A DNA stretch of 64,000 nt from Thermoproteota archaeon (GTDB lineage Archaea; Thermoproteota; Nitrososphaeria; Nitrososphaerales; Nitrosopumilaceae): contig QQVN01000003.1 of the NCBI GenBank assembly GCA_003352285.1, positions 124,001-188,000 on the forward strand. The letters are read 5' to 3'. The notes under the pieces are model-generated. The model made no database searches, was not told the origin of the DNA, and worked only from the letters and a program-made list of their open reading frames with translations. Of the stretch, positions 1 to 64,000 are shown piece after piece; within the stretch, counting starts at the first letter, position 1, and each line of letters opens with the position of its first letter. The translations under genes and the position numbers were made by a program.

Positions 1-935
1 GCATGAGATTTTGAGAATGATTGGGTTACGATACTTTTTTCATAGTTATACTCTAAAACACTTTTCCATTCTTTGAATGAATATTCTGAGTAAATTTCAT
101 CGCTAAGAACATACAAATTATTTTTCTTTGCAATTTGAATAATTTGATCCTGAATCTTGGTTGGAAGAATTTTTCCAGTTGGGTTGTTTGGATAATTTAG
201 CACAATCATTTTTGTGTTTGAATTTATTGCGTCTTCAATCTGTTTGATTGATGGCTCCCAATTGTTTTCTAACGTTGTTTTGATAGTTCTAACCTTTACC
301 CCAGCATTTAGGGCACAATCTTTGTATGCTGGCCATGCAGGTTCCAACACAATTAACTCATCTCCTGGATTCAGTAATGTACTGATTGCAAGAAAAATAG
401 AAAATCGTGCACCTGGACTGACTAAAACATTATCTAAAGTTATAGATTGGTTGAATTCTCTGGAATTTTTCTGAGCAATCTCTTTTCTAAACTCTGGCAT
501 TCCTTGTGCCTGTCCATATTTTACAAATCCCTTGTCGTACACTTCGTCTAATGCATTTTTAACAATTTTTGGTGGCATAAAATCTGGTTCACCAACTTCC
601 ATATGGATAATTTTTTCTCCTTTTTCTTCCATCTCTTTTGCTTTTAGAAATATCGATAGATGCGTTTGTTTGTCAGTTGACTGCACTCTTACTGATTCAT
701 TTAATAAGAAATTCAGATACTTTGATGCTAATTTTTCATCTAATTGTAATTCTTTAGATAGTGAAAGTACTTTTTTCCTTAGATCTCCTTCTCTACTCTC
801 GTCTGTGACGCTAATTCCTAAGCTTTTCTTGACTTGGCCAATTTCTTTTGCAATTTCGGTTCTCTTCTTTAGAAGTCTAATCATTTCTAGAGTAATCTCT
901 TCCATTTGATTACGAAGGTTGTCGATGTCTGCCAT
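1..935 (-). CDS. Chorismate mutase-aminotransferase fusion (3' end cut off by window)
   Basis: This reads from an ATG at 935 to the window edge, giving 311 visible residues. Residues 1 to about 85 are a helical AroQ-type chorismate mutase domain (a MADIDNLRNQMEEIT-like start with conserved Arg/Lys/Glu helices). From about residue 95 it is a fold-type I PLP aminotransferase: MEVGEPDF, SPGARFSIF, NYPNNPTGK and SDEIYSEY are visible, and SFSKSH, which carries the PLP lysine, lies at the edge. The family turns chorismate into prephenate and transaminates prephenate or an aryl-pyruvate with aspartate or glutamate. The start lies 3 bases past the aroC stop, so it is the distal member of the shikimate cluster. 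The exact amino-acceptor specificity cannot be read from sequence. Confidence 0.9.
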   Translation of the reverse strand, partial: MADIDNLRNQMEEITLEMIRLLKKRTEIAKEIGQVKKSLGISVTDESREGDLRKKVLSLSKELQLDEKLASKYLNFLLNESVRVQSTDKQTHLSIFLKAKEMEEKGEKIIHMEVGEPDFMPPKIVKNALDEVYDKGFVKYGQAQGMPEFRKEIAQKNSREFNQSITLDNVLVSPGARFSIFLAISTLLNPGDELIVLEPAWPAYKDCALNAGVKVRTIKTTLENNWEPSIKQIEDAINSNTKMIVLNYPNNPTGKILPTKIQDQIIQIAKKNNLYVLSDEIYSEYSFKEWKSVLEYNYEKSIVTQSFSKSH

Positions 936-938
936 GCT

Positions 939-2033
939 CTATAGAATTGGTTTGATGAAACCGCCTTGTAACGCATGATCTGCAATGGTTAATGCAACTA
1001 AAGAATCCACAACTGGTGGCGCCCGTGGTACAACACATGGATCATGTCTTCCCTTAACTTGCAATGTAGCAGGTTTCTTTGATTTGATATCTACTGTAGA
1101 TTGTTTCATGGAAATTGATGATGCTGGTTTGAAAGCAATTCTTAGAACAATTGGCATTCCATTTGACAATCCTCCTAAAATTCCTCCAGAGTTGTTAGTT
1201 TTTGTAACTATTTTACCTCTTTTGATAGTGTAAAGATCATTATTTTTTGAACCAAAACTGGTTGCTCCTTCAAATCCTGAACCAAATTCAACACCCTTTA
1301 CTGATGGAATTGAAAACACTGCCTTGCTGATTTCTGATTCTAATGAGCTAAAGATTGGTTCTCCGATTCCAACTGGAAGGTTAGTGGTAATTGATTCTAT
1401 TATTCCTCCTAATGAATCTCCTTTCTTTCTTGCTTCCAAAATTGAATTCTTCATTTTTTTAGCAATCTTTTCATCAGGACATCTGACATCATTTGAATAA
1501 ATCGAACGTAACATCTTTGATGTGATTTCTTTATCGGTTTTTATCTTCCCAATTTGCACTGTAAAAGAATTTGTTTCAACTCCGAGTGAAACTTTTAGAA
1601 GCTTTCGTGCAATTGCTCCGCCCATCACATGCGTTGCAGTCAATCTTCCAGAAAATCTTCCTCCTCCTCGATGATCATTGAACTTTTTGTATTTGATCAT
1701 AGCTGGATAATCCGAATGACCTGGACGTAATTTTGTAACTAGATTTTCATAATCTTTTGAATTCTGATCTTTATTCCAAATTATCATTGTAATTGGTGCA
1801 CCTGTAGTGTATCCTCTGAAAACTCCTGAAATAATTTCCACTTGATCTCCTTCTTTTCTTTGTGTAGTGATTATTGATTGTCCTGGCCGTCTGTAATCTA
1901 ACATTTTCTGAATGTCCTTTTCTTCTAGCTCCAAACCTGCTGGACATCCGTCTAAAACTGCACCAATACATTTACCATGACTTTCACCAAAACTTGTTAG
2001 AACTAACCTCTTTCCAATTGAGCTACCAGACAA
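939..2033 (-). CDS. aroC: Chorismate synthase
   Basis: At 364 residues this is normal for AroC, which uses reduced FMN to remove phosphate from EPSP and give chorismate in the cytoplasm. Visible signatures are SFGESHG near residue 14, the GRFSGRLTA segment and RHDPC near the C-terminus. The start is TTG (MSGSSIGKRLV). No ATG precedes it, and an AT-rich TATA-like box lies about 28 bases upstream (2058-2065), so the mRNA is probably leaderless. It is transcribed toward the chorismate mutase-aminotransferase gene and is separated from aroA by a 2.4 kb block of unrelated genes. Confidence 0.97.
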   Translation of the reverse strand: MSGSSIGKRLVLTSFGESHGKCIGAVLDGCPAGLELEEKDIQKMLDYRRPGQSIITTQRKEGDQVEIISGVFRGYTTGAPITMIIWNKDQNSKDYENLVTKLRPGHSDYPAMIKYKKFNDHRGGGRFSGRLTATHVMGGAIARKLLKVSLGVETNSFTVQIGKIKTDKEITSKMLRSIYSNDVRCPDEKIAKKMKNSILEARKKGDSLGGIIESITTNLPVGIGEPIFSSLESEISKAVFSIPSVKGVEFGSGFEGATSFGSKNNDLYTIKRGKIVTKTNNSGGILGGLSNGMPIVLRIAFKPASSISMKQSTVDIKSKKPATLQVKGRHDPCVVPRAPPVVDSLVALTIADHALQGGFIKPIL

Positions 2034-2057
2034 TAATTATTTGATAATTTTTGATGC

Positions 2058-2065
2058 TTATAATT
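2058..2065 (-). promoter_or_regulatory. TATA box for aroC
   Basis: AATTATAA on the minus strand, centred about 28 bases before the aroC TTG start. This is the usual spacing for a leaderless archaeal transcript. Confidence 0.5.
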
Positions 2066-2137
2066 CCTACTTGAAAATACCCGTTATGTGTAGGGAATAA
2101 TAGAAGGTACATAACTGGATTAAACTTTGAAATTTCA

Positions 2138-3763
2138 ATGGTGTTTGAGGCAGTTCTATACATTGCAGTCTTGCTAATCTCCGCAAAATTATTAGGAGAA
2201 TTATTGTACAGAATAAATCAACCCAGAATTATAGGAAATGTTCTGGCTGGTATCATAGTTGGGCCTGCGTTATTCTTTTTGGTTCAACCGATAGATGCTA
2301 TTGAGTTATTCATCTCAATTGGTGTTTTCTTTTTGTTCTTCCTTATTGGTCTTGAAGAAATTGATCTTCCCGGATTAGTTCGGGTAATGAGAGGTAGAAT
2401 CTTTGCAGGTTCTCTTGCTGGATTTTTCATTCCATTTTTTGTAGCCTCGTTTTTTGGACTTAGTCTTGATATGAGCTTCATTCAGGCTTTTGCTATAGGT
2501 AGTGTAATTGGTGCTTCTAGTCTGGGTGTTACTGCCAAAGTACTAACTGATCTTGGGAAACTGCGTTCAACAATCGGCTTGGAAATCTTTACAGTAACTG
2601 CAATCATTGAGTTTATTGCAATTATTCTTACCAGTGTTTTGATTCAGATCAACACCAGTGATACCCCAAACATATCTGAATTTTTGTGGTTGTTTGCAAA
2701 GATGGGAATTTTCTTTGCTGTAGCTGGATTGCTAGCTGTGTTTGCATTACCAAAAGTATTTCGAGTCATCCATAGTCATTTACGTGCACAACAAGTTTAC
2801 TTTGGTTTGGTAATTGGAGTAATCTTACTGGTTGCATACTTTGCCGAAATAAGTGGAATACATGGAGCCATTGGTGCACTATTGTTAGGAATTGCAGTAT
2901 CTAGAATGAACAGAGAAGAATATCTTGAAATATCAAAAAATGTAAATGCAGTAGGTTATGGAATTTTTATTCCCATGTTTTTTGCTGGTATAGGATTACA
3001 TTTTACTACAAAATTTGTTGAAATAGATCTTTGGATAATTGCTGCCTTTATTGGTATAATCGTGGGTGTAAAATTCATTGGATCGTACATTGCAGTCAAA
3101 ATCGCCAAGATGCGTCCTGCAACAACAGTTGCTTACGGTGTAATGTCTAAGGGTGCAGTTGACTTGGCTCTTATGTTGTCCTTACTCCAAGTCAATATGC
3201 TAGATGACAGTTTATTCTCTTTACTAGTTCTTGGTACGTTGATTACAATGATAATCTCAAGCGTTGAATTACAAAGAAAATTAAAGAAAATTGTTCAAGT
3301 CAAAGTTGGTAGTGTAGAAATTGGAATGCTTCCAATCTTCTTTAGAAGAACAGTTTCTGATAAACGAGCTCAGGATGCAATGTCAATAGATTTCCAAAAA
3401 ACCAAACCCAATGTTATCGTAAAGAACTTTCTTAATTCTGATATTGATCCCAAAGAAGAAACTATGGTCATTGATGATGATGGTAGATTAATTGGCATCG
3501 TTTCAAAAAAGGAACTAAACAATGTCCATAAAAAAAGTAGAGATGTTGCTTTAATTTCAGATATCATGGAAAAGAAATTTCACACAGTTATTCCACAAGA
3601 CTATATTTACTCAGTAATTCAGAAAATGAATTCTCATCACTTTGAAATGATTCCTGTAATAGAACCTGGTTTTTCTGGAAAAATAGTTGGCATTGTCTCA
3701 TCAAAAACATTATTGAATTTACTGGCAGAAACAAAACCCCAAAATTCATCTGCTAAATCTTGA
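2138..3763 (+). CDS. CPA2-family monovalent cation/H+ antiporter with C-terminal CBS-like domain
   Basis: 541 residues. Residues 1-390 form about 12 hydrophobic segments typical of KefB/NapA-type exchangers, including the early LLGELLYRINQPRIIGNVLAG and FLIGLEE segments. Residues about 430-535 look like a pair of CBS motifs (MVIDDDGRLIGIVSKKEL and MIPVIEPGFSGKIVGIVS), which usually bind adenine nucleotides and regulate transport. In the helix where Na+/H+ members have an Asp-Asp pair, this protein reads TAIIEFIAII, so the DD motif is absent and the ion may differ (K+ is possible). It sits on the opposite strand inside the shikimate cluster. Confidence 0.85.
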   Translation: MVFEAVLYIAVLLISAKLLGELLYRINQPRIIGNVLAGIIVGPALFFLVQPIDAIELFISIGVFFLFFLIGLEEIDLPGLVRVMRGRIFAGSLAGFFIPFFVASFFGLSLDMSFIQAFAIGSVIGASSLGVTAKVLTDLGKLRSTIGLEIFTVTAIIEFIAIILTSVLIQINTSDTPNISEFLWLFAKMGIFFAVAGLLAVFALPKVFRVIHSHLRAQQVYFGLVIGVILLVAYFAEISGIHGAIGALLLGIAVSRMNREEYLEISKNVNAVGYGIFIPMFFAGIGLHFTTKFVEIDLWIIAAFIGIIVGVKFIGSYIAVKIAKMRPATTVAYGVMSKGAVDLALMLSLLQVNMLDDSLFSLLVLGTLITMIISSVELQRKLKKIVQVKVGSVEIGMLPIFFRRTVSDKRAQDAMSIDFQKTKPNVIVKNFLNSDIDPKEETMVIDDDGRLIGIVSKKELNNVHKKSRDVALISDIMEKKFHTVIPQDYIYSVIQKMNSHHFEMIPVIEPGFSGKIVGIVSSKTLLNLLAETKPQNSSAKS

Positions 3764-3768
3764 ACAAT

Positions 3769-4029
3769 CTAGGCCTTGAGGATTTTTTCTTCTAATTTTG
3801 CTTTTGATTCGTCTTGCTTTCGATAATTTTTAATGCCTTCCTCTAAAACTAATTCAGAGATTTGTGAAAAACTCCATGTTTTTCCCGATTTCATCATCAA
3901 GAATGTTTGAAGATCTTTCATGTCATCTAAAACCTTAGGACTAAGGGTAAAGGTAACCTGAATTTTTTTCAACATGATTTCTTCACATTGTGGATAATGT
4001 GCATCTGTTTTGTTTCTTAAAACAAACAT
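3769..4029 (-). CDS. Small ribbon-helix-helix-like protein, possible DNA-binding regulator
   Basis: A short protein whose core starts IQVTFTLSPKVLDDM and continues into two helices ending in ELVLEEGIKNYRKQ. A beta strand followed by two helices is the ribbon-helix-helix pattern, but I cannot assign a family. The coordinates use the first ATG (4029). A second ATG at 3975 gives MLKKIQVTFTLSP, fits an RHH N-terminus better and has a TTAAGAAA box about 40 bases upstream. It is convergent with the antiporter (6 bases apart) and divergent from the receiver gene at 4062, so it could control either one; this is inference. Confidence 0.6.
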   Translation of the reverse strand: MFVLRNKTDAHYPQCEEIMLKKIQVTFTLSPKVLDDMKDLQTFLMMKSGKTWSFSQISELVLEEGIKNYRKQDESKAKLEEKILKA

Positions 4030-4033
4030 GTTC

Positions 4034-4040
4034 TTTTTAA
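4034..4040 (+). promoter_or_regulatory. TATA box for the receiver gene at 4062
   Basis: TTTTTAA centred 25 bases before the ATG at 4062, which indicates a leaderless transcript. Confidence 0.5.
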
Positions 4041-4061
4041 GCAAAATCAAAATAATATTGT

Positions 4062-4439
4062 ATGAGTCCTAGCGTATTATTAGTAGATGATAACGAAGAT
4101 CTTCTAGAATGCATTGGCAGCTTTTTAAAAATTGGAGGTTTTAATGTGAGAACTGCTCAAAACGGTTCTCAAGCTTGTATTGAATATCAAAATGCCAGAC
4201 CTGACCTTGTAATTATGGATATAGTTATGGAAGGAATGGACGGATATGATACATTTTTCCAAATAAAAGATGCAGATCCTGAAGCCAAAGTTATTCTTAT
4301 GACTGGTTTTCAAAAAAAGGAAAGATTCTATGAAGCAGAAAAAAGAGGTTTGTTTGGTTTTATTGAAAAACCATTTACCGGAAAGCAACTACTTGATTAT
4401 TTGTCAGAAAAGAATGTTCTTCCTACAGCTTCAGTGTGA
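4062..4439 (+). CDS. Standalone response-regulator receiver protein
   Basis: 125 residues that are only a CheY-like receiver domain. The acidic pair sits in LLVDDNEDLL, the phospho-acceptor Asp is in LVIMDIVMEGMDG (about residue 53), the switch Thr is in VILMTGF, and the conserved Lys-Pro is in FIEKPF. There is no output domain, so it acts by protein contact, as part of a phosphorelay or as an adaptor. No histidine kinase is encoded in this window. It lies between aroA and the RHH-like gene and has its own TATA box. Confidence 0.9.
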   Translation: MSPSVLLVDDNEDLLECIGSFLKIGGFNVRTAQNGSQACIEYQNARPDLVIMDIVMEGMDGYDTFFQIKDADPEAKVILMTGFQKKERFYEAEKRGLFGFIEKPFTGKQLLDYLSEKNVLPTASV

Positions 4440-4446
4440 TTGAATT

Positions 4447-5709
4447 TTATCCAACAGTTATAACTGCGCCACAATTTTTCATTTCTTTTATGAAACTTGG
4501 AAATGAGACATCTATAGATTCTGGGTCTGTTATTGTGCAATTTCCAACATACATTCCAACAATACAAAATGCCATAAACAATCTATGATCATTTTCAGCA
4601 TTTAATGCAGCACCTTTTAGTTGGTCTGAGGGTTCTAAAATCATTCCATCACTTTTTTCAATTACTTTTATTCCAATTTTTTTTAATTCTCTAGAGATTA
4701 TTGCTATTCTGTCTGTTTCTTTGAACCTTGCATGACCAACATTTACTATCTCTATTGGTTTTTGTGATTTTAATGCTAAAATGGATAATGGTGGAAGAAG
4801 GTCTGGTGTATTACTAAGATCAAATTTCCCACCTGAGAGTTTCTCTACATTACTTATTGAGATTGTTTCTTCATCAATTATCACTCTGACTCCTAGTGCT
4901 TCTAAAATATCGATAAATGCTTCATCTCCTTGTGGGAGATCCCCCATCTCCACTTTGATCTTTACATCCTCACCAACTAAAACTGCTGAAGACAACAATA
5001 ATGCTAGACTGGAAAAATCTGATGGAACTGTAATTTCAGTTGGATGATAAATTTGTGGTGTGATTTGATAATTTTTGTAAGGAATTAATGTGTGTACTCT
5101 TACCCCAAATTTTTTCATTATTGCAATTGTAGCATCAAGGTATGGTTTTGAAACTAATTCTCCTTCAATCTTTAACTCAATGCCCTCTTTCGTAAGTGGT
5201 CCTGTAATCATTAATGCAGAAATAAACTGACTTGAAATATTTCCTGCAATAGTGACTTCTCCTCCAGAAATTTTTCCATGCACTGAAACAGGAGGTTTAC
5301 CTTCTGTTGATGTACATTTTGCACCCAATGATTCTAACGCATCTAGTAGTGGCTGCATAGGTCTTTTTTTGAGGCTACTGTCCCCTGTAAGAGTTGTTTT
5401 GCCCTCAGATAATGATGAAATTGCAGCTGCAATTCTAATTGTGGTTCCAGAATTGGCAGCATCAATTTCTGTTGGATTTATCTTTCCTTTAGAATTTATT
5501 GTGATTGATTCGTTACTAATGGATATGTCTGCCCCAAATCCCTTACATGCATGAATTGTAGATTTTACATCTGCTGAATCTAATACATTGTGTAATGTGC
5601 TCTTTCCCTGTGATAGTGTTGCTAGGAAAATTGCTCTATGAGAATAACTCTTGTTTGTAGGGCAGGAAATAATTCCTGAAATTTTAGATTTTTCTACTTT
5701 ACAGTTCAT
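4447..5709 (-). CDS. aroA: 3-phosphoshikimate 1-carboxyvinyltransferase (EPSP synthase)
   Basis: 420 residues, normal length. It joins shikimate-3-phosphate and PEP to make EPSP. Signatures are CPTNKSYSHRAIFLA near residue 17 (catalytic Lys and Ser), AANSGTTIR near residue 84, SSQFISAL, NTPDLLPPLSI, HARFKETDR and ENDHRLFMA near the C-terminus. The ATG at 5709 lies inside the end of the shikimate kinase gene (11-base overlap), so the two are probably translated together. Confidence 0.97.
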   Translation of the reverse strand: MNCKVEKSKISGIISCPTNKSYSHRAIFLATLSQGKSTLHNVLDSADVKSTIHACKGFGADISISNESITINSKGKINPTEIDAANSGTTIRIAAAISSLSEGKTTLTGDSSLKKRPMQPLLDALESLGAKCTSTEGKPPVSVHGKISGGEVTIAGNISSQFISALMITGPLTKEGIELKIEGELVSKPYLDATIAIMKKFGVRVHTLIPYKNYQITPQIYHPTEITVPSDFSSLALLLSSAVLVGEDVKIKVEMGDLPQGDEAFIDILEALGVRVIIDEETISISNVEKLSGGKFDLSNTPDLLPPLSILALKSQKPIEIVNVGHARFKETDRIAIISRELKKIGIKVIEKSDGMILEPSDQLKGAALNAENDHRLFMAFCIVGMYVGNCTITDPESIDVSFPSFIKEMKNCGAVITVG

Positions 5710-6553
5710 GAACTTCTGCCTTTTTGTTGTTTACCTCAGATGTGATAATTCTTCCTTCCATTGATGAAAAAACCTTCTTAATTTTTGTTAGACTGTCTAT
5801 TTTTACTATTGCTGCAATGGATGGACCGTTTCCTGATACTGATGCACCAAGAGCTCCTTCTTCAACTAGATCGGTGATAATTTTTGGATCTGAATCTAGA
5901 ATTGCTGATGTAGCTAACCCGTTTAGTATCATTGCATTCCAATAATCCTTATTTTTTGCAAGATTCCAAGCTTTATCAAATACTGCATCGAGTGTTTTTA
6001 GTTTCTTCACATTTCCTCTTTTTCGTGATTTTGGGATGAAAATTACTGCAATAAGATTTGTTGGTGCTTTTTCTGAAAGTATTGTTTTCCTTTTGTAGTT
6101 ATCAGTCACTTGAAAACCTCCAAAATAACACGCTGTTGCATCATCATATGCGCCTGTGATACTCACTTTGGTTTCTATAGATGCATCAATTCCCGCAAGA
6201 AGTATTTCAGAATCAACAATTTTTGGTTGGAAGAGCTTTGCGCATGCCAAAGCAACTGCTGATGATATTGCACTTGAGCTCTTAAGGCCATACCCTGTTG
6301 GAATTTCAGAATCTAGCATGAGGCTTAACTTTGTTTTTTCTAGCTTTTTCTTTGGTACTACTTTCTCTATTGTTCTATTTATCAATCTAGAACTGAGACT
6401 TTGATTATCCGATTCAATTGTAATTCCTGTACCTGATGACTCTTCTACAATTGCTTCTACCTTTAATGAAATTCCTAACGTTGCTCCTTTACCTGTGGCA
6501 ATTGCGTTTACTAGTGAAACTGCCCCATGTATTGTGGCCTTTGATTTACTCAT
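5699..6553 (-). CDS. aroK: Archaeal shikimate kinase, GHMP family
   Basis: 284 residues. Archaea replace bacterial AroK with a GHMP-superfamily kinase that phosphorylates shikimate with ATP. The ATP-binding motif GYGLKSSSAISSA is near residue 88, and the C-terminal glycine-rich GASVSGNGPSIAAI loop is near residue 232. The ATG at 6553 overlaps the aroE stop by one base (ATGA-type junction), and the 3' end overlaps aroA. The position between aroE and aroA separates it from other GHMP kinases such as homoserine or mevalonate kinase. Confidence 0.94.
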   Translation of the reverse strand: MSKSKATIHGAVSLVNAIATGKGATLGISLKVEAIVEESSGTGITIESDNQSLSSRLINRTIEKVVPKKKLEKTKLSLMLDSEIPTGYGLKSSSAISSAVALACAKLFQPKIVDSEILLAGIDASIETKVSITGAYDDATACYFGGFQVTDNYKRKTILSEKAPTNLIAVIFIPKSRKRGNVKKLKTLDAVFDKAWNLAKNKDYWNAMILNGLATSAILDSDPKIITDLVEEGALGASVSGNGPSIAAIVKIDSLTKIKKVFSSMEGRIITSEVNNKKAEVHEL

Positions 6554-7371
6554 CAGAAAACTCCTAGAACAGCTTTTTTCATTACCTCATAAGGTGCTTT
6601 TGTTTTATGCCAAATCTCAAATGCACGAATTGCTTGACCAAGTAGCATCTCGTATCCGTAAATTATGGTAGCTCCTTTCTCTTTTGCTCCTTTTATCAAA
6701 TCTGTATTCATTGGATTGTATACTATGTCATAAACTATGGAATTTTTTCTGATACTTTTTGTAGGTATCGGACTGGGTTCATTTTTTAATCCGATAGATG
6801 TTGCATTAATAATCAAGTCATAATTTGTAACATCTCCAATCTCATTTAGAAGTGACACTTCTGTACTCATTCCAATTTTATTTGCAAATTGTGCCAAGGA
6901 ATTTGCATTATCTCTTGTTCTATTTGCAATCATAATTGATTTCACATCCTCTTTTACTAATCCTGCAGTGATAGCTCTTGCTGCCCCTCCTGCCCCCAAA
7001 AGGAGAACTTGAAAATCGTTCATTTTGAGGTCTCTTCGATGTAATGGATCTAAAAATCCCTCCATGTCTGTATTGTAACCTTTCAAGACATTATTCTCAT
7101 TTGAAATTGTATTTGCAGCACCAATCAAACTACAGTCTTCATCCACCTTGTCAATATACTTCATGACTTCAACTTTATGTGGAATCGTGACATTGAATCC
7201 AGAAATATTTATTTTTTTTAAGGATTCAAGCCCTTCTAATAGTTCGCCTTTAGGAATTCTGTATGCAATGTATGTGCAATCCATATTCAGTTCTTTGAAT
7301 GCTGCATTGTGAATATTTGGCGAAAGGGAGTGGTCTATCGGATCTCCAATCACTGCATAAGTTTTTACCAT
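6553..7371 (-). CDS. aroE: Shikimate dehydrogenase
   Basis: 272 residues from the ATG at 7371 (a TTG 12 bases upstream is possible but less likely). It reduces 3-dehydroshikimate to shikimate with NADPH. Visible motifs are GDPIDHSLSPNIHNAAF (substrate loop), NVTIPHK with the catalytic Lys, GYNTDMEGF, the Rossmann loop GAGGAARAI, NATSIGL and the C-terminal GYEMLLGQAIRAFEIW. It is coupled to the kinase gene downstream. Confidence 0.96.
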   Translation of the reverse strand: MVKTYAVIGDPIDHSLSPNIHNAAFKELNMDCTYIAYRIPKGELLEGLESLKKINISGFNVTIPHKVEVMKYIDKVDEDCSLIGAANTISNENNVLKGYNTDMEGFLDPLHRRDLKMNDFQVLLLGAGGAARAITAGLVKEDVKSIMIANRTRDNANSLAQFANKIGMSTEVSLLNEIGDVTNYDLIINATSIGLKNEPSPIPTKSIRKNSIVYDIVYNPMNTDLIKGAKEKGATIIYGYEMLLGQAIRAFEIWHKTKAPYEVMKKAVLGVF

Positions 7372-7416
7372 GAATTTTTTCAATAATTGATTGATTTAAA
7401 CTGTCAAGTCTGAGGA

Positions 7417-7512
7417 TTATTTGTATACATTAGGATCCAATCCTGTCCCCTTTACTATTTCATATAGGACCTTAGAAATAACTGAATTAATTGATGGATG
7501 CTTCTTATGCAT
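7417..7512 (-). CDS. Possible 31-residue peptide between aroD and aroE
   Basis: An ATG-started ORF fills most of the otherwise empty 173 bases between aroD and aroE on the same strand. It reads like protein (MHKKHPSINSVISK, then VLYEIVKGTGLDP) with no rare-residue runs. I do not recognise it. It could be a small cluster member, a leader peptide or chance; conservation in relatives would decide. Confidence 0.3.
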   Translation of the reverse strand: MHKKHPSINSVISKVLYEIVKGTGLDPNVYK

Positions 7513-7544
7513 GCCAAATATTGCAAAATTGATATTTAAGATTT

Positions 7545-8210
7545 CTAGGTATCTATAATTGACTTAATCTCATCCAGACTGAATTGTCCTGGCGCTACTG
7601 CTTTTCCAAGTGAGACATACGTATATGGACTTCCCAAGTATAAACACAAAACTCTGGAAATTCTCCCCAAATCTCCCATAGAGAATGCAATTAAGTTAAT
7701 TTTTGATGAAATACTGTAAAGCGATAAAACTTTTGATGCATCCTTGACTGTCTTTGCGGTTGTTACAATCTTTACGTTATTTGATATTTTTTTCATTTGA
7801 TTCATTTTTTTCTGTAAATCATTCATGTTGGGGGTTTTTTTAAAATCATGCCAAGAAACTAAAATTGGGGTTTTTGTTTTTCTAACATAATTTAGAAGTG
7901 ATCTATTTTTTCTTAAAGTGTTGTATTCTATGTCTAAAAGAAACGGTTTGTACTCTGAAATTAATTTTATAATCGATATTCTTTCTGATTCTTTTCCTGA
8001 AAATTTTCCTCCCTCTACCTTTGGTCGTAATGTACACACTGAAAATTTGAGATATTTTTTTGATAGCTCTAATGCTTGTGGAACATGTTCAGGTTTTAAA
8101 AAATCAAAACGGATTTCAACATAATCCGATCTTTTAAGTGCTTTTTTGATAAGCTGATTCATACGTTTGGGAGTTTTTTCTGCAATCGATACACAGGTTT
8201 TGTGTTTCAT
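7545..8210 (-). CDS. aroD: 3-dehydroquinate dehydratase, type I
   Basis: 221 residues, the usual archaeal type I length. It dehydrates 3-dehydroquinate to 3-dehydroshikimate through a lysine Schiff base. Visible are VEIRFDFLKPEH near residue 31, the catalytic His in SWHDFKKT, the Schiff-base segment VKIVTTAK and the IAFSMGDLGRISR segment that binds substrate carboxylate. It starts at an ATG 3 bases after the end of the dehydroquinate synthase II gene. Confidence 0.95.
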   Translation of the reverse strand: MKHKTCVSIAEKTPKRMNQLIKKALKRSDYVEIRFDFLKPEHVPQALELSKKYLKFSVCTLRPKVEGGKFSGKESERISIIKLISEYKPFLLDIEYNTLRKNRSLLNYVRKTKTPILVSWHDFKKTPNMNDLQKKMNQMKKISNNVKIVTTAKTVKDASKVLSLYSISSKINLIAFSMGDLGRISRVLCLYLGSPYTYVSLGKAVAPGQFSLDEIKSIIDT

Positions 8211-8213
8211 AAT

Positions 8214-9269
8214 CTATTTTTCAAGAATGTATTCGTCTGATACTTCCATCCCGAAATGTCTTCCAGTAGCTTGCTTTGAATGTGTGAGGACCATATCTCC
8301 TTTCTTTAGATGTGTTACAGACACAAGATGTCCATTTGGTTTTACAAAACGAATTGTTTCAGCATCCTGTGCTATTATGCCGCCAATTTCTCCGTTTACC
8401 TGCGCTTTTATCATTAACATTGGCCTTCGTTCAATTTTTGAACGCCCAACAGTTGCTCTTCTTGCTCTTCCTTTTGAATCAAGTACTAACACCTCAGAAC
8501 CAGTTTCTACTTCTGAGAGATACCTTGTAGTTCCATCAGGTGATAATGTATAACAATGAACTGCACCCGCATTTACTCTAAATGGCCTTGGAGATGTAAA
8601 AGAAGAACCAACCGATTCATTATGAACCAAAAATAGGAAATTAGACCTACTTCCAATTAACATTCCTTCACCTTTGTGAAGAATTGAAGCAGTATCTACG
8701 CATACTCGTTCACCATCCCCGACTTCTTTAATCTCAATAATTTTTGCTGGCTTTAATTCAAAACTTCTAGAACCAAGATACACAGATGCCTCTCGGACCT
8801 CATTAATTGATGATGTATTGAATATTACTCCGTCGACACCTACTTCTAAAATAGAAAACATCTTTCTAACCTCTTCTGGAGTTCTGGCGATAGCAAAAAT
8901 TTTTGTGTGTATTTTGTGTAGTTTGGCAATAATGTTCTCCAAGGGAATTATTTTCCAATCTTTGACTTCAACAATTACAAAATCTAGGCCTTTTTTTGCT
9001 GACTCTAAAATTTTTTCAATGTCTTGATTGGATAATACTTTGAATCGTCTTCCAATTTTTTTACCTTTTGGTTTAGATGAATTTTCTTTTTCTAGGACAA
9101 CATAATTTGCAGCGTTACTAGTGTGTACTGTAGATAACTTTGTTTTTCCAACACTTTTTGGATCTGCATACACTGTTTTGATTCCTTCATCGGATAATTG
9201 TTTTAAGAATTTTCCCAGTTGCGCTTTTGAAACTTTTGGAGAAATGATAAGCTCTCTAGATTTACTCAA
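8214..9269 (-). CDS. 3-dehydroquinate synthase II (archaeal AroB')
   Basis: 351 residues. In archaea this NAD+-dependent enzyme converts 2-amino-3,7-dideoxy-threo-hept-6-ulosonate to 3-dehydroquinate by oxidative deamination and cyclisation, replacing bacterial AroB. Recognisable segments are VDGVIFNTSS, GERVCVDTASIL, GEGMLIGSRSNFLFLVH and RPFRVNAGAVHCY. The start is TTG (MSKSRELII) and overlaps the upstream aroA' gene by 8 bases, so the two are probably translationally coupled. Confidence 0.95.
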   Translation of the reverse strand: MSKSRELIISPKVSKAQLGKFLKQLSDEGIKTVYADPKSVGKTKLSTVHTSNAANYVVLEKENSSKPKGKKIGRRFKVLSNQDIEKILESAKKGLDFVIVEVKDWKIIPLENIIAKLHKIHTKIFAIARTPEEVRKMFSILEVGVDGVIFNTSSINEVREASVYLGSRSFELKPAKIIEIKEVGDGERVCVDTASILHKGEGMLIGSRSNFLFLVHNESVGSSFTSPRPFRVNAGAVHCYTLSPDGTTRYLSEVETGSEVLVLDSKGRARRATVGRSKIERRPMLMIKAQVNGEIGGIIAQDAETIRFVKPNGHLVSVTHLKKGDMVLTHSKQATGRHFGMEVSDEYILEK

Positions 9270-10044
9270 GTCGTTTCGCTGCTTCCTTTGCTGATGATTT
9301 TTTAAATATTATCTCTGATAATGCTCCAACCATTTTTTGTGGATGCTTGTGTGCAAAAATATTTCTACCATAAGTTACGCCTTTTGCACCTGCCTTCATT
9401 GCATCCTCTGTCATTTGTAAAATATCTAAATCAGTTTTTGCTTTTGGACCTCCTGCTATAACAATTGGAACTGGAGTACTCTTTACAATCTTTGCAAACG
9501 AATCAACGTCTCCAGTGTAAACTGTTTTTACAATGTCTGCTCCACATTCTGCACCAATTCGTGCTACATGAGCAACAATTTCTGGATCATGTGGATTCTT
9601 TACATTTTCTCCTCTAGGATACATCATAGCTAATAATGGCATATTCCATTTGTGGCATTCTTCAGCAGTCATTCCAAGCTGCTCTAACATCTCTGGTTCT
9701 TCAGCTCCACCAACGTTAATGTGAAGTGAAACTCCATCTGCACCAAGTCGTATTGCTTCTTCCACTGTTCCTGTAAGCATTTTTCTATTTGGTGATAATG
9801 AAAGAGAAGTACTACTTGAAAAGTGAACCAAAAGACCAATCTTGGTTGGTTTGGGTAATGTTTTGAGAATTCCTTTGTTGATAATTACGCTTGTAAGTCC
9901 ATGACCTTCGCAGTCATAAATGACTGAGTGAGGATCTTCTAGACCTTCAATAGGTCCATTTGAAATACCATGATCCATTGGAATGCAAAGCATCTTTCCT
10001 TTTCTTAAAATTCTATTTAGTCTAATTTGATGACCTGATACCAT
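9262..10044 (-). CDS. 2-amino-3,7-dideoxy-D-threo-hept-6-ulosonate synthase (AroA')
   Basis: 260 residues, a class I aldolase-like TIM barrel. It condenses L-aspartate semialdehyde with 6-deoxy-5-ketofructose-1-phosphate, the first step of the archaeal shikimate route. Seen are CIPMDHGISNGPIEGLED near residue 20, GADGVSLHINVGG, the Schiff-base region DIVKTVYTGD, PVPIVIAGGPK and GAKGVTYGRNIFAH. It is the first gene of the minus-strand cluster. A TTTTTAAGT box lies about 27 bases upstream near 10070. The family also contains fructose-bisphosphate aldolase, but the aroB' neighbour fixes the role. Confidence 0.94.
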   Translation of the reverse strand: MVSGHQIRLNRILRKGKMLCIPMDHGISNGPIEGLEDPHSVIYDCEGHGLTSVIINKGILKTLPKPTKIGLLVHFSSSTSLSLSPNRKMLTGTVEEAIRLGADGVSLHINVGGAEEPEMLEQLGMTAEECHKWNMPLLAMMYPRGENVKNPHDPEIVAHVARIGAECGADIVKTVYTGDVDSFAKIVKSTPVPIVIAGGPKAKTDLDILQMTEDAMKAGAKGVTYGRNIFAHKHPQKMVGALSEIIFKKSSAKEAAKRLE

Positions 10045-10202
10045 GCGATGATCTCCTCTTTGTGCCCTACTTAAAAATAACGTGAATGATTTTTATTCAT
10101 ATGCCTCTGATGTGTCACTTTCATGTATTTTGAACATAGACTTTGAATTGAAATTTTCTCTCAAGGATTAAATACCAAGCAAAGAGGATTGTTTCAAGGT
10201 AA

Positions 10203-11321
10203 TTGAGCCAGCTTACTGAACAAATTCATTCAAGTGATATTGGAGATATACTTGATCATTCTCTTAGTGGTCAACGTCCAAGCAAAGAAGAATGCCTTCG
10301 TTTGCTAGAGTCCGAAGACGTTCAGCTAATGGGCTTAGTTGCAGGATATCTTACACAAAAACAGTTTGGGAAAAAGGCTTCATTTGTAAATAATATTATT
10401 CTAAATTATACCAACGTATGTGTTACTGATTGTAAATTTTGTGCATTCTATCGCTCTCCGGGCGCAAAGGATTCATACACTCTTTCTTTAGAAGAGATCG
10501 AAGCCCGAGTAAAGACTTCATGGGAGATGTTTAAGATTCGTCAAGTCTTGATTCAAGGCGGACATAACCCAAATCTTTCATTAGAATATTATGAAGAAGC
10601 ATTTCAAATGATTCGAAAAAAATTTCCACAAGTTGGCGTGCATGGATTATCTACTTCTGAAATCGATATGATATCTAGAGTAGAAAAGTCATCCACAAAA
10701 GAAATTTTATCTCGATTAAAAGAATCTGGACTACAATCCATTCCTGGTGCTGGCGCTGAAATTCTTGTTGATACCGTAAAAGATGTAATTAGCCCAAAAA
10801 AGATTTCGAGTGATGAATGGATAAGAATTATGCATGAAGCTCATTCATTAGGCATTCCCGGTTCTGCTACCATGATGTATGGTCATGTAGAATCCAATAG
10901 AGATATTGCAGAACATTTCTCAAAAATTGTTTCTCTACAAGAAAAAACCAAGGGCTTTATGGCATTTATTCCATGGAGCTTTGAGCCAAATAACACATTG
11001 ATGCAAAAAGAAAGTCTTGTTAACTTTGGTGCAGGTGGAACTCAACTATTGAAGATGATTGCCATCTCTCGATTAATGCTTGATGGATTGATTCCACATA
11101 TTCAATCATCTTGGTTAACAAATGGAATTGGTATGGCTCAGCTTGCTTTACAGTATGGTGCTGATGACTTTGGAGGCACTCTGATTGGTGAGGAAGTTGT
11201 CTCTTGTACTGGAGCTCGCTCAACTGAGCTAACTGACAAACGAATAATTGATTCTATCAGACAAATTGGATATAGTGTAGAGGAACGGGATAACTTTTAC
11301 AATCCTGTGCGTATGCACTAG
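10203..11321 (+). CDS. mqnC: Radical SAM enzyme of the MqnC/CofH family (probable dehypoxanthine futalosine cyclase)
   Basis: 372 residues. The radical SAM cluster motif is CVTDCKFCAFYR (C-x3-C-x2-C) near residue 74. MqnC cyclises dehypoxanthine futalosine in the alternative menaquinone pathway. Supporting segments are IQGGHNPNLSLEYYEE, VHGLSTSEIDMIS, SIPGAGAEILVD, SATMMYGHVE and the C-terminal DDFGGTLIGEEVVSCTG. The start must be TTG at 10203, because the codon just before it is TAA and no ATG follows for about 40 residues; an AT-rich box (TTAAATA) lies about 31 bases upstream. The convergent UbiD-like gene supports menaquinone rather than F420 work, and true CofH is at 41097. Confidence 0.85.
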   Translation: MSQLTEQIHSSDIGDILDHSLSGQRPSKEECLRLLESEDVQLMGLVAGYLTQKQFGKKASFVNNIILNYTNVCVTDCKFCAFYRSPGAKDSYTLSLEEIEARVKTSWEMFKIRQVLIQGGHNPNLSLEYYEEAFQMIRKKFPQVGVHGLSTSEIDMISRVEKSSTKEILSRLKESGLQSIPGAGAEILVDTVKDVISPKKISSDEWIRIMHEAHSLGIPGSATMMYGHVESNRDIAEHFSKIVSLQEKTKGFMAFIPWSFEPNNTLMQKESLVNFGAGGTQLLKMIAISRLMLDGLIPHIQSSWLTNGIGMAQLALQYGADDFGGTLIGEEVVSCTGARSTELTDKRIIDSIRQIGYSVEERDNFYNPVRMH

Positions 11322-12760
11322 AGTCCATACTGAGACCATTTTGCATCAACTAGGTCTTTTGTTTTCTCGTCTACCTTAACTTGCTCTTGAATTTCTCTTT
11401 GATATCCTTCTTCTTTGGTCTTTTGGGTTGCATCAATTCCTAGTTTTGAACCTAGATTGACTAATGGTGATGCAGGATCTAATGTATCCGTTGGAGTGTT
11501 ATTGATAATTACGGTATCCCTAGCTGCATCAGCTCTTGTTGTGATGGCCCATATGACATCATTAATGTCATGAACATTTACATCATCATCCACAACAACA
11601 AAAATTTTTGTCAATGCCAATTGGCCAAGTCCCCATAGTCCCATCATCACTTTCTTTGCTTGACCTGGATATCTCTTTTTTATTGAAACAATTGCAAATC
11701 CTTGAAACCATCCTGCAGCTGGCATTGCAAAATCAACTACTTCTGGTTGAAACATTCGAATCAATGGCAAAAATGAACGCTCAATCACTTTTCCAATATA
11801 TGCGTCTTCAAGAATGGGTTTTCCTACAATTGTGGTAAGGTAAATTGGTTTTTTCCTTCTCATAATTCCTGTTAATGTAAATGTTGGATATGGCTCCTGA
11901 GGAGTATAGTATCCTGTATGATCCCCAAATGGCCCTTCATCTCTTATGTCTGCTGAATCAACATATCCTTCCAGAACCATCTCTGCATTAGCAGGAACTT
12001 CCAAATCAATTGTTTTGCATTTTACCATCTTGATTCCTTTCTTTCGTGCAATTCCTGCAAAGAGATACTTGTCTAATCCTTCTGGTACTGGTGCTACTGC
12101 TGAAAAAACTGTTGCAGGCTCACCACCAATAATTATTGCAGCTTCGATTTTACTTCCCTTCTCTTTAGAAATCTCATGGTGTTGTGCACCGCGTTTGTGT
12201 TTTTGCCAGTGCATTAGTGCATGAGTGCTATCTACAATTTGCATTCTGTATACTCCAAGATTTCTAATACCCGTTTCAGGATGTTTTGTTGCAATTAATC
12301 CAAGCGTGATGAATTTTCCTGCATCTTTAATCCATGTTTTTAAAATTGGAATCTTATCAAATGAAGGTGATTCATCAATTACTTCAGTTACAGGACCACT
12401 TTTTTCTAATTGTGGGAACGAGTCACTCATCTTGGATAACTCTGGAAGTTTTTTTATTTTATTGAAAAGACCTGATGGAATATCCATCTTTGTAAGATCT
12501 ACAATTCTTTGTCCTATTTCTGTAAAGTCGTTTGTCTCTAATCCAATCTCTAATCTCTTCATTGAACCAAATGCATTTCCTAAAACTGGCATATCATAAT
12601 TTTTTACATTCTCAAATAACACTGCAGGGCCCTCTGAATACATAACTCTACGAAGAATTTCAGCAATCTCTAAATCTGCATCAACTTCTGTCTTTACTCT
12701 TTTTAGCTCTCCAGCTTTTTCTAACTTTTCAATAAATTCTGAAACGTCCTCGATTGGCAC
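11318..12760 (-). CDS. UbiD-family decarboxylase (menaquinone pathway, MqnL-like)
   Basis: 480 residues from a GTG start, full length for UbiD. These enzymes use prenylated FMN to decarboxylate aromatic or alpha,beta-unsaturated acids. Seen are the N-terminal MPIEDVSEFIEKLEKAGEL, the PEGLDKYLFAGIARKK region, the FGDHTGYYTPQEPYP loop holding the conserved Glu/Asp set, and PTDTLDPASPLVNLGSKLG near the end. Its last 4 bases overlap the convergent mqnC gene. In the futalosine pathway a UbiD homologue removes the carboxylate from 1,4-dihydroxy-6-naphthoate; that role is inferred from this neighbour. Confidence 0.88.
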   Translation of the reverse strand: MPIEDVSEFIEKLEKAGELKRVKTEVDADLEIAEILRRVMYSEGPAVLFENVKNYDMPVLGNAFGSMKRLEIGLETNDFTEIGQRIVDLTKMDIPSGLFNKIKKLPELSKMSDSFPQLEKSGPVTEVIDESPSFDKIPILKTWIKDAGKFITLGLIATKHPETGIRNLGVYRMQIVDSTHALMHWQKHKRGAQHHEISKEKGSKIEAAIIIGGEPATVFSAVAPVPEGLDKYLFAGIARKKGIKMVKCKTIDLEVPANAEMVLEGYVDSADIRDEGPFGDHTGYYTPQEPYPTFTLTGIMRRKKPIYLTTIVGKPILEDAYIGKVIERSFLPLIRMFQPEVVDFAMPAAGWFQGFAIVSIKKRYPGQAKKVMMGLWGLGQLALTKIFVVVDDDVNVHDINDVIWAITTRADAARDTVIINNTPTDTLDPASPLVNLGSKLGIDATQKTKEEGYQREIQEQVKVDEKTKDLVDAKWSQYGL

Positions 12761-12875
12761 ACTTGTAATGATTTAGGAATGGAGTATAAGCTTAACTGGA
12801 AAAATTCAGACAAAAACTTACTTTGCAAATATTTTTACACACGTCTCTTCATAAAATGTTAGGAGATTTTGGTTA

Positions 12876-13106
12876 ATGGCAGAAAAAAAATGTGCAGTTT
12901 GTAAAGGTAATGGGATTATTGAATTGCTTGGCTCTGAATGTCCCTTTTGTAATGGTACTGGTGAATTCACAAAGACAGCCGAAGCCTATCTTGATTCTCA
13001 TATCTGTCAATGCATTTTTCTAGACAGAAAAAAGTGCCCCTTATGTGGAAAGCGATGTCACCATGATACTCCAAATAAGCCAAAAATTTTGATTGAACCT
13101 TTTTAG
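12876..13106 (+). CDS. Small DnaJ-type zinc-finger protein
   Basis: 76 residues. The start has two CxxCxGxG-type repeats (CAVCKGNG and CPFCNGTG), the form of the DnaJ cysteine-rich zinc centre. A second cluster follows (CQC, then CPLCGKRCHH). It probably binds one or two zinc ions and acts in protein folding or as a metal or redox adaptor. There is no J domain. It is convergent with the hypothetical gene at 13109, two bases away. Confidence 0.75.
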   Translation: MAEKKCAVCKGNGIIELLGSECPFCNGTGEFTKTAEAYLDSHICQCIFLDRKKCPLCGKRCHHDTPNKPKILIEPF

Positions 13107-13108
13107 AA

Positions 13109-13486
13109 TTATTGGATTGGTGGTAACTCACTCTTTTTGTCATGCCCGCCAGAACCAAATTTACAATAAAAGCACAGGTCGGATTGCATGTGAGTAAGCT
13201 GCTCTACTTGGATTGCACCAATCTTTAATGCAATTTTTGTTAATAGCTTGTACTTGAGTGGCATTGCAGGAATTACTTCTTTCATGTAAACGATATAATG
13301 ATCTGGACAGAACTTTAGAGTGACTTTTGCAGGATCTTTGGTTTTTTCGTTTACTTGTTTTGTAAAGTTGATCTGCTCTCTGATGTATTCATGTTTTGGA
13401 CAAGGACAATCTTTGCCACCTGGATGTTTGTATGCTGGAGTATTCTTCCAATCAAATCCCGGATACTCTTTTTCAAAATCATCCAT
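13109..13486 (-). CDS. Conserved-looking cysteine-rich protein, function unknown
   Basis: 125 residues from the ATG at 13486 (an ATG two codons earlier is equally usable). A TTTTATAAA box lies about 27 bases upstream. Cysteines occur as DCPCPKHEY, KFCPDHY and DLCFYCKFGSGGHDKK, suggesting a zinc or Fe-S site. No signal peptide or membrane segment is seen. Longer ORF versions would run back into the divergent gene at 13582 and are unlikely. I do not recognise the family. Confidence 0.65.
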   Translation of the reverse strand: MDDFEKEYPGFDWKNTPAYKHPGGKDCPCPKHEYIREQINFTKQVNEKTKDPAKVTLKFCPDHYIVYMKEVIPAMPLKYKLLTKIALKIGAIQVEQLTHMQSDLCFYCKFGSGGHDKKSELPPIQ

Positions 13487-13551
13487 GACCATCCTTAGTC
13501 TGTCTGTGTTTATAAAATTTGGCAGATTCTCACTTGATATTAAACCAAATC

Positions 13552-13559
13552 TAAATAAA
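13552..13559 (+). promoter_or_regulatory. TATA box for the proline-rich protein at 13582
   Basis: TAAATAAA centred about 27 bases before the ATG. The paralogous gene at 14606 has the same octamer at the same distance. Confidence 0.55.
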
Positions 13560-13581
13560 CCCCGCTCAAACTTGCCACAAT

Positions 13582-14199
13582 ATGGTAGCAAAAAAGGCAA
13601 CGACAAAGAAAGATCTAGAATCAAAGATTGCTGAATTAGAAGCAAAATTAGCAAAACTTTCTAGTCAAGTCCAAACACAGACAACTCAAACACAACCAAA
13701 ACCAGCTGAAACAAAACCAGCACAGACACAAGCACCACCAAAACCACAACCTGCAGCATCATCTCCTAGAGGTTCATTACCAAAAGGAATGGGACAAAAA
13801 CCAGCAGAGGCCCCAAAGCCAGCTGAGAAAGCAAGTTCATCCAATGTAGCTGCCGTTTTGGAAACTGTTTATCAAAACTATCCTATGACTAACACCCACG
13901 ACTACAAAACAAAGGTTCCTGGTTATGCTCCAGCACCAAACAGATACTTTGGCAGATTACATGCTCCAAGAGGAACTGTACAAACTCAGAGCTGGAATAT
14001 GCAAAAATCCAAAGTTCCTGGTTACACACAACCATCAAACCAATACTTTGCAACAAGAGCAAGATTGGCATATCATCCACCTACAAAGAAATTTGAGGGA
14101 TTTGGTATGAGGGTAGATGGTGTAGCAGCTGAGGCCAAAGTGCAAGCAGCACCTCCAAAAAAGAGTGCAGCACGCGGCAGCTTACCAAAAGGTTTCTAA
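13582..14199 (+). CDS. Proline-rich coiled-coil protein with GSLPKG motifs (copy 1)
   Basis: 205 residues, no signal peptide. Residues 1-35 are a short coiled coil (KKDLESKIAELEAKLAKL). Next comes a Pro/Gln/Thr/Ala-rich linker with an internal GSLPKGMGQKP. Two imperfect copies of a KVPGYxxxxNxYF unit follow around residues 112-160, and the protein ends in RGSLPKGF. It is a close paralogue of the protein at 14606. The function is unknown. The low-complexity linker and repeated short motifs suggest a scaffold or binding partner rather than an enzyme. Confidence 0.8.
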   Translation: MVAKKATTKKDLESKIAELEAKLAKLSSQVQTQTTQTQPKPAETKPAQTQAPPKPQPAASSPRGSLPKGMGQKPAEAPKPAEKASSSNVAAVLETVYQNYPMTNTHDYKTKVPGYAPAPNRYFGRLHAPRGTVQTQSWNMQKSKVPGYTQPSNQYFATRARLAYHPPTKKFEGFGMRVDGVAAEAKVQAAPPKKSAARGSLPKGF

Positions 14200-14270
14200 T
14201 CAAAACCACTTTATTTTCTATTTTTATCCAAGACAGAAAACTTCATGAATCATAATGACAAATTTTTTGT

Positions 14271-14462
14271 GTGCCTCCAAAGATTGCCTGTCCCAACTGT
14301 GGACTAAATGAGTGGCTAGAGAATCCTGAATTGCATTATTTGCCAAGGGTTGAGGCCCTTGATGAGGGAAAATATGTTGCAGATACCACAAATGGAATTC
14401 ACGTGAAAATATGGCGTTGCAATAACTGCATGTACCTGATGCATTTTTGGGAGCCTGATTAG
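14271..14462 (+). CDS. Small zinc-ribbon protein
   Basis: 63 residues from a GTG start. Two zinc knuckles, CPNCGLNEW at residue 8 and CNNCMYLMHFW near residue 50, make a complete ribbon. Such proteins bind nucleic acid or protein in archaea, but I cannot name the family. It lies between the two paralogous proline-rich genes on the same strand. Confidence 0.7.
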   Translation: MPPKIACPNCGLNEWLENPELHYLPRVEALDEGKYVADTTNGIHVKIWRCNNCMYLMHFWEPD

Positions 14463-14574
14463 CTCTTTTAGAAGATAAAATTTAGTAAAATTGTGATTTT
14501 TTTTGCAAATATTTTCTAACATTTCAGAAACAATATCGAAAAAATTCTTCTTCGATCTCACTTTGATCAAAATG

Positions 14575-14582
14575 TAAATAAA
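14575..14582 (+). promoter_or_regulatory. TATA box for the proline-rich protein at 14606
   Basis: TAAATAAA centred about 27 bases before the ATG, duplicated from or shared with the promoter of copy 1. Confidence 0.55.
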
Positions 14583-14605
14583 CAGTGCTATATGTAGAAC
14601 ATCAC

Positions 14606-15493
14606 ATGGCAGCAAAAAAGGCAACGACAAAAAAAGACCTCGAATCAAAGATTGCTGAATTAGAAGCAAAACTAACTAAATTATCATCACAACTTCAAAC
14701 GCCTCCAACTCCAAAACCAGCACAAACTTCACCACCTCCAAAACCAGCTGAAACAAAACCATCACAGACACAAACACCACCACCAAAACCACAACCTGCA
14801 GCATCATCTCCTAAAGGTTCATTACCAAAAGGAATGGGACAAAAACCAGCAGAGGCACCAAAGCCAGCTGAGAAAGCAGGTGCACCAGGTAATGTTGCTC
14901 AAGCATTAGAACACGCTTATCAAAATGCTAGAATGACTAATACTCACGACTACAAAACAAAAGTTCCTGGATTTACTCCAGCACCAAACAGATACTTTGT
15001 TAGAAAAACAGCACCTCGCGGAACAGTACCTACTCAGAGCTGGAATCTGCAAAAATCCAAAGTTCCTGGTTACACACAACCATCAAACCAATACTTTGCA
15101 ACAAGAGCAAGATTGGCTTATCATCCTCCAGAAAAAACATTCACTGGTTATGGAATGAAAGTTGAAGGAGTTCCTGAAGCAAAAACACAAACACAAACAG
15201 CACCTCCACCTCCACCAAAACCAAGTACAACTCGTGGAAGCCTTCCAAAAGGAATGGGACAACCACAAGCACAGGTACAACAACAAACATCATCATCTAG
15301 TGGCAGTGGTAAGACAAAACAGGAACAGTTAGCTGATTATGAAGCAGAATATTTGGCAAGAATGGAGCGAGAGCGAAAAGAAGCCGAAGAACTACAACGT
15401 GCAGCAGCAGAACTAGCAGCTAAGAGAAGAGCCGAAGGCCAATCAAGCAGCAGTCCTGGTAAATCAAGAGGCACATTGCCAAAAGGATTCTAA
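14606..15493 (+). CDS. Proline-rich coiled-coil protein with GSLPKG motifs (copy 2, extended)
   Basis: 295 residues from the ATG at 14606; an upstream GTG at 14585 would fall before the predicted transcription start. The N-terminal coiled coil, Pro-rich linker and two KVPG units match copy 1, with long stretches identical at DNA level. The extra C-terminal 90 residues hold a second GSLPKGMG, a Ser/Gln linker and a charged helix (EYLARMERERKEAEELQRAAA), and end in RGTLPKGF. The length difference is therefore an insertion of a coiled-coil segment before the shared tail. The function is unknown. Confidence 0.8.
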   Translation: MAAKKATTKKDLESKIAELEAKLTKLSSQLQTPPTPKPAQTSPPPKPAETKPSQTQTPPPKPQPAASSPKGSLPKGMGQKPAEAPKPAEKAGAPGNVAQALEHAYQNARMTNTHDYKTKVPGFTPAPNRYFVRKTAPRGTVPTQSWNLQKSKVPGYTQPSNQYFATRARLAYHPPEKTFTGYGMKVEGVPEAKTQTQTAPPPPPKPSTTRGSLPKGMGQPQAQVQQQTSSSSGSGKTKQEQLADYEAEYLARMERERKEAEELQRAAAELAAKRRAEGQSSSSPGKSRGTLPKGF

Positions 15494-15512
15494 AATCCTC
15501 TTTACTTTCTTT

Positions 15513-15971
15513 TTAATTTTTAAAACACTCTAAAACTTCTTTTGCGTGACCTGCTGGTTTTACTTTGGGAAAAACTTTGAAGATCTTTCCCTTTTCATCA
15601 ACTAGAAACGTACTGCGATTAACGCCCATGTATTCTCTTCCCATGAATTGCTTTTTCCCCCAAACCCCAAATTTCTTTGAAAGTTCTTTTTCAGTATCTG
15701 CAAGTAAGGTGTATGTTATCTTCATCTTTTCACAGAATTTCTTGTGAGAATCTGTATCATCGGGACTAACGCCAATAATTTCTATTCCTTCTTTTTTGAA
15801 TTTACTATGTTCTTTAGAAAACTCATCAGCTTCTGTTGTGCAACCCGGAGTGAAATCCTTTGGATAAAAATAGATGACATGTTTTTTACCTTTAAAATCA
15901 CTTGACTTTACTTTCTTACCTTCTTCATTCAGTAATTCAAAACTTGGTACTGTGTCTCCTTCTGAGATCAT
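15513..15971 (-). CDS. bcp: Peroxiredoxin, Bcp/PrxQ type
   Basis: 152 residues from the ATG at 15971 (an upstream TTG would add 8). A thioredoxin-fold peroxidase that reduces H2O2 and organic peroxides. The peroxidatic Cys is in YPKDFTPGCTTEADEF (near residue 45). There is no Cys five residues later, so it resembles the 1-Cys or atypical form and needs an external thiol. FGVWGKKQFMGREYMGVNRSTF is the typical Bcp C-terminal half. It probably protects against oxidative by-products of aerobic growth. Confidence 0.93.
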   Translation of the reverse strand: MISEGDTVPSFELLNEEGKKVKSSDFKGKKHVIYFYPKDFTPGCTTEADEFSKEHSKFKKEGIEIIGVSPDDTDSHKKFCEKMKITYTLLADTEKELSKKFGVWGKKQFMGREYMGVNRSTFLVDEKGKIFKVFPKVKPAGHAKEVLECFKN

Positions 15972-16036
15972 AATTCCAAGATTACTTGTCCTCAATTAAT
16001 GGCTTTTTACTTTGCTTGAGCAAATCATTGCGAATC

Positions 16037-16044
16037 TTTTATAT
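16037..16044 (+). promoter_or_regulatory. TATA box for the aquaporin gene
   Basis: TTTTATAT centred about 28 bases before the ATG at 16069. Confidence 0.5.
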
Positions 16045-16068
16045 GGATATTCAAGTGGCTGATGACTG

Positions 16069-16773
16069 ATGGTTAATCCACGGGCATGGCTAGCAGAAGG
16101 CGTAGCAACGTACGGTCTAGTCTTCTTTGGTCCGTTATCTGTAATTTTAGCAGTAGCTGCCTTTGGACAAGAACTTTCAACTGAAACTGTCTTTTTCATT
16201 TCACTTGGACACGGTGGAGCAATCGCATTAATGGTTTATGCATTTGGACATGTATCTGGTGCTCACATTAATCCTGCAGTTACAATTCCGATGATAATTA
16301 CTAAAAAAATTGGCATTGCAGACGGTATTGGATACATCGTTCTTCAAATAATTGGTGCAGTAGCTGCAGCAGCTACGCTAAAGGCAATTCTTCCTGAATT
16401 AGGTGCAGTTGTTAACTTTGGAACACAAGGTGGACCAAGCGACCTGATTAATGGAAGTATAAATTCCGCATTTGCACTTGAAGCAATCTTCACTTTCTTC
16501 TTGGTAACTGTAATCTTTATGACTGCAGTACACAAAAAAGCATCCCCCGGATGGCATGGATTCTCAATTGGTGGAATGGTGTTTTTGTTACACATCGTAG
16601 GCGTACCATTAACTGGAGCATCAATGAACCCAGCACGAACATTTGGTCCTGCATTGATTTCTGGCGCATGGGAGTTCCAATGGTTATATTGGGCAGCTCC
16701 AATCGTAGGTGGAATTATTGCTGGCCTGATAATGAACTATATCTTTGTCAAAAAAGCAGAGCAAGAATCTTAG
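16069..16773 (+). CDS. MIP-family aquaporin / aquaglyceroporin-like channel
   Basis: 234 residues with six membrane segments and two NPA half-helices: HINPAVT near residue 67 and SMNPARTF near residue 187. The second NPA is followed by the conserved Arg of the selectivity filter. It lets water or small neutral solutes cross the membrane; ammonia or glycerol passage is possible but cannot be read from sequence. It has its own TATA box and is followed by tRNA-Arg. Confidence 0.92.
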   Translation: MVNPRAWLAEGVATYGLVFFGPLSVILAVAAFGQELSTETVFFISLGHGGAIALMVYAFGHVSGAHINPAVTIPMIITKKIGIADGIGYIVLQIIGAVAAAATLKAILPELGAVVNFGTQGGPSDLINGSINSAFALEAIFTFFLVTVIFMTAVHKKASPGWHGFSIGGMVFLLHIVGVPLTGASMNPARTFGPALISGAWEFQWLYWAAPIVGGIIAGLIMNYIFVKKAEQES

Positions 16774-16823
16774 TTAATTTCTAAATCGTAAACCACATTA
16801 AACCACTCATAACAAAATTGTTT

Positions 16824-16898
16824 GGACTCGTTGCATAGCATGGATAGTGCGAACGCTTGCGGAGCGTTAGGTCGCCGGTTCGAATCCGGCCGAGCCCG
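16824..16898 (+). tRNA. tRNA-Arg, anticodon GCG
   Basis: 75 bases fold as a cloverleaf. The acceptor GGACTCG pairs with CGAGCCC except for an A-C mismatch at the third pair. The D stem is GCAT/GTGC, the anticodon stem AACGC/GCGTT with loop TTGCGGA (anticodon GCG, codons CGC/CGU), the variable loop AGGTC, and the T arm GCCGG-TTCGAAT-CCGGC. The discriminator is G and CCA is not encoded. No intron. The next gene's stop codon on the other strand begins at the very next base. Confidence 0.93.
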
Positions 16899-17702
16899 CT
16901 ATTTCTCTTTTAATTTACTTTCTTCAAAGGTATCAGAACCATACCAGCAATATCTAAAGTAATCAAGACACCATTCATGAAACATAGGATCATTTGAGTA
17001 AAACATCTCCGATAGATCTGATTCGCCATTTATTGTGGGAAACATCACACAAGCTTCTTTTTCATTTAATACTAAAACGGTACTGACATTCTTTTCCATC
17101 TTTCTTTCTACCAATCCTTTTTCAATTAGTTTATGAAAACCTAATTTCTTTAGTAACTCTTTTCGCCCTTTTGGAACCACTGCTGACTCTGAAAAAATAT
17201 ATGAAAACTTTACTCCTTTTTTCACACGTTTTACTAGAGGCTCTATTAGATCAAGTGGAACTTCTGATAACACCTCATAGATGTATTCATTTGCGTTTTT
17301 GTAAATTGACTTCCATATCTCAAGTGTATTTGCAAAACCTTTGATATGATTACCAGAAGCAAGCTGCCCTGTTCTCATGATAAACTTTGATGGTAAATTA
17401 CTAAACGTATGGTCTTCAAAATATTTTCTGTTTTGAGAAAAAAAGACCAACGATGGAACCTGTGTACACATTGTCTGACCAAACATTGTTAGGGAAAACT
17501 TTCCGTCCTTTCCCTTTTCAATTAATCCATGATCTTCTAATCGAATAAAATTTCTATGGACTTCTTGTTTTGTGGCACCTATCTCCTTTGCTAAAGCAGT
17601 AGGAGTAGTCTTCTTTTGTAATAGTTTGAAGAGAATTTCAAGTCTTTGGGGACTAGCAAGCTGCAAAAAATTGTTTGCTGCTTCTTCGAAGAGATCTACC
17701 AT
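16899..17702 (-). CDS. Winged-helix regulator with FilR1-type C-terminal domain
   Basis: 267 residues. Residues 1-80 are an ArsR-like winged helix (SPQRLEILFKLLQ, the recognition region ALAKEIGATKQEVHRNFIRLEDHGLI). The remainder matches the archaeal FilR1/DUF1724 type, with NANEYIYEVLSEVPLDLI, FSYIFSES and ECDL/SEMFYSND-like segments. It probably senses a ligand with the C-terminal domain and regulates nearby or distant genes. The stop codon abuts tRNA-Arg with no spacer, so termination must run into the tRNA complement. Confidence 0.82.
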   Translation of the reverse strand: MVDLFEEAANNFLQLASPQRLEILFKLLQKKTTPTALAKEIGATKQEVHRNFIRLEDHGLIEKGKDGKFSLTMFGQTMCTQVPSLVFFSQNRKYFEDHTFSNLPSKFIMRTGQLASGNHIKGFANTLEIWKSIYKNANEYIYEVLSEVPLDLIEPLVKRVKKGVKFSYIFSESAVVPKGRKELLKKLGFHKLIEKGLVERKMEKNVSTVLVLNEKEACVMFPTINGESDLSEMFYSNDPMFHEWCLDYFRYCWYGSDTFEESKLKEK

Positions 17703-17745
17703 ACTAGTCTCGAATCACTTGCATCATAAAAACAATGTCCAAAGA

Positions 17746-18696
17746 TTAAGACTCTAAAACATGTATTAGATCTCTTAATTTTCTTCTTGATTTTGGTGGA
17801 CGACGTTTGTCAGGATATCCTATACATAAAATGGAAGAAGGCTGTAAATCTGTTCCAAGTATCTTTTTGACTTTTTCTTCATCCAACATCCCAATCCAAA
17901 TTGAGCTTAATTCTAATGCAGATGCTGCTAGCTGTGCATATGCAGCAGCTAATGTAGCATCTTGTAACGAAAACTTTGATAATGTCTCTGGAGGAAAGTC
18001 CATTTTAACTCTGGATGGATTCATACAAAAGACCAGTACAATCGGTGCATCGACATATGGTTGTCTGTTTGCTGCTTCAACTAGAGCTTGCTTGATTTTT
18101 TTATTTTTTATATAAAATACTTCAAATCCCTGAAAATTTCCTGCACTTGGGGCAGTATCTGCTGCGGCAAGTATTTTGTCTACTTTCCAATCTTCTACCA
18201 GATGTGACTTGTCAAATTTTCTAGTAGAGCGTCTTGTTGAAATAATTCTGAAATACTCTGACTCTGAAATTTTTTTCTCTTGTGACCCCAATATCGCGCT
18301 AAGCAGAGATTGTTTTTTTGATTCTACCTTTTTTGATTCAGATGATTTTTCAGATGTAGGATAGAACTCGTTTGATTTTACATCAATACTTTGTACTTCA
18401 TGTGGAATTTTCATATATTCCAAGAGCTTCTCTCTGAGTAGTTTTGTATCAGCTTCCAAGTATCTTTCATCTTTTAATCTGAATTGTGAAACATCTGAAT
18501 TCACTAAAATTGAACTAAATTCATCTTCTAGCTCTACCTTTCCTGTTTTTTCTTTAGATAAAATTTCTAATAATGAATCAAGCTCATCTTTTCCTAAAAT
18601 AACTACATCCGAATCATCCTCATCTATTCCCTGCCAAACAAGTCTTACACCATCTTTTGAAGTGTATGGTTCTTCTACTTTAGTAAATTCTGCCAT
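17746..18696 (-). CDS. Nitroreductase-family FMN protein with unusual N-terminal domain
   Basis: 316 residues. Residues about 145-316 are a nitroreductase: STRRSTRKFD with the FMN-phosphate arginines, ADTAPSAGNFQGFEVFYI, DATLAAAYAQLAASALELSSIWIG and SSILCIGYP. Residues 1-130 are acidic, lack any fold I recognise (VILGKDELDSLLEIL, then KEKTGKVELEDEFSSI), and end in a Ser/Lys-rich linker. Substrates of this family range from flavins and quinones to F420. The gene is minus strand, upstream of the FilR1 regulator by 43 bases. Confidence 0.85.
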   Translation of the reverse strand: MAEFTKVEEPYTSKDGVRLVWQGIDEDDSDVVILGKDELDSLLEILSKEKTGKVELEDEFSSILVNSDVSQFRLKDERYLEADTKLLREKLLEYMKIPHEVQSIDVKSNEFYPTSEKSSESKKVESKKQSLLSAILGSQEKKISESEYFRIISTRRSTRKFDKSHLVEDWKVDKILAAADTAPSAGNFQGFEVFYIKNKKIKQALVEAANRQPYVDAPIVLVFCMNPSRVKMDFPPETLSKFSLQDATLAAAYAQLAASALELSSIWIGMLDEEKVKKILGTDLQPSSILCIGYPDKRRPPKSRRKLRDLIHVLES

Positions 18697-18738
18697 GATA
18701 TGATTCAGTATAATCCATAAAAAAAGTTAGAGTTGCAG

Positions 18739-18879
18739 TTATGCTCCTGCAACCAAGTATGCACCTATTCCCATTCCCATTACTATGCCTATTCCCATAC
18801 AGAGAAGATCAAAGGCAACAACTTTTTTGAATGGAGCGTGCACCATTTTTTTCCAAGTTGAAACTTGTTGTGTTTCCAT
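18739..18879 (-). CDS. Small single-span membrane protein
   Basis: 46 residues from an ATG. A charged N-terminus (METQQVSTWKKMVHAPFKK) is followed by one membrane helix rich in Gly/Met (GIGIVMGMGIGAYLVAGA) with GxG spacing that could pack against another helix. It is short but well formed. The function is unknown; it resembles the tiny subunits found in membrane complexes, but nothing ties it to one. Confidence 0.6.
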   Translation of the reverse strand: METQQVSTWKKMVHAPFKKVVAFDLLCMGIGIVMGMGIGAYLVAGA

Positions 18880-18985
18880 GATAGTAGATAGGCATACTGC
18901 CACTTAGATTATGGTAAGACGAATTTACGACTGGTAAGCTGATTAGCTTACTAGGAGTAATGTATGTTGTAACCTATCTATATGC

Positions 18986-19195
18986 ATGAGAATTGAATCT
19001 TGCAAAAAATGTGGCACGGAGCAAACTGCCAGCAAAAACCCTAGTCACAAATGTGTTGTATGTAAAGAACCTACCAAGTTATTTTGTCAAAAATGCAACT
19101 CTTATAGTGAGATTCAATTCCATGCTCATATCTTAGATGTGTTAAGCAGAGATAAACTTCTAGAGATTGAAAAAACTAACTATCTACTCCACTAA
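18986..19195 (+). CDS. Small zinc-finger protein
   Basis: 69 residues. Three pairs of cysteines, CKKCGTEQ, CVVCKEP and CQKCNSY, with a His between them (SHKC) could hold two zinc ions. No other domain. The start is an ATG with 'tctatatgc' just upstream. Function not recognised. Confidence 0.65.
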   Translation: MRIESCKKCGTEQTASKNPSHKCVVCKEPTKLFCQKCNSYSEIQFHAHILDVLSRDKLLEIEKTNYLLH

Positions 19196-19268
19196 CCGAT
19201 TTGCTACATGTCGTGTTTTTTCATTATGAAAAACACCAGTTTTTATGCATTTTTTCACTATTTTATTT

Positions 19269-19631
19269 GTGTCAAAAATAGTAATGATAGTTGATGATGA
19301 TATAGATTTGTTAGACGGTGTAAATGAAGTGATATCCTCAGCAGGATATAGGACAGTTACTGAAGTTGATGGAAAAAGGGCCCCACTTCTTTTTAGAGAA
19401 TATGGACCTGATCTTGTTTTGACTGATTTTAGAATGCCTGGGCTAAACGGTTATGACTCTTATTTAGAAATAAAAAAGGCAAACCCAAATGCAAAAGTCA
19501 TCTTTATGACCTCATTTCCTGATGATGTAAGATTACGTGATGCAATTAATCAAGGAGAAATCATCTGCTTGAAAAAACCATTCTCAAATGAATCTCTTTT
19601 ACAAGTAATTGAAAATAAAATAGGTCATTAG
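19269..19631 (+). CDS. Standalone response-regulator receiver protein
   Basis: 120 residues from the GTG at 19269 (MSKIVMIVDDD). A TTTTATG box lies about 25 bases before it; an ATG at 19245 is the alternative start. Receiver residues are VDDDIDLL, the acceptor Asp in LVLTDFRMPGLNGYD, VIFMTSF and CLKKPFSNESLL. No output domain. The FRMPGLNGYDSY segment resembles the receiver at 4062 (MEGMDGYDTF), so the two may be paralogues. Confidence 0.88.
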   Translation: MSKIVMIVDDDIDLLDGVNEVISSAGYRTVTEVDGKRAPLLFREYGPDLVLTDFRMPGLNGYDSYLEIKKANPNAKVIFMTSFPDDVRLRDAINQGEIICLKKPFSNESLLQVIENKIGH

Positions 19632-19636
19632 GAATT

Positions 19637-19897
19637 TTATCCCAATCTTAACGATTTAGCTTTACTGACTGCTCTAGCAACAATAATTGTCAAAATCACT
19701 GCAATTATCGTCACAATGGTAGCATAGATAATCATGGGAATTAATGTGTCTGAGGTCCCAAAGATCTCTTTGAAGATTGCCTTTATTGCATCATTCCATG
19801 CAAGTGCCGCGACTAGTCCAAACGCTGCCGTTATCAAGGCAGACATTTTATCTAGAATTTGCTCCCTTACAGTTGGTTCTTTTTCAGGCTCACTCAT
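19637..19897 (-). CDS. DUF5654-like small membrane protein
   Basis: 86 residues with a charged N-terminus (MSEPEKEPTVREQILDKM) and two membrane helices (ALITAAFGLVAALAWNDAI and IIYATIVTIIAVILTIIVA), ending in basic residues. The AALAWNDAIK segment is typical of the archaeal DUF5654 family. Function unknown. It converges with the receiver gene at 19269 with a 5-base gap. Confidence 0.7.
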   Translation of the reverse strand: MSEPEKEPTVREQILDKMSALITAAFGLVAALAWNDAIKAIFKEIFGTSDTLIPMIIYATIVTIIAVILTIIVARAVSKAKSLRLG

Positions 19898-20036
19898 GTA
19901 GAATTTTTACATTCGCATTCAATATGATTATTTAAGTTAATTAATCAAATCCATCTATCTAATCTGTTTTGACACAAATTGTTTGTGACATTAACACAAA
20001 CATCATTCTATATGATAAATTACAAGAAATTTATTA

Positions 20037-20471
20037 TTGAAAAAACATTTCTTTAGAATACTGATAATTGATGATAGCAATGCTATGCGGTATCTGTTAA
20101 GACAAATCATAGATCGTAATGACATTACACCGTATGTTGAAGATGCTCCAAACGGAATAATTGGAATTGAGAAATTCATCCAATTCAAGCCTGATCTAGT
20201 AATATTGGATTTGCGAATGCCTGATATTGATGGATTAGATGTTTTAAAGAAAATGCAAGAACTAAATCCTTCATCGTATGTGATAGTTATCTCTTCATCA
20301 ACGGCAAAAATAGATACTCAGGATGCAATGAAATACGGAGCCTGTGATTATATCGTCAAACCTTTTGATAGAAACGAAATTGCCTTTAAAATCATTAAAG
20401 CACTACGTGAAAAAGCACGTAATGATCAAATGAAAGAATACATCACATCATTAAACAGCACAATCAAGTAA
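20037..20471 (+). CDS. CheY-like response-regulator receiver protein
   Basis: 144 residues from a TTG start; a TATATGAT box lies about 25 bases upstream. Receiver residues are LIIDDSNAMRYLLRQII, the acceptor Asp in LVILDLRMPDIDGLD, VIVISSS with the switch Ser/Thr, and YIVKPF. The DDSNAMR start and DIDGLDVLK are closest to CheY/CheB-type receivers. A short basic tail (KARNDQMKEYITSLNS) follows. No chemotaxis genes are nearby. Confidence 0.9.
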   Translation: MKKHFFRILIIDDSNAMRYLLRQIIDRNDITPYVEDAPNGIIGIEKFIQFKPDLVILDLRMPDIDGLDVLKKMQELNPSSYVIVISSSTAKIDTQDAMKYGACDYIVKPFDRNEIAFKIIKALREKARNDQMKEYITSLNSTIK

Positions 20472-20564
20472 AAAATTCGCTAGCCAAACAAAAATTTCTT
20501 GCTCTTTAAGCTTTCTACAGTATTCTGTCTAATGGCTAAATAAAATAATCAAAAATCACGAATA

Positions 20565-21188
20565 ATGAAAGTAACAACTACAATTGCTTTGCCTACTGTA
20601 TTTGCAATTTTTGTCCTATTTGCAATTCCGGGCTTGGGTTCAGAACAATTAGCGTTTGCTGCAACTGATTTTAAATCATCAAACCTGTCTGGTGATGATA
20701 TTTCAAAAAATCCCATGGCAAAACAAATTCTCGAAAGAATTGAGATTGCTAAACAACGAATTGCTGAACTAAAACAAAAGCAAATCCAGCTTAATGAACA
20801 ACAAAAGTTCATCGAAGAACAACGAGAAGTAGCAAAGCAAAAACTATCACAACAGTTAGATCGTATGAATAAAGACTATGAAGACTATACTCCAAAAGCA
20901 GCATTTACAAATTTTGTATCAAAAATGCCTGAAAAAGTTCATTCCGTATACTGGGGAATGTTTGAGTATCAGTCATCTAAAGTTCAAGCAGCAAACGATG
21001 CAATGAATAGAATACTTGACAATGGAGGCAGTTATGCCGAAGCACGACAGGCGTTCAATGATATTGCGTCAACTAAACGCGTTCAATTAATTGAAATGAC
21101 TAAAAACTTGAACATAGAAAATGGTCTTGCAGATGATAAAATACAACAATCATTTGATAGATACGGTAAACTTCCAAGAACTGAATAG
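20565..21188 (+). CDS. Secreted coiled-coil protein
   Basis: 207 residues. Residues 1-32 are a signal peptide (VFAIFVLFAIPGLGSEQLAFAA). Residues about 50-110 are a long Gln/Lys/Glu-rich coiled coil (RIEIAKQRIAELKQKQIQL). The C-terminal half is mixed helix (SVYWGMFEYQSSKVQAANDAMN) without recognised domain. It should act outside the membrane. The family is unknown to me. Confidence 0.7.
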   Translation: MKVTTTIALPTVFAIFVLFAIPGLGSEQLAFAATDFKSSNLSGDDISKNPMAKQILERIEIAKQRIAELKQKQIQLNEQQKFIEEQREVAKQKLSQQLDRMNKDYEDYTPKAAFTNFVSKMPEKVHSVYWGMFEYQSSKVQAANDAMNRILDNGGSYAEARQAFNDIASTKRVQLIEMTKNLNIENGLADDKIQQSFDRYGKLPRTE

Positions 21189-21248
21189 TTCTTCTTCTTT
21201 TTCTTTTTACATTCTTTATCTATGGGGGTACCTCTTTGACTAGTAATC

Positions 21249-22109
21249 TTGAAAAAAATCAATCCTCTTGATGTCTTTTTATGGTCATTTCGACGAAATG
21301 AAAATGATGTTGTAAAACTTTACGATTCACTATCCGAAGTCATGCAATTATCCACAGGTGGAGATATGCTAAATTTTGGATTTTGGGACGAATCTACTGT
21401 TTCTCCAATAGATGCACAAGAAAAACTTTGTACTAAATTTGCAGAATTCTCACACCTAAAATCAGCTGAAAATATCTTGGATGTTGGAAGTGGCTTGTCA
21501 GCTCCAGCATTTTTTTGGGCAGAAAAATACCCTCATCTTAGTATCACCAGTGTGAATATTAATAATTCTCAACTAGTATCTGCAAAAAACAAACTATCAC
21601 TGAATTCTCGATTTGATGTACGATTCATAAATTCCACTGCTACTTCATTGCCATTTGCAGATGACTCCATGGATAGAATATTAGCTTTTGAATCTGCCCA
21701 ACATTTCAAACCCCTGGATTTTTTTATCTCAGAATGCAAAAGAATTCTAAAGAGTGATGGAATCTTATCCTTTGCAATCCCAATACTTGGAAAAGATTTT
21801 TCACAACCGCTTTTAAAACTTGGAATCTTATCGATGACTTGGTCTTCTGAACATTATAGCAAAAACCATATCCTGTCTACAGTATCCAAAAACAATTTTG
21901 AAATTCTTGAAGAGAAACTCATCGGCTCAAATGTATATCCTCCATTGGCAGACTATTATTCAAAAAATAGGGAATCAATCCAAAAAAAGATCCTGAAAAA
22001 CTATTCTCCCTCTGTGGAAAAAATCCTTTGGAGATCAATTAAGAAGATGCGAGAAACATCAGAAAAAAATATCATTGACTATCTTTTACTTTCCTGCAAA
22101 AAAATCTAG
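21249..22109 (+). CDS. Class I SAM-dependent methyltransferase
   Basis: 286 residues from a TTG start. The SAM-binding motif is ILDVGSGLSAPAFFWA near residue 78; post-I acidic and motif IV segments are SVNINNSQLVSAK and LPFADDSMDRILAFESAQHF; then CKRILKSDGILSFAIP. An N-terminal NFGFWDES segment resembles small-molecule methyltransferases that act on amines or isoprenoid quinones. The substrate is unknown. No tight operon partner. Confidence 0.85.
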   Translation: MKKINPLDVFLWSFRRNENDVVKLYDSLSEVMQLSTGGDMLNFGFWDESTVSPIDAQEKLCTKFAEFSHLKSAENILDVGSGLSAPAFFWAEKYPHLSITSVNINNSQLVSAKNKLSLNSRFDVRFINSTATSLPFADDSMDRILAFESAQHFKPLDFFISECKRILKSDGILSFAIPILGKDFSQPLLKLGILSMTWSSEHYSKNHILSTVSKNNFEILEEKLIGSNVYPPLADYYSKNRESIQKKILKNYSPSVEKILWRSIKKMRETSEKNIIDYLLLSCKKI

Positions 22110-22172
22110 TTACTATTACTGTCATTACCAAATTTGGAAGGAATTCCTTATTTCCTAAATAATTAAAATTGT

Positions 22173-22346
22173 ATGCAAATGACAAAAAAATTCTGTAAAC
22201 ATTGTCAAAAAGAGTTTGAGAGTGGCGTTGGGATTTTTTGCTCCCAAAAATGTAAGGATGACAGAATTATCCACCTAAAAAATCAACTAAAAGAGGCTGT
22301 AGAACAAGACAAGGGTCACACGCAGGGGTTTTCAACAAACTCCTAG
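22173..22346 (+). CDS. Small zinc-finger protein
   Basis: 57 residues. It begins MQMTKKFCKHCQKEFE, then FCSQKCKDD, a C-x2-C ... C-x3-C arrangement, and continues as a charged helix (IIHLKNQLKEAVEQD). A second ATG two codons in is also usable. An AT-rich box (CTAAATAATTAAAA) lies just upstream. Function unknown. Confidence 0.6.
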   Translation: MQMTKKFCKHCQKEFESGVGIFCSQKCKDDRIIHLKNQLKEAVEQDKGHTQGFSTNS

Positions 22347-22372
22347 TGTTAATTCATTTACGACAATCACAG

Positions 22373-22380
22373 GCTTAAGT
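22373..22380 (+). promoter_or_regulatory. TATA box for the DUF1059 gene
   Basis: GCTTAAGT centred 26 bases before the ATG at 22403, supporting that start over the upstream GTG. Confidence 0.45.
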
Positions 22381-22402
22381 GCAAAAAAATAGTAATTTTT
22401 CC

Positions 22403-22588
22403 ATGGTAAGATTAAGCTGCCGTGATTATGGATTCGAATGTGATTATACAGTTGAAGGCCAAAACTCTCAGGTAATAGTAGAAGAGTTTGGAACCCATTC
22501 AAATAATGAACATGGTATAGAATATTCTAAGGAAGCCTTGATGCAAATAATATTAAGAAAAAGAATTTATGCATTTCACTTTAAGTAA
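22403..22588 (+). CDS. DUF1059-family small protein
   Basis: 61 residues. The MVRLSCRDYGFECDYTVEG opening and the later SKEALMQIILRKRI helix match DUF1059, small cytoplasmic proteins with two conserved cysteines (C6 and C12 here) and acidic patches. The family function is not established. It sits 15 bases before the radical SAM gene on the same strand, so co-expression is likely. Confidence 0.8.
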   Translation: MVRLSCRDYGFECDYTVEGQNSQVIVEEFGTHSNNEHGIEYSKEALMQIILRKRIYAFHFK

Positions 22589-22603
22589 GAGCGTGTCCAT
22601 ATT

Positions 22604-23560
22604 ATGCCCATGGAGATAATGGGTAGGGGTTTCCAGCAGATACTTCGGGAAAGCCCATTGTATTTTCATATATTCTCAAAGTATCTGGGATACAAATTAT
22701 TTAATAAAAAAAGTCCACTATATGGTTCTGCAGATATCATCAATGTTTGTAATCTTCACTGTGAGCATTGTTACTGGTGGCTTAATAGAAAAGAAAACGA
22801 AGATCTTACCTTAGATCAATGGAAAAAAGTCATTGATAAAAAATTCAAAAAAAATCATGTGTTCATAGTTACGCTTGTTGGGGGAGAGCCGATGATGAGA
22901 CAAGATGTAGTAAAATTATTTGTCAAAGAATTTCCAAAACGAGCTTGTGTTGTAACAAACGGAACGTACCCAATTCCTTTTCTAAAGGACATTTACTTTT
23001 ATTGGATTTCTATTGACGGTGACCAAAAAACACATGATGAAATCAGAGGAGAGAATGCTTGGGGAAAAACACGAAAAAATGTTTTAGATTATGTTAATAC
23101 TAATGGCAACAAAGCCTGGAAAGACATTTGGATTACAATGACAATTAATTCAAAGAACCTTCATACAATTAAAACTGTGATTAACGACTGGAAAGACTAT
23201 TCAAATAAAATAGGATTCCAATTTCATACTCCATTTATGCCTGGAGATCCACTCTGGGTGCCATTTGGTGATGAACGAACCAAAGCCATTAATGAAATTA
23301 TTGATATGAAAGAAAGCACATTCAAAGATTACATCATAAACCCAACTAGTCAGCTTGAATTAATGAAATCCAGTTGGGGTGGGAAAGGAACCACTCCTGT
23401 TGATTGTCCAACGTGGGCTATAATTTCGGTAGATCATATGGGTAGAGAAAAACTTCCTTGCTGTATAGGAAGTGCAGAAAAGAAATCAATGAAACCACGA
23501 TGTGAGGAATGTGGTTTGGGTTGCTATTCTGTCTTAGTTGGATATGGCATGAAGGGATGA
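22604..23560 (+). CDS. Radical SAM enzyme with C-terminal cysteine cluster (HpnH-like)
   Basis: 318 residues. The Fe-S motif is CNLHCEHCYWW near residue 50, followed by VTLVGGEPMMRQDVV (the SAM-binding GGE) and YFYWISIDGDQKTHDEIRG. The tail has extra cysteines (CPTW, CCIGS, CEECGLGC) that could hold one or two auxiliary clusters, as in SPASM-type enzymes. The fold resembles HpnH and heme-related radical SAM proteins, but the substrate is unknown. Its close upstream neighbour is the DUF1059 gene. No peptide precursor gene typical of RiPP systems is evident. Confidence 0.82.
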   Translation: MPMEIMGRGFQQILRESPLYFHIFSKYLGYKLFNKKSPLYGSADIINVCNLHCEHCYWWLNRKENEDLTLDQWKKVIDKKFKKNHVFIVTLVGGEPMMRQDVVKLFVKEFPKRACVVTNGTYPIPFLKDIYFYWISIDGDQKTHDEIRGENAWGKTRKNVLDYVNTNGNKAWKDIWITMTINSKNLHTIKTVINDWKDYSNKIGFQFHTPFMPGDPLWVPFGDERTKAINEIIDMKESTFKDYIINPTSQLELMKSSWGGKGTTPVDCPTWAIISVDHMGREKLPCCIGSAEKKSMKPRCEECGLGCYSVLVGYGMKG

Positions 23561-23595
23561 CCAAGTCTTATTAGAGTAGCATCTGTAATTATGTC

Positions 23596-23799
23596 ATGGA
23601 ATGGTCATTGGGAATTGGCGCATTAGTACTGTTTACTGTTGGGATTATCGGGCAGGCATTTGAAATGGGTCGGATTAGAAAAAGTACTACTATTGATGGC
23701 GAACTTGGATCTCCGAAAATTTTTCTTGATAAGAGGAATATCAAATGGTATGGTCTGATTGGGTTATCAATAATTTTGTGGTATTTGTCACAAAATTGA
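23596..23799 (+). CDS. Small two-span membrane protein
   Basis: 67 residues. Membrane segments are LGIGALVLFTVGIIGQAF and WYGLIGLSIILWYLS, with a basic loop between (GRIRKSTT, then KIFLDKRNIK). It follows the radical SAM gene by 35 bases on the same strand. Function unknown. Confidence 0.6.
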   Translation: MEWSLGIGALVLFTVGIIGQAFEMGRIRKSTTIDGELGSPKIFLDKRNIKWYGLIGLSIILWYLSQN

Positions 23800-23916
23800 A
23801 TCCTTTTCATTAGTAAATTTTTTACAATCACAACCCTTGACAAGACACCTACCATTGCCCTCAAAATGTGCAGCAAGATTATGATAACATCCATCTTTCT
23901 TATTGTGACAATTCAT
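23788..23916 (-). CDS. Small cysteine-rich protein
   Basis: 42 residues from an ATG. Cysteines and histidines are dense: MNCHNKKDGCYHNLAAH, then GRCLVKGCDCKKF, giving five Cys and three His, enough for a zinc or Fe-S site. Its end overlaps the convergent membrane-protein gene by 12 bases. The CLxK...CDC pattern recurs in the protein at 28040. Confidence 0.5.
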   Translation of the reverse strand: MNCHNKKDGCYHNLAAHFEGNGRCLVKGCDCKKFTNEKDSIL

Positions 23917-24000
23917 CAAGATTACTAAGCTAATTTTGACATATTATCGTTCAAGATAATAACGCTAATCCTTATCTAGATTCATTCTTTTTTTTTCGTA

Positions 24001-24777
24001 ATGAATGATCCAGATGTAGTTCCTGAAAAACTAAAGAGCCCCATTAGCTATAAGATACTTTTACTAATTTTTGCATTTGGTATTGGAATTTATTTTGTAA
24101 TCAATACATTAGGCGAAGAAAATTCCTCTAATCTGATATTTGTATTATCTGTAGCACTGGCAGCAGCTGTTTCTGCAGCTTCACTTACTGTCTCTAAAAG
24201 ATATTGGAGCACTCAGGTTTTTGGGCGTTCTTATCTTGCTTTAGGATTAGGTTATGCCTCATACGCAATAGCTGAGGTCATCTACTATACTTTGGACATT
24301 ATTTTAGAAGTTGAAGCATATCCCTCTGTTGCGGATATCTTCTTTTTCATGTTGTATCCTCTAGCTTTGATTCACTTGATTCTTAATGTCAAGTTTTTCG
24401 TTCATAAATTCTCATCAAAACAACTGCTCATTCTTGGAATAATTCCAATTGTTTTCGTCATTTCATATGGTGTAATCTCTTTTCAGGAATTGGAAGAGGC
24501 AAATTTTGACTTTTACTATGGAATAATATTCATAATTGGTGCATCACTGATTTTATCATTTGCTGTAGTTGGTGCAACTATTTTCAAACAGGGTTTACTT
24601 GGAGTTGCCTGGTTATTACTGGTAGTAGGAATCCTGTTAAATGCAATTGCCGATGTATGGTATTATGTTCTTGAAATTTTTGGAGAATATTTCAACGCAC
24701 ATCCTGTTACGGTTGTCTGGTATGTGTCTAATTTGATGATGATTTATGCACTTTACAAACATCAAAAAGTAATCTAG
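24001..24777 (+). CDS. Polytopic membrane protein, unknown function
   Basis: 258 residues with about seven to eight hydrophobic spans (SYKILLLIFAFGIGIYFVI to VVWYVSNLMMIYALY). A short loop SVADIFFFMLYPLALIH and a DVWYYVLEIFGEYF segment repeat the motif of the earlier EVIYYTLDIILEVE, suggesting internal duplication of two four-helix halves. No catalytic motif is seen. Its stop overlaps the convergent HEAT-repeat gene by 4 bases. Confidence 0.7.
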   Translation: MNDPDVVPEKLKSPISYKILLLIFAFGIGIYFVINTLGEENSSNLIFVLSVALAAAVSAASLTVSKRYWSTQVFGRSYLALGLGYASYAIAEVIYYTLDIILEVEAYPSVADIFFFMLYPLALIHLILNVKFFVHKFSSKQLLILGIIPIVFVISYGVISFQELEEANFDFYYGIIFIIGASLILSFAVVGATIFKQGLLGVAWLLLVVGILLNAIADVWYYVLEIFGEYFNAHPVTVVWYVSNLMMIYALYKHQKVI

Positions 24778-25277
24778 TAGGATACGTATTCATCTTCTGC
24801 AACGAATTCTTTTCCCTGATATCTTTCCATTCTTTTTAGCACCATTCTTGCAGTCTCTACAACATAGGGACTAGGATCTTCTAATGCTTTTTTCATTGCA
24901 TCCATCTGATCAAACGCTCTAATGATTCCAAGACATTCAATTGCTTCGTGTCTGACAAGTGCACTTTTATCATACAGTCCAGCTTGAACTAGATCGGGAA
25001 TTTTTTTTCGCATATTTCTTCCTGCAATTTGATAGCACACTTCATGACGAACTACTGCATTATCATCATTTTTTAAAACCCATGCATAAATGTCAGCTAT
25101 TTTGTCAAAGAGCGGACCCTTAAGGCCAACTTTTTCTGGGATTTCGCCAGCAAGCCATACTGCATCCCATCGTAATGATTCGTCATCTGAATTTTTAAAA
25201 ATCTGTTCTAGCACATCTACTCTTTTCTCTAGTGGAAACTCTCGAATTCTATGATCATCCAGTGCTAACTGAGTCAA
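24774..25277 (-). CDS. HEAT-repeat (PBS-lyase type) protein
   Basis: 167 residues built of paired helices: WDAVWLAGEIPEKVG, VVRHEVCYQIAGRNMRKKI, SALVRHEAIECLGIIRAF and PYVVETARMVLKRM are successive HEAT/PBS-lyase repeats. These are binding scaffolds, and related repeats occur in deoxyhypusine hydroxylase. The metal-binding HE pairs are partly present (RHEV, RHEA), so an enzymatic role is not excluded. TTG start overlapping the upstream receiver stop (TTGA), so the two are translationally coupled. Confidence 0.85.
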   Translation of the reverse strand: MTQLALDDHRIREFPLEKRVDVLEQIFKNSDDESLRWDAVWLAGEIPEKVGLKGPLFDKIADIYAWVLKNDDNAVVRHEVCYQIAGRNMRKKIPDLVQAGLYDKSALVRHEAIECLGIIRAFDQMDAMKKALEDPSPYVVETARMVLKRMERYQGKEFVAEDEYVSY

Positions 25278-25687
25278 TTTCCATTCTCCTTTGATATGGT
25301 TTTTTCATCTAGAACTCTTTCTACTGTTTGCAGAATTTTGTCTATGTTGAATGGTTTGTGAATTATTGCTGATGGTTGTAATTCTAAAATTTTCGGATTA
25401 AGGTCTACTGTATTGTCTGCAGTAATCATAATGATTTTTGCATCTGGATCAATTTGCCTAATGTTGTATAATGCATACAATCCATCGTATTCTGGCATTC
25501 TATGATCTAAGAATACTACATCTGGTTTGTGTTTTTGAAATAACTGGACAGCTTCCTTTCCATTATATCCGCAGCCCAGGACATTAATCTGCTTTAATTT
25601 TAGATAATCTGCAAATACAGATACGGTATCTACATCATCATCGATGACTATTGAAGAAACTTTATCAAATCCCAATATAATTACCAC
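25274..25687 (-). CDS. Standalone response-regulator receiver protein
   Basis: 137 residues from a GTG start. Receiver residues are IVIDDDVDTV, the acceptor Asp in VVFLDHRMPEYDGLY, IIMITAD and IIHKPFNIDKIL. No output domain. Its 3' end is coupled to the HEAT-repeat gene, so the scaffold protein is the best candidate partner for phosphorylation-dependent binding; this is inference. Confidence 0.9.
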   Translation of the reverse strand: MVIILGFDKVSSIVIDDDVDTVSVFADYLKLKQINVLGCGYNGKEAVQLFQKHKPDVVFLDHRMPEYDGLYALYNIRQIDPDAKIIMITADNTVDLNPKILELQPSAIIHKPFNIDKILQTVERVLDEKTISKENGN

Positions 25688-25767
25688 TTTTGGTAATGGG
25701 TTTTTAATAAATAAGTATTCTTTTTCATTCTAGGAAATGTTATAAACATCATACCGTAATACTATGC

Positions 25768-26376
25768 ATGGGCGGATTGGATAGATTATTGGCTAAATCT
25801 CTGAATAACACTATTAGAAATAATCTAGGTGAAAAAACAACTCAAAAAGTAGAAGAAAGACTATTTCAAAAATATGGTTTATCTCTTACACAGTCCATTG
25901 AAGAATTTCACAAAATTGATGCAGTCTTGCGAGAATTTTTTGGAGCAGGAGCTGATGGTTTGGAATCAAAGTTCATGCAGAGTCTTTGCAGTGCAAAATC
26001 AAAGAATAAAACAAACAACTGGTTTAGTATAACAGATAATCATACTAGTCAAACTATTATGGAAAGTTTTGGAGATGACGACAAATCTGCAATTCTTAAT
26101 GTAGTTATTGAAGATGCAAAAATTATTTCTGATATTCTTGTTGATTGTAAAATCCCTCAAACATCTGGCTATCGCAAAATAAATCAATTAATCAAAGATG
26201 GATTATTGGTTGATGATGGTTACACAATTACTTCTGATGGAAGAAGAGTCACAAAATATAGATCACTCTTTGATAATATTAGAATAAACATTGTGAAAAA
26301 TAAAATTACAGTTGATGTTCAACTATCAAGACCTGACTTTAATGATAGCTCTGTATTGCAAGTAATTTACGGATAA
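25768..26376 (+). CDS. Helix-turn-helix regulator, thaumarchaeal type
   Basis: 202 residues. The N-terminal 75 residues are helical (GLDRLLAKSLNNTIRN, then KVEERLFQKYGLSLTQSIEEF). Residues about 105-170 form a winged helix: AKIISDILVDCKIPQTSGYRKINQLIKDGLLVDDG with a wing YTITSDGRRVTKY. The ligand and targets are unknown. It is divergent from the receiver-HEAT operon with about 80 bases between, so it may control that operon. Confidence 0.75.
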   Translation: MGGLDRLLAKSLNNTIRNNLGEKTTQKVEERLFQKYGLSLTQSIEEFHKIDAVLREFFGAGADGLESKFMQSLCSAKSKNKTNNWFSITDNHTSQTIMESFGDDDKSAILNVVIEDAKIISDILVDCKIPQTSGYRKINQLIKDGLLVDDGYTITSDGRRVTKYRSLFDNIRINIVKNKITVDVQLSRPDFNDSSVLQVIYG

Positions 26377-26395
26377 CACTTTACTTCTTAAATTT

Positions 26396-26410
26396 GGATG
26401 TGGAACATCC
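26396..26410. promoter_or_regulatory. Short perfect inverted repeat after the regulator gene
   Basis: GGATGT-GGA-ACATCC, a 6-base inverted repeat with a 3-base centre, 20 bases after the regulator stop. It could be a small hairpin or a dimer binding site. Its position upstream of the transporter gene makes an operator possible. Confidence 0.25.
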
Positions 26411-26534
26411 CTACATCAGTTTCCAAATGATAATATTATAACATCTTTTGTTTTCAATCTTGGAAACGGATCATATTATTAGTGAGTAAGTGTTTCCATT
26501 TATGGGAATGGGTGGTGTGTAGCTGTCACTATTA

Positions 26535-27488
26535 GTGAATATAGAAAAAAAATCTTTTTTCAAAAAAATCTCTAAAGTTAATTTAAAATCAACTACTACT
26601 CTTGGAATAACTCTTGCTGTTTTAGCTGCTGCTTTTTCTGCACTACCAAATGTGATTCCCAAACCTTTGATGGAAGGAAACTCTGATGGTATTACTCCAA
26701 ATCCACTGATGCTAGTTTTTGTAATTTATGTGATCAATGGATTGTTCTTTACGCCACTTGCAGGAAAGAAAAGTCCTATCAACAAACTAAGCAAATACAC
26801 AATTTTTCTTTTAATTTTATTGGGAGTACTTGAAACATCTGGGACACTTGCTTATACAGTAGGATTACAAGATACTAGCGCATTAAATGCATCTGTTCTT
26901 GTGAATGGTGAAACAGTTTTTGCTATTCTAATTGGAATTACACTTTTCAAAGAAAAACTAGGAAAGCGAGAAGTATTACCCTTCATGCTAATTGTTTCTG
27001 GAACTGTTTTTCTTCCATTGGGAAGTGACTTGTATCATCAAAACTGGGAACTTTCTGAATTTGTTTATGGCGATATGTTGATCCTATTATCTGGCTTTTT
27101 TTACTGTCTTGATACATTCATAGCTAAAAAAATCAGTGATTCGATTAACACCAGAAGAGTAGTTCAAATAATGTCTTGCTCTGGTGCTGTCTTTACACTA
27201 GCATTGATGCTTTATTTTGAAATACCATTTGATATTGCAGTTGAACAGTTTTCGATAATTTCTATGGTGGGATTTCTGGGAATAGGAGTGACTATGATGT
27301 TCTTTGTAATTGCATTACGTCTAATAGGTGCAGTGAGGACAGTTTTGTTATATTCGACATCTACCATTTTTAGCGTCATTTATTCTACAGTGTATTTATC
27401 AGAAGCAATTACTATCATAAACATAACATCTGTTGGAATAGTGATGATAGGAATTTTTGCATTACGTCAAAAATTGGGTTCAGAATAA
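26535..27488 (+). CDS. DMT-superfamily transporter (EamA type)
   Basis: 317 residues with ten membrane spans in two EamA halves: the first ends with NASVLVNGETVFAILIGITLFKE-like sequence and the second with STSTIFSVIYSTVYLSEAI. These exporters move metabolites or drugs. The substrate cannot be told. The start is GTG at 26535; a TAG lies in frame just upstream, and no ATG is available until well inside. A 158-base gap before it holds only the inverted repeat at 26396. Confidence 0.88.
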   Translation: MNIEKKSFFKKISKVNLKSTTTLGITLAVLAAAFSALPNVIPKPLMEGNSDGITPNPLMLVFVIYVINGLFFTPLAGKKSPINKLSKYTIFLLILLGVLETSGTLAYTVGLQDTSALNASVLVNGETVFAILIGITLFKEKLGKREVLPFMLIVSGTVFLPLGSDLYHQNWELSEFVYGDMLILLSGFFYCLDTFIAKKISDSINTRRVVQIMSCSGAVFTLALMLYFEIPFDIAVEQFSIISMVGFLGIGVTMMFFVIALRLIGAVRTVLLYSTSTIFSVIYSTVYLSEAITIINITSVGIVMIGIFALRQKLGSE

Positions 27489-27526
27489 CTAGAAAACTTG
27501 AATATTATCTAAGAATATGTCCTTAC

Positions 27527-27664
27527 ATGGCTTCTATTCGAGATATCGGTAAATTCTTTGTTTTTCTTGTTGCAGGATTAGTGGCTATAATTGTAGGTTC
27601 TTTTATGATAAGAGGCAACATGCATCTTTGGGATAGAAAAAAATCTAATGATGATGAAAAATAG
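27527..27664 (+). CDS. Small single-span membrane protein
   Basis: 45 residues from an ATG. One membrane helix (FFVFLVAGLVAIIVGSFMI) with a charged C-terminal tail (WDRKKSNDDEK). It follows the transporter by 38 bases. Function unknown. Confidence 0.55.
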   Translation: MASIRDIGKFFVFLVAGLVAIIVGSFMIRGNMHLWDRKKSNDDEK

Positions 27665-27699
27665 ACAAGGTCAATTATGAGTATTACAACAGTATCTTA

Positions 27700-28008
27700 T
27701 TGCTTCAAGATTCATCGATTAGAAAATCCATTGATGAATACATCAAGCGAAGAATCAAGGAAATTCCTCTGGAGGTAAAAGAGACTTTTTTTAAAACTAA
27801 ACAAGTCTGGAAATGTGAAAACGAAGTGGATTTTCTATATGGCTATTATGTTGGAAAAATCGAAGAGTCTACACTTCATTACCTACTCAAAGCAACAAGG
27901 GCTTCTGCAGGAGGATTTATCGATTCATTTGAAATAAGAGGAATGATTGAATCCCATAGGTCTGAATTGCTCACTTTGATCAAAAATACCCTCACTGAAA
28001 ATCAGTGA
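27700..28008 (+). CDS. Small helical protein, unknown function
   Basis: 102 residues from a TTG, the only available start in this open frame after the preceding stop. It is mostly helical and charged (IRKSIDEYIKRRIKEIP, then EVDFLYGYYVGKIEES and FEIRGMIESHRSELLTLI). No signal, membrane segment or metal site. An overlapping ATG-started frame at 27677 is shorter and less protein-like. Confidence 0.6.
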   Translation: MLQDSSIRKSIDEYIKRRIKEIPLEVKETFFKTKQVWKCENEVDFLYGYYVGKIEESTLHYLLKATRASAGGFIDSFEIRGMIESHRSELLTLIKNTLTENQ

Positions 28009-28039
28009 ACTAGAAATACTACAAAACATATCAAAATAC

Positions 28040-28213
28040 ATGGTAGGTCCACAAGACGGTGGCTTTGGATTTGATCAATCTAAAAAATACTCCAACGTAG
28101 AAAACCTTGAACAAATTTGCGTTCAATGCCAGGCTGGTCAACATAAAAACTGTCTCGCAAAAAACAAAAAACAAGATAATTGCGATTGTGAGTACTGTAT
28201 CGTTTACGGCTAA
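28040..28213 (+). CDS. Small cysteine-rich protein
   Basis: 57 residues from an ATG. After a Gly-rich start (MVGPQDGGFGFDQSKKYS) come CVQCQAGQHKNCLAK and NCDCEYC: six cysteines and one His, likely one or two metal sites. The CLAK/CDC pattern recalls the small protein at 23788. No family assigned. Confidence 0.6.
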   Translation: MVGPQDGGFGFDQSKKYSNVENLEQICVQCQAGQHKNCLAKNKKQDNCDCEYCIVYG

Positions 28214-28247
28214 TTACATTAATTAATAAAAATAATTTAGGATTTTC

Positions 28248-28346
28248 ATGCCGTCAGTAAAAAATATCGCAATTTGGATTGGAATACTGGGTGGGGGTAT
28301 TGGCTTCTTCCTGATGATGGATACCCTTGGTGAATTAATGCGTTAA
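28248..28346 (+). CDS. Very small membrane protein
   Basis: 32 residues from an ATG with one Gly-rich membrane helix (IAIWIGILGGGIGFFLMM) and a short tail. An AT-rich box (ATTAATAAAAATAA) precedes it. Its size makes the call tentative. Confidence 0.45.
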   Translation: MPSVKNIAIWIGILGGGIGFFLMMDTLGELMR

Positions 28347-28409
28347 CGCCTAGTATTTTTTTTGTGAAAAGCTACTACTTTTTAAGAAAATTTTTCTTTT
28401 TTCTATATC

Positions 28410-28958
28410 TTGAATCAGACTCAAACAAATAGAACCTTGGCCAATGTGTGCCTGTTTTGCAATCAAGTTCTAAATCCACCTACGATGTGTAGATATTGTG
28501 GTTTCAAATTCTGTGATGAACATCTTTCCAGTGAAAGTCATCAATGCATCAAAACAAGATACAGCGAATATATTAAAAAAACTGATAATCCTCCAAATGT
28601 AATTAATGGAAAATTTCGTGTAGTTTGCAACGTTTGTGGTTTTGTATCAAAAAAGCCTACTCCAATTGAATATGCCGGAGAGGAATTGATTCAACATACT
28701 CAGATGATTGGCTGCTCTCAAAACATCTATCTTGAAGAAATCAATCCTGAATTAAACGATGCAGAAAAAATTAGAATAAAATCCACCACCGAATCAGAAT
28801 CTATCAAAGCAAAATCTGTATCTTCTCCAACTGATATGTCATCAAATGATTCTGTCGTTGAACAAATTCTTCGACTTTCAACCTTTAAGGAAAAAGGAAT
28901 GATATCAGATGAAGAGTTTAATTTTATTAAAAAAGAACTAATTAAGAGATTAAAGTAA
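28410..28958 (+). CDS. AN1-type zinc-finger protein with C-terminal SHOCT-like helix pair
   Basis: 182 residues from a TTG. Residues 14-50 form an AN1 finger: CLFCNQVLNPP, CRYCGFKFCDEHL and HQC supply the eight-ligand two-zinc pattern. A second C-x2-C knuckle is at about 73 (CNVCGF) with H and C later (HTQMIGC). A Ser/Thr linker follows, then VVEQILRLSTFKEKGMIS and DEEFNFIKKELI, the short SHOCT-type oligomerisation motif. AN1 fingers are best known in eukaryotic stress and ubiquitin-linked proteins; the archaeal role is unknown. Confidence 0.85.
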   Translation: MNQTQTNRTLANVCLFCNQVLNPPTMCRYCGFKFCDEHLSSESHQCIKTRYSEYIKKTDNPPNVINGKFRVVCNVCGFVSKKPTPIEYAGEELIQHTQMIGCSQNIYLEEINPELNDAEKIRIKSTTESESIKAKSVSSPTDMSSNDSVVEQILRLSTFKEKGMISDEEFNFIKKELIKRLK

Positions 28959-28997
28959 AAACTATTATCTTTAATATTGAAATTGTAAATTCTTACC

Positions 28998-29438
28998 ATG
29001 ATAACAAAAGAAATACAGAGTTTTCTAAAAGAGCAAAAACTGGGATATGTTGCTACTGTTTCAAGTGATAATATGCCAAATTTATCTCCAAAGGGAACCA
29101 TTGTTGCATTGGATGAGAAACATCTTATCTTTGCAGAAATTCGTTCTCCAAAAACAATTGCTAATTTGAAAATTAATCCTAAATTGGAAATCAATGTTGT
29201 AGATCCTTTAATTCGTAAAGGATATCGATTCAAGGGTGATGCAAAAATTATTACATATGGAGATGAGTTTGAAAAAATTACTAGTGAATATAAAAAATCA
29301 GGAATTAAAAGCAAAATTAACGCAATTGTAAAGATTAAAGTTTCTGACGTTGAAGAAGTAACCTCTCCTCTCTATGATCTTGGATTTTCTGAAGAAGAGA
29401 TTAAACAGAAATGGAAAAAAATCTTTCTAGATAGATAG
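28998..29438 (+). CDS. Pyridoxamine 5'-phosphate oxidase-like flavin protein
   Basis: 146 residues, a split beta-barrel. KLGYVATVSSDNMPNLSPKG and IIFAEIRSPKT-like segments bind FMN phosphate in this family; FKGDAKIITYGDEFEKI is the central strand pair. Members use FMN or F420 to reduce small molecules. The presence of F420 genes in the window makes F420 a fair possibility. It converges with the coiled-coil gene at 29439 with no spacer. Confidence 0.85.
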   Translation: MITKEIQSFLKEQKLGYVATVSSDNMPNLSPKGTIVALDEKHLIFAEIRSPKTIANLKINPKLEINVVDPLIRKGYRFKGDAKIITYGDEFEKITSEYKKSGIKSKINAIVKIKVSDVEEVTSPLYDLGFSEEEIKQKWKKIFLDR

Positions 29439-30284
29439 TTAATTTCCTGAATTTTTTAATTCTTCTAATTGTCTTTTTGTCTCCTCATGCTCTTTTCTTT
29501 CTTTTTCTAATAATTTTTGGACTATTTCCAGCTCATTTACTGTTCTTTGCAGCTTGTGATTCATTGATGCAACAACTGCACTGGCTGCTTCAACAATATT
29601 TTTTGAAGTATGACCTGTACTTGATAGCTCGTTTTGAATAAACGCCATCTCTTTTTTTGCCATTCCAATCTCGCCTGTTTTGAGATCTTTTTGACTCTGG
29701 ATCTTTTGTATTTCTGCTCTAGCGTTTGCAAGTCTAGCATTTGTATTGCTTAATTCATTCTCAGCTTCTTGCTGCTTTGCATTTACTTGATCAAGGACTG
29801 ATTGAGATTCTGTTACTTTTCTCTTAATTTCTTCATAAGTTTCTTTATTCTTATCAATGTCTTTTCTTACTTCAGCTAGAACTTGGTCTGCATCTTCTAA
29901 TTCTGCGAGTTTTTTCTTTTTTTCTTCATATTGATTGGATGCATTTTCAATTTGGGATTTTATAGAGCCTATTTTTTGTAGATTCTGTTCGTGTTCAAAT
30001 TTTACTTGTTCTATTTCTTTTTTCTTTTGATTTAATTCCTTTTTTACATTCATTAAATTTCCGACTGCTACATCGTACTCTTCTTTAACGCTTGCAAGTT
30101 TATTTGAAATTGATTCAAATTCGTTTGTTTTTGTTTTGATCTCATTTTGTAATGATTCTAATTCATTTTCGTATCTCTCTTTTAGAATCTCCTCCTGACT
30201 TTTGATTTTTACTGGTTCTGGAACTTCTTGTGACGGTGACTCCTCTTCAATATCTGTCTTTTTTCGTTTAAACCAATCCAACAT
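29439..30284 (-). CDS. Long coiled-coil protein
   Basis: 281 residues from the ATG at 30284 (a GTG two codons earlier is possible). After MLDWFKRKK and an acidic linker, residues about 35-280 are almost continuous coiled coil (heptads such as LESLQNEIKTKTNEFESI and LEIVQKLLEKERKEHEE). No head domain. It resembles SMC-like or structural coiled coils only by composition. Final gene of the minus-strand run from the LIM-like gene through LysRS. Confidence 0.75.
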   Translation of the reverse strand: MLDWFKRKKTDIEEESPSQEVPEPVKIKSQEEILKERYENELESLQNEIKTKTNEFESISNKLASVKEEYDVAVGNLMNVKKELNQKKKEIEQVKFEHEQNLQKIGSIKSQIENASNQYEEKKKKLAELEDADQVLAEVRKDIDKNKETYEEIKRKVTESQSVLDQVNAKQQEAENELSNTNARLANARAEIQKIQSQKDLKTGEIGMAKKEMAFIQNELSSTGHTSKNIVEAASAVVASMNHKLQRTVNELEIVQKLLEKERKEHEETKRQLEELKNSGN

Positions 30285-30313
30285 TTTCACTCTTTACTTT
30301 ATTCATATACGGG

Positions 30314-30514
30314 TTATTTGATAGTCCTTTTCCCCTTAATGAATTGAAAATAAAATCCTATCCCGCCTACTACAAAACCAAAGAGTATGGCAAGCATTCC
30401 TAACTCTGGTGATTCGCCAAGATATGTTGGAGCGGTTACAAAAATTAATGCACCTAAAATAATCAAGAAAAATCCCCCACTTCTCCTATTCTTGTTGTGT
30501 TCACTATGGGCCAT
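30314..30514 (-). CDS. Small two-span membrane protein
   Basis: 66 residues. A basic N-terminus (MAHSEHNKNRRSG) is followed by FFLIILGALIFVTAPTYLG and LGMLAILFGFVVGGIGFYF helices and a basic end (KGKRTIK). It starts 2 bases after the lysS stop, so it is likely co-transcribed. Function unknown. Confidence 0.65.
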   Translation of the reverse strand: MAHSEHNKNRRSGGFFLIILGALIFVTAPTYLGESPELGMLAILFGFVVGGIGFYFQFIKGKRTIK

Positions 30515-30516
30515 TG

Positions 30517-32106
30517 TTAACCAATTTGTTTTTCAATGGTTTCTGCAACTTTTTTTCTTCCAATATCCGAAATGAACGGACCAATCTTTGGACCTTTTGT
30601 GGTATTTAGCAAAATTTGATAGAGAATCTTAAAAAAATCTCTTGGTGGCACATTGTTTGATTTTGCAATTTGATAAATTGAATTTTGTAAATCTTCTGGT
30701 TCTTTTTCTTCTCTGAGAATTTTCACTAATTCTTTTAATGCTAATTCTTTCTCTGAATCAATTTCTATTTTGATCTTTTCATGCTCATCAAATTCATCAG
30801 CATAATTGCCTGCTAATCTAATAAGTTCCTCTATTCTGGGGTTTCCTTCTTTTATAACTCCATAATCAACTAATTTTTTTGTTATTCTGGAGGCTCTATC
30901 TTCTTTGAAAATCTTTGATAACTCAGTCAGTAATCTATAGCTGACATATGGAGCTGGCTGTTTTGGAGGATTAAGTAGGTTAACATACTCATAAAGCCCT
31001 CGCAGTTTTGTTACTTTAGCTTCGTTATCCAGTTTTATTTTTCCAAAATAAACATCTTCGATTTCTTTGTATTCATCCATTAGATTTGGAATATCTTCAA
31101 ATCCTAGCTCTCTAGCTCCTGTAATTCGTTTGTATAATAATAGAAGAATTGATTTTGGATCTCCATACTTTAGCCATTTTTGGGATGTTACAACGTTGCC
31201 CAAAGATTTTGAGATCTTCTTACCTCCTTTGTCCAGAAACATTTCATACTTTACATGGTGTGGATGAGGATATTTTAGAACTTCATCTGCAACCCAATCA
31301 TTTACTTTAACGGAATCCATGATGTCTTTTCCATATGCTTCAAATCTAATATCAAATGCCTGCCATCGTGCAGCAAATTCGACTTTCCAGGCAAGTTTTC
31401 CTAGATCTTTTGTAATATCTGCCTCTCCTTCGTGACTGCATCCTTTGATAATCTTTGAACCTACTTCAACATCATGACAACGATATCTTACTTTTTTCTC
31501 ATTTGGAATATATTCATATGATTCTGCAGTGTATAATTTACTGCATTGTGCACAAACAGGAAAATATGGTAGATATTTTTGATACTTTTCTTGCCCAACT
31601 AATTCTGCAATCTTATTTCCTATCTTCTCACTATTTTCCAAAATAGTGTGAATTTGATCTTTTAGAAGACCTTGTTGATATGTGTCTTTGGCTCTTTGAA
31701 ACTTGAACTTGATCTCTAATGCATCTAATCCTTCTAAAAGAAGACTGCTCATGTGCATTCCATAGGAATCATGACATCCAAACGGATCCGGAATTAAAGA
31801 AACTGGTTTTGCTAAATGCTCTGATAAAGAATCTGGAAATCCCTCAGGAATTTTTCGTAAACCGTCTAAATCATCTGAATATGCAATTAATTCTGAATTG
31901 TATCCAAAATTTTCTAATGCTAACTTTACTCCGTATGCTCTTACGGCATCCCCCAAACTTCCAATATGTGGAACTCCAGATGCTCCTAATCCGCTTTCTA
32001 CACGAATCAAATTTGTACTTCTTCCTAGACTTTCTTCTCTTTGAATTAGTTCATGTGCAAGCTTATCAATCCAAGTACCTTTACCAATAATTTCTTGTTC
32101 TGACAT
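30517..32106 (-). CDS. lysS: Lysyl-tRNA synthetase, class I
   Basis: 529 residues. It charges tRNA-Lys using the class I fold found in many archaea instead of the class II enzyme. The HIGH-like motif is SGVPHIGSLGD near residue 43, and the KMSKS motif is GGKKISKSLGN near residue 290. A zinc-like pair CAQCSKLY and a downstream RCHDVE are in the insertion region. It begins 6 bases after the elp3 stop on the same strand. The link to Elp3, which modifies the wobble base of tRNA-Lys, is noted under findings. Confidence 0.97.
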   Translation of the reverse strand: MSEQEIIGKGTWIDKLAHELIQREESLGRSTNLIRVESGLGASGVPHIGSLGDAVRAYGVKLALENFGYNSELIAYSDDLDGLRKIPEGFPDSLSEHLAKPVSLIPDPFGCHDSYGMHMSSLLLEGLDALEIKFKFQRAKDTYQQGLLKDQIHTILENSEKIGNKIAELVGQEKYQKYLPYFPVCAQCSKLYTAESYEYIPNEKKVRYRCHDVEVGSKIIKGCSHEGEADITKDLGKLAWKVEFAARWQAFDIRFEAYGKDIMDSVKVNDWVADEVLKYPHPHHVKYEMFLDKGGKKISKSLGNVVTSQKWLKYGDPKSILLLLYKRITGARELGFEDIPNLMDEYKEIEDVYFGKIKLDNEAKVTKLRGLYEYVNLLNPPKQPAPYVSYRLLTELSKIFKEDRASRITKKLVDYGVIKEGNPRIEELIRLAGNYADEFDEHEKIKIEIDSEKELALKELVKILREEKEPEDLQNSIYQIAKSNNVPPRDFFKILYQILLNTTKGPKIGPFISDIGRKKVAETIEKQIG

Positions 32107-32112
32107 CTATTA

Positions 32113-33696
32113 TCACAAAATTTTTGCCATATATGGACCATGCAACGAATAACCTATCTTTTGATAGTACTCTCTGGTCCCTACTGCACTGATTACCAAT
32201 AGTTTTTTTGCATCAAATTCTTCTCTGGCAATTTTTTCAGCTTCACTCATTAGGTTCTTTCCTAACCCTGAATGCTGTATTCTCTCCTTCTCTCTATGGC
32301 CTAATTTGAGGGATTTTCCAAAAACATGCAGCTCCCTTACAATACATGTGTTTTCTTCAACTTCTTTTCTATGGGCATATTGGCTAGGATTTCTTAATCT
32401 CAAAAACCCATAGATGAAATCATCTGGATCATCATATGAGAAAAAGACTTCGTTACCATTTGAAGAATCATAATCTTCTCTATTCAATTTTAAATCTTCT
32501 ATCTTTGATTCCTTATTTGCCAAACCTGCCTCCCTACAACGAATGCAATTACACCTTAACCCTTCTTTTTTCATACTATCTAGAACAATTTGGCGAAGAT
32601 TTCCAAGTTTAGGGCCTGCAACAATATCTTGAGATGATATTTCTCTTTGAACTCTCATAATTCTTGCCCATCTGGGGATGTTTCTCTTAACTTGCTTTAG
32701 TACATGTAACATTTGCTCATCTGAATATGGTTTGTAACTTCCTGACTTGTAATCATCATACATTGGCGTATTTTCTAATACTAATGATGGATAGATCTTT
32801 AACATATCTGGTTTGAATCTAGGATCATCAAAAAGCTTCTTGAAATCATCAATATCTTCCTGTGGTGTTACAGTGGGAAGACCAGGCATCATATGTGCAA
32901 CTATTTTGTACCCTGCATCTTTTGCTAATTGAAATGATTCAATCACATCCTCTAGGTTATGTCCTCTGTTTACGATGTTGTAGACTCTTTCTTGTAAGCT
33001 TTGAACTCCTATCTCGATTCTAGTAACTCCATACCCTAGCATTGCATCAATGTGTTCTTTTTTACAATAATCTGGTTTTGTTTCAATCGTAAAACCAACA
33101 TTTCGAAATTCTGCATGTTCATTATTTGCTTTTGATTCTTCCAAGTTTGATGATACAAAACCATTAAGTGTGTCATAGCACGATTTTATGAAATTAGTCT
33201 GGTAATCTTTTGGCATGAAAAGAAATGTTCCTCCAACAATCACTAATTCTATTTTAGATGCATCATGACCGTATGTTAGTAATTTTTTTAATTTACTTGT
33301 AATTTGATTTTTTACTTCGTAATTACTCTCTATTGCATTAATTGTGGATGGTTCTTTTCCAGTATAGCTATTGGGAGTGTTGAATTCAATTCCTCCTGGA
33401 CAATATGTACATCTGCCATGTGGACATGCAAATGGCTTTGGCATTAACGCAATTACTGCAACCCCTGAAGCTGTTTTTACAGGTTTTTTGATTAACACAT
33501 TTTGTAATTTTTCAAAATCGTCTCCTGAAACCATTGATAAAATTTCATGATTTCGTGGAATTCTCTCTAACGAATATTTTGCACAAATTTTTTTTATTTC
33601 GTTTTTGACTTTTTGCTTGGTAGGCTCTATTACTGTGAGTAGGTTTTGTGAAATCTCATTACACGCTTTAGTGAAATTAACATCTGTTTGAGACAT
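32113..33696 (-). CDS. elp3: Archaeal Elp3 tRNA U34 carboxymethyltransferase
   Basis: 527 residues, one chain with both expected domains. The radical SAM core has CPHGRCTYCPGG (C-x4-C-x2-C) near residue 92, then FTIETKPDYC, GYGVTRIEIGVQSL and HMMPGLPTVTPQED. Extra cysteines CNCIRCREAG lie near residue 376. The C-terminal GNAT domain contains LHVFGKSLKLG and GLGKNLMSEAEKIA, ending ISAVGTREYYQKIGY. It adds carboxymethyl groups to wobble uridine of certain tRNAs. Confidence 0.96.
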   Translation of the reverse strand: MSQTDVNFTKACNEISQNLLTVIEPTKQKVKNEIKKICAKYSLERIPRNHEILSMVSGDDFEKLQNVLIKKPVKTASGVAVIALMPKPFACPHGRCTYCPGGIEFNTPNSYTGKEPSTINAIESNYEVKNQITSKLKKLLTYGHDASKIELVIVGGTFLFMPKDYQTNFIKSCYDTLNGFVSSNLEESKANNEHAEFRNVGFTIETKPDYCKKEHIDAMLGYGVTRIEIGVQSLQERVYNIVNRGHNLEDVIESFQLAKDAGYKIVAHMMPGLPTVTPQEDIDDFKKLFDDPRFKPDMLKIYPSLVLENTPMYDDYKSGSYKPYSDEQMLHVLKQVKRNIPRWARIMRVQREISSQDIVAGPKLGNLRQIVLDSMKKEGLRCNCIRCREAGLANKESKIEDLKLNREDYDSSNGNEVFFSYDDPDDFIYGFLRLRNPSQYAHRKEVEENTCIVRELHVFGKSLKLGHREKERIQHSGLGKNLMSEAEKIAREEFDAKKLLVISAVGTREYYQKIGYSLHGPYMAKIL

Positions 33697-33744
33697 TGTT
33701 GTTTTGACGATACTCTGTCATAAATTCTTTAAAAAGAAATGTTA

Positions 33745-34197
33745 CTATCTTCGACGTTTTCCAGCTGTCTTTCGCTTTGTTCTAGATTTTGGCTTGCTTC
33801 TTCTAGTCTTAGCTGTCTTTCGCTTTGTTCTAGATTTTGGCTTGCTTCTTCTAGTCTTAGCTGTCTTTCGCTTTGTTCTAGATTTTGGCTTGCTTCTTCT
33901 AGTCTTAGCTGTCTTTCGCTTTGTTTTCTTAGTTGACTTTCGTGCAGACTTTCTTTTTGTTGTAGTCGATGATGCTTTTTTAGAACTTGATCTTCTTGAT
34001 TTGAGATTTTTTAGTTGTATTAAATCAATTTTCAATTTAGCAGTTTTTGCTGCAAGCTCTTGATCCACTGCCAAAAAATCTTTTCCATGTTTCTGATAGC
34101 ATTCTGGATGGAAAAGTCTACCATTGACGTATTTCATATTGTCGCGAGTTACGCCTTTTGTGCATGCAGCACAAATTCCAATGTATTCTTCTGCCAT
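33745..34197 (-). CDS. LIM-like zinc finger fused to a histone-H1-like basic repeat tail
   Basis: 150 residues. Residues 8-38 form a half-LIM or zinc-finger pattern: CAACTKGV, then GRLFHPECYQKHG (C-x2-C ... H-x2-C). A helix follows (QELAAKTAKLKIDLIQLKNL). From about residue 68 the chain is Lys/Arg/Ser/Thr-rich and includes three near-identical 16-residue units of the type KRKTAKTRRSKPKSRT, ending KRRR. The tail resembles histone H1 tails and should bind nucleic acid. Function not established; it heads the Elp3-LysRS run. Confidence 0.8.
   Translation of the reverse strand: MAEEYIGICAACTKGVTRDNMKYVNGRLFHPECYQKHGKDFLAVDQELAAKTAKLKIDLIQLKNLKSRRSSSKKASSTTTKRKSARKSTKKTKRKTAKTRRSKPKSRTKRKTAKTRRSKPKSRTKRKTAKTRRSKPKSRTKRKTAGKRRR
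33763..33925. repeat. 48-base tandem repeats in the basic tail
   Basis: Three full 48-base units start at 33763, 33811 and 33859, and a partial fourth starts at 33907; each begins AGCTGTCTTTCGC. They are in frame, each coding for 16 residues. The copies look identical by eye, so they are recent or kept alike by slippage or conversion. Confidence 0.9.
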
Positions 34198-34271
34198 CTA
34201 ATGAGATTGTTTTTTTAAGCTCGTTAAAGACTTTTCTGTATTTTGTAATTTTGGTCTATGAAGTGATGGAA

Positions 34272-35531
34272 TTACTCTTTACCTTTCTTTGATTCCTCAA
34301 TTTCATTAGAATCATCAACCCTTCCTACCTTGATTTCTTTTTTGTATTCCATCTTCAACCAAATAGGTGTGATTATTGTAGTTACAGCAACCATTATGAC
34401 TATGGTGGAGTATACGCTACCTGTTAAAATTCCTGAGGACACTCCGACTCCTGCTACAATCAATCCTACTTCTCCTCTTGAAATCATTCCAATTCCTACG
34501 CGCATTCCAGCAGCTTTGTCTTTAAGGAATAACCATGCCGGAAGACCACAACCAAAGTATTTTGTGGCAACTGCAATTCCTATTACTATTCCACTTAGCA
34601 TTAAAATCTCAGTATCGACTTGCCTAAAGTCTACTTGAGCACCTATTATGGCAAAGAATAATGGAGCAAAAATCAATCCAATCTTGCCTATAAAATTCTC
34701 AACTTTTTCAAATACTTTGGTTGTAGATAATGCCATTCCAACTGCAAATGCACCTACAATAGGGGATAAGCCAATTGAACCTGCTAAAGCAGCAGCTCCA
34801 AAGAATGCTGCAGTTACAATTCCTTCTACGCTTCCCTTCGCTTTCCATAATTTTGGTGTAACTATTCTTGGAATCACAACTACGGCAGCAATTAGCATTG
34901 CAGCAAAGAATCCAAGTACCTGTAAAATTGTAATTGTCACTGTCATTATATCAATATCATTTACTCCTCCTTCACCTGTAGCCAATGATGATACAACTGA
35001 AAGAACTGCAATTGCAAGGATATCGTCTACTACTGCAGCTCCTATGATCAATCGTGCTTCTTTTGTCTTTATCTTTCCAAATTCACTAAGAACCTGTATT
35101 GATATCGCAATACTAGTTGCAGTTAATGCTGTTGCAATTAACATTGATTGTAATGCATCAAAACCAAATGCCTGAAAAGCCATTAATCCTGCAAAGAACG
35201 GAATCACAACTCCAAGTGTTCCAACAGTAAACGATGCCTTTCCTCCTTTAAGAAATTCCTTTGGCGTCATCTCTAATCCTGCCATAAACAAAATTACAAT
35301 TGCCCCTATCTCTCCAAGAACTTTGATCTCACTGCCGATTGAAAGTAATGGTTGTCCATCAACAATTAAAAATGAACCAAGTGCGAATGGGCCTATAATC
35401 ATTCCTGCCAAAAGCTCTCCTAAAACAATTGGAAGCTTTAATCTCAGAAATAATTCTGCCATTAACTTTGCCGCAAAAAGAAGTATTCCTACACCAATTA
35501 TTACTTGAATAAAGCCCGCTTCTGCTGCCAA
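34272..35531 (-). CDS. CPA2-family Na+/H+ antiporter
   Basis: 419 residues from a TTG start with about 12-13 membrane spans. Early LPIVLGELLAGMIIGPFALG and the FMAGLEMTPKEF segment are typical. The Asp-Asp pair that binds Na+ is present in GAAVVDDILAIAV near residue 167, unlike the relative at 2138. The tail is hydrophilic without CBS domains. It exchanges cations for protons to control sodium or pH. Confidence 0.92.
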   Translation of the reverse strand: MAAEAGFIQVIIGVGILLFAAKLMAELFLRLKLPIVLGELLAGMIIGPFALGSFLIVDGQPLLSIGSEIKVLGEIGAIVILFMAGLEMTPKEFLKGGKASFTVGTLGVVIPFFAGLMAFQAFGFDALQSMLIATALTATSIAISIQVLSEFGKIKTKEARLIIGAAVVDDILAIAVLSVVSSLATGEGGVNDIDIMTVTITILQVLGFFAAMLIAAVVVIPRIVTPKLWKAKGSVEGIVTAAFFGAAALAGSIGLSPIVGAFAVGMALSTTKVFEKVENFIGKIGLIFAPLFFAIIGAQVDFRQVDTEILMLSGIVIGIAVATKYFGCGLPAWLFLKDKAAGMRVGIGMISRGEVGLIVAGVGVSSGILTGSVYSTIVIMVAVTTIITPIWLKMEYKKEIKVGRVDDSNEIEESKKGKE

Positions 35532-35608
35532 TTTCCCTCATTACCCCCATACGTTCGCCAATATAAGGCAATTATTGGTCGAAAATAATACCAATTTTGT
35601 CTAATTGA

Positions 35609-36631
35609 TTATGCAATTTTTCTTTCATTGATAAAAACTCCTTTCTTAGAAATTATCTTACCAATCTCTTTCGCATTGATCTTGTATTTTTTAAAAATCT
35701 GAATTATCTTTTTTGATTCTCTTGAAGGTGCCACAACACAAAATCCTACTCCCATGTTGAATGTTTTGTACATCTCTAGTTCATCTACTCCTTGTTCCTG
35801 AATGAGTCTCATTAATGGAGGAGTCTTTGGCATTTCATCCAACGAATATCCTGTCTGTTTTAATCTTAGTAGTTTAGTAAATGCACCTCCTGTGATGTGC
35901 GCTAATCCATGAACTTGGCATTTGTCTATGATCTCTAAAACTGGATTTACATAGATTTCAGTTGGCGCCAGAAGTGCCTTTCCGACATTTCCAACTCCTT
36001 TAATGTTGTCTTTGAGGGAATATTTCTTTAGTAATGCTTTTCGTGCTAATGAATAACCATTTGAGTGTAATCCTGAACTACTTGCTCCAATAATGGTATC
36101 TCCTTCCTTTATCTTATCTCCAAGTATCATCTTATTTTTTGGAACAATTCCTGTTACCATTCCTGCAAGATCAAATGCAAATTTTTTATCTGAAAATAAA
36201 TCTGGCATTATTGCAGTCTCTCCTCCTACGATGGGGACAGAAGCTTTTTTTGCACCTGTTGCTAGCCCTGTGACAATTTTTTGAAATATCTGTTTATCAT
36301 TTTTGTTTGCCGCAATATAATCTACAAAAGATACTGGAGTAGCTCCAATACATATAATATCATTAACATTCATTGCTACGCAGTCGATTCCAACTGTGTC
36401 ATATTTTTTCATCATATTTGCAAGTAACACTTTGGTCCCTACACCGTCTGTGTGTGTTGCAAGTAGCATCTTTTCAGAAATTTCAACTACTCCCGCATAA
36501 TGACCAAAACCGTGTTTTATCTTTGATTTTTTCTGGGCATTATGTGTGGATGATATTATTTTCCCTATGGCCTTTTGGCTTTGTTTAATTTTTGTAATGT
36601 CGACTCCTGATTTTTTATAACTTAGGCCCAT
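35609..36631 (-). CDS. purM: Phosphoribosylformylglycinamidine cyclo-ligase
   Basis: 340 residues from the ATG at 36631 (MGLSYKKSGVDITK); a longer ORF version would start in the upstream spacer and is unlikely. PurM closes the imidazole ring to make AIR in purine synthesis using ATP. Segments are FGHYAGVVEI, ATHTDGVGTKVLLA, VAMNVNDIICIGATPVSFVDY, IIGASSSGLHSNGYSLARK, HITGGAFTKLLR and FNMGVGFCVV. No other pur genes are in the window. Confidence 0.95.
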   Translation of the reverse strand: MGLSYKKSGVDITKIKQSQKAIGKIISSTHNAQKKSKIKHGFGHYAGVVEISEKMLLATHTDGVGTKVLLANMMKKYDTVGIDCVAMNVNDIICIGATPVSFVDYIAANKNDKQIFQKIVTGLATGAKKASVPIVGGETAIMPDLFSDKKFAFDLAGMVTGIVPKNKMILGDKIKEGDTIIGASSSGLHSNGYSLARKALLKKYSLKDNIKGVGNVGKALLAPTEIYVNPVLEIIDKCQVHGLAHITGGAFTKLLRLKQTGYSLDEMPKTPPLMRLIQEQGVDELEMYKTFNMGVGFCVVAPSRESKKIIQIFKKYKINAKEIGKIISKKGVFINERKIA

Positions 36632-36683
36632 ATTCAGATGCAGATTTGATTTTAATAAAAGAATTTGCTTAACATTGGATTTT

Positions 36684-37412
36684 TTACATGTACATGCCTG
36701 ATGTTTCTTCTCTACTCTGAGCATATTTTAGTGATAATTCTTCAAAGTCTTGCCCAATCTGATCTTTTTCATTTCGTAGATCACTTGTGTCAATATCTGT
36801 CTCGTACATTCTATTTACTGCCTCCAATAAGGTTAGTGCTGCAATAGGATCTGCCTTAATCCTGTTTGCTTTTACCAATAGAGTGACTCCTTGAATATCT
36901 CTCAAAAGACACTCGTTTAATATTCCGCCTGGGATTCCTGTGATGAATCCCTGTGGGATCATGTTGATTTCTTTATCTGCCATAACTCTACAAAGATCCT
37001 CCTCTGCGGCACAATATGCTTTATTGTCATGTTCATCACTTGCAACACCGTCTAGAATGATTATTTCCTTTGATCCTTTTTCTTTGGCCCAATCTAGTAT
37101 TGATGATACTATGGTGTATAGTCCTTCCATCCTAAGTGTAATCTCACAAATTATTGCACAAATAGTTCCTTCTTCGTTAGTATAGAATCTAAATGGATGT
37201 CTTAACCTACCTCTTAAAAAAACTGTAGATGGTGGAAGATATTTTGATCTCATATATGCTATTTCTTTCATTTTTAGTTTTTCAATAATGTGCCCAACTG
37301 ATAATGTTCCTACAAGACCTGCTCCTACAAAGCCTGCAAAAATTATAGGATTCTTTAATTCTATTTTTTTAATTTCATATACTTCAGCTTCTGGAAATTT
37401 ATTTTGAGTCAT
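36684..37412 (-). CDS. PAC2-family protein (proteasome assembly chaperone-like), copy 1
   Basis: 242 residues with PAC2 traits: ELKNPIIFAGFVGAGLVGTL at the start, FYTNEEGTICAIICEI, KEIIILDGVASDE and GFITGIPGGILNECL, then VKANRIKADPIAALTLLEAV. PAC2 proteins in eukaryotes help proteasome assembly. The archaeal members are widespread with uncertain role. Upstream of purM by 52 bases. A second, more divergent family member is at 47106. Confidence 0.88.
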   Translation of the reverse strand: MTQNKFPEAEVYEIKKIELKNPIIFAGFVGAGLVGTLSVGHIIEKLKMKEIAYMRSKYLPPSTVFLRGRLRHPFRFYTNEEGTICAIICEITLRMEGLYTIVSSILDWAKEKGSKEIIILDGVASDEHDNKAYCAAEEDLCRVMADKEINMIPQGFITGIPGGILNECLLRDIQGVTLLVKANRIKADPIAALTLLEAVNRMYETDIDTSDLRNEKDQIGQDFEELSLKYAQSREETSGMYM

Positions 37413-37491
37413 TTTTTAATTCAAATTTTTCTAATTAATTACTCTTCAACCTAATGTTATGCAACAAAATTGTTAGTTTTCAGGTATTTCA

Positions 37492-38241
37492 TTATTTTAC
37501 AATAACTATTCCTTTCATCCATGGGTGCACTTGACAAAAGTATGGATATTCTCCTGCAACATCAAACTTGTGTGAGTATGTATTTCCTGCAGTGTAAAAA
37601 CCACTGTCAAATCCATTTGGATAATCTACTCCTACAAGATCTTTATCTCCTTCAATGTCTCCTGCAGTGACAGTATGTCCTGCATCATCATTAACCCATA
37701 ACACCTCTCCGCCTACGGCGATGGTAACTTCATAAGGAATGTAACACTCATTTGTTTCCTCACATCCTGGAACTCCTGATCCAATTCCTAGTTCAACTTC
37801 TACTAATAACGGTAATTCCATCTCTGGTTCTGGCTCTACAACCATCTCTGGTTCTGGCTCTACAACCATCTCTGGTTCTGGCTCTACAACCATCTCTGGT
37901 TCTGGCTCTACAACCATCTCTGGTTCTGGCTCTACAACCATCTCTGGTTCTGGCTCAATCTGTGTTTCGGATTCCATAATTTCTGGTGTCTCTACTAATT
38001 TTACTTTCTTTTCTGATTTTGACTCTACATCTTTCTTACAAACTCCTTCATGTCTCATCTCTACATTCGCTGCATTTAGCATACAACTGTTTGAGTATGT
38101 CTTGGAATCTGCTCCGCAAACTGGGTTGTACTCTTTAGTACACATCATTTGTCCTGGCTCATCTCCTGATATCATTATCATTGCAATTACTGCCATGATA
38201 AGAAAAATCATTACTGCGATTAGTCCAGACTCAAACTTCAT
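37492..38241 (-). CDS. Membrane-anchored Kazal domain-cupredoxin fusion
   Basis: 249 residues. Residues 5-25 are a membrane anchor (LIAVMIFLIMAVIAMIMIS). Residues 34-68 form a Kazal serine-protease-inhibitor-like domain (CTKEYNPVCGADSKTYSNSC, then GVC). Residues about 96-143 are six EPEPEM units, an extended acidic rod. Residues about 150-249 are a plastocyanin-like cupredoxin with type 1 copper ligands: His in DDAGHTVTAG, and Cys, His and Met in YFCQVHPWMKGIV. It should display a copper electron carrier outside the membrane. Its own reactions and any inhibitor activity are unproven. Confidence 0.92.
   Translation of the reverse strand: MKFESGLIAVMIFLIMAVIAMIMISGDEPGQMMCTKEYNPVCGADSKTYSNSCMLNAANVEMRHEGVCKKDVESKSEKKVKLVETPEIMESETQIEPEPEMVVEPEPEMVVEPEPEMVVEPEPEMVVEPEPEMVVEPEPEMELPLLVEVELGIGSGVPGCEETNECYIPYEVTIAVGGEVLWVNDDAGHTVTAGDIEGDKDLVGVDYPNGFDSGFYTAGNTYSHKFDVAGEYPYFCQVHPWMKGIVIVK
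37819..37956. repeat. 24-base tandem repeats encoding EPEPEMVV
   Basis: Five full 24-base copies from 37819, each with the core TCTCTGGTTCTGGCTC, and a sixth partial copy. In frame, each adds eight residues to the spacer between the Kazal and copper domains. Copies appear identical, so their number may vary between strains. Confidence 0.92.
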
Positions 38242-38289
38242 TACTATTGGAATTCATAATTTAGGGGTTCATAAAGCATTCGTGATGTT

Positions 38290-38637
38290 CTATCTTGTTT
38301 CTTTCATGAATAAGTTGAGCATAGTTATGCCCTTGTCTGTAATAGTGTAGATTACATTAGACCCAACTGACTCTTTTCTGATAAAACTATAGTCAATACA
38401 CAAGTGTAGGTAATTGAGAAATGATCTCTTCATTCGTATCTTTGACTTTACGTATAGATCAGAGAATGTCATTGGATTTCGCTTTAATTGATAGAGTAGT
38501 TTTAGGAGTGAAAGAGTACTGTAATCCCTTGTACGTGCCTTTACAGCATCCAAAACTTGTTCATCCCTCTTTATTATGAAATCCTCTAATTGATCGGCTA
38601 CCTCTAAAGGTATGTAAGTTAATCTTGCTTTCATCAT
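38290..38637 (-). CDS. Winged-helix transcriptional regulator
   Basis: 115 residues, a single winged-helix domain. After helices DQLEDFIIKRDEQVLDAV and YSTLSLLKLLYQLKRN comes MTFSDLYVKSKIRMKRSFLN (helix-turn-helix), and YTITDKGITMLNLF closes the wing. The length and form resemble PadR/ArsR-like archaeal regulators. A perfect palindrome spans its start (38636-38654), so it is likely to repress itself. It could also control the Kazal-cupredoxin gene 48 bases downstream on the same strand. Confidence 0.82.
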   Translation of the reverse strand: MMKARLTYIPLEVADQLEDFIIKRDEQVLDAVKARTRDYSTLSLLKLLYQLKRNPMTFSDLYVKSKIRMKRSFLNYLHLCIDYSFIRKESVGSNVIYTITDKGITMLNLFMKETR

Positions 38638-38654
38638 ACCGTATAGTACGGTAT
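38636..38654. promoter_or_regulatory. Perfect 19-base palindromic operator at the regulator start
   Basis: ATACCGTA-TAG-TACGGTAT: two 8-base arms with a 3-base centre. It overlaps the first bases of the winged-helix gene and lies between its TATA box (38661-38668) and the start codon, a position expected of an autorepressor site. Confidence 0.75.
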
Positions 38655-38660
38655 ATTACC

Positions 38661-38668
38661 ATATTAAT
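38661..38668 (-). promoter_or_regulatory. TATA box for the winged-helix regulator
   Basis: ATTAATAT on the minus strand, centred about 27 bases before the ATG at 38637. Confidence 0.5.
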
Positions 38669-38782
38669 CTTAACTGAAGCTTTGTTGGCCCATCTAGCTG
38701 ATTTTTTTAAACTATTCTGGACTTACTCCAATCTAAAATCAAGCGCATCTAAATTTAAACAAGTAATAACTGACTGTGAATT

Positions 38783-39730
38783 GTGGAATTAATCGTCAAT
38801 GGATTACTTGTCATAGCGGGTCTTGCCTTACTTTGTTTTGGGGGCAATTGGTTAGTTACTGGGGGAGTAACAATAGCAAAGAAAATTGGAATAAGTCAAT
38901 TAGTAATTGGAATGACTGTAGTTGCATATGGCACTTCAACTCCAGAACTTGCAGCAAGTATCGCTGCAGCAGGAGAACATGGGGACATAATTTTAGGAAA
39001 TATTGTTGGAAGCAATATTGCTAATGTTGGCATGGTGATTGGAATTGCATCTATATTGATTCCATTGGCTGTTAGCAAAACCACACTTCGAAAGGAAATC
39101 CCAATAATGCTTGGTATTTCTTTACTTTTAATTGCCTTATCAATTGATGGTGAATTATCCCAGTATGATGGGATAATTTTTCTTGGAGCAATGATCGCTT
39201 TCTCAATTTTTACATATAAAGATGCACAAAAACATCGTGATACAAATCAAAATGGCACTGATGAGAAAAATACTAACAAAAAAAATGTTTACCTAAAATC
39301 ATTTGGGCTAATTGGTTTAGGGATTTCTCTTCTTTATGTGGGGGCGATACTGACCGTAGATAATGCAGTGATATTGGCAGAATCTCTTGGAATATCTGAA
39401 AGAATAATTGGATTAACTGTAATTGCTATTGGTACTTCATTACCTGAGCTAATAACAAGTGTGATTGCAATAAAAAAAGGACATACAGATATCGGTGTTG
39501 GAAATATTATTGGAAGTAACATTTACAATATTTTAATGATAATGGGTGTTGCTGCAACAATTGCAAGCGTGGCTGTCTCAACACAAGTGATGCTTGATTA
39601 TGCAATAATGGTTGGTTTCAGTTTGACATTACTAATCGCAATAAAATCTGGAGTGATAAACAGAACTATGGGAATCTTACTTACTATGGGATACGTTGCA
39701 TATTTGGCGTTTGCATTCTTTATGCCATAA
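38783..39730 (+). CDS. CaCA-family cation exchanger (YrbG-like Ca2+/Na+:H+ antiporter)
   Basis: 315 residues from a GTG start with ten membrane spans in two halves. Each half has the alpha-repeat of the family: YGTSTPELAASIAAA with GNIVGSNIANVG, and IGTSLPELITSVIAI with GNIIGSNIYNIL. The conserved Glu in each PEL binds the cation. A hydrophilic loop (KDAQKHRDTNQNGTDEKN) joins the halves. It exports Ca2+ or exchanges Na+. Confidence 0.93.
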   Translation: MELIVNGLLVIAGLALLCFGGNWLVTGGVTIAKKIGISQLVIGMTVVAYGTSTPELAASIAAAGEHGDIILGNIVGSNIANVGMVIGIASILIPLAVSKTTLRKEIPIMLGISLLLIALSIDGELSQYDGIIFLGAMIAFSIFTYKDAQKHRDTNQNGTDEKNTNKKNVYLKSFGLIGLGISLLYVGAILTVDNAVILAESLGISERIIGLTVIAIGTSLPELITSVIAIKKGHTDIGVGNIIGSNIYNILMIMGVAATIASVAVSTQVMLDYAIMVGFSLTLLIAIKSGVINRTMGILLTMGYVAYLAFAFFMP

Positions 39731-39734
39731 AAAA

Positions 39735-41096
39735 TCAAATTGGAACAACCCTGATTTTTTCTGCCTTGATGCTGGGTGTAATTGATGGTAATGATGCCCA
39801 CTGCAGTACATTTCTGTCATCATTTCCAATTGCAGAAATATTGCGAAGCATCGTTGGTAAGTTATGGATAATTCTAACTGGTTTTGCAGGGGATACTATC
39901 TGACCATTCTTTATGATTCTAATACCACTTCTTGCAGTACATGAAAAGTCTCCTTTTATCGGATTGACTGCATAGGTGTACCATAAACGACCTACCAGAA
40001 TGCCTGATTTTGTTTCTTCAATCATCTCCTCTTGAGGGGTATCTCCTTTCTTGATTCTCAAATTATGTGGAGATGAAATAGGAAATGAATCTGCATCCCT
40101 GCCCATGGGTAATCCTGGTCTGTTAGCGTTGCCTGTAGATTTGGTTGATTCTTTGAATGCATTATACGAATCTGAAAAAGTATTTTTGAATATGCCATTT
40201 TCAATTAATGAATTCGGTGATGTAGGAATTCCCTCATCATCAATTTTTTTACTTCCTATGCCGTTTGGCGCATGAGGATCATCAATCAAATTAAATTCAT
40301 CAACTGCAATTGAATTCCCAAGTCTTTCTGAAAAACAACTTTTTTTCTCTGCAAATACTTTCAGATTAAAATTTGATGCAAAAACAAATGCCAACATCTC
40401 GCCTACCGAATATGGCTCAAATATTATTGAATATTCTCCTGATTCACAATCTATTGGATTGATTGATCCTATACACATACTCTTGGCCTCATGCCCTATC
40501 TTTTCTGGAGAAAACATATCTCTAGTTCTACCGCTCATCTGACCAATTCCTGATACTGGAGTATTGCCCAAAGTGGAGTCTGCATTAATAATTCCTGAAA
40601 TATATGTTGCAAAGTCTGATTCTTCTACTCCATTGGTATTTTGTATATGAAATTCCTCATCTACTATGTTTAGGGAGCCTGTGATGGATGAAATTTTTTT
40701 GTCAAGAGACGAGTTTATCATCTCTTGTGCAATATCAGAAGCGTCCTTGCTTGTGATGTTTTTTAATTTTTTATCATATGTGGAATTAATTTCAAAGTTA
40801 GTTCTATCTTCAGAGGGAAGTGATTTCCAAAATGGTTTTGGACTAAGAAATCTAAATGAATCAATTGCATAATCAATGATTTTTTTATAATTTTCAACAT
40901 CTCTGGTTTCTGCAGATGCAATTTTCTTATCACGAATTACTCTGATCCCAATTTTTTCTTCTTGATTTTGCTTAACCTCGATAATCCTGGAATCTGTAAC
41001 TCGAACAGTAATGATGTTTCTTTTTGCAAAAACAGATTCGCATTCATCAATTCCTAAATTTTGAGCATATGCAATGGCCCTTTCACAGGCAGACAA
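39735..41096 (-). CDS. TldE/PmbA-type subunit of the TldD/TldE metalloprotease
   Basis: 453 residues from a TTG placed directly after the cofH stop. Features are VTDSRIIEVKQNQEEKIGIRVI near residue 33, PVSGIGQMSGRTRDMFSPEKIGHEAKS and the C-terminal beta-rich half (GRLWYTYAVNPIKGDFSCTARSGI). The HExxxH zinc site of TldD is absent: the nearest sequence is GHEAKSMC. This makes it the PmbA/TldE partner. No TldD gene is in the window. In bacteria the pair degrades peptides and processes natural products. Confidence 0.9.
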   Translation of the reverse strand: MSACERAIAYAQNLGIDECESVFAKRNIITVRVTDSRIIEVKQNQEEKIGIRVIRDKKIASAETRDVENYKKIIDYAIDSFRFLSPKPFWKSLPSEDRTNFEINSTYDKKLKNITSKDASDIAQEMINSSLDKKISSITGSLNIVDEEFHIQNTNGVEESDFATYISGIINADSTLGNTPVSGIGQMSGRTRDMFSPEKIGHEAKSMCIGSINPIDCESGEYSIIFEPYSVGEMLAFVFASNFNLKVFAEKKSCFSERLGNSIAVDEFNLIDDPHAPNGIGSKKIDDEGIPTSPNSLIENGIFKNTFSDSYNAFKESTKSTGNANRPGLPMGRDADSFPISSPHNLRIKKGDTPQEEMIEETKSGILVGRLWYTYAVNPIKGDFSCTARSGIRIIKNGQIVSPAKPVRIIHNLPTMLRNISAIGNDDRNVLQWASLPSITPSIKAEKIRVVPI

Positions 41097-42350
41097 CTAA
41101 CCCCGCCGAGGATTTTTGTATTTGAATTCATTAATTTTTATCAATTCAAAATATGAACCAAATTGATTATTATCTACTTCATCTAATGCATCCTTCGTAT
41201 CTGAATCAAATGTGCGCAAAATCTTATATTTTGTGCTCCTTTCGGCAGGTGTCTTTCCAACTTCTAAAACAAGCTGTCTAATTTCGTGCGGCCTTAAGAG
41301 CTGACCGTGCTGTGCACCTGCTGAAGTTGAAATACTTTCATTCATTAGAGTTCCGCCAAAATCATTAGCTCCCCAAGAAAGCAATAGTTGCGACATTTTC
41401 TGTCCTTCTTTAACCCATGACATCTGAATGTTGTTGATGTAATTGTTTAGCATAATTCTAGAAATTGCATGTGTTAGCATCACGTCATTTGCACTTGCAC
41501 CATGTCTTATTCCTTCATGCATGTTATGTTTGTACATTGGTGCTTCCTCTGCAATGAAATTTAGTGGAACAAATTCTGTAAAACCTCTTGTTTCTTTTTG
41601 AATTTCTCTGAGTTTGGCAATGTGATTAACTCTGTCTTCTATTGATTCGATATGCCCATACATCATAGTGGAAGTAGTATTGATTCCAAGAGAATGCGCA
41701 GTCTTGATGACTTCTTCCCAATCTCTTACTGTTATTCTGCCTGGAGAAATTCGATCTCTCATTTTCTGGTCTAGAATCTCTGCAGCCGTTCCTGGCAAAG
41801 TGTCAACTCCAGCATCCTTTAATCTACTAAGATACTCTTTTATTGAAACATCTGATCTGATGGCTCCATACAAAACTTCTTCAGGAGAAAATCCATGAAT
41901 GTGAATCTTTGGAATTTCAGATTTGATTGCTTTACACACATTTTCATACAAATTACTATCCATGTCTGGAGGTAATCCTGCCTGAATGCATACTTCTGTG
42001 GCACCTAAATCATAAGCCTCTTTTGCTCTGCGTACTATCTCTTCTGTTGGGAGAAAATATCCTTCTTCTTCTCTAAAGTCTCTACTAAATGCACAAAAAC
42101 CACATTGTTTTATGCAGACATTTGTGAAATTGATATTTCGATTAACAACATATGTTACAACATCGCCTACTCTTCTCCTTCTCAGCTCATCTGCTACCAT
42201 TCCAACAAGATGAAAATCTAGACCATGAGCTTTATACAACTCTAAAGCCTCTTTTGCAGAAATCTCTTTTTCTGATAGAGCATCATTTAGCACATTAGCT
42301 AAAACAGGATCTGCATTTTTTAACAGAGAATCAATATTTGATATTGTCAT
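41097..42350 (-). CDS. cofH: FO synthase subunit 2
   Basis: 417 residues. A radical SAM enzyme that, with CofG, joins tyrosine and a flavin precursor to make FO, the F420 chromophore. Motif CIKQCGFCAFSRD near residue 79, IQAGLPPDMDSNLYE, HIHGFSPEEV, TLPGTAAEILD, TSTMMYGHIES and DFGGTLMNESISTSAG. The ATG overlaps the cofG stop by 4 bases. It is similar in outline to the MqnC-like protein at 10203, but the pairing with cofG fixes its role. Confidence 0.95.
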   Translation of the reverse strand: MTISNIDSLLKNADPVLANVLNDALSEKEISAKEALELYKAHGLDFHLVGMVADELRRRRVGDVVTYVVNRNINFTNVCIKQCGFCAFSRDFREEEGYFLPTEEIVRRAKEAYDLGATEVCIQAGLPPDMDSNLYENVCKAIKSEIPKIHIHGFSPEEVLYGAIRSDVSIKEYLSRLKDAGVDTLPGTAAEILDQKMRDRISPGRITVRDWEEVIKTAHSLGINTTSTMMYGHIESIEDRVNHIAKLREIQKETRGFTEFVPLNFIAEEAPMYKHNMHEGIRHGASANDVMLTHAISRIMLNNYINNIQMSWVKEGQKMSQLLLSWGANDFGGTLMNESISTSAGAQHGQLLRPHEIRQLVLEVGKTPAERSTKYKILRTFDSDTKDALDEVDNNQFGSYFELIKINEFKYKNPRRG

Positions 42351-43516
42351 CTCCAGTAACTCTCCATAACTAAACCCTCGTCACTAATTGAGTCCATCCT
42401 CTCTTTTAATTCTGTGTTAATCATCGACATAAATTCTGGATATACTGGAAATCTGCATTTTAAATCATATCCGGCATCGTTAGAATTCTTTTCAACTTTG
42501 TTTATTTCTGGCCAAGTAAACTCTGGATTGACAAAATCAGGAGTTAATGGTGATATTCCTCCCCAATCATTAATTCCAATTGATAGAAAACTTTGATATG
42601 ATTTTGGCGATAGATTTGGAGGTATCTGGATATTCATATTTGGCATCATCAACCTAGTCATTGCAACAACTGTTTTGAAGTAGTTCTCATCTGTAGATGG
42701 AAAATCCTTCATAATGGTATCTGGCTTTGGTTGGAAGTTCTGTATGATAACCTCTTGTATATTGCCAAATTTCTCATTCAATTGTTTTATTGCAAGTAAC
42801 GAATCAATAATTTCGTGAGGTGTTTCCCCTATGCCTACAAGAATTCCTGTTGTCATTGGTATGGTTAACTGCCCAGAGTTTTTTAAAACCTCTAGCCTTG
42901 CTTTTGGATTCTTACTTGAAGCTAAATAATGTGGCATTCCTTTTTTTGACAGCCTTTCACTGATATTTTCCAACATTACTCCCATGCTAACATTTGTCTT
43001 TTTCAGTTCCCTCATCTCGTCTTTTGTAAGGTTACCTGCATTAGTATGAGGAAACAATCCTTCTTTCAATGCTTTTTCTGATGAGTCAATAAGAAATTCT
43101 ACAGTACTTGAGAATCCATTTTCTTTTAACCACTTTCTCGCTTCTGGGTATTTTTGTTCGGGTTTTTCTCCAGTAACAAATAATGCTTCAACACATTTGT
43201 ATTTTCTAGAAAGTTTCAATAATTCTGAAATGTTTTGTTTTGACATTAGCGATACTTTATCTTCGCCTGGCTCAGCTTTGTATGTACAATAAGAGCAAGT
43301 ATCTTTACATAAATTTATGATATTGAAGAATGCTTTTTTTGAAAATGTAACTACATTTCCTTTGTTTTTTAGTCTTAATTTTTCAGCTACCTTGAATAAC
43401 TCTGTTCCGTCTTTCTGTGATGAATCAAAGATTTGAAAATAGTCTTCAATAGGAACGTTTTTCCCTTCTAGAATTTTGTTTAATGATTCTGATTCTAAAA
43501 CAAGATTACTCAACAT
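42347..43516 (-). CDS. cofG: FO synthase subunit 1
   Basis: 389 residues from the ATG at 43516; a TTG two codons earlier is less likely. Radical SAM motif CKDTCSYCTYKAEPGE near residue 72, VTGEKPEQKYPEA, HTNAGNLTKDEM, SMGVMLENISERL, TTGILVGIGET and IQNFQPKPDT. With CofH it forms FO. Start of the cofG-cofH-tldE minus-strand run. Confidence 0.95.
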   Translation of the reverse strand: MLSNLVLESESLNKILEGKNVPIEDYFQIFDSSQKDGTELFKVAEKLRLKNKGNVVTFSKKAFFNIINLCKDTCSYCTYKAEPGEDKVSLMSKQNISELLKLSRKYKCVEALFVTGEKPEQKYPEARKWLKENGFSSTVEFLIDSSEKALKEGLFPHTNAGNLTKDEMRELKKTNVSMGVMLENISERLSKKGMPHYLASSKNPKARLEVLKNSGQLTIPMTTGILVGIGETPHEIIDSLLAIKQLNEKFGNIQEVIIQNFQPKPDTIMKDFPSTDENYFKTVVAMTRLMMPNMNIQIPPNLSPKSYQSFLSIGINDWGGISPLTPDFVNPEFTWPEINKVEKNSNDAGYDLKCRFPVYPEFMSMINTELKERMDSISDEGLVMESYWR

Positions 43517-43550
43517 GTCCAATGCTTGGATTGAAGTATTTAATCTTGTA

Positions 43551-44699
43551 TTAATTGAAATTTGGTCTTTCTTCTAAAACCAGTACAAAATTACTAGTTC
43601 TGCCATCTCTTAACACTTCTAAATTAATTTCATCTCCAACCGATTTTTCACGTTGCAAATGGATTAAAATGTCGTCAATCTTTCTTACTTTCTTTCCATC
43701 AACTTCTAGTATGACATCTCCTCCAATAGGATAATTCACTCCGTCAATCTGTTTTGTATCTGTTGAACCATGTAGTCCTGCTTTCTCTGCTGGACTTCCT
43801 TCGATAACTGATACGATAAGAAATCCTCTTGCTTCATTAAGATTTAACACACTTGCCAAATCAGGATCGATATCTCTTCCTGTGATGCCTAACCATGGAT
43901 GATGATAACTACCATCTTCAATCAGTGTGGGAACAATCTTTGAGATAGTATTTGATGGAACTGCAAAGCCAACGCCTGTAAATTCACCTGTAGTGGATTG
44001 GATGGCAGTATTGATTCCAATCACTTGGCCTCTCATGTTAATTAACGGTCCTCCGGAATTTCCTGGGTTAATTGCTGCATCCGTTTGTATGACATCTGGA
44101 ATAGAAAATCCACTATCTTGTGATGGAAGTAAGCGACCTAATTGACTGATAATACCTGCTGTCATTGAGCCTGACAGTCCAAAGGGATTTCCGATAGCTG
44201 CAATCTGTTCTCCGACTTTTAATTTTGATGAATCTCCAATTGATAGTGGGTGTAAAAGTGATTTATCAACTTCAACTCTAATCACTGCAACATCTGTAAA
44301 AATATCTGAACCAACTAATTCTGCTTTGTATGATGTACCATCTAGAAAAGTAACCTCAATTTTTTTTGCATCTTCTACCACATGTGCATTTGTAATGATA
44401 TGTCCCCTAACATCATATACAAAACCTGAACCCACACCACTTCCAGTAGTTTGCGTGGTACGTTGGACATTGACTCTGACCACTCCTGCTTCTGATTGTT
44501 CAAAAATTTGAATCAACGATAATGGCTTTGCTGCTGTAATAGGAGTTGTTTCGCCAACTGTGGTCACACTATGACCATTTGATACGACTAGATCCTTGGG
44601 AGGTTGCATTGATGGAGGTGGATTAAGTAAAACAACAAAAATTACTAAAACTAATGTCACTCCAAGAGCGCCACTAACAATTACTCCTGATTTATCCAA
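43551..44699 (-). CDS. HtrA/DegP-family serine protease with PDZ domain
   Basis: 382 residues from a TTG. A membrane anchor near residues 8-25 (VSGALGVTLVLVIFVVLL) puts the enzyme outside the membrane. The trypsin-like triad is His in ITNAHVVED, Asp in SDIFTDVAVIRVE and Ser in NPGNSGGPLIN. One PDZ domain starts near residue 275 (ARGFLIVSVIEGSPAEKAGL) and ends ILIHLQREKSVGDEINLEVL. It probably degrades damaged exported proteins. It lies just upstream of cofG. Confidence 0.94.
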   Translation of the reverse strand: MDKSGVIVSGALGVTLVLVIFVVLLNPPPSMQPPKDLVVSNGHSVTTVGETTPITAAKPLSLIQIFEQSEAGVVRVNVQRTTQTTGSGVGSGFVYDVRGHIITNAHVVEDAKKIEVTFLDGTSYKAELVGSDIFTDVAVIRVEVDKSLLHPLSIGDSSKLKVGEQIAAIGNPFGLSGSMTAGIISQLGRLLPSQDSGFSIPDVIQTDAAINPGNSGGPLINMRGQVIGINTAIQSTTGEFTGVGFAVPSNTISKIVPTLIEDGSYHHPWLGITGRDIDPDLASVLNLNEARGFLIVSVIEGSPAEKAGLHGSTDTKQIDGVNYPIGGDVILEVDGKKVRKIDDILIHLQREKSVGDEINLEVLRDGRTSNFVLVLEERPNFN

Positions 44700-44761
44700 G
44701 TGATTTCAACATGTTTGACTTTCTCTAAAAAGCTTTACCATTAACTTACGGTATGATAAGC

Positions 44762-45967
44762 CTAAATGCTAATCGAGCTTTGTACATGATCCTTCATGGA
44801 ATAACTTCTACCTCTCCACGACACTGCTGAATTGCTTTTTGCATTTATCAAACCACTTGCAAAACCTAGTATCACAATTAGGCTTCCGACTGGACCTAAG
44901 GAAGAATGAATGGCTCCAATTTTTAACTCTCTTGCATCAGAAATCCCTCCTACATAGATTAGTATGGATGCAATTAACGATGTAACAAACAATACAAAAA
45001 ATGAATTTGAATACGACAAAAATAACGCAGAATAAACCAATAGAGTATATGGTAAAAATAAAAGAAATACTACAGCAACGAAAATTCCAACAGCAATAAA
45101 TCCATTTTGGAGGTATAACGGAATCATTAATCTTTTTAGAGCATTCCATAATGTGAAAAAATCTCTGGCCCAGATTGCTTGAATCATATGTTCTCCTCGA
45201 ACCATTTTCATTTTGTAGCCTAATTCTTTGACTTTTTTACCCAATGCTCCGTCTTCTATAATTTCTTGTTTGACTCCCTCATGCGTTCCAACTTCTTCAT
45301 ATGTCTTTTTTTTAATTACAAAGAAACTTCCAAAAAAATACCCTGTTTTTTTTGTTGGATCATTTACTCTCAAAGCCGAAAATCTTGTATGTAAAAATGT
45401 GGATATCATTGGAAGAGTTATTTTTGTCCAGAAATCAAGACACAGCATTCTTGGAATAGCAGTTAGTGCATCCAAATTCAAAGATTGTAGATGTGATGTA
45501 GCTGTTGATATGACTCCCTTAGAATGTATGGTGTCTGAATCTGTAAATAACAACAAGTCTCCTGACGATTTTTTGTATCCTTCACAGCAAGCCCAATTTT
45601 TCCCCATCCATCCTTCTGGTTTAGGTCTGGCTTGAACGTAAATCACCCTAGAGTCTTTTTTTGCATATTCCTGAATGATTTTCCCAGTGTCGTCTTCTGA
45701 AGAATCATCAATTGCTATAATTTCAAAATTGCTGTAGTCTTGCATTAACAATGAGTCTAAACACTTCTCGATGTATCCTTCTTCATTCCTTGCAGGTAGA
45801 ATCACTGACACTTTCAATGTCTTATGTTCTATTTTTTGAAATTTATCCAAGTAGGGTGTTAATGAAAATGATTGATACATTGTTCTTAGTAGGGTTACCC
45901 ACGCAATTGATACTCCAATCATAGTTGCAACTAGGAAATAATTAATAGCATCAATTACAAGTTCCAT
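44762..45967 (-). CDS. Family 2 glycosyltransferase, membrane-bound
   Basis: 401 residues. After one N-terminal membrane span, the GT-A core has VSVILPARNEEGYIEKCLDS, IIAIDDSSEDDTG, LLLFTDSDT (DxD metal site) and QEIIEDGALGKKVKELG (acceptor ED). Three to four membrane spans follow, then a soluble tail (SNSAVSWRGRSYSMKDHV). The layout resembles CrtQ and HpnB-type enzymes that glycosylate lipids or carotenoids. Acceptor unknown. It ends 62 bases before htrA. Confidence 0.9.
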   Translation of the reverse strand: MELVIDAINYFLVATMIGVSIAWVTLLRTMYQSFSLTPYLDKFQKIEHKTLKVSVILPARNEEGYIEKCLDSLLMQDYSNFEIIAIDDSSEDDTGKIIQEYAKKDSRVIYVQARPKPEGWMGKNWACCEGYKKSSGDLLLFTDSDTIHSKGVISTATSHLQSLNLDALTAIPRMLCLDFWTKITLPMISTFLHTRFSALRVNDPTKKTGYFFGSFFVIKKKTYEEVGTHEGVKQEIIEDGALGKKVKELGYKMKMVRGEHMIQAIWARDFFTLWNALKRLMIPLYLQNGFIAVGIFVAVVFLLFLPYTLLVYSALFLSYSNSFFVLFVTSLIASILIYVGGISDARELKIGAIHSSLGPVGSLIVILGFASGLINAKSNSAVSWRGRSYSMKDHVQSSISI

Positions 45968-45969
45968 TT

Positions 45970-46383
45970 CTATTCTATCTCATCTTTAATGGATTGTAAT
46001 GCTTGCTCAGTTCCACTCTTGATGTGTTTTGATATCATTCCAGTAAACATCCCCATCATACCAGATAATTTAATGTCCCAAATTGCCTCTAATTTTACAA
46101 AATCTTCTTTTTGAGATATGTTGATGGTTTTTGTACCTTCGATTATTCCTTTTGTAAAAATTGATTCAATCTTTTCTTTGGGATATAAGGTGACTTCTTG
46201 ATTACACTTTTTATCTTTAAATGCAATTGTAATCTCTCGTTTGATTTTATTCCCCTCTTTTGAGATGTTTTTTACTTCCTTTGTGCCCTTCCAATATTTT
46301 GGTTCATTATCTAAGTCTGATACTATGTCCCAAACTTTGTCTATGGTTGATTTTATATCAACAGAAGCCTCTATCCTTGCCAA
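45970..46383 (-). CDS. SRPBCC-family (START-like) protein
   Basis: 137 residues from a TTG. ASVDIKSTIDKVWDIVSDL starts the helix-grip fold, and SIKDEIE-type helices end it. The central strands are EVTLYPKEKIESIF and VKLEAIWDIKLSG. Members bind lipids, polyketides or other hydrophobic ligands. It starts 2 bases before the end of the glycosyltransferase's upstream region, so the two genes form a likely pair. Ligand unknown. Confidence 0.85.
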   Translation of the reverse strand: MARIEASVDIKSTIDKVWDIVSDLDNEPKYWKGTKEVKNISKEGNKIKREITIAFKDKKCNQEVTLYPKEKIESIFTKGIIEGTKTINISQKEDFVKLEAIWDIKLSGMMGMFTGMISKHIKSGTEQALQSIKDEIE

Positions 46384-46459
46384 TTATGAGTAGTTTTTTC
46401 CGCATTAAATATATTAGATTCTAAATTGGTTATATCAGACTGTGAGGGGTAAACTGCTA

Positions 46460-46528
46460 ATGAGAACATTAACTCCAGTTCTTGGCATTTTACCATTCTT
46501 CCCTTACAGTCTAATTGATTTACAATGA
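46460..46528 (+). CDS. Possible 22-residue leader peptide
   Basis: ATG-started, hydrophobic (MRTLTPVLGILPFFPYSLID), and its TGA overlaps the next ATG (ATGA). It may couple translation of the gene at 46525, or be chance. No independent support. Confidence 0.2.
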   Translation: MRTLTPVLGILPFFPYSLIDLQ

Positions 46529-46740
46529 AAGCTTCACGATACATGCCAAAAATTGGAACCTTTGACGGATTGGGTTTTTGGAAAAATGCATATGCCCATC
46601 AACGAGGAAAGTTACTAAAAGCCGTTAGTGTACCTGATGACCAAATCAAAGAATTAGTTAATAAAAAATATCAAGAATTACCTGCTCCTCTGAAATATTC
46701 TATTGAGACAAGTGGTTTTAAAAAAAAGGATTTCATGTAA
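46525..46740 (+). CDS. Small conserved-looking protein, unknown
   Basis: 71 residues, soluble, rich in Lys and aromatics (GTFDGLGFWKNAYAHQRGK, later DDQIKELVNKKYQELPAP). No motif that I recognise. It starts with an ATG and precedes the tRNA-binding-domain gene by 29 bases on the same strand. Confidence 0.6.
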   Translation: MKASRYMPKIGTFDGLGFWKNAYAHQRGKLLKAVSVPDDQIKELVNKKYQELPAPLKYSIETSGFKKKDFM

Positions 46741-46769
46741 TTCGAAATCAATTTTAACGAGATCAAAAA

Positions 46770-47105
46770 ATGACGTTCATGACAAATGTAACTTATGAAG
46801 ACTTTGCTAAATTGGATATTAGAGTTGCCAAAGTAATATCTACCGAAAAAATTCCCGGCAAATCAAAAATCATCAAGGGAGTGATTGATCTAGGTGATGA
46901 TCATAGAGATGTAATCATTGGTGGTGCTCAATATTATGAGGCAGATGAGATGATCGGTAAAACTGTAATTGTGATTGCAAATCTAGAGCCAAAAAAAATG
47001 GCTGGTGTAGAATCAAATGCCATGCTTCTTGCGGCTGATGTTGACGATAAGCCTTTTTGGTTAACTGTATCTGATGAAGTGCCTTTGGGCTCTCCAATAA
47101 AATAA
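46770..47105 (+). CDS. tRNA-binding (EMAP/CsaA-like OB-fold) protein
   Basis: 111 residues, one OB fold. YEDFAKLDIRVAKVISTEKI and DVIIGGAQYYEADEMIGKTV are the strands that bind the tRNA elbow, and VIVIANLEPKKMAGVESNAML is the family signature also found in the C-terminal domain of methionyl-tRNA synthetase. As a free domain it may assist a synthetase or act as a chaperone. Its stop abuts the convergent PAC2 gene. Confidence 0.92.
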   Translation: MTFMTNVTYEDFAKLDIRVAKVISTEKIPGKSKIIKGVIDLGDDHRDVIIGGAQYYEADEMIGKTVIVIANLEPKKMAGVESNAMLLAADVDDKPFWLTVSDEVPLGSPIK

Positions 47106-47807
47106 CTAACCTATACCAGGTCTGTCCTTCTTGACTTCGGTTTGAATTGGGATAATTTTCTTATCTATCTCTGTTGTGTCAATTGTGATTTTCAAAATTT
47201 TGCTAATCAGTTTAATGATGTTGCTTGCTGCAAGATACTGTGGACTGTCAGGGTCATGAATTTCTCCAAATAAACCAATTCCATTAATGCCATTTTGTTT
47301 TGCTTTACCTAAAACTAATCCATTAAACCATGTGATACTGCTTACTTCATTGCCAAGCACTGGTATGCTATTGTCTTTGAGAATTTGCATCGATTCATCA
47401 TCTGTTGCAACCCCGTAAACGCTTTTTCCTCCATTCTTTTCTGCTGGCAGATAACCTCCTGCAGAAATTACTAGTTTTATGTTTCCAATTTTTTTTACCG
47501 TGTCTAAAATTTTTTCAGTCATGGAAATTACAACATTTGGTTCTTGCGGTTGATTATTTCCAGTGAATATTACGATTGCATTTTTTTCATCGACATGTAT
47601 TGTGTACTCATCTGATGGCGTTGATATCATACCATCTTTTTGATTCACCCATGGTTTGTCTGATAATACAACTTTTGATGAGATTTTAGCATCTAATGCT
47701 TTTTGCAGATGCTCTGTAACAAGTCCTCCAACTTTACCCATGTCTGGCAATGAACTAATCAAAATCACATCTTTTAATACAAAATTCTCAATTGTTTTTA
47801 TATTCAT
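47106..47807 (-). CDS. PAC2-family protein, copy 2
   Basis: 233 residues. ENFVLKDVILISSLPDMGKVGGLV opens the PAC2 fold; NAIVIFTGNNQPQEPNVVISM, IKLVISAGGYLPAEKN and WFNGLVLGKAKQNGINGIGLFGE follow. The end is Lys/Thr-rich. Related to the protein at 36684 by fold only. A role in proteasome assembly is suggested by the family, not shown. Confidence 0.85.
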   Translation of the reverse strand: MNIKTIENFVLKDVILISSLPDMGKVGGLVTEHLQKALDAKISSKVVLSDKPWVNQKDGMISTPSDEYTIHVDEKNAIVIFTGNNQPQEPNVVISMTEKILDTVKKIGNIKLVISAGGYLPAEKNGGKSVYGVATDDESMQILKDNSIPVLGNEVSSITWFNGLVLGKAKQNGINGIGLFGEIHDPDSPQYLAASNIIKLISKILKITIDTTEIDKKIIPIQTEVKKDRPGIG

Positions 47808-47885
47808 AAATAATTCAAATTCTAGTTATATATCGGCTTTACTTTTAATTTATAACAAAAACAGAAAATTTTGAAGTCTATGAAA

Positions 47886-48446
47886 TTAATCATAGATCAT
47901 TAGGTCTTTCTCTTCTAATAATGCATGAAGATTATTTACTGACCTATACACATCTGGCTCTTTTTTTGCACCTGTACATACTAATTTTCCAGAGGAGAAT
48001 AATAGAATCACTGTCTTTGGATCTAGCATTCTATGAATCAATCCTGGAAATTGCTCTGGCTCATACATACTTCTTGGCAAAGTTCTCGCAGCTTGCTCTA
48101 GGTGTATCTTTCCACCCAGATTAATTGATGCAACGATATTTTGAATTTCAACAACTGCATCTTTTTTTACTTTGATCCCGCCCTTGCGAAGTTTTTGTAC
48201 AACTGTCTTTACAGCTTTTCTTGCCATCTCTTCAGATTTTGAACCGGTGCATACCATTTTTCCTGATGTGAAAATTAGTGTAGCTGTTTTAGGACTTTTT
48301 AATCGAAATACTAATCCTGGAAATTGATCCGGATGATACTCAACGTCTGGAAATGTCCTGGTAATCTCGTTAAGATCCATTTTTTGGTCTACTGACGCAG
48401 ATGCTACTACATTTTCAACACTTACTATTGGCTTAGTTTGTGGCAT
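47886..48446 (-). CDS. tbp: TATA-box binding protein
   Basis: 186 residues from the ATG at 48446 (MPQTKPIVSVENVVASAS). The two saddle repeats are clear: DLNEITRTFPDVEYHPDQFPG then IHLEQAARTLPRSMYEPEQFPG, each followed by a strand set (LIFTSGKMVCTGSKSEEMA and LLFSSGKLVCTGAKKEPDV). It binds the archaeal TATA element and recruits TFB (58874). Confidence 0.98.
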   Translation of the reverse strand: MPQTKPIVSVENVVASASVDQKMDLNEITRTFPDVEYHPDQFPGLVFRLKSPKTATLIFTSGKMVCTGSKSEEMARKAVKTVVQKLRKGGIKVKKDAVVEIQNIVASINLGGKIHLEQAARTLPRSMYEPEQFPGLIHRMLDPKTVILLFSSGKLVCTGAKKEPDVYRSVNNLHALLEEKDLMIYD

Positions 48447-48586
48447 ATTACAAAAATCTCCTAGATTAACTATAATAAAAGCACTCGCCAATTTTTTGCT
48501 TTGTGGTCCATTTTTTTAACCTCAAAACCTCTTTTTTTGCATTTTTAGAGATTTGAGGACTTGCCGAATGATTAAATTTAGAGCGC

Positions 48587-49717
48587 TTGATCGCGTCTTT
48601 ATTGGAACTTGGAGATTTTAATTTTGATGAATTTTTTGGAATGGGTGATGATACAAATCCATTGATGATGTTGGTTTGGATTCTTCCTGTGATAATCTTT
48701 GTTTTTTATGGTCAGAGAATCCAATTACAAATTACATCAAACGACATTAAAAAACAAATCAATAAACTCAATCTCTACAAAGATGAATCCAGAACTGAAT
48801 TAATCAATCACGTGAAAAATTTTTCAAAAACAGATCATACATCACGTCTTGATACTTTTGTTGATTACTTTACAATCATGCCGGTGGATATGGATCCTAA
48901 TGGAATTGTATCCAAAGTTCGCCACATAATTCGTTCTCGTGAAGATCATACTAGATTACAAATTAAATCACTGTATCCTGAAATTGACGATTATGAACTA
49001 AGTCGAGTACAAACATTACTGGAAATTACTTCAACTTTGAAATTACTATACAAAATTATCAATCACTTGTATCTTACAGCAAAAAAACAAAATAACTATC
49101 CGCTGATTTTACCATTACAAATGATGCTTCCTTTTATAATGGAAGAAGCTGAGGCTTTAAAAGAAGCATTAACTGCTTTTAAAGCTGGTCAACCTGTGGG
49201 CGACGGAATCGGACCTATGGTTGTTGGCAAATTAATGCTTAATACAAAAAAACAACCTATTGCATTTCAAACTGTATATAGTGAAACTGAATATAAAGGA
49301 AAAAAATTATTTTTAATGAAAGCTGAAGGACCCCAATCATCGGTAGGACGTCTTGGGGATGGAGTTGAATCGCTTACTTCTAAAAATAAAATTGATTTTA
49401 TAATTATGATTGATGCTTCATTAAAGTTTGAGGGTGAAGATTCTGCTCAAACATCACAAGGTTTTGGAGCAGCTATAGGCGGAATCGGTACTGAAAGATT
49501 TCAGATAGAGGAAATTGCTACAAAAAATAATATTCCAATATTTGCAATAGTGATTAAACAATCTGTAAAAGAGGCTATTACATTAATGACAAAAGAGATT
49601 GCCGAAAAAGCTGATGATGTTCGTTCTCAAGTTTACAAAATGATTGATGAAAATGTAGACTCTGGTAAATCTGTGTTAGTAATTGGAGTTGGAAATACAA
49701 TGGGTGTTCCTCAATGA
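48587..49717 (+). CDS. DUF1512-family membrane protein
   Basis: 376 residues. One membrane span near residues 27-43 (LMMLVWILPVIIFVFYG), then a cytoplasmic helical region and a C-terminal half with GDGIGPMVVGKLML, FLMKAEGPQSSVGRLGDG and DFIIMIDASLKFEGEDSAQ. The family is conserved in archaea with no established function. TTG start; another in-frame TTG at 48602 lies about 26 bases after an ATTAAATTT box and may be the real one. Confidence 0.8.
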   Translation: MIASLLELGDFNFDEFFGMGDDTNPLMMLVWILPVIIFVFYGQRIQLQITSNDIKKQINKLNLYKDESRTELINHVKNFSKTDHTSRLDTFVDYFTIMPVDMDPNGIVSKVRHIIRSREDHTRLQIKSLYPEIDDYELSRVQTLLEITSTLKLLYKIINHLYLTAKKQNNYPLILPLQMMLPFIMEEAEALKEALTAFKAGQPVGDGIGPMVVGKLMLNTKKQPIAFQTVYSETEYKGKKLFLMKAEGPQSSVGRLGDGVESLTSKNKIDFIIMIDASLKFEGEDSAQTSQGFGAAIGGIGTERFQIEEIATKNNIPIFAIVIKQSVKEAITLMTKEIAEKADDVRSQVYKMIDENVDSGKSVLVIGVGNTMGVPQ

Positions 49718-49896
49718 TCTTTAAGAAAAAGAAAATAACAAATGCCTATACGATTGAGCAATGCAATTCATGTAATAAAGAAATTAAACGAAAGTTCAAA
49801 GATGGCGATTGCTTATTTTCCGAAGTTACAAAATGTTCTGCATGTAACGGTACGATGTTTATAGAAAAAATCTTTGGCGAAACTATTGAGCTATAG
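49714..49896 (+). CDS. Small zinc-ribbon protein coupled to DUF1512
   Basis: 60 residues. CNSCNKEIKRKF and CSACNGTMF give a two-knuckle zinc ribbon. The ATG overlaps the DUF1512 TGA (ATGA), so the two are likely translated together and may work together. Its last bases overlap the convergent map gene. Confidence 0.7.
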   Translation: MIFKKKKITNAYTIEQCNSCNKEIKRKFKDGDCLFSEVTKCSACNGTMFIEKIFGETIEL

Positions 49897-50779
49897 TTGT
49901 AACTGTAGCACCATTTTGATCAGGAATGAATGTATGTTCTGCCTGAGCCACTCTTTGCCCGTTTGCCTCTACTAGCACTGGATATGCATGAACTGCCTTT
50001 TTCTTGATGAGTATCTCAAGTAATTCTCTTGCTTGTTTTTCCTCATATGTTTTGGTAATCCATCGTAGTGCAAATGGAAGCATGTTGTAATTTTCCCAAA
50101 TATGATCTAGAAGTTTATCTGCTTCTTCATTTTTTGTTTTCTTCCTAGATACCAATGCATAGATGTTTTTTATCTTTCCTTCTCTGACAAATCCTAATCC
50201 TTCATCTGTTGTCACAAAAGGCTCACATGCATAAGCACTAGAGTCTGTTAATGAGAAAGTTCCTATAGACCAAATATTTGGAATTGATTTTCCAGCATGT
50301 ATTGTATACTGATCCAATGAATGTCCACTTAGATTAGCTATTGGTTTGTATCCTAGCTGCTTGATGGTTTTTTCAATCGTTCTTCCGATATCGCTTGCTT
50401 TGACACCGACTTTGATCATTGCCATTGCATTTGCTAATGCCTCTTCTGCAGCTTGAACAAGACCATCATACTGTGGATCGTAACAGACCGTTACTGCAGT
50501 ATCTGCAATGTATCCGTTAATCTGAGCTCCAAGATCTATCTTTACAAGATCATCATCCTTGATTGTTAACTGATCATTGGGCTCTGCTGTATAGTGAGCA
50601 GCTAATTCATTTATGCTAGTATTTACCGGAAATGCGCATTTTGCTCCTCTTTGAATAATTTGACTTTCCACTTCCTCACATATCTCAAAGACAGTTTTTC
50701 CAACCCAATTTTTCCTTCGCACCATTTCTCGAACTTCTGATGCAATTTTTCCTGCTTTGATGTAATCTTCGACTTGCAA
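49883..50779 (-). CDS. map: Methionine aminopeptidase, type II
   Basis: 298 residues from a TTG. It removes N-terminal Met from new proteins. The metal ligands are Asp in VKIDLGAQINGYIADTAVT (two Asp, 11 apart), His in SGHSLDQYTIHAG, Glu in ACEPFVTT and Glu in AQAEHTFI. The insertion between them marks the archaeal/eukaryotic type II form. It lies just before tRNA-Pro. Confidence 0.96.
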   Translation of the reverse strand: MQVEDYIKAGKIASEVREMVRRKNWVGKTVFEICEEVESQIIQRGAKCAFPVNTSINELAAHYTAEPNDQLTIKDDDLVKIDLGAQINGYIADTAVTVCYDPQYDGLVQAAEEALANAMAMIKVGVKASDIGRTIEKTIKQLGYKPIANLSGHSLDQYTIHAGKSIPNIWSIGTFSLTDSSAYACEPFVTTDEGLGFVREGKIKNIYALVSRKKTKNEEADKLLDHIWENYNMLPFALRWITKTYEEKQARELLEILIKKKAVHAYPVLVEANGQRVAQAEHTFIPDQNGATVTTIAQ

Positions 50780-50824
50780 TAATTTTCCTCTTAACGTTTC
50801 TTATTTAAAATCATCATATGGCAG

Positions 50825-50833
50825 GCTTAAATT
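50825..50833 (+). promoter_or_regulatory. TATA box for tRNA-Pro
   Basis: GCTTAAATT centred about 29 bases before the mature tRNA 5' end. Confidence 0.55.
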
Positions 50834-50858
50834 GGGGACTTTGTTGTGCACATTTTAA

Positions 50859-50935
50859 GGGATTGTGGTCTAGCTTGGTATGATTCTGGTTTTGGGTACC
50901 AGAGGTCGTAGGTTCAAATCCTGCCAATCCCACCA
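50859..50935 (+). tRNA. tRNA-Pro, anticodon TGG, CCA end encoded
   Basis: Acceptor GGGATTG/CAATCCC is fully paired. The anticodon stem is CTGGT/ACCAG with loop TTTGGGT (anticodon TGG, codon CCA), the variable loop AGGTC, and the T arm GTAGG-TTCAAAT-CCTGC. The D stem is short (GTC/GAT). Discriminator A, then CCA in the genome. The other tRNA in the window (tRNA-Arg) lacks encoded CCA. No intron. Confidence 0.94.
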
Positions 50936-51032
50936 TTAATTTTCCAGAGAATTATTATGCGATGTTTTTACATTATACCTGCCGAGCGATGAAGAAGAGT
51001 TAGAGTGATGACTTTGATATGAAGTGAACTTT

Positions 51033-51320
51033 ATGGCTCTGAGCTTCGGCATATCTTTTTATCAATTACAGATATTTGGTTTTTCATTGTATTTTGAGCG
51101 CCGTGACTTTATTCTTTTAGCAGGAAGTGTTTTGTTTGTTATTGGATTGATACCGTTTATGCCTCCAGCATATGCAATAGCAATTGGAGGTGGACTGTTC
51201 ATCGGAATCAAATCCTTTGTGGTTCATAGGAAAAAAACTATCCAAAAAGAGACAGGAGATGGCATTTGTATGGAATGTGGGGAAAAAACAGTTGGAAAAA
51301 AATGCCCCAACTGCGATTAG
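51033..51320 (+). CDS. Small membrane protein with C-terminal zinc ribbon
   Basis: 95 residues from the ATG at 51033 (a GTG three codons earlier is possible). Two close membrane segments (FILLAGSVLFVIGLIPF and AYAIAIGGGLFIGIKSF) are followed by a basic linker and a short ribbon (CMECGEKTVGKKCPNCD). Function unknown; this membrane-plus-ribbon layout is common in archaea. Confidence 0.65.
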   Translation: MALSFGISFYQLQIFGFSLYFERRDFILLAGSVLFVIGLIPFMPPAYAIAIGGGLFIGIKSFVVHRKKTIQKETGDGICMECGEKTVGKKCPNCD

Positions 51321-51368
51321 TATCATTCCTACGCGTTCTCTAAATACCAAAAAAATCAATTTTTACGC

Positions 51369-51485
51369 ATGGAAACGCCCTTTGAAGCCAGGCATCTAAG
51401 GTCAACTTTCACAACAAGCTCAACTTTTACTCAATTTCATTCTAAAATGTCCTGTAAAAATAGTCTAGGCATAGTGATAAGATGA
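51369..51485 (+). CDS. Possible 38-residue leader ORF before the large surface-protein gene
   Basis: ATG-started ORF whose TGA overlaps the ATG of the surface-protein gene. A CTAAATACC box lies about 26 bases upstream, so a leaderless transcript would begin at this ATG. Composition (ARHLRSTFTTSSTFTQFHSK) is not clearly protein-like. The alternative is a 113-base 5' untranslated leader. Confidence 0.3.
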   Translation: METPFEARHLRSTFTTSSTFTQFHSKMSCKNSLGIVIR

Positions 51486-54400
51486 AAAATCATGTATACT
51501 TTGTAATGTTTGCATTTTTGTTACTTGGAGGTAGCATCTATCCTGCCATGGCACAAACTAGCGGTATTGCAAAAAATGTGGTAATTAATGAGATTGATAT
51601 TAATCCACCTGGAAATGATGCTTTGAGCCCAAGTGAATGGGTTGAACTATACAATCCAACTGATTCAGTCGTTGATCTTAGTGGTTGGGAAATTGCATCT
51701 ACCACCGTTTTGAAAAAGACTTTAACAATTCCCGATGGAACAAAGCTTAACCCTGGACAATTTAGAACATTTTCGTATACCACAGGATGGTTTACTGATA
51801 CATCAGAAAAAGTTCAACTTCGAAACGTTGCAGGTGCTGTGATTGATGAGACTCCTGTAATTACTGATCTTAGTAATGATTTTAGATCTTGGCAAAGAAA
51901 CTACGATGGCTTTGGTGGTAATTCTATCTCTGATTGGAAATTTTCTACATCCAATGCTGGCTCATCAAACGGAAAACTTGAAACCAAAACAGAATCAAGC
52001 TCTGTCGGTTTAACTCTATCAATTGACAAGTCTCAATATCTATTTGGGGAAACTGTAACAATTAGCGGCTCAGTATCTGAAAAAGTGTTTGTTGAGAAGC
52101 CTTCTTTCAAACCTGCAGAAATAAAAATTACAGTAAAGGGACCATCATACAATAAAGAATTTACTTTGTTTCCTGATTACTTTTTAAATTACAAAACTAC
52201 ACTAAGTTTGCAAAAAGTGGTTGGTATCAACGCAGGTGAATATCAAGTTACAGTTACATATTCTGATGCAACAGCTACTGGAACATTCTCTGTAGGTGAT
52301 TCTGTAACCCAAGAAAAAGAAGTTCAGAGTGATGAATTATCTATTACTACTGACAAACTATCATACATTCCAGGAGAAAGAGTGCAGATTACTGGTTCTA
52401 CATCCAAAGTTTTACAATATGTGGGAATGAAATTCAAAGTTTATGATCCTAATGGTAAACAAGTTTTTGATGGTTCACTATATCCAACAAATTCAAAGTT
52501 TTCTACTTCTATTTTCATGACTACAGTTAATCCCGTTTATGGTGAATACAAAATATCTGCAGAATATGGATTACAAAAGATTGGAACATCATTTCAATTA
52601 AGTGAAGACCAAAAAAATGATGAATTAATTACAGTAACCACTGATAAAGAATTTTACGGATTAGGTGAAACCGTAACCATTTCAGGCAGATTAAACAAAG
52701 TATTTGTTCCTGCATTGGACCTTGAGGTAGTTCAAAGCACTAACTTGGCTGTCAATATCAAGGGTCAAACAAGCGGTGGTAACACTTTCAAAATTCTTGA
52801 TGTGTTGAGGCCTGCAGGAGATGGTACATTTGAATACAAATTCAAACTTTCATCAGATTCCAGCAGATTGGGTTCATACAAAGTCAAAGTTTCAAAAGAT
52901 ATTGGAACAGTGCTTTTGTCGTTTGCAGTTGTAGAGAATCCTAACGATTACGAAGCATCTTCTTTGCCGCTTTCAATAAACACTGATAAAAAATCATACG
53001 AAGTTGGTGATACAATAAAGATCACAGGCAAAGTTAACGACAAGAAAGAGCGTTCCAGCTTTGAGACTCCAACCGTCAAAGTCGAATTACTAAACTCTAA
53101 AGGAAAACCTGTAACATTTGCTGCTGGAACAAGTAAAGAATCCACTACAAAATCACTAACAGTTGCAAATGTGTACACCGGCATTCCTGATACTTCAGGA
53201 AATTTCATGATACAAATTCCTGTTTCACGCTCAGTCTTTGTTGGTGGGGAAACATACCAACTAAAAGCTACATATGATGATAGATTAACCAACACTGCAT
53301 TAATCTCTATTACCGATTCATTTACAGTTGGCAGCACTTCGATTTCTGCTAAACTTGATAAACAAATTTACGGCCTAGGTGAAACTGTCTCTTTAACTGG
53401 TCAGCTTGGAACTACCATTCAAGGTGATGCAATAAAGATTCAACTGTTCAAGCCCAGTGGTGATAGAAACGAATATGGTGCTACTGCAAATGGTGGAAAA
53501 TTCACTTGGAGTTGGAGTATTCCAGTAGCAGACACTAAAGCAACTGGATTAGGAAATACTAGAGCAACAACATCTAGCGTATTTGGAACATATCAGGTAT
53601 TGATATCCACATCTTCACAATCTAGTAGTGTATACTTCAAAGTTTCACCAGATCCTGCAAATGACTCCATTTCGTTATTGCCTTTAGAGATATTTACTGA
53701 CAAACCTGTCTATGCTGCAGGTGAAACCCTTACTGTTTTAGGAACTGCTCAAAAAAGAACTCAGGGTTCTGAAGGTCTCGTAGTACAAGATAGAGCAAAA
53801 ATTGAAGTCTTGTCATCTACATTCCCATACAAGACAATCTTTGATGCATTTGTTTATCTTGATGCAGGTGGAAATTTCAAAAGCTCATTCGTCCTTCCAG
53901 TGACTGTATTTACTGAGGGAACATACAAGGTTGTTTCACACTATCAAAAATACAAAGCAGAAACCGTATTTTCTGTTGATAATGATTACCTAGTTGGTGG
54001 AACAGATGACAAATTGGGCTTGATAATATCCACTGATAAACAGGAATATTCTCTTGGGGACACGGTAATCTTTACTGGAAGACCAAACAAACTAGTTTAT
54101 CTTGAAAAAGTAGATGTCACAGTAGTACATGAAACTCAATCACAAATAACTTGTGGCTCCTTTGTATGTGGAACCCCTGGTAAAACCACAACTGTTCGAC
54201 CTTCATCATCTGGATCATTTACCTATGAATACAAAATTCCTACAGCAAATTCTGATATGGGCAAGTATGAAATTATTGCAGACACTGAATTTGGTAAATT
54301 CACTATTCCATTCAATGTGACTGCAAAGAAAGCACCTCAAATTGTAGAACCAGTAACTAAATCTTCAACAAAGTCCATTGAAAAATTCAACAGAATTACT

Positions 54401-54796
54401 GATGAGTTAATTTCCATTCCACTTGTCGCTACTACAAACGACAATGTAACAATATATCCAAAGATAATCCAAGGCTCTCTTTTCACTCCCGCAAGAGGAG
54501 AGGAGGCTAGCGTTAACATGAAAATTTCCACTGAAAGTGGAGTTTGTGTTATTGGCCCTGGATGCCTTGTTGAAGAATCTACAAGAGCCCCTGGTGAAAT
54601 CTACAAAGTAGTAGAGGTTGAAGGATTCAATTATAAAATTAGGTATAGTGGTTCTGATGTTAGACTGGAAAAGTTTGATATTCTCCCAGAGTCAAGTGAT
54701 GAATTACTTCCAGAAATAACTTGGATTGTTGAGATACTAAAGGAGTCACAACCATCACAATTCTATTACAAAATAATTCGTGACGTATCAGAATAA
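51482..54796 (+). CDS. Large secreted surface protein: lamin-tail domain plus seven Ig-like repeats
   Basis: 1104 residues. Residues 1-25 are a signal peptide ending PAMAQ. Residues about 30-150 form a lamin-tail (LTD) domain (VVINEIDINPPG, SEWVELYNPTD, LSGWEIAST). Seven beta-sandwich repeats follow, each opening with a DKxxYxxGExVxISG-type motif near residues 180, 290, 387, 500, 624, 739 and 850. There is no C-terminal membrane helix. It may coat or decorate the cell or bind polymers outside it. It is not the main S-layer protein by any sequence I recognise. Confidence 0.85.
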   Translation: MKNHVYFVMFAFLLLGGSIYPAMAQTSGIAKNVVINEIDINPPGNDALSPSEWVELYNPTDSVVDLSGWEIASTTVLKKTLTIPDGTKLNPGQFRTFSYTTGWFTDTSEKVQLRNVAGAVIDETPVITDLSNDFRSWQRNYDGFGGNSISDWKFSTSNAGSSNGKLETKTESSSVGLTLSIDKSQYLFGETVTISGSVSEKVFVEKPSFKPAEIKITVKGPSYNKEFTLFPDYFLNYKTTLSLQKVVGINAGEYQVTVTYSDATATGTFSVGDSVTQEKEVQSDELSITTDKLSYIPGERVQITGSTSKVLQYVGMKFKVYDPNGKQVFDGSLYPTNSKFSTSIFMTTVNPVYGEYKISAEYGLQKIGTSFQLSEDQKNDELITVTTDKEFYGLGETVTISGRLNKVFVPALDLEVVQSTNLAVNIKGQTSGGNTFKILDVLRPAGDGTFEYKFKLSSDSSRLGSYKVKVSKDIGTVLLSFAVVENPNDYEASSLPLSINTDKKSYEVGDTIKITGKVNDKKERSSFETPTVKVELLNSKGKPVTFAAGTSKESTTKSLTVANVYTGIPDTSGNFMIQIPVSRSVFVGGETYQLKATYDDRLTNTALISITDSFTVGSTSISAKLDKQIYGLGETVSLTGQLGTTIQGDAIKIQLFKPSGDRNEYGATANGGKFTWSWSIPVADTKATGLGNTRATTSSVFGTYQVLISTSSQSSSVYFKVSPDPANDSISLLPLEIFTDKPVYAAGETLTVLGTAQKRTQGSEGLVVQDRAKIEVLSSTFPYKTIFDAFVYLDAGGNFKSSFVLPVTVFTEGTYKVVSHYQKYKAETVFSVDNDYLVGGTDDKLGLIISTDKQEYSLGDTVIFTGRPNKLVYLEKVDVTVVHETQSQITCGSFVCGTPGKTTTVRPSSSGSFTYEYKIPTANSDMGKYEIIADTEFGKFTIPFNVTAKKAPQIVEPVTKSSTKSIEKFNRITDELISIPLVATTNDNVTIYPKIIQGSLFTPARGEEASVNMKISTESGVCVIGPGCLVEESTRAPGEIYKVVEVEGFNYKIRYSGSDVRLEKFDILPESSDELLPEITWIVEILKESQPSQFYYKIIRDVSE

Positions 54797-54827
54797 ACTC
54801 AAATAGAATTATCTTCTTTTTGTCTTA

Positions 54828-55331
54828 TTGAACATACAAGTTTTAATGCTAAAACAGGATGATCCAAAAAAATGCACAGCAGCTAAACTTGTAAAATTCG
54901 GATTAGCTAAAGACATCAAAAAGACTACCAGAAAGTCCCTCGTTCTAGACCCCTTTGCTGAAAAAACTTTGTTAAAGAAGGATCGTTCTCTGATTAATTC
55001 CATCACTGCAATTGATTGCTCATGGAATTTAGCAGACCAGACATTCGTACAAAAATTTCAAGGAATTTCACGAAAACTACCTCCTCTTTTTGCAGGAAAT
55101 CCAGTGAATTATTCCAAACTCAACAAATTGACAACAGTTGAGGCATTATGTGGTGCACTATTCATCCTAGGATATGATTCACAAGCATTGGAGATGCTTG
55201 ACAAATTCAAATGGGGTCATACATTTTTTGAATTAAATGAAAACTTGCTTAACGATTTTAAAAAGATAGAATCTGAAAGTGAAATTTCATTTTTATTGAA
55301 AGAATACAACATCCCTCTTGAATCTCCTTAG
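54828..55331 (+). CDS. tsr3: Tsr3-family rRNA aminocarboxypropyltransferase
   Basis: 167 residues from a TTG (NIQVLMLKQDDPKKCTAAKLVK). Tsr3 transfers an acp group from SAM to a hypermodified base in small-subunit rRNA, and archaea carry it. Segments are LVLDPFAEKTLLKKD, ITAIDCSWNLADQTF, KLPPLFAGNPVNYSK and TTVEALCGALFILGY. Usual length and the conserved DCSW and NPVNY support the call. It precedes the RNase P RNA by about 30 bases. Confidence 0.93.
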   Translation: MNIQVLMLKQDDPKKCTAAKLVKFGLAKDIKKTTRKSLVLDPFAEKTLLKKDRSLINSITAIDCSWNLADQTFVQKFQGISRKLPPLFAGNPVNYSKLNKLTTVEALCGALFILGYDSQALEMLDKFKWGHTFFELNENLLNDFKKIESESEISFLLKEYNIPLESP

Positions 55332-55362
55332 CAAAACTCAAATCTAATTATTCCATTTGATA

Positions 55363-55648
55363 ATTGCGAGTCAGAGCACAACACGCTGCTACGGCAGAGG
55401 AAACTCCTCCCTCCATACAGGAAATGTGATCTGGAGATAGATGATCAGAGATGGTCGGCAACAGAGCAGAAAAAATTCCACCTGGCGTACTATGATGGTT
55501 CAGCCTGAGATTTCCAGGAAGTGAAATGAAAGATCTGTCCCACATGGAGCAAAGCCAAACAGAACCTAAAGATCCTGTACTTGGTTCAGGTAGGCTGCAA
55601 AGCGAAATATTGTGAAAACAAAAGGAGGGTTACTCCTGACACGCACTT
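55363..55648 (+). ncRNA. rnpB: RNase P RNA
   Basis: The conserved regions appear in order. CR-I is GAGGAAACTCC followed by CTCCATACAGG. CR-II/III is CAACAGAGCAGAAAAA. CR-IV is GGAGCAAAGCCAAACAG, paired GAACC/GGTTC, then GGTAGGCTGC. CR-V lies in the AGGAGGGTTACTCC region. P1 pairs GCG-A-GTCAG (55366-55374) with CTGAC-A-CGC (55636-55644). RNase P processes tRNA 5' ends. The exact ends are set from P1 and could move by a few bases. No reading frame explains the 400-base gap. Confidence 0.93.
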
Positions 55649-55741
55649 TAATTTTATCTCATCATGAAAGTTTGTTGTCTATTTTGAATCATTCAATGTA
55701 TGGTTGAAACTGTTTTTATGTTAAAATGAGATATTTACTGT

Positions 55742-55855
55742 ATGGTTAGAGTTGATGAATGCTTTGAATGTGGTGCTAAGGAGACTGACACCAAACTAGT
55801 TTATTCTAAAGACAAACCAATTTTGTGTCAAAAATGTTCAGAGAATTCTAAATAG
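55742..55855 (+). CDS. Small zinc-binding protein
   Basis: 37 residues from an ATG. CFECGAKE and CQKCSE form a two-knuckle zinc site. A TTTTTATG box lies about 27 bases upstream. Function unknown. It ends 2 bases before the convergent gene at 55858. Confidence 0.5.
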   Translation: MVRVDECFECGAKETDTKLVYSKDKPILCQKCSENSK

Positions 55856-55857
55856 AA

Positions 55858-57123
55858 TTACTCTGGCTTCCAGCCTTTTGGCATGGAACCTCTTGATGAT
55901 TCTGCAGGTTTGGTATCCTGTTGTGGTTGTTCGTCATATACACTTCTATGTTGTGCATAATCACCACCGTCTGCTAACTGTGCTTCTCCTCTGTTAGTTT
56001 GGTAACCGCCAGAGCTTGCACTGGTTTGATAACCTCTAAGTCTTGATGGGTCAATACCTGTCTGACCTTGGTTTCCTTCTTTCTTTAATTGTCTATTACT
56101 GAATACAAAGAATGCTCCTCCTCCAACTGCAGCTAAACCTGCCATTCCATAAATGATGAAGATTGGAAATTCACCAGTAGAAGTTGTTGCATATCCTTCT
56201 GGTGGCTTTGGTGTAACACCAAGAATTTCTACGCCGTCAAGACTATCAATTGCTGCAAAACCTACTACTCTAAGATTTGCATTATCTGCTGATTGTACTG
56301 TTCTAATTACATACGTTCTATCTGCTGAAAATGATGCTTCCTTTACTCTCTCTACTTGACGACCTTCTCTTAAACTACTTTCACCCATTGTAAAAGCCGA
56401 TACAACAAAACCAGAAATTGATTCATCTAATCCAAATGTTCCTGCATCTACATTGATTCCTGTTGGGTCAAACAAAAAGTGCCAATTTGATAGTGGTTGG
56501 TCTTTGATTGCTTGAGCGTCAATTAAATTCTCTGACAATAGTTTCTCTGCTTCAGATCCTGACACTGCAGAGTATACTGCTGGCGCAAGTGATTCTACTG
56601 CAGAAATTGGATGGTTGATATCAACACCTTGAATATTCACAGGGCCTGTAACTGTTAATCCTCTCCATCCCAAGTCAACAAGTGCTTGTTGTTGTGAGCC
56701 TTGTCTTTCAACAATGATATAGTCTGTTAGTGTTCCTCTTAGAACAATCTTAAAATCAATAGATGTGTTTAATGGTCTGCCTGTCATATGTGCCGAAAAA
56801 TCTACATTTACATCTGTAACTTTAGCACTACTACCATCAAGTGATAATTTTTGGTTAATCTTATTCATTAAACCTTGAACGCCTTCGTTTTCAGGACCTA
56901 CCTTGAATGCAATTGTATCTTCAGTACCTCTTAATGCATCTGCTAATTCCCCACCATCTTCATACTCGATGAAAATAGTTTTCTGATATTTTATTTCAAA
57001 AGGTGAGGTTTGAGAATTAGGATTTAGGAAAGTTTCTAATTGTGCTCCAAAGGCCGAGGTATTTCCGCCAACTAATAATAGACTGGAAAACAGAACTGTT
57101 ACAAGAACTGCCTTGACATTCAC
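55858..57123 (-). CDS. Exported membrane-anchored protein with GSMPKG tail
   Basis: 421 residues from a GTG. Signal peptide at residues 1-27 (AVLVTVLFSSLLLVGG to AFGAQ). The extracellular part (about 28-315) is mixed beta with no named domain. One membrane helix lies near residue 318-337 (PIFIIYGMAGLAAVGGGAFF), and a 75-residue Gln/Ser/Gly-rich cytoplasmic tail ends SSRGSMPKGWKPE. That end matches the GSLPKGF motif of the proteins at 13582 and 14606. Function unknown. Confidence 0.8.
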   Translation of the reverse strand: MNVKAVLVTVLFSSLLLVGGNTSAFGAQLETFLNPNSQTSPFEIKYQKTIFIEYEDGGELADALRGTEDTIAFKVGPENEGVQGLMNKINQKLSLDGSSAKVTDVNVDFSAHMTGRPLNTSIDFKIVLRGTLTDYIIVERQGSQQQALVDLGWRGLTVTGPVNIQGVDINHPISAVESLAPAVYSAVSGSEAEKLLSENLIDAQAIKDQPLSNWHFLFDPTGINVDAGTFGLDESISGFVVSAFTMGESSLREGRQVERVKEASFSADRTYVIRTVQSADNANLRVVGFAAIDSLDGVEILGVTPKPPEGYATTSTGEFPIFIIYGMAGLAAVGGGAFFVFSNRQLKKEGNQGQTGIDPSRLRGYQTSASSGGYQTNRGEAQLADGGDYAQHRSVYDEQPQQDTKPAESSRGSMPKGWKPE

Positions 57124-57245
57124 GGAGTTTGATCGCCTCCAACTGAGTAATAAATCTACCTACAAACTTCAAGTTTCGTACATGATTTTGAAAAAGTAAT
57201 ATGGAGTGACCGTAAATCAAACTTGAGTTTTAAGAGCTGAAAAAT

Positions 57246-58166
57246 ATGATAACAATACTTGCTGGGGGAACAGGATCTGTGAAACTTGTCCGGGGTCTAG
57301 TCTCCCAAGAACACGATGTGAATGTAATTAGTAATGTTGGTGATAATTACTGGCTTTATGGGATGTATGTTTGCCCAGACATTGACACAATTGTATACGG
57401 ATTAGCAGACTTATTAGATTATGAACGTGGATGGGGAATTAAAAAAGACACTTTTAATTTTCTAAGACAGATGGAGGTTTTTGGAGAAGAGACTTGGTTT
57501 AGAATTGGGGACAGAGATGCCGCCACTCATTTAATTCGTACAAATATGCTAAAAAATGGAAAAAACCTTAGCGATATAACAAAATGGATGTGTGAAAAAT
57601 TTGCAGTTGGCGCTAAAGTCATACCTGTAACCGATAATAGCGTTGAAACTAGAATTATTACTGATAAAGGCGAATTACATCTTCAAGAATACTGGGTAAA
57701 GTATAGGGGAAAAGACAAGGTGGAAGGAATTCAATACATCGGCGCTGATAAAGCTAGACCAAATCCAGAAGCAATCAATGCTATACATGATGCAGATATG
57801 GTTATTCTAGCTCCTGGAAATCCATTGACAAGTATTGGACCTATGTTACAAATTAAAGGAGTTAGAAAAGAACTCTCAAAGATGAAAAAACGAGTTGTTG
57901 CAGTAAGCCCATTGATTGGAAATAAAGCATTTAGTGGACCTGCAGCACAATACATGGAAGCTGCTGGAATTGAAGTTAATGCGTATGGTTTGGCAAAAAT
58001 GTATTCAGATGTATGCTCTAATATTGTAATTGATTCAAAAGATAAACTTCTTACCAAAAAGATCCAGAATCTCGATATGCATGTCTATGAAACAAAAATC
58101 GCAATGAAAAATAAAATGGCTGAAGACGCATTAGGTTCTTTTCTCTTAAAACAAGTCCGCGTCTAG
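57246..58166 (+). CDS. cofD: LPPG:FO 2-phospho-L-lactate transferase
   Basis: 306 residues. It joins the phospholactyl group of LPPG (or EPPG) to FO to make F420-0. Segments are ILAGGTGSVKLVRGL at the start, NVISNVGDNYWLYGMYVCPDIDT, FRIGDRDAATHLIRTNML, LAPGNPLTSIGPMLQ and AVSPLIGNKAFSGPA. Ends 1 base before cofC. Confidence 0.95.
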   Translation: MITILAGGTGSVKLVRGLVSQEHDVNVISNVGDNYWLYGMYVCPDIDTIVYGLADLLDYERGWGIKKDTFNFLRQMEVFGEETWFRIGDRDAATHLIRTNMLKNGKNLSDITKWMCEKFAVGAKVIPVTDNSVETRIITDKGELHLQEYWVKYRGKDKVEGIQYIGADKARPNPEAINAIHDADMVILAPGNPLTSIGPMLQIKGVRKELSKMKKRVVAVSPLIGNKAFSGPAAQYMEAAGIEVNAYGLAKMYSDVCSNIVIDSKDKLLTKKIQNLDMHVYETKIAMKNKMAEDALGSFLLKQVRV

Positions 58167-58167
58167 C

Positions 58168-58797
58168 TTGAACATCTCAGCAATAATCCCTGTAAAGACA
58201 TTTTCTAAAGCAAAATCAAGATTAGATCTACAATCTGATGTTAAGACTGAATTATGTAAATTAATGTTTGATGAAGTCCTTAGCACCCTATCTACATCTC
58301 CCAAAATAAATAAAATTGTTGTAGTTACAAAAGATGAAGACGCATTATCAATTTCTAAAAAATATAATGCAGTATCAATCATTGATCAAAACGAATCTGG
58401 TGTAAATAATGCAGTAGCCCAAGCAGACAAGTATCTGGTAGAAAATAATTTTACTGCATCAATTGTCTTCCCTCAGGATATTCCATTTATGAAATCTCAA
58501 GATATTGATTTTCTATTGAAATTCCTTTCCTATCCAACCTGCTCCCTTGTAGTCCCATCTAGAAAATTTGATGGAACCAATGCACTATTGAGAATGCCAA
58601 TTGATCTTATGGAGACACATTATGATGAAGATAGCTATAAAATTCATCTAGAAACTGCAAAGTCAAAAACTCCTAATTGGTCACTAGTTTTTGTCAGAAG
58701 AATAATGATGGATATTGATGCAAATGATGATCTAGAATATTGCATGTCACAAAATGAAAAGCCAAATGTTTGTGAAAAAATTTCTAAATTACTATAA
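58168..58797 (+). CDS. cofC: 2-phospho-L-lactate guanylyltransferase
   Basis: 209 residues from a TTG one base after the cofD stop. It makes the GDP-activated phospholactate (LPPG) used by CofD. The nucleotidyltransferase start is IIPVKTFSKAKSRLD; the metal-binding FPQDIPFM and VVPSRKFDGTNALL follow, and VRRIMMDIDANDDLEYC near the end. The cofD-cofC pairing supports the call. Confidence 0.93.
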   Translation: MNISAIIPVKTFSKAKSRLDLQSDVKTELCKLMFDEVLSTLSTSPKINKIVVVTKDEDALSISKKYNAVSIIDQNESGVNNAVAQADKYLVENNFTASIVFPQDIPFMKSQDIDFLLKFLSYPTCSLVVPSRKFDGTNALLRMPIDLMETHYDEDSYKIHLETAKSKTPNWSLVFVRRIMMDIDANDDLEYCMSQNEKPNVCEKISKLL

Positions 58798-58844
58798 TTT
58801 TCCTGATTCTTAAGATCATACTTATAAGAAATGTGTAAGAAATT

Positions 58845-58852
58845 TTTAAATA
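58845..58852 (+). promoter_or_regulatory. TATA box for the TFB gene
   Basis: TTTAAATA centred about 25 bases before the TTG start at 58874. It is the strongest TATA-like box by eye in the window. Confidence 0.6.
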
Positions 58853-58873
58853 TAAGATCTAGAGGTTGGGCGA

Positions 58874-59785
58874 TTGGTAAAAACTGGAAATCAAAAAAGC
58901 AAGTGTCCTAGATGTGCCAAAGGTACATTGTTGACAGACGGCAACACAGGAGAAAATTTTTGTGACAAATGTGGTTTTGTAATCACAGATAAAGTAGAAG
59001 AATCTGGCCCAGAATGGCGTTCATTCTCAAAAGAAGAGGGTGATAATCGTAGTCGTACTGGTGTTCCAACATCTTTGGCCATGCATGATATGGGTTTAGC
59101 TACAATAATTGGAACAGCTGATAGAGATGCTACTGGCAAACCACTCTCTGCCTCAATGAGAAGTACCATTGAACGATTAAGAACTTGGGATAGTCGAAGT
59201 CAGGTGCATGAACCAGTTGATAGAAACTTTCGACAAGCATTTTCTGAGCTTGATAGATTAAAAGACAAACTAGCTGTTGGTGATGCAGTAATTGAAAAAG
59301 CCGCTTACATTTATCGTAAAGCCTTGGAAAAAGGGCTTGTTCGTGGACGTTCAATATCTGCTTTGATTGCATCTGCGCTTTACGCAGCTTGTCGTGATAC
59401 CGAAACTCCTAGAACATTAAAAGACATTGGACATGCAAGCAATATCAAAAGAAAAGATATCGCTAGATGTTATCGTTTACTGTTGCGTGAGTTAAGCTTG
59501 AAGATGCCAGTCGTTGATCCGATAAAGTGTGTTGCAAGAATTGCAAGCAAAGCTGGTCTTAATGAAAAAACAAAGAGAGAAGCAACTAAAATTTTACAGA
59601 CTGCTGAAGAGGTAAAGATTTCCGCTGGAAAGGATCCGATGGGATTAGCTGCTGCTGCACTTTATGTTGCGTGTGTAACTAATGGAGAAAATAAAACACA
59701 ACGTGATGTTGCTGAAGCTGCAGGCGTTACTGAAGTAACAATTAGAAATCGTTACAAAGGATTAAAGACAGCACTAGATCTCTAA
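58874..59785 (+). CDS. tfb: Transcription initiation factor TFB
   Basis: 303 residues from a TTG. The N-terminal zinc ribbon has CPRCAKG and CDKCGFV. The B-finger/linker region (RSRTGVPTSLAMHDMGLATII) is followed by two cyclin repeats with VDRNFRQAFSELDRLKD, RSISALIASALYAACRDT, AAAALYVACVTNGENKTQ and VTEVTIRNRYKGL (recognition helix for the BRE). It bridges TBP (47886) and RNA polymerase. Archaea of this group carry several TFB genes. Confidence 0.97.
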   Translation: MVKTGNQKSKCPRCAKGTLLTDGNTGENFCDKCGFVITDKVEESGPEWRSFSKEEGDNRSRTGVPTSLAMHDMGLATIIGTADRDATGKPLSASMRSTIERLRTWDSRSQVHEPVDRNFRQAFSELDRLKDKLAVGDAVIEKAAYIYRKALEKGLVRGRSISALIASALYAACRDTETPRTLKDIGHASNIKRKDIARCYRLLLRELSLKMPVVDPIKCVARIASKAGLNEKTKREATKILQTAEEVKISAGKDPMGLAAAALYVACVTNGENKTQRDVAEAAGVTEVTIRNRYKGLKTALDL

Positions 59786-60766
59786 CGTACTTTTTGTTTT
59801 TGATTGCTTATATTTGATTATCATAATTGCAGAAGATAACACTCCTGCAATTATGAACATTATTTCAATCGTATTAATCATTGAATGTGAAAATGCATTA
59901 CTAATAGATACTGAATTCAGTTCTGCTACCAAATATACATATGAAAAAACAAAATAATTTGTTGCCCAGTGAATTAAAATTGCAGAAACTAATCCATGTC
60001 TGATATATGCCCAACCAATGATAATTCCACTTGCCGTAGCCTGAGCAAATTTTCCATCACTCCATGATTCCCCTGAAATAATATGTGCAATACCAAAGAA
60101 TGCTGCAACTATTACAACAAGTGCAATAGCTTTCTTTTTTTCAGAGAGATTTAGGTTAGAATTTGGATTCCATAAAGACTTGAAAAAATGCCTCACTGAG
60201 GTTCTGTGTGAATACATTGCAAAAAGTGGAATGCCTATTAACAAAACCCTGAATCCAAACTCTTCAATTAATGGTGCCTTCATTACGTCAAAAAACTGAA
60301 TCAAATTATTTTGTGGCACTGGAGGGGTGGTCAAAATTCCAAATTGCTCTTGAATGATTGTTATGCCTGCTGAAATCAATATCAAAACTGTGAACCACTT
60401 TATTGCAGATACCAAGTAGTTGTCCTCAGATTGTTCCTTACCACGTAGTAACGCCGGCGTGATTGTACTGATAAAATTCTTTTTTGGGCCAACCATCGAT
60501 ACTGCAAATAAAACTGCAAAAATACTCCATATGATGACAAATGCATCACCCAATTCAAACTGGATTGGAATCTGATTTTGTGTTCCTGTCAGGAAAAAAT
60601 CTACGCCACTAACAGGATACTCAAAATTTATCTCATTTCCGATATCTGTATTGAAAACTACAAAGGCTCCAATTGGAAATGACAATAACATCATTCCAAA
60701 AATTATTGAAATTAATGCTGAATATGGGATCCCAAAACCTTGTAAGATATTATTTGATTTTTCCAA
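59774..60766 (-). CDS. CPBP-family intramembrane metalloprotease
   Basis: 330 residues from a TTG with about eight membrane spans. The active-site motifs are present: EEFGFRVLLI (EExxxR) near residue 169, FGIAHIIS (FxxxH) and HWATNYFVF (HxxxN). CPBP proteases such as Rce1 cleave prenylated or peptide substrates in the membrane. Substrate unknown. It overlaps the convergent TFB gene by 12 bases. Confidence 0.9.
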   Translation of the reverse strand: MEKSNNILQGFGIPYSALISIIFGMMLLSFPIGAFVVFNTDIGNEINFEYPVSGVDFFLTGTQNQIPIQFELGDAFVIIWSIFAVLFAVSMVGPKKNFISTITPALLRGKEQSEDNYLVSAIKWFTVLILISAGITIIQEQFGILTTPPVPQNNLIQFFDVMKAPLIEEFGFRVLLIGIPLFAMYSHRTSVRHFFKSLWNPNSNLNLSEKKKAIALVVIVAAFFGIAHIISGESWSDGKFAQATASGIIIGWAYIRHGLVSAILIHWATNYFVFSYVYLVAELNSVSISNAFSHSMINTIEIMFIIAGVLSSAIMIIKYKQSKTKSTLEI

Positions 60767-60773
60767 TCTTTAT

Positions 60774-61082
60774 CTAATGAAGTTCAATTGAAGATTCTGC
60801 AAATCCTAATTTTATTAGAGATTCTTTGATTGTATCACGATGATCTCCCTGTAAGAAAATATATCCATCTTTTGCAGTTCCTCCACAGGCATACTTGTTT
60901 TTTAATTCCTTTGCTACGCTCTCAAGATTGTTTAACTTTGGATCTAGACCTTCAATCATAGTTCCTTTCTTTCTAAATCTGCGAGTTTCAAGTCGAACTA
61001 TAATTTTTGTACTGTCTTTTGCTAGATCTCCACATGCACAAAGATCTTCGGGTAGGCCACAAGTATTACAGATTACTGCCAT
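60774..61082 (-). CDS. sui1: Translation initiation factor aIF1 (SUI1)
   Basis: 102 residues from the ATG at 61082 (ATG at 61097 also possible); a GCTTAATAG box lies at about 61112. An N-terminal knuckle CNTCGLPEDLCACGD, then the SUI1 fold: IIVRLETRRFRKKGTMIEGL, NLESVAKELKNKYACGGTAKD and IFLQGDHRDTIKESLI. It helps the ribosome choose the start codon, notable in a genome with so many TTG starts. Confidence 0.95.
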   Translation of the reverse strand: MAVICNTCGLPEDLCACGDLAKDSTKIIVRLETRRFRKKGTMIEGLDPKLNNLESVAKELKNKYACGGTAKDGYIFLQGDHRDTIKESLIKLGFAESSIELH

Positions 61083-61180
61083 TCGTTCGAAAAACATTCC
61101 TTTACACACACTATTAAGCCTTGTCTGTTTAGTAAAAAATTCTTAGAATTACTTTTTACCATACAATTGTAACTAGTCAT

Positions 61181-61501
61181 ATGTCTGGAGAATTGACCAA
61201 AAAAGCAGTTGAAATGCTGCTAAAAGGTGCGACATTACTTGGTGAACCATGTCCATATTGTAAAGGAGTACGTGTAATGAAGGATGGACATGCATTATGT
61301 GTCAATTGCGGAAAAGAACCAAAAGAAGAAAAAAACACTGAAACTCCAAAAACCACGCCTAGCATGACTGAAATGCTTGAAAATAAACTCAATGCATTGT
61401 CATCTCAATTAGAAAAAGAAAATGATCCTACAAAGCAGCAAGAGATACTAAAAACCATAAACTCCATACTAGAAACAATTGAAAAAATAAAAAAATCCTA
61501 G
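61181..61501 (+). CDS. UPF0148 / Sjogren-syndrome autoantigen-like zinc protein
   Basis: 106 residues. LTKKAVEMLLKGATLLGEPCPYC and LCVNCGKEP form the family's zinc ribbon; a Thr/Pro linker and a coiled-coil tail (MLENKLNALSSQLEKEN) follow. The archaeal family has no settled function. It overlaps the convergent amidohydrolase gene by 4 bases. Confidence 0.88.
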   Translation: MSGELTKKAVEMLLKGATLLGEPCPYCKGVRVMKDGHALCVNCGKEPKEEKNTETPKTTPSMTEMLENKLNALSSQLEKENDPTKQQEILKTINSILETIEKIKKS

Positions 61502-62271
61502 CCTATTTTGCTAAAAAATAAATCAACACATTTTCCAAACGATGAATTCAATTCCTTCAGTCTTGATTCGTTCATCTTTAATGACTCGTGATCAAACCAT
61601 CTTTTATCCAAATACATACTGCGATTCATTTCAATCTGAATCCAGGGAACTGGATTGTTTCCATATGTTTTTGTTATGTGTCCTCCTTTGAATGGCTCAT
61701 TTAAGGAGACATCATTTCTATCTATTGAATATGATCTTGCAAGACTATCTGCCAATATTTCTAGCATTTCACTTGAACTAGTTTTACCGTCTTGATTAGA
61801 TATGCAAAACAAAGGACGCTTTTTTGAATTACCATCTGGAGAAATATTTGGTGCAACCTCTGCCATCGAATGACAATCAAAACACACTTGCAACTCTAGC
61901 TCTGATAATGATCTCTGAATTTGACGATGATATGGTTTGTAATATTTTTCAATTAATTCCCTTATCATCTCGTTATCTGGTTCCTTTCCTGGAATGTAGA
62001 TTTGTTTTTGATAACATGTCATGCTCTTTACAAGTCCATCTGGATTTTTTGGAGGAAGATCCTGTAATGATCTATTAAGATCCACAAACGCTCTTGCAAT
62101 TTTTGCAGTGATTACTCTCTGAACTCTTTCTCCCAAGTTGTAGATTTCAAAAACATATGGATCTGAATCATCAAACAAATCGTGTTTTGTAATGCTTAGA
62201 TGTTCTTGTAATTCTTTAGGTTTCTCTGTACCACCATGGGGGATTGATAATAGTACTGGATATTTTTTCAA
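61498..62271 (-). CDS. N-formylglutamate amidohydrolase-family enzyme
   Basis: 257 residues from a TTG overlapping the gamma-glutamyltransferase stop (TTGA). LLSIPHGGTEKP near residue 7, ARAFVDLNRSLQDLPP, CFDCHSMAEVAPN and IQIEMNRSMYLD carry the zinc and substrate residues. The family removes formyl groups from N-formylglutamate in histidine breakdown, but here its partner is a gamma-glutamyltransferase and no hut genes are nearby. The substrate may be another acyl-glutamate. Confidence 0.88.
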   Translation of the reverse strand: MKKYPVLLSIPHGGTEKPKELQEHLSITKHDLFDDSDPYVFEIYNLGERVQRVITAKIARAFVDLNRSLQDLPPKNPDGLVKSMTCYQKQIYIPGKEPDNEMIRELIEKYYKPYHRQIQRSLSELELQVCFDCHSMAEVAPNISPDGNSKKRPLFCISNQDGKTSSSEMLEILADSLARSYSIDRNDVSLNEPFKGGHITKTYGNNPVPWIQIEMNRSMYLDKRWFDHESLKMNESRLKELNSSFGKCVDLFFSKIG

Positions 62272-63899
62272 TCTACTCCTTCAGCTGTACCGTCTCTTCG
62301 TACTTCAGCAACTCCTTGATATCCTGAACTTGTTTGTTTTTTAATTACTGCGTGAATTGCTCCATGATAAAATGAATATCTCTCTTTTTTTGTAATTGTG
62401 TAACCAATGTCAGCAAGATAATCCAATAATTCGTCCTCAAATCCTCCGTCCTCAATGCTTACTACTCCTCCAATCGTACAATGAAATCTTGGTCTATCAA
62501 TGGCTTCATTCATGGGTAAATTTCCGTCAATTACTCTGGAAAGAAAATGACTAATGGCTGAAAATATTCTTTGACTGCCTGGACTACCTACAACCATCCA
62601 TAATTTTCCTCTATGAAAAACCAAGGCAGGAGAAACCGAAGTCCAAGGAATTGCATTGGGTCTGATAAAGTATGGGTGATTTGGATTTGTAAATTCAAAT
62701 GCAGACATGTAATTGTTGTAGAGAAATCCTAGTCCATCAGCTGCAGCTTTTGAACCATATGCAAGCTCAATTGATTGCGTAATCCCTACTGCGTTTCCTT
62801 CATCATCCATAACTGACAAATGAGTTGTATCATCTCCTCCAAAAAATGGTTCTTCCATGGGAAGAGTAGCATCCATTTTGTTGTGAATAGAATCTGCCAT
62901 CTGCTTTGCAAATCCTCGTTCAAGATGTAACTTGTCTTTGATCTGGTGATACGTATGAGGGTTGAAAGGTCGTTGAACTCTATGTAGAAATGCTTTCCTA
63001 AATGTTTCTGCTATAAAATGATATGAAATTGGTTTTGAGCTTCGAAGAAAACTAGAAGGAAGATGATTTAACATCATTAAAACCAACAACAAAGTTCTAC
63101 CCGCCGCAGGAGGTGGAAGCGTAACTACTGATACATGTCTGTATGCTCTACTTATCGGCGTCCTTTCTATTGGTTCAGGAATCCATGCAAGATCTTCAGC
63201 ACGAATCAATCCTTTATTTTTTCTCATGTCTTGATCAATTTTTTTTGCAATCTGACCATGGTAAAATGTTCTATACCCATGAGCTGCTATGTATCGTAAC
63301 GTGTCTGCCAAATCTTCTTGAATGAATTTTTCTCCGATTTCATATGGTACTAGTCCATCTTTGAGAAAATACTTTGCACCTGATTTTGATTTAACTTTTT
63401 TAAAATTCTTCATTTCTCTAACTTGCAAATCATGTTGGAGTTTTGTAATCTTGTAACCCTTTTCTGCAATTCGTATTGCAGGTCTAACGATTTTTGGCCA
63501 TTCTAATCTTCCATATCTCTCATGAAGAAATCCTAAAACTGCAACAGTGCTTGGAACTGTGGTTGCTCGATACCCGATGAGACTTTTACTCTTTTTTTGA
63601 TATTTTAGAGAATTTGCTAAAGATGGTGATCTACTAGAACCATCAATGGCTATGGATCTTCCGCCAATATGTAAAATTGCCATAGACTGACCTCCTAAAC
63701 CTGATGCCTGAGGTTCACATACGCCCAATGCTAGGGCAGTAGCACATGCTGCATCTACTGCATTTCCTCCTTTTCGAAGTATGCTTACTCCGGCCTTTGT
63801 AGCATCTGGAAATGCAGATGCTACCATGCCTTTTTTTGATTCAGAGAATTTCTTTTCAGAATTTGACTTGAAATCTCCTTCGATTTTTTCAAGATCCAT
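62268..63899 (-). CDS. ggt: Gamma-glutamyltransferase
   Basis: 543 residues. The precursor cleaves itself before the nucleophile Thr in GGDDTTHLSVMDDEGNAVG (near residue 352). Other conserved parts are GGNAVDAACATALALGVCEPQ, SGLGGQSM, PPPAAGRTLL and GSPGSQRIF. It hydrolyses or transfers gamma-glutamyl groups. No signal peptide is seen, so it is likely cytoplasmic, unlike many bacterial forms. It is coupled to the downstream amidohydrolase gene. Confidence 0.94.
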   Translation of the reverse strand: MDLEKIEGDFKSNSEKKFSESKKGMVASAFPDATKAGVSILRKGGNAVDAACATALALGVCEPQASGLGGQSMAILHIGGRSIAIDGSSRSPSLANSLKYQKKSKSLIGYRATTVPSTVAVLGFLHERYGRLEWPKIVRPAIRIAEKGYKITKLQHDLQVREMKNFKKVKSKSGAKYFLKDGLVPYEIGEKFIQEDLADTLRYIAAHGYRTFYHGQIAKKIDQDMRKNKGLIRAEDLAWIPEPIERTPISRAYRHVSVVTLPPPAAGRTLLLVLMMLNHLPSSFLRSSKPISYHFIAETFRKAFLHRVQRPFNPHTYHQIKDKLHLERGFAKQMADSIHNKMDATLPMEEPFFGGDDTTHLSVMDDEGNAVGITQSIELAYGSKAAADGLGFLYNNYMSAFEFTNPNHPYFIRPNAIPWTSVSPALVFHRGKLWMVVGSPGSQRIFSAISHFLSRVIDGNLPMNEAIDRPRFHCTIGGVVSIEDGGFEDELLDYLADIGYTITKKERYSFYHGAIHAVIKKQTSSGYQGVAEVRRDGTAEGVD

Positions 63900-63901
63900 A
63901 A

Positions 63902-64000
63902 TTAATCAATTATCTCCTTACCACAATGGGGACAGTTTTTTGATGCATTTTTCTTTTTTCTCATTTCTTCAGTAAATGCTGATGCCATTATTCCAGTAGG
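63902..64000 (-). CDS. C-terminal end of a probable ion channel (5' part outside window)
   Basis: 32 residues remain. PTGIMASAFTEEMRKKKN resembles the end of the inner pore helix in voltage-gated cation channels, followed by a zinc-like knuckle CPHCGKEIID. The stop is 2 bases before the ggt ATG. The pore and filter lie beyond the window edge, so this is a tentative call. Confidence 0.6.
   Translation of the reverse strand, partial: PTGIMASAFTEEMRKKKNASKNCPHCGKEIID

Follow-up and report, generated by a model that had tools for sequence, protein, structure and literature searches.

A Kazal domain fused to a membrane-anchored cupredoxin in ammonia-oxidising archaea

The sequence analysed here is a 64,000-nucleotide stretch of a Nitrosopumilaceae contig (QQVN01000003.1), hereinafter designated the window. 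One open reading frame, with an ATG start, encodes a chain of 249 residues composed of an N-terminal membrane anchor, a four-cysteine Kazal domain, an EPEPEM spacer and a C-terminal cupredoxin (Table 1). The first-pass annotation had read an anchor, a Kazal-type cysteine pattern, six EPEPEM units and a His/Cys/His/Met site from this single chain, and all of them are located where it placed them. Acidic residues follow the anchor, suggesting that the remainder of the protein lies outside the membrane. The gene has a PAC2-family gene downstream and a gene for a 115-residue protein upstream; the latter has no Pfam match, so its HTH label is a guess from sequence. A sister species of the same genus (G001; the genus is designated g1) carries a syntenic copy of the fusion with the same neighbours and 90% identity. 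Protein changes between the two g1 species are few, with pN/pS of 0.04 for the cupredoxin and 0.12 for the Kazal domain (small counts).

Table 1. Location of the fusion gene, its parts and its neighbours in the window.
Feature	Position	Strand	Basis
Fusion gene: membrane anchor, four-Cys Kazal domain, EPEPEM spacer, cupredoxin	37492..38241	-	ORF list, Pfam, syntenic copy
N-terminal hydrophobic anchor, residues ~4-25	38167..38232	-	Sequence; helix 3-24 in AF2 model
Kazal domain, residues 34-68, C-x7-C-x10-C-x14-C	38038..38142	-	PF00050, 2m5x/4hgu match, AF2
Predicted reactive-site bond P1 Lys36 - P1' Glu37 (CTK/EY, bond at the stroke)	38131..38136	-	Gapless GmSPI-2 alignment
EPEPEM/VV tandem repeat, 24-nt unit, residues 96-141	37818..37956	-	TRF, repeat dissection
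Cupredoxin, residues ~146-249, ligands H189, C236, H239, M242	37495..37806	-	PF00127, alignment
PAC2-family gene, downstream neighbour of the fusion	36684..37412	-	PF09754
115-aa HTH-like gene, upstream neighbour of the fusion	38290..38637	-	Synteny

The Kazal_1 profile (PF00050) matches residues 32-65 with 47.7 bits (E 1.5e-12; gathering cut-off 21). Classical Kazal inhibitors (MEROPS I1) contain six cysteines, which form disulfides I-V, II-IV and III-VI. The domain in the window has four cysteines and is without the classical I-V pair. Specifically, cysteines II, III, IV and VI alone are present in 33 of the 33 distinct fusions described below, and all 33 have the C-x7-C-x10-C-x14-C spacing of the non-classical type represented by GmSPI-2. 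The cysteine pattern first noticed in the sequence agrees with the family profile, with the refinement that it comprises four cysteines and not six. An AF2 model of the domain built on an alignment of 47 prokaryotic Kazal domains has a pLDDT of 94, and its top PDB match by fold is 4hgu (GmSPI-2; TM 0.90); AF2 on the full chain has low confidence over this region, and the region folds well with the deep alignment. Profile, fold and canonical reactive loop all identify a Kazal domain. Across the 47 prokaryotic domains, the P2 Thr never varies, and neither does the TYxN Asn. In the ovomucoid third domain, the P2 Thr and the loop Asn brace the inhibitory loop. As judged from its sequence, the domain in the window could in principle inhibit a protease. 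The P1 residue is Met in 26, Lys in 4 and Leu in 3 of the fusions; Met, the commonest P1 in the relatives, does not point to one protease class.

The initial statement that Kazal domains are mainly eukaryotic is out of date, as prokaryotic relatives are common. The species-genome collection contains 547 such stretches, many of them in Patescibacteria, Myxococcota, Gammaproteobacteria and Saprospiraceae. The Kazal domain of the window is identical at 22-23 of 35 positions to those of the other fusions, of metallo-beta-lactamase-fold proteins and of bacteria, and to GmSPI-2, so these identities favour no single source for the domain.

Other arrangements of Kazal domains were also observed. Bacterial proteins of Gammaproteobacteria, other Proteobacteria and Saprospiraceae (L123, L151, L163, L165, L167, L169 and L170) carry six or more Kazal domains in tandem. 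The window's genome has a second Kazal gene (L023; G000:C3:26063-26179), whose product, an exported protein of ~750 residues, resembles proteins of several genera that combine a Kazal domain with a metallo-beta-lactamase fold; the related L024 is confirmed by Pfam.

The Copper-bind profile (PF00127) matches the C-terminal 83 residues of the fusion with 36.7 bits (E 5.7e-9; cut-off 21.2). A domain search thus places both halves of the chain above the Pfam gathering scores, in agreement with the domains originally assigned. The four ligands fall in nearly invariant alignment columns, and CxxHxxM is kept in 55 of 55 scored copper domains, so that the copper site first read from one sequence is conserved in close relatives. 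Ahead of the first copper ligand lies another conserved pair of cysteines, C160 and C166. Profile and His-Cys-His-Met ligands assign the domain to the cupredoxin (plastocyanin/azurin) superfamily. Its CxxHxxM spacing is that of amicyanin; against the NCBIfam equivalogs for amicyanin and plastocyanin proper it scores far below the cut-offs (34.1 vs 110.2 bits and 29.6 vs 87.85 bits, respectively). The nearest solved proteins are both from Nitrosopumilus maritimus, namely 9cck by sequence and 5fc9 by fold. The domain is therefore a predicted type 1 copper protein, which would be loaded with copper and would transfer electrons.

Repeat dissection upholds the exact count of six EPEPEM units in the window as assembled. 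Five VVEPEPEM copies are identical in DNA, and TRF reports a 24-nt period, 5.8 copies and a 100% match. The copy in G001 has three intact EPEPEM units and one ESEPEM, indicating that the repeat number differs between species. The spacers of the 33 fusions range from 7 to 251 residues and consist of EP repeats, of almost nothing (L107) or of other material. Thus the EPEPEM rod is not essential, and the rod seen here is just one of the forms that the variable spacer takes, and no fixed part. A likeness to trypanosome procyclin (PF05887; 33 bits vs a cut-off of 100) merely reflects EP-repeat composition.

Repeats vary at other loci as well. A small protein encoded in the window (33745-34197, reverse strand) has a Cys-rich start followed by a Lys/Arg-rich tandem repeat (KRKTAKTRRSKPKSRT), and is 150 residues long here vs 134 in the sister species, which is another change in repeat number. 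In genus g18, Kazal domains are joined to paired repeats containing DPGLGHESHQL, and related repeats lie between the Kazal and copper domains of the g15 fusions, which are mosaics of these two arrangements (L017, L011, L015; also L065 6914-8611).

The variation of the spacer in length and content bears on the role of the Kazal domain. The Kazal domains of follistatin and agrin have binding roles and are not inhibitory. By analogy, the Kazal domain of the fusion might be a structural or binding module by which the copper protein attaches to a partner or to the S-layer, leaving the work to the copper domain. Such a role would suit the variable spacer, the use of Kazal domains as a general accessory module in unrelated exported proteins of the family (for example those with a metallo-beta-lactamase fold), and the fact that genera g3, g14 and g16 have this anchored cupredoxin in a form lacking the Kazal domain. 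However, the frame of the canonical loop, made up of the P2 Thr, the TYxN Asn and the four cysteines, does not vary, and among solved structures the nearest is that of a potent inhibitor. We consider a non-inhibitory role unlikely, though a serious competitor to inhibition.

Kazal domains are found in 20 of 101 related genomes and in 7 of 48 genera. Pooling the related genomes with a scan of species genomes yields 33 distinct fusions of a Kazal domain with a cupredoxin, every one of them from an archaeon of the Nitrosopumilaceae type; one of the loci, L057, encodes four copper domains in a single chain. Among the best 80 loci, fusions are carried only by Nitrosopumilus, Nitrosarchaeum and other thaumarchaeal or unclassified archaeal records, in a scan that used a local copper-domain profile and could miss bacterial cupredoxins unlike it. 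The fusion is real and recurrent. In principle, a perfect 24-nt repeat in the middle of the gene could misassemble, and the repeat count does differ between the two genomes, but an assembly or gene-calling artefact is refuted by the second g1 genome with the same gene and neighbours and by 31 further distinct fusions in other genomes, and we assign it practically no probability. A viral origin was also considered and set aside, since the 37 pattern matches in viral contigs included no locus coding for a relative.

The fusions occupy different chromosomal sites. Genera g4, g12, g15 and g19 share one conserved site for the fusion, next to a HEAT-repeat gene and genes of DNA repair (Rad50/Mre11/HerA-like). 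In g14 and g16, an anchored cupredoxin without a Kazal domain is located at this site, and in g1 the site holds neither a fusion nor an anchored cupredoxin gene. The g1 fusion is instead located between the 115-aa HTH-like gene and the PAC2 gene; in the other genera where the 115-aa gene directly precedes PAC2, no fusion lies in between.

Most of the family has conserved the HEAT-repeat protein (162 residues; L055 6783-7268 and equivalents) next to the Rad50/Mre11/HerA-like genes, and it serves as a landmark for a site where anchored cupredoxins, with or without a Kazal domain, come and go. A Kazal-less anchored cupredoxin at this site in G012 (L091 3401-4207) has a very divergent copper domain that keeps the CLLHTWM motif.

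In the copper-domain tree, the g1 fusion domain is sister to the PEFG-tailed cupredoxin of g1 itself (bootstrap 99 to 100%), and a single clade for all fusion copper domains is rejected (AU p 0.00014). The synonymous difference between the g1 fusion and its PEFG paralogue is 0.70, vs ~0.10 between the two g1 species. As judged by these differences, the split is old, and recent gene conversion between fusion and paralogue is unlikely. The different site and the sister relationship to the PEFG paralogue indicate that the architecture was either assembled twice or moved with a swap of the copper domain; the 35-residue Kazal domain does not discriminate between the two. A tentative reading, which we hold to be possible but clearly short of an even chance, is that marine ammonia-oxidising archaea evolved anchored Kazal-spacer-cupredoxins on two or more occasions, each time with another cupredoxin gene and at another site. 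Selection would therefore repeatedly have coupled an inhibitor of subtilisin-type proteases to an electron carrier of the cell surface, giving the copper layer that transfers electrons a built-in guard against proteases.

Candidate targets of the inhibitor are encoded in nearly all of these genomes. A typical thaumarchaeon has about two S8A subtilases, and most of these enzymes are reported to be anchored in the membrane (PMC6790972). The window's genome itself encodes an S8 catalytic domain (G000:C4:166098-167264). S8 proteases are present in 91 of the 101 relatives vs 20 of 101 for Kazal domains, so there is no one-to-one pairing and presence and absence are uninformative on this point. An HtrA-type protease (Trypsin_2 and PDZ; 43551-44699, reverse strand) is indeed encoded in the window, as pointed out at first, but it is unlinked to the fusion elsewhere: no homologue of it is found within the 14-16 kb around the fusion in the other fusion genera, and HtrA was rejected as the partner.

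The target might also be foreign, namely proteases of heterotrophic bacteria, grazers or animal hosts. The patchy distribution over 7 of 48 genera would fit such a target, and two reports read the serpins and a Kazal protein of sponge-associated thaumarchaea as defensive (PMC6790972, PMC6697440). However, large foreign proteases are unlikely to reach a domain anchored near the membrane under the S-layer, and many Nitrosopumilus and Nitrosarchaeum genomes with the domain have titles naming no host. We regard an inhibitor aimed at foreign proteases, and not at the cell's own, as quite improbable.

The genome of the window encodes AmoA, identifying the cell as an ammonia oxidiser. Blue copper proteins are numerous in such archaea, and the role of cytochrome c as electron carrier is thought to be taken in them by plastocyanin-like proteins (PMC9038741). 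In the reading we prefer, which we put at an even chance on the basis of the domains and motifs, the fusion product carries electrons while tethered to the membrane, and its inhibitor domain is active, holding back proteases of the subtilisin or trypsin kind in its vicinity. Specifically, it would be a type 1 copper protein tethered to the membrane in the pseudoperiplasm, with the cupredoxin head carrying electrons. The membrane-proximal Kazal domain, of the four-cysteine GmSPI-2 type, would inhibit serine proteases by the standard mechanism, with its CTK/EY loop plugging the active site of such an enzyme, subtilisin-like or trypsin-like. The inhibitor would thereby protect the copper protein, and whatever lies next to it, against S8 proteases that the cell itself anchors in its membrane or against proteases arriving from outside. 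The EP-rich spacer would keep the head off the membrane and become longer or shorter through repeat slippage. The protected electron carrier suggested by the first-pass annotation is compatible with the kept inhibitory loop, the complete copper site and the predicted anchor. How exposed copper proteins survive beside cell-surface proteases is not addressed in the literature we found, and the fusion hints that it may be important for these archaea to guard them. The fusion product, which brings its own inhibitor, occurs in several genera and was seemingly rebuilt on a different copper domain, is also a small, easily expressed test protein.

Our literature search, with most subscription papers outside its coverage, retrieved no description of the fusion; automatic genome annotation may already name Kazal-cupredoxin proteins. 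Both domain families are known, and what is new here is the separate site of the g1 fusion and the kinship of its copper domain to the PEFG-anchored cupredoxin of g1. By description, the fusion is like arCOG10350 of the sponge thaumarchaeon Ca. N. detritiferus in that a Kazal annotation occurs in a thaumarchaeon, whereas the accessible text on arCOG10350 mentions no copper domain (PMC6697440). It shares the cupredoxin fold with N. maritimus 5fc9 (a purple cupredoxin) and 9cck (the C-terminal cupredoxin domain of a multicopper oxidase), although these chains as solved contain neither a Kazal domain nor an EP spacer. The copper domain is 83% identical to, and sister in the tree to, that of the PEFG-tailed one-cupredoxin proteins of Nitrosopumilaceae (G000:C2, L063), which, unlike the fusion, have an N-terminal cupredoxin, a C-terminal PEFG-like anchor and no Kazal domain. 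GmSPI-2 is an insect inhibitor of subtilisin and proteinase K with four cysteines, disulfides 5-24 and 13-39, and P1 Thr7 (PMC4169406). The Kazal domain of the window has the same cysteine spacing as GmSPI-2 (2m5x/4hgu), with 22 of 35 residues identical without gaps and a TM of 0.90. In contrast to GmSPI-2, which is a free secreted protein of 36 residues with P1 Thr, it has Lys at P1 and forms part of a tethered chain, flanked by a membrane helix on one side and a copper protein on the other.
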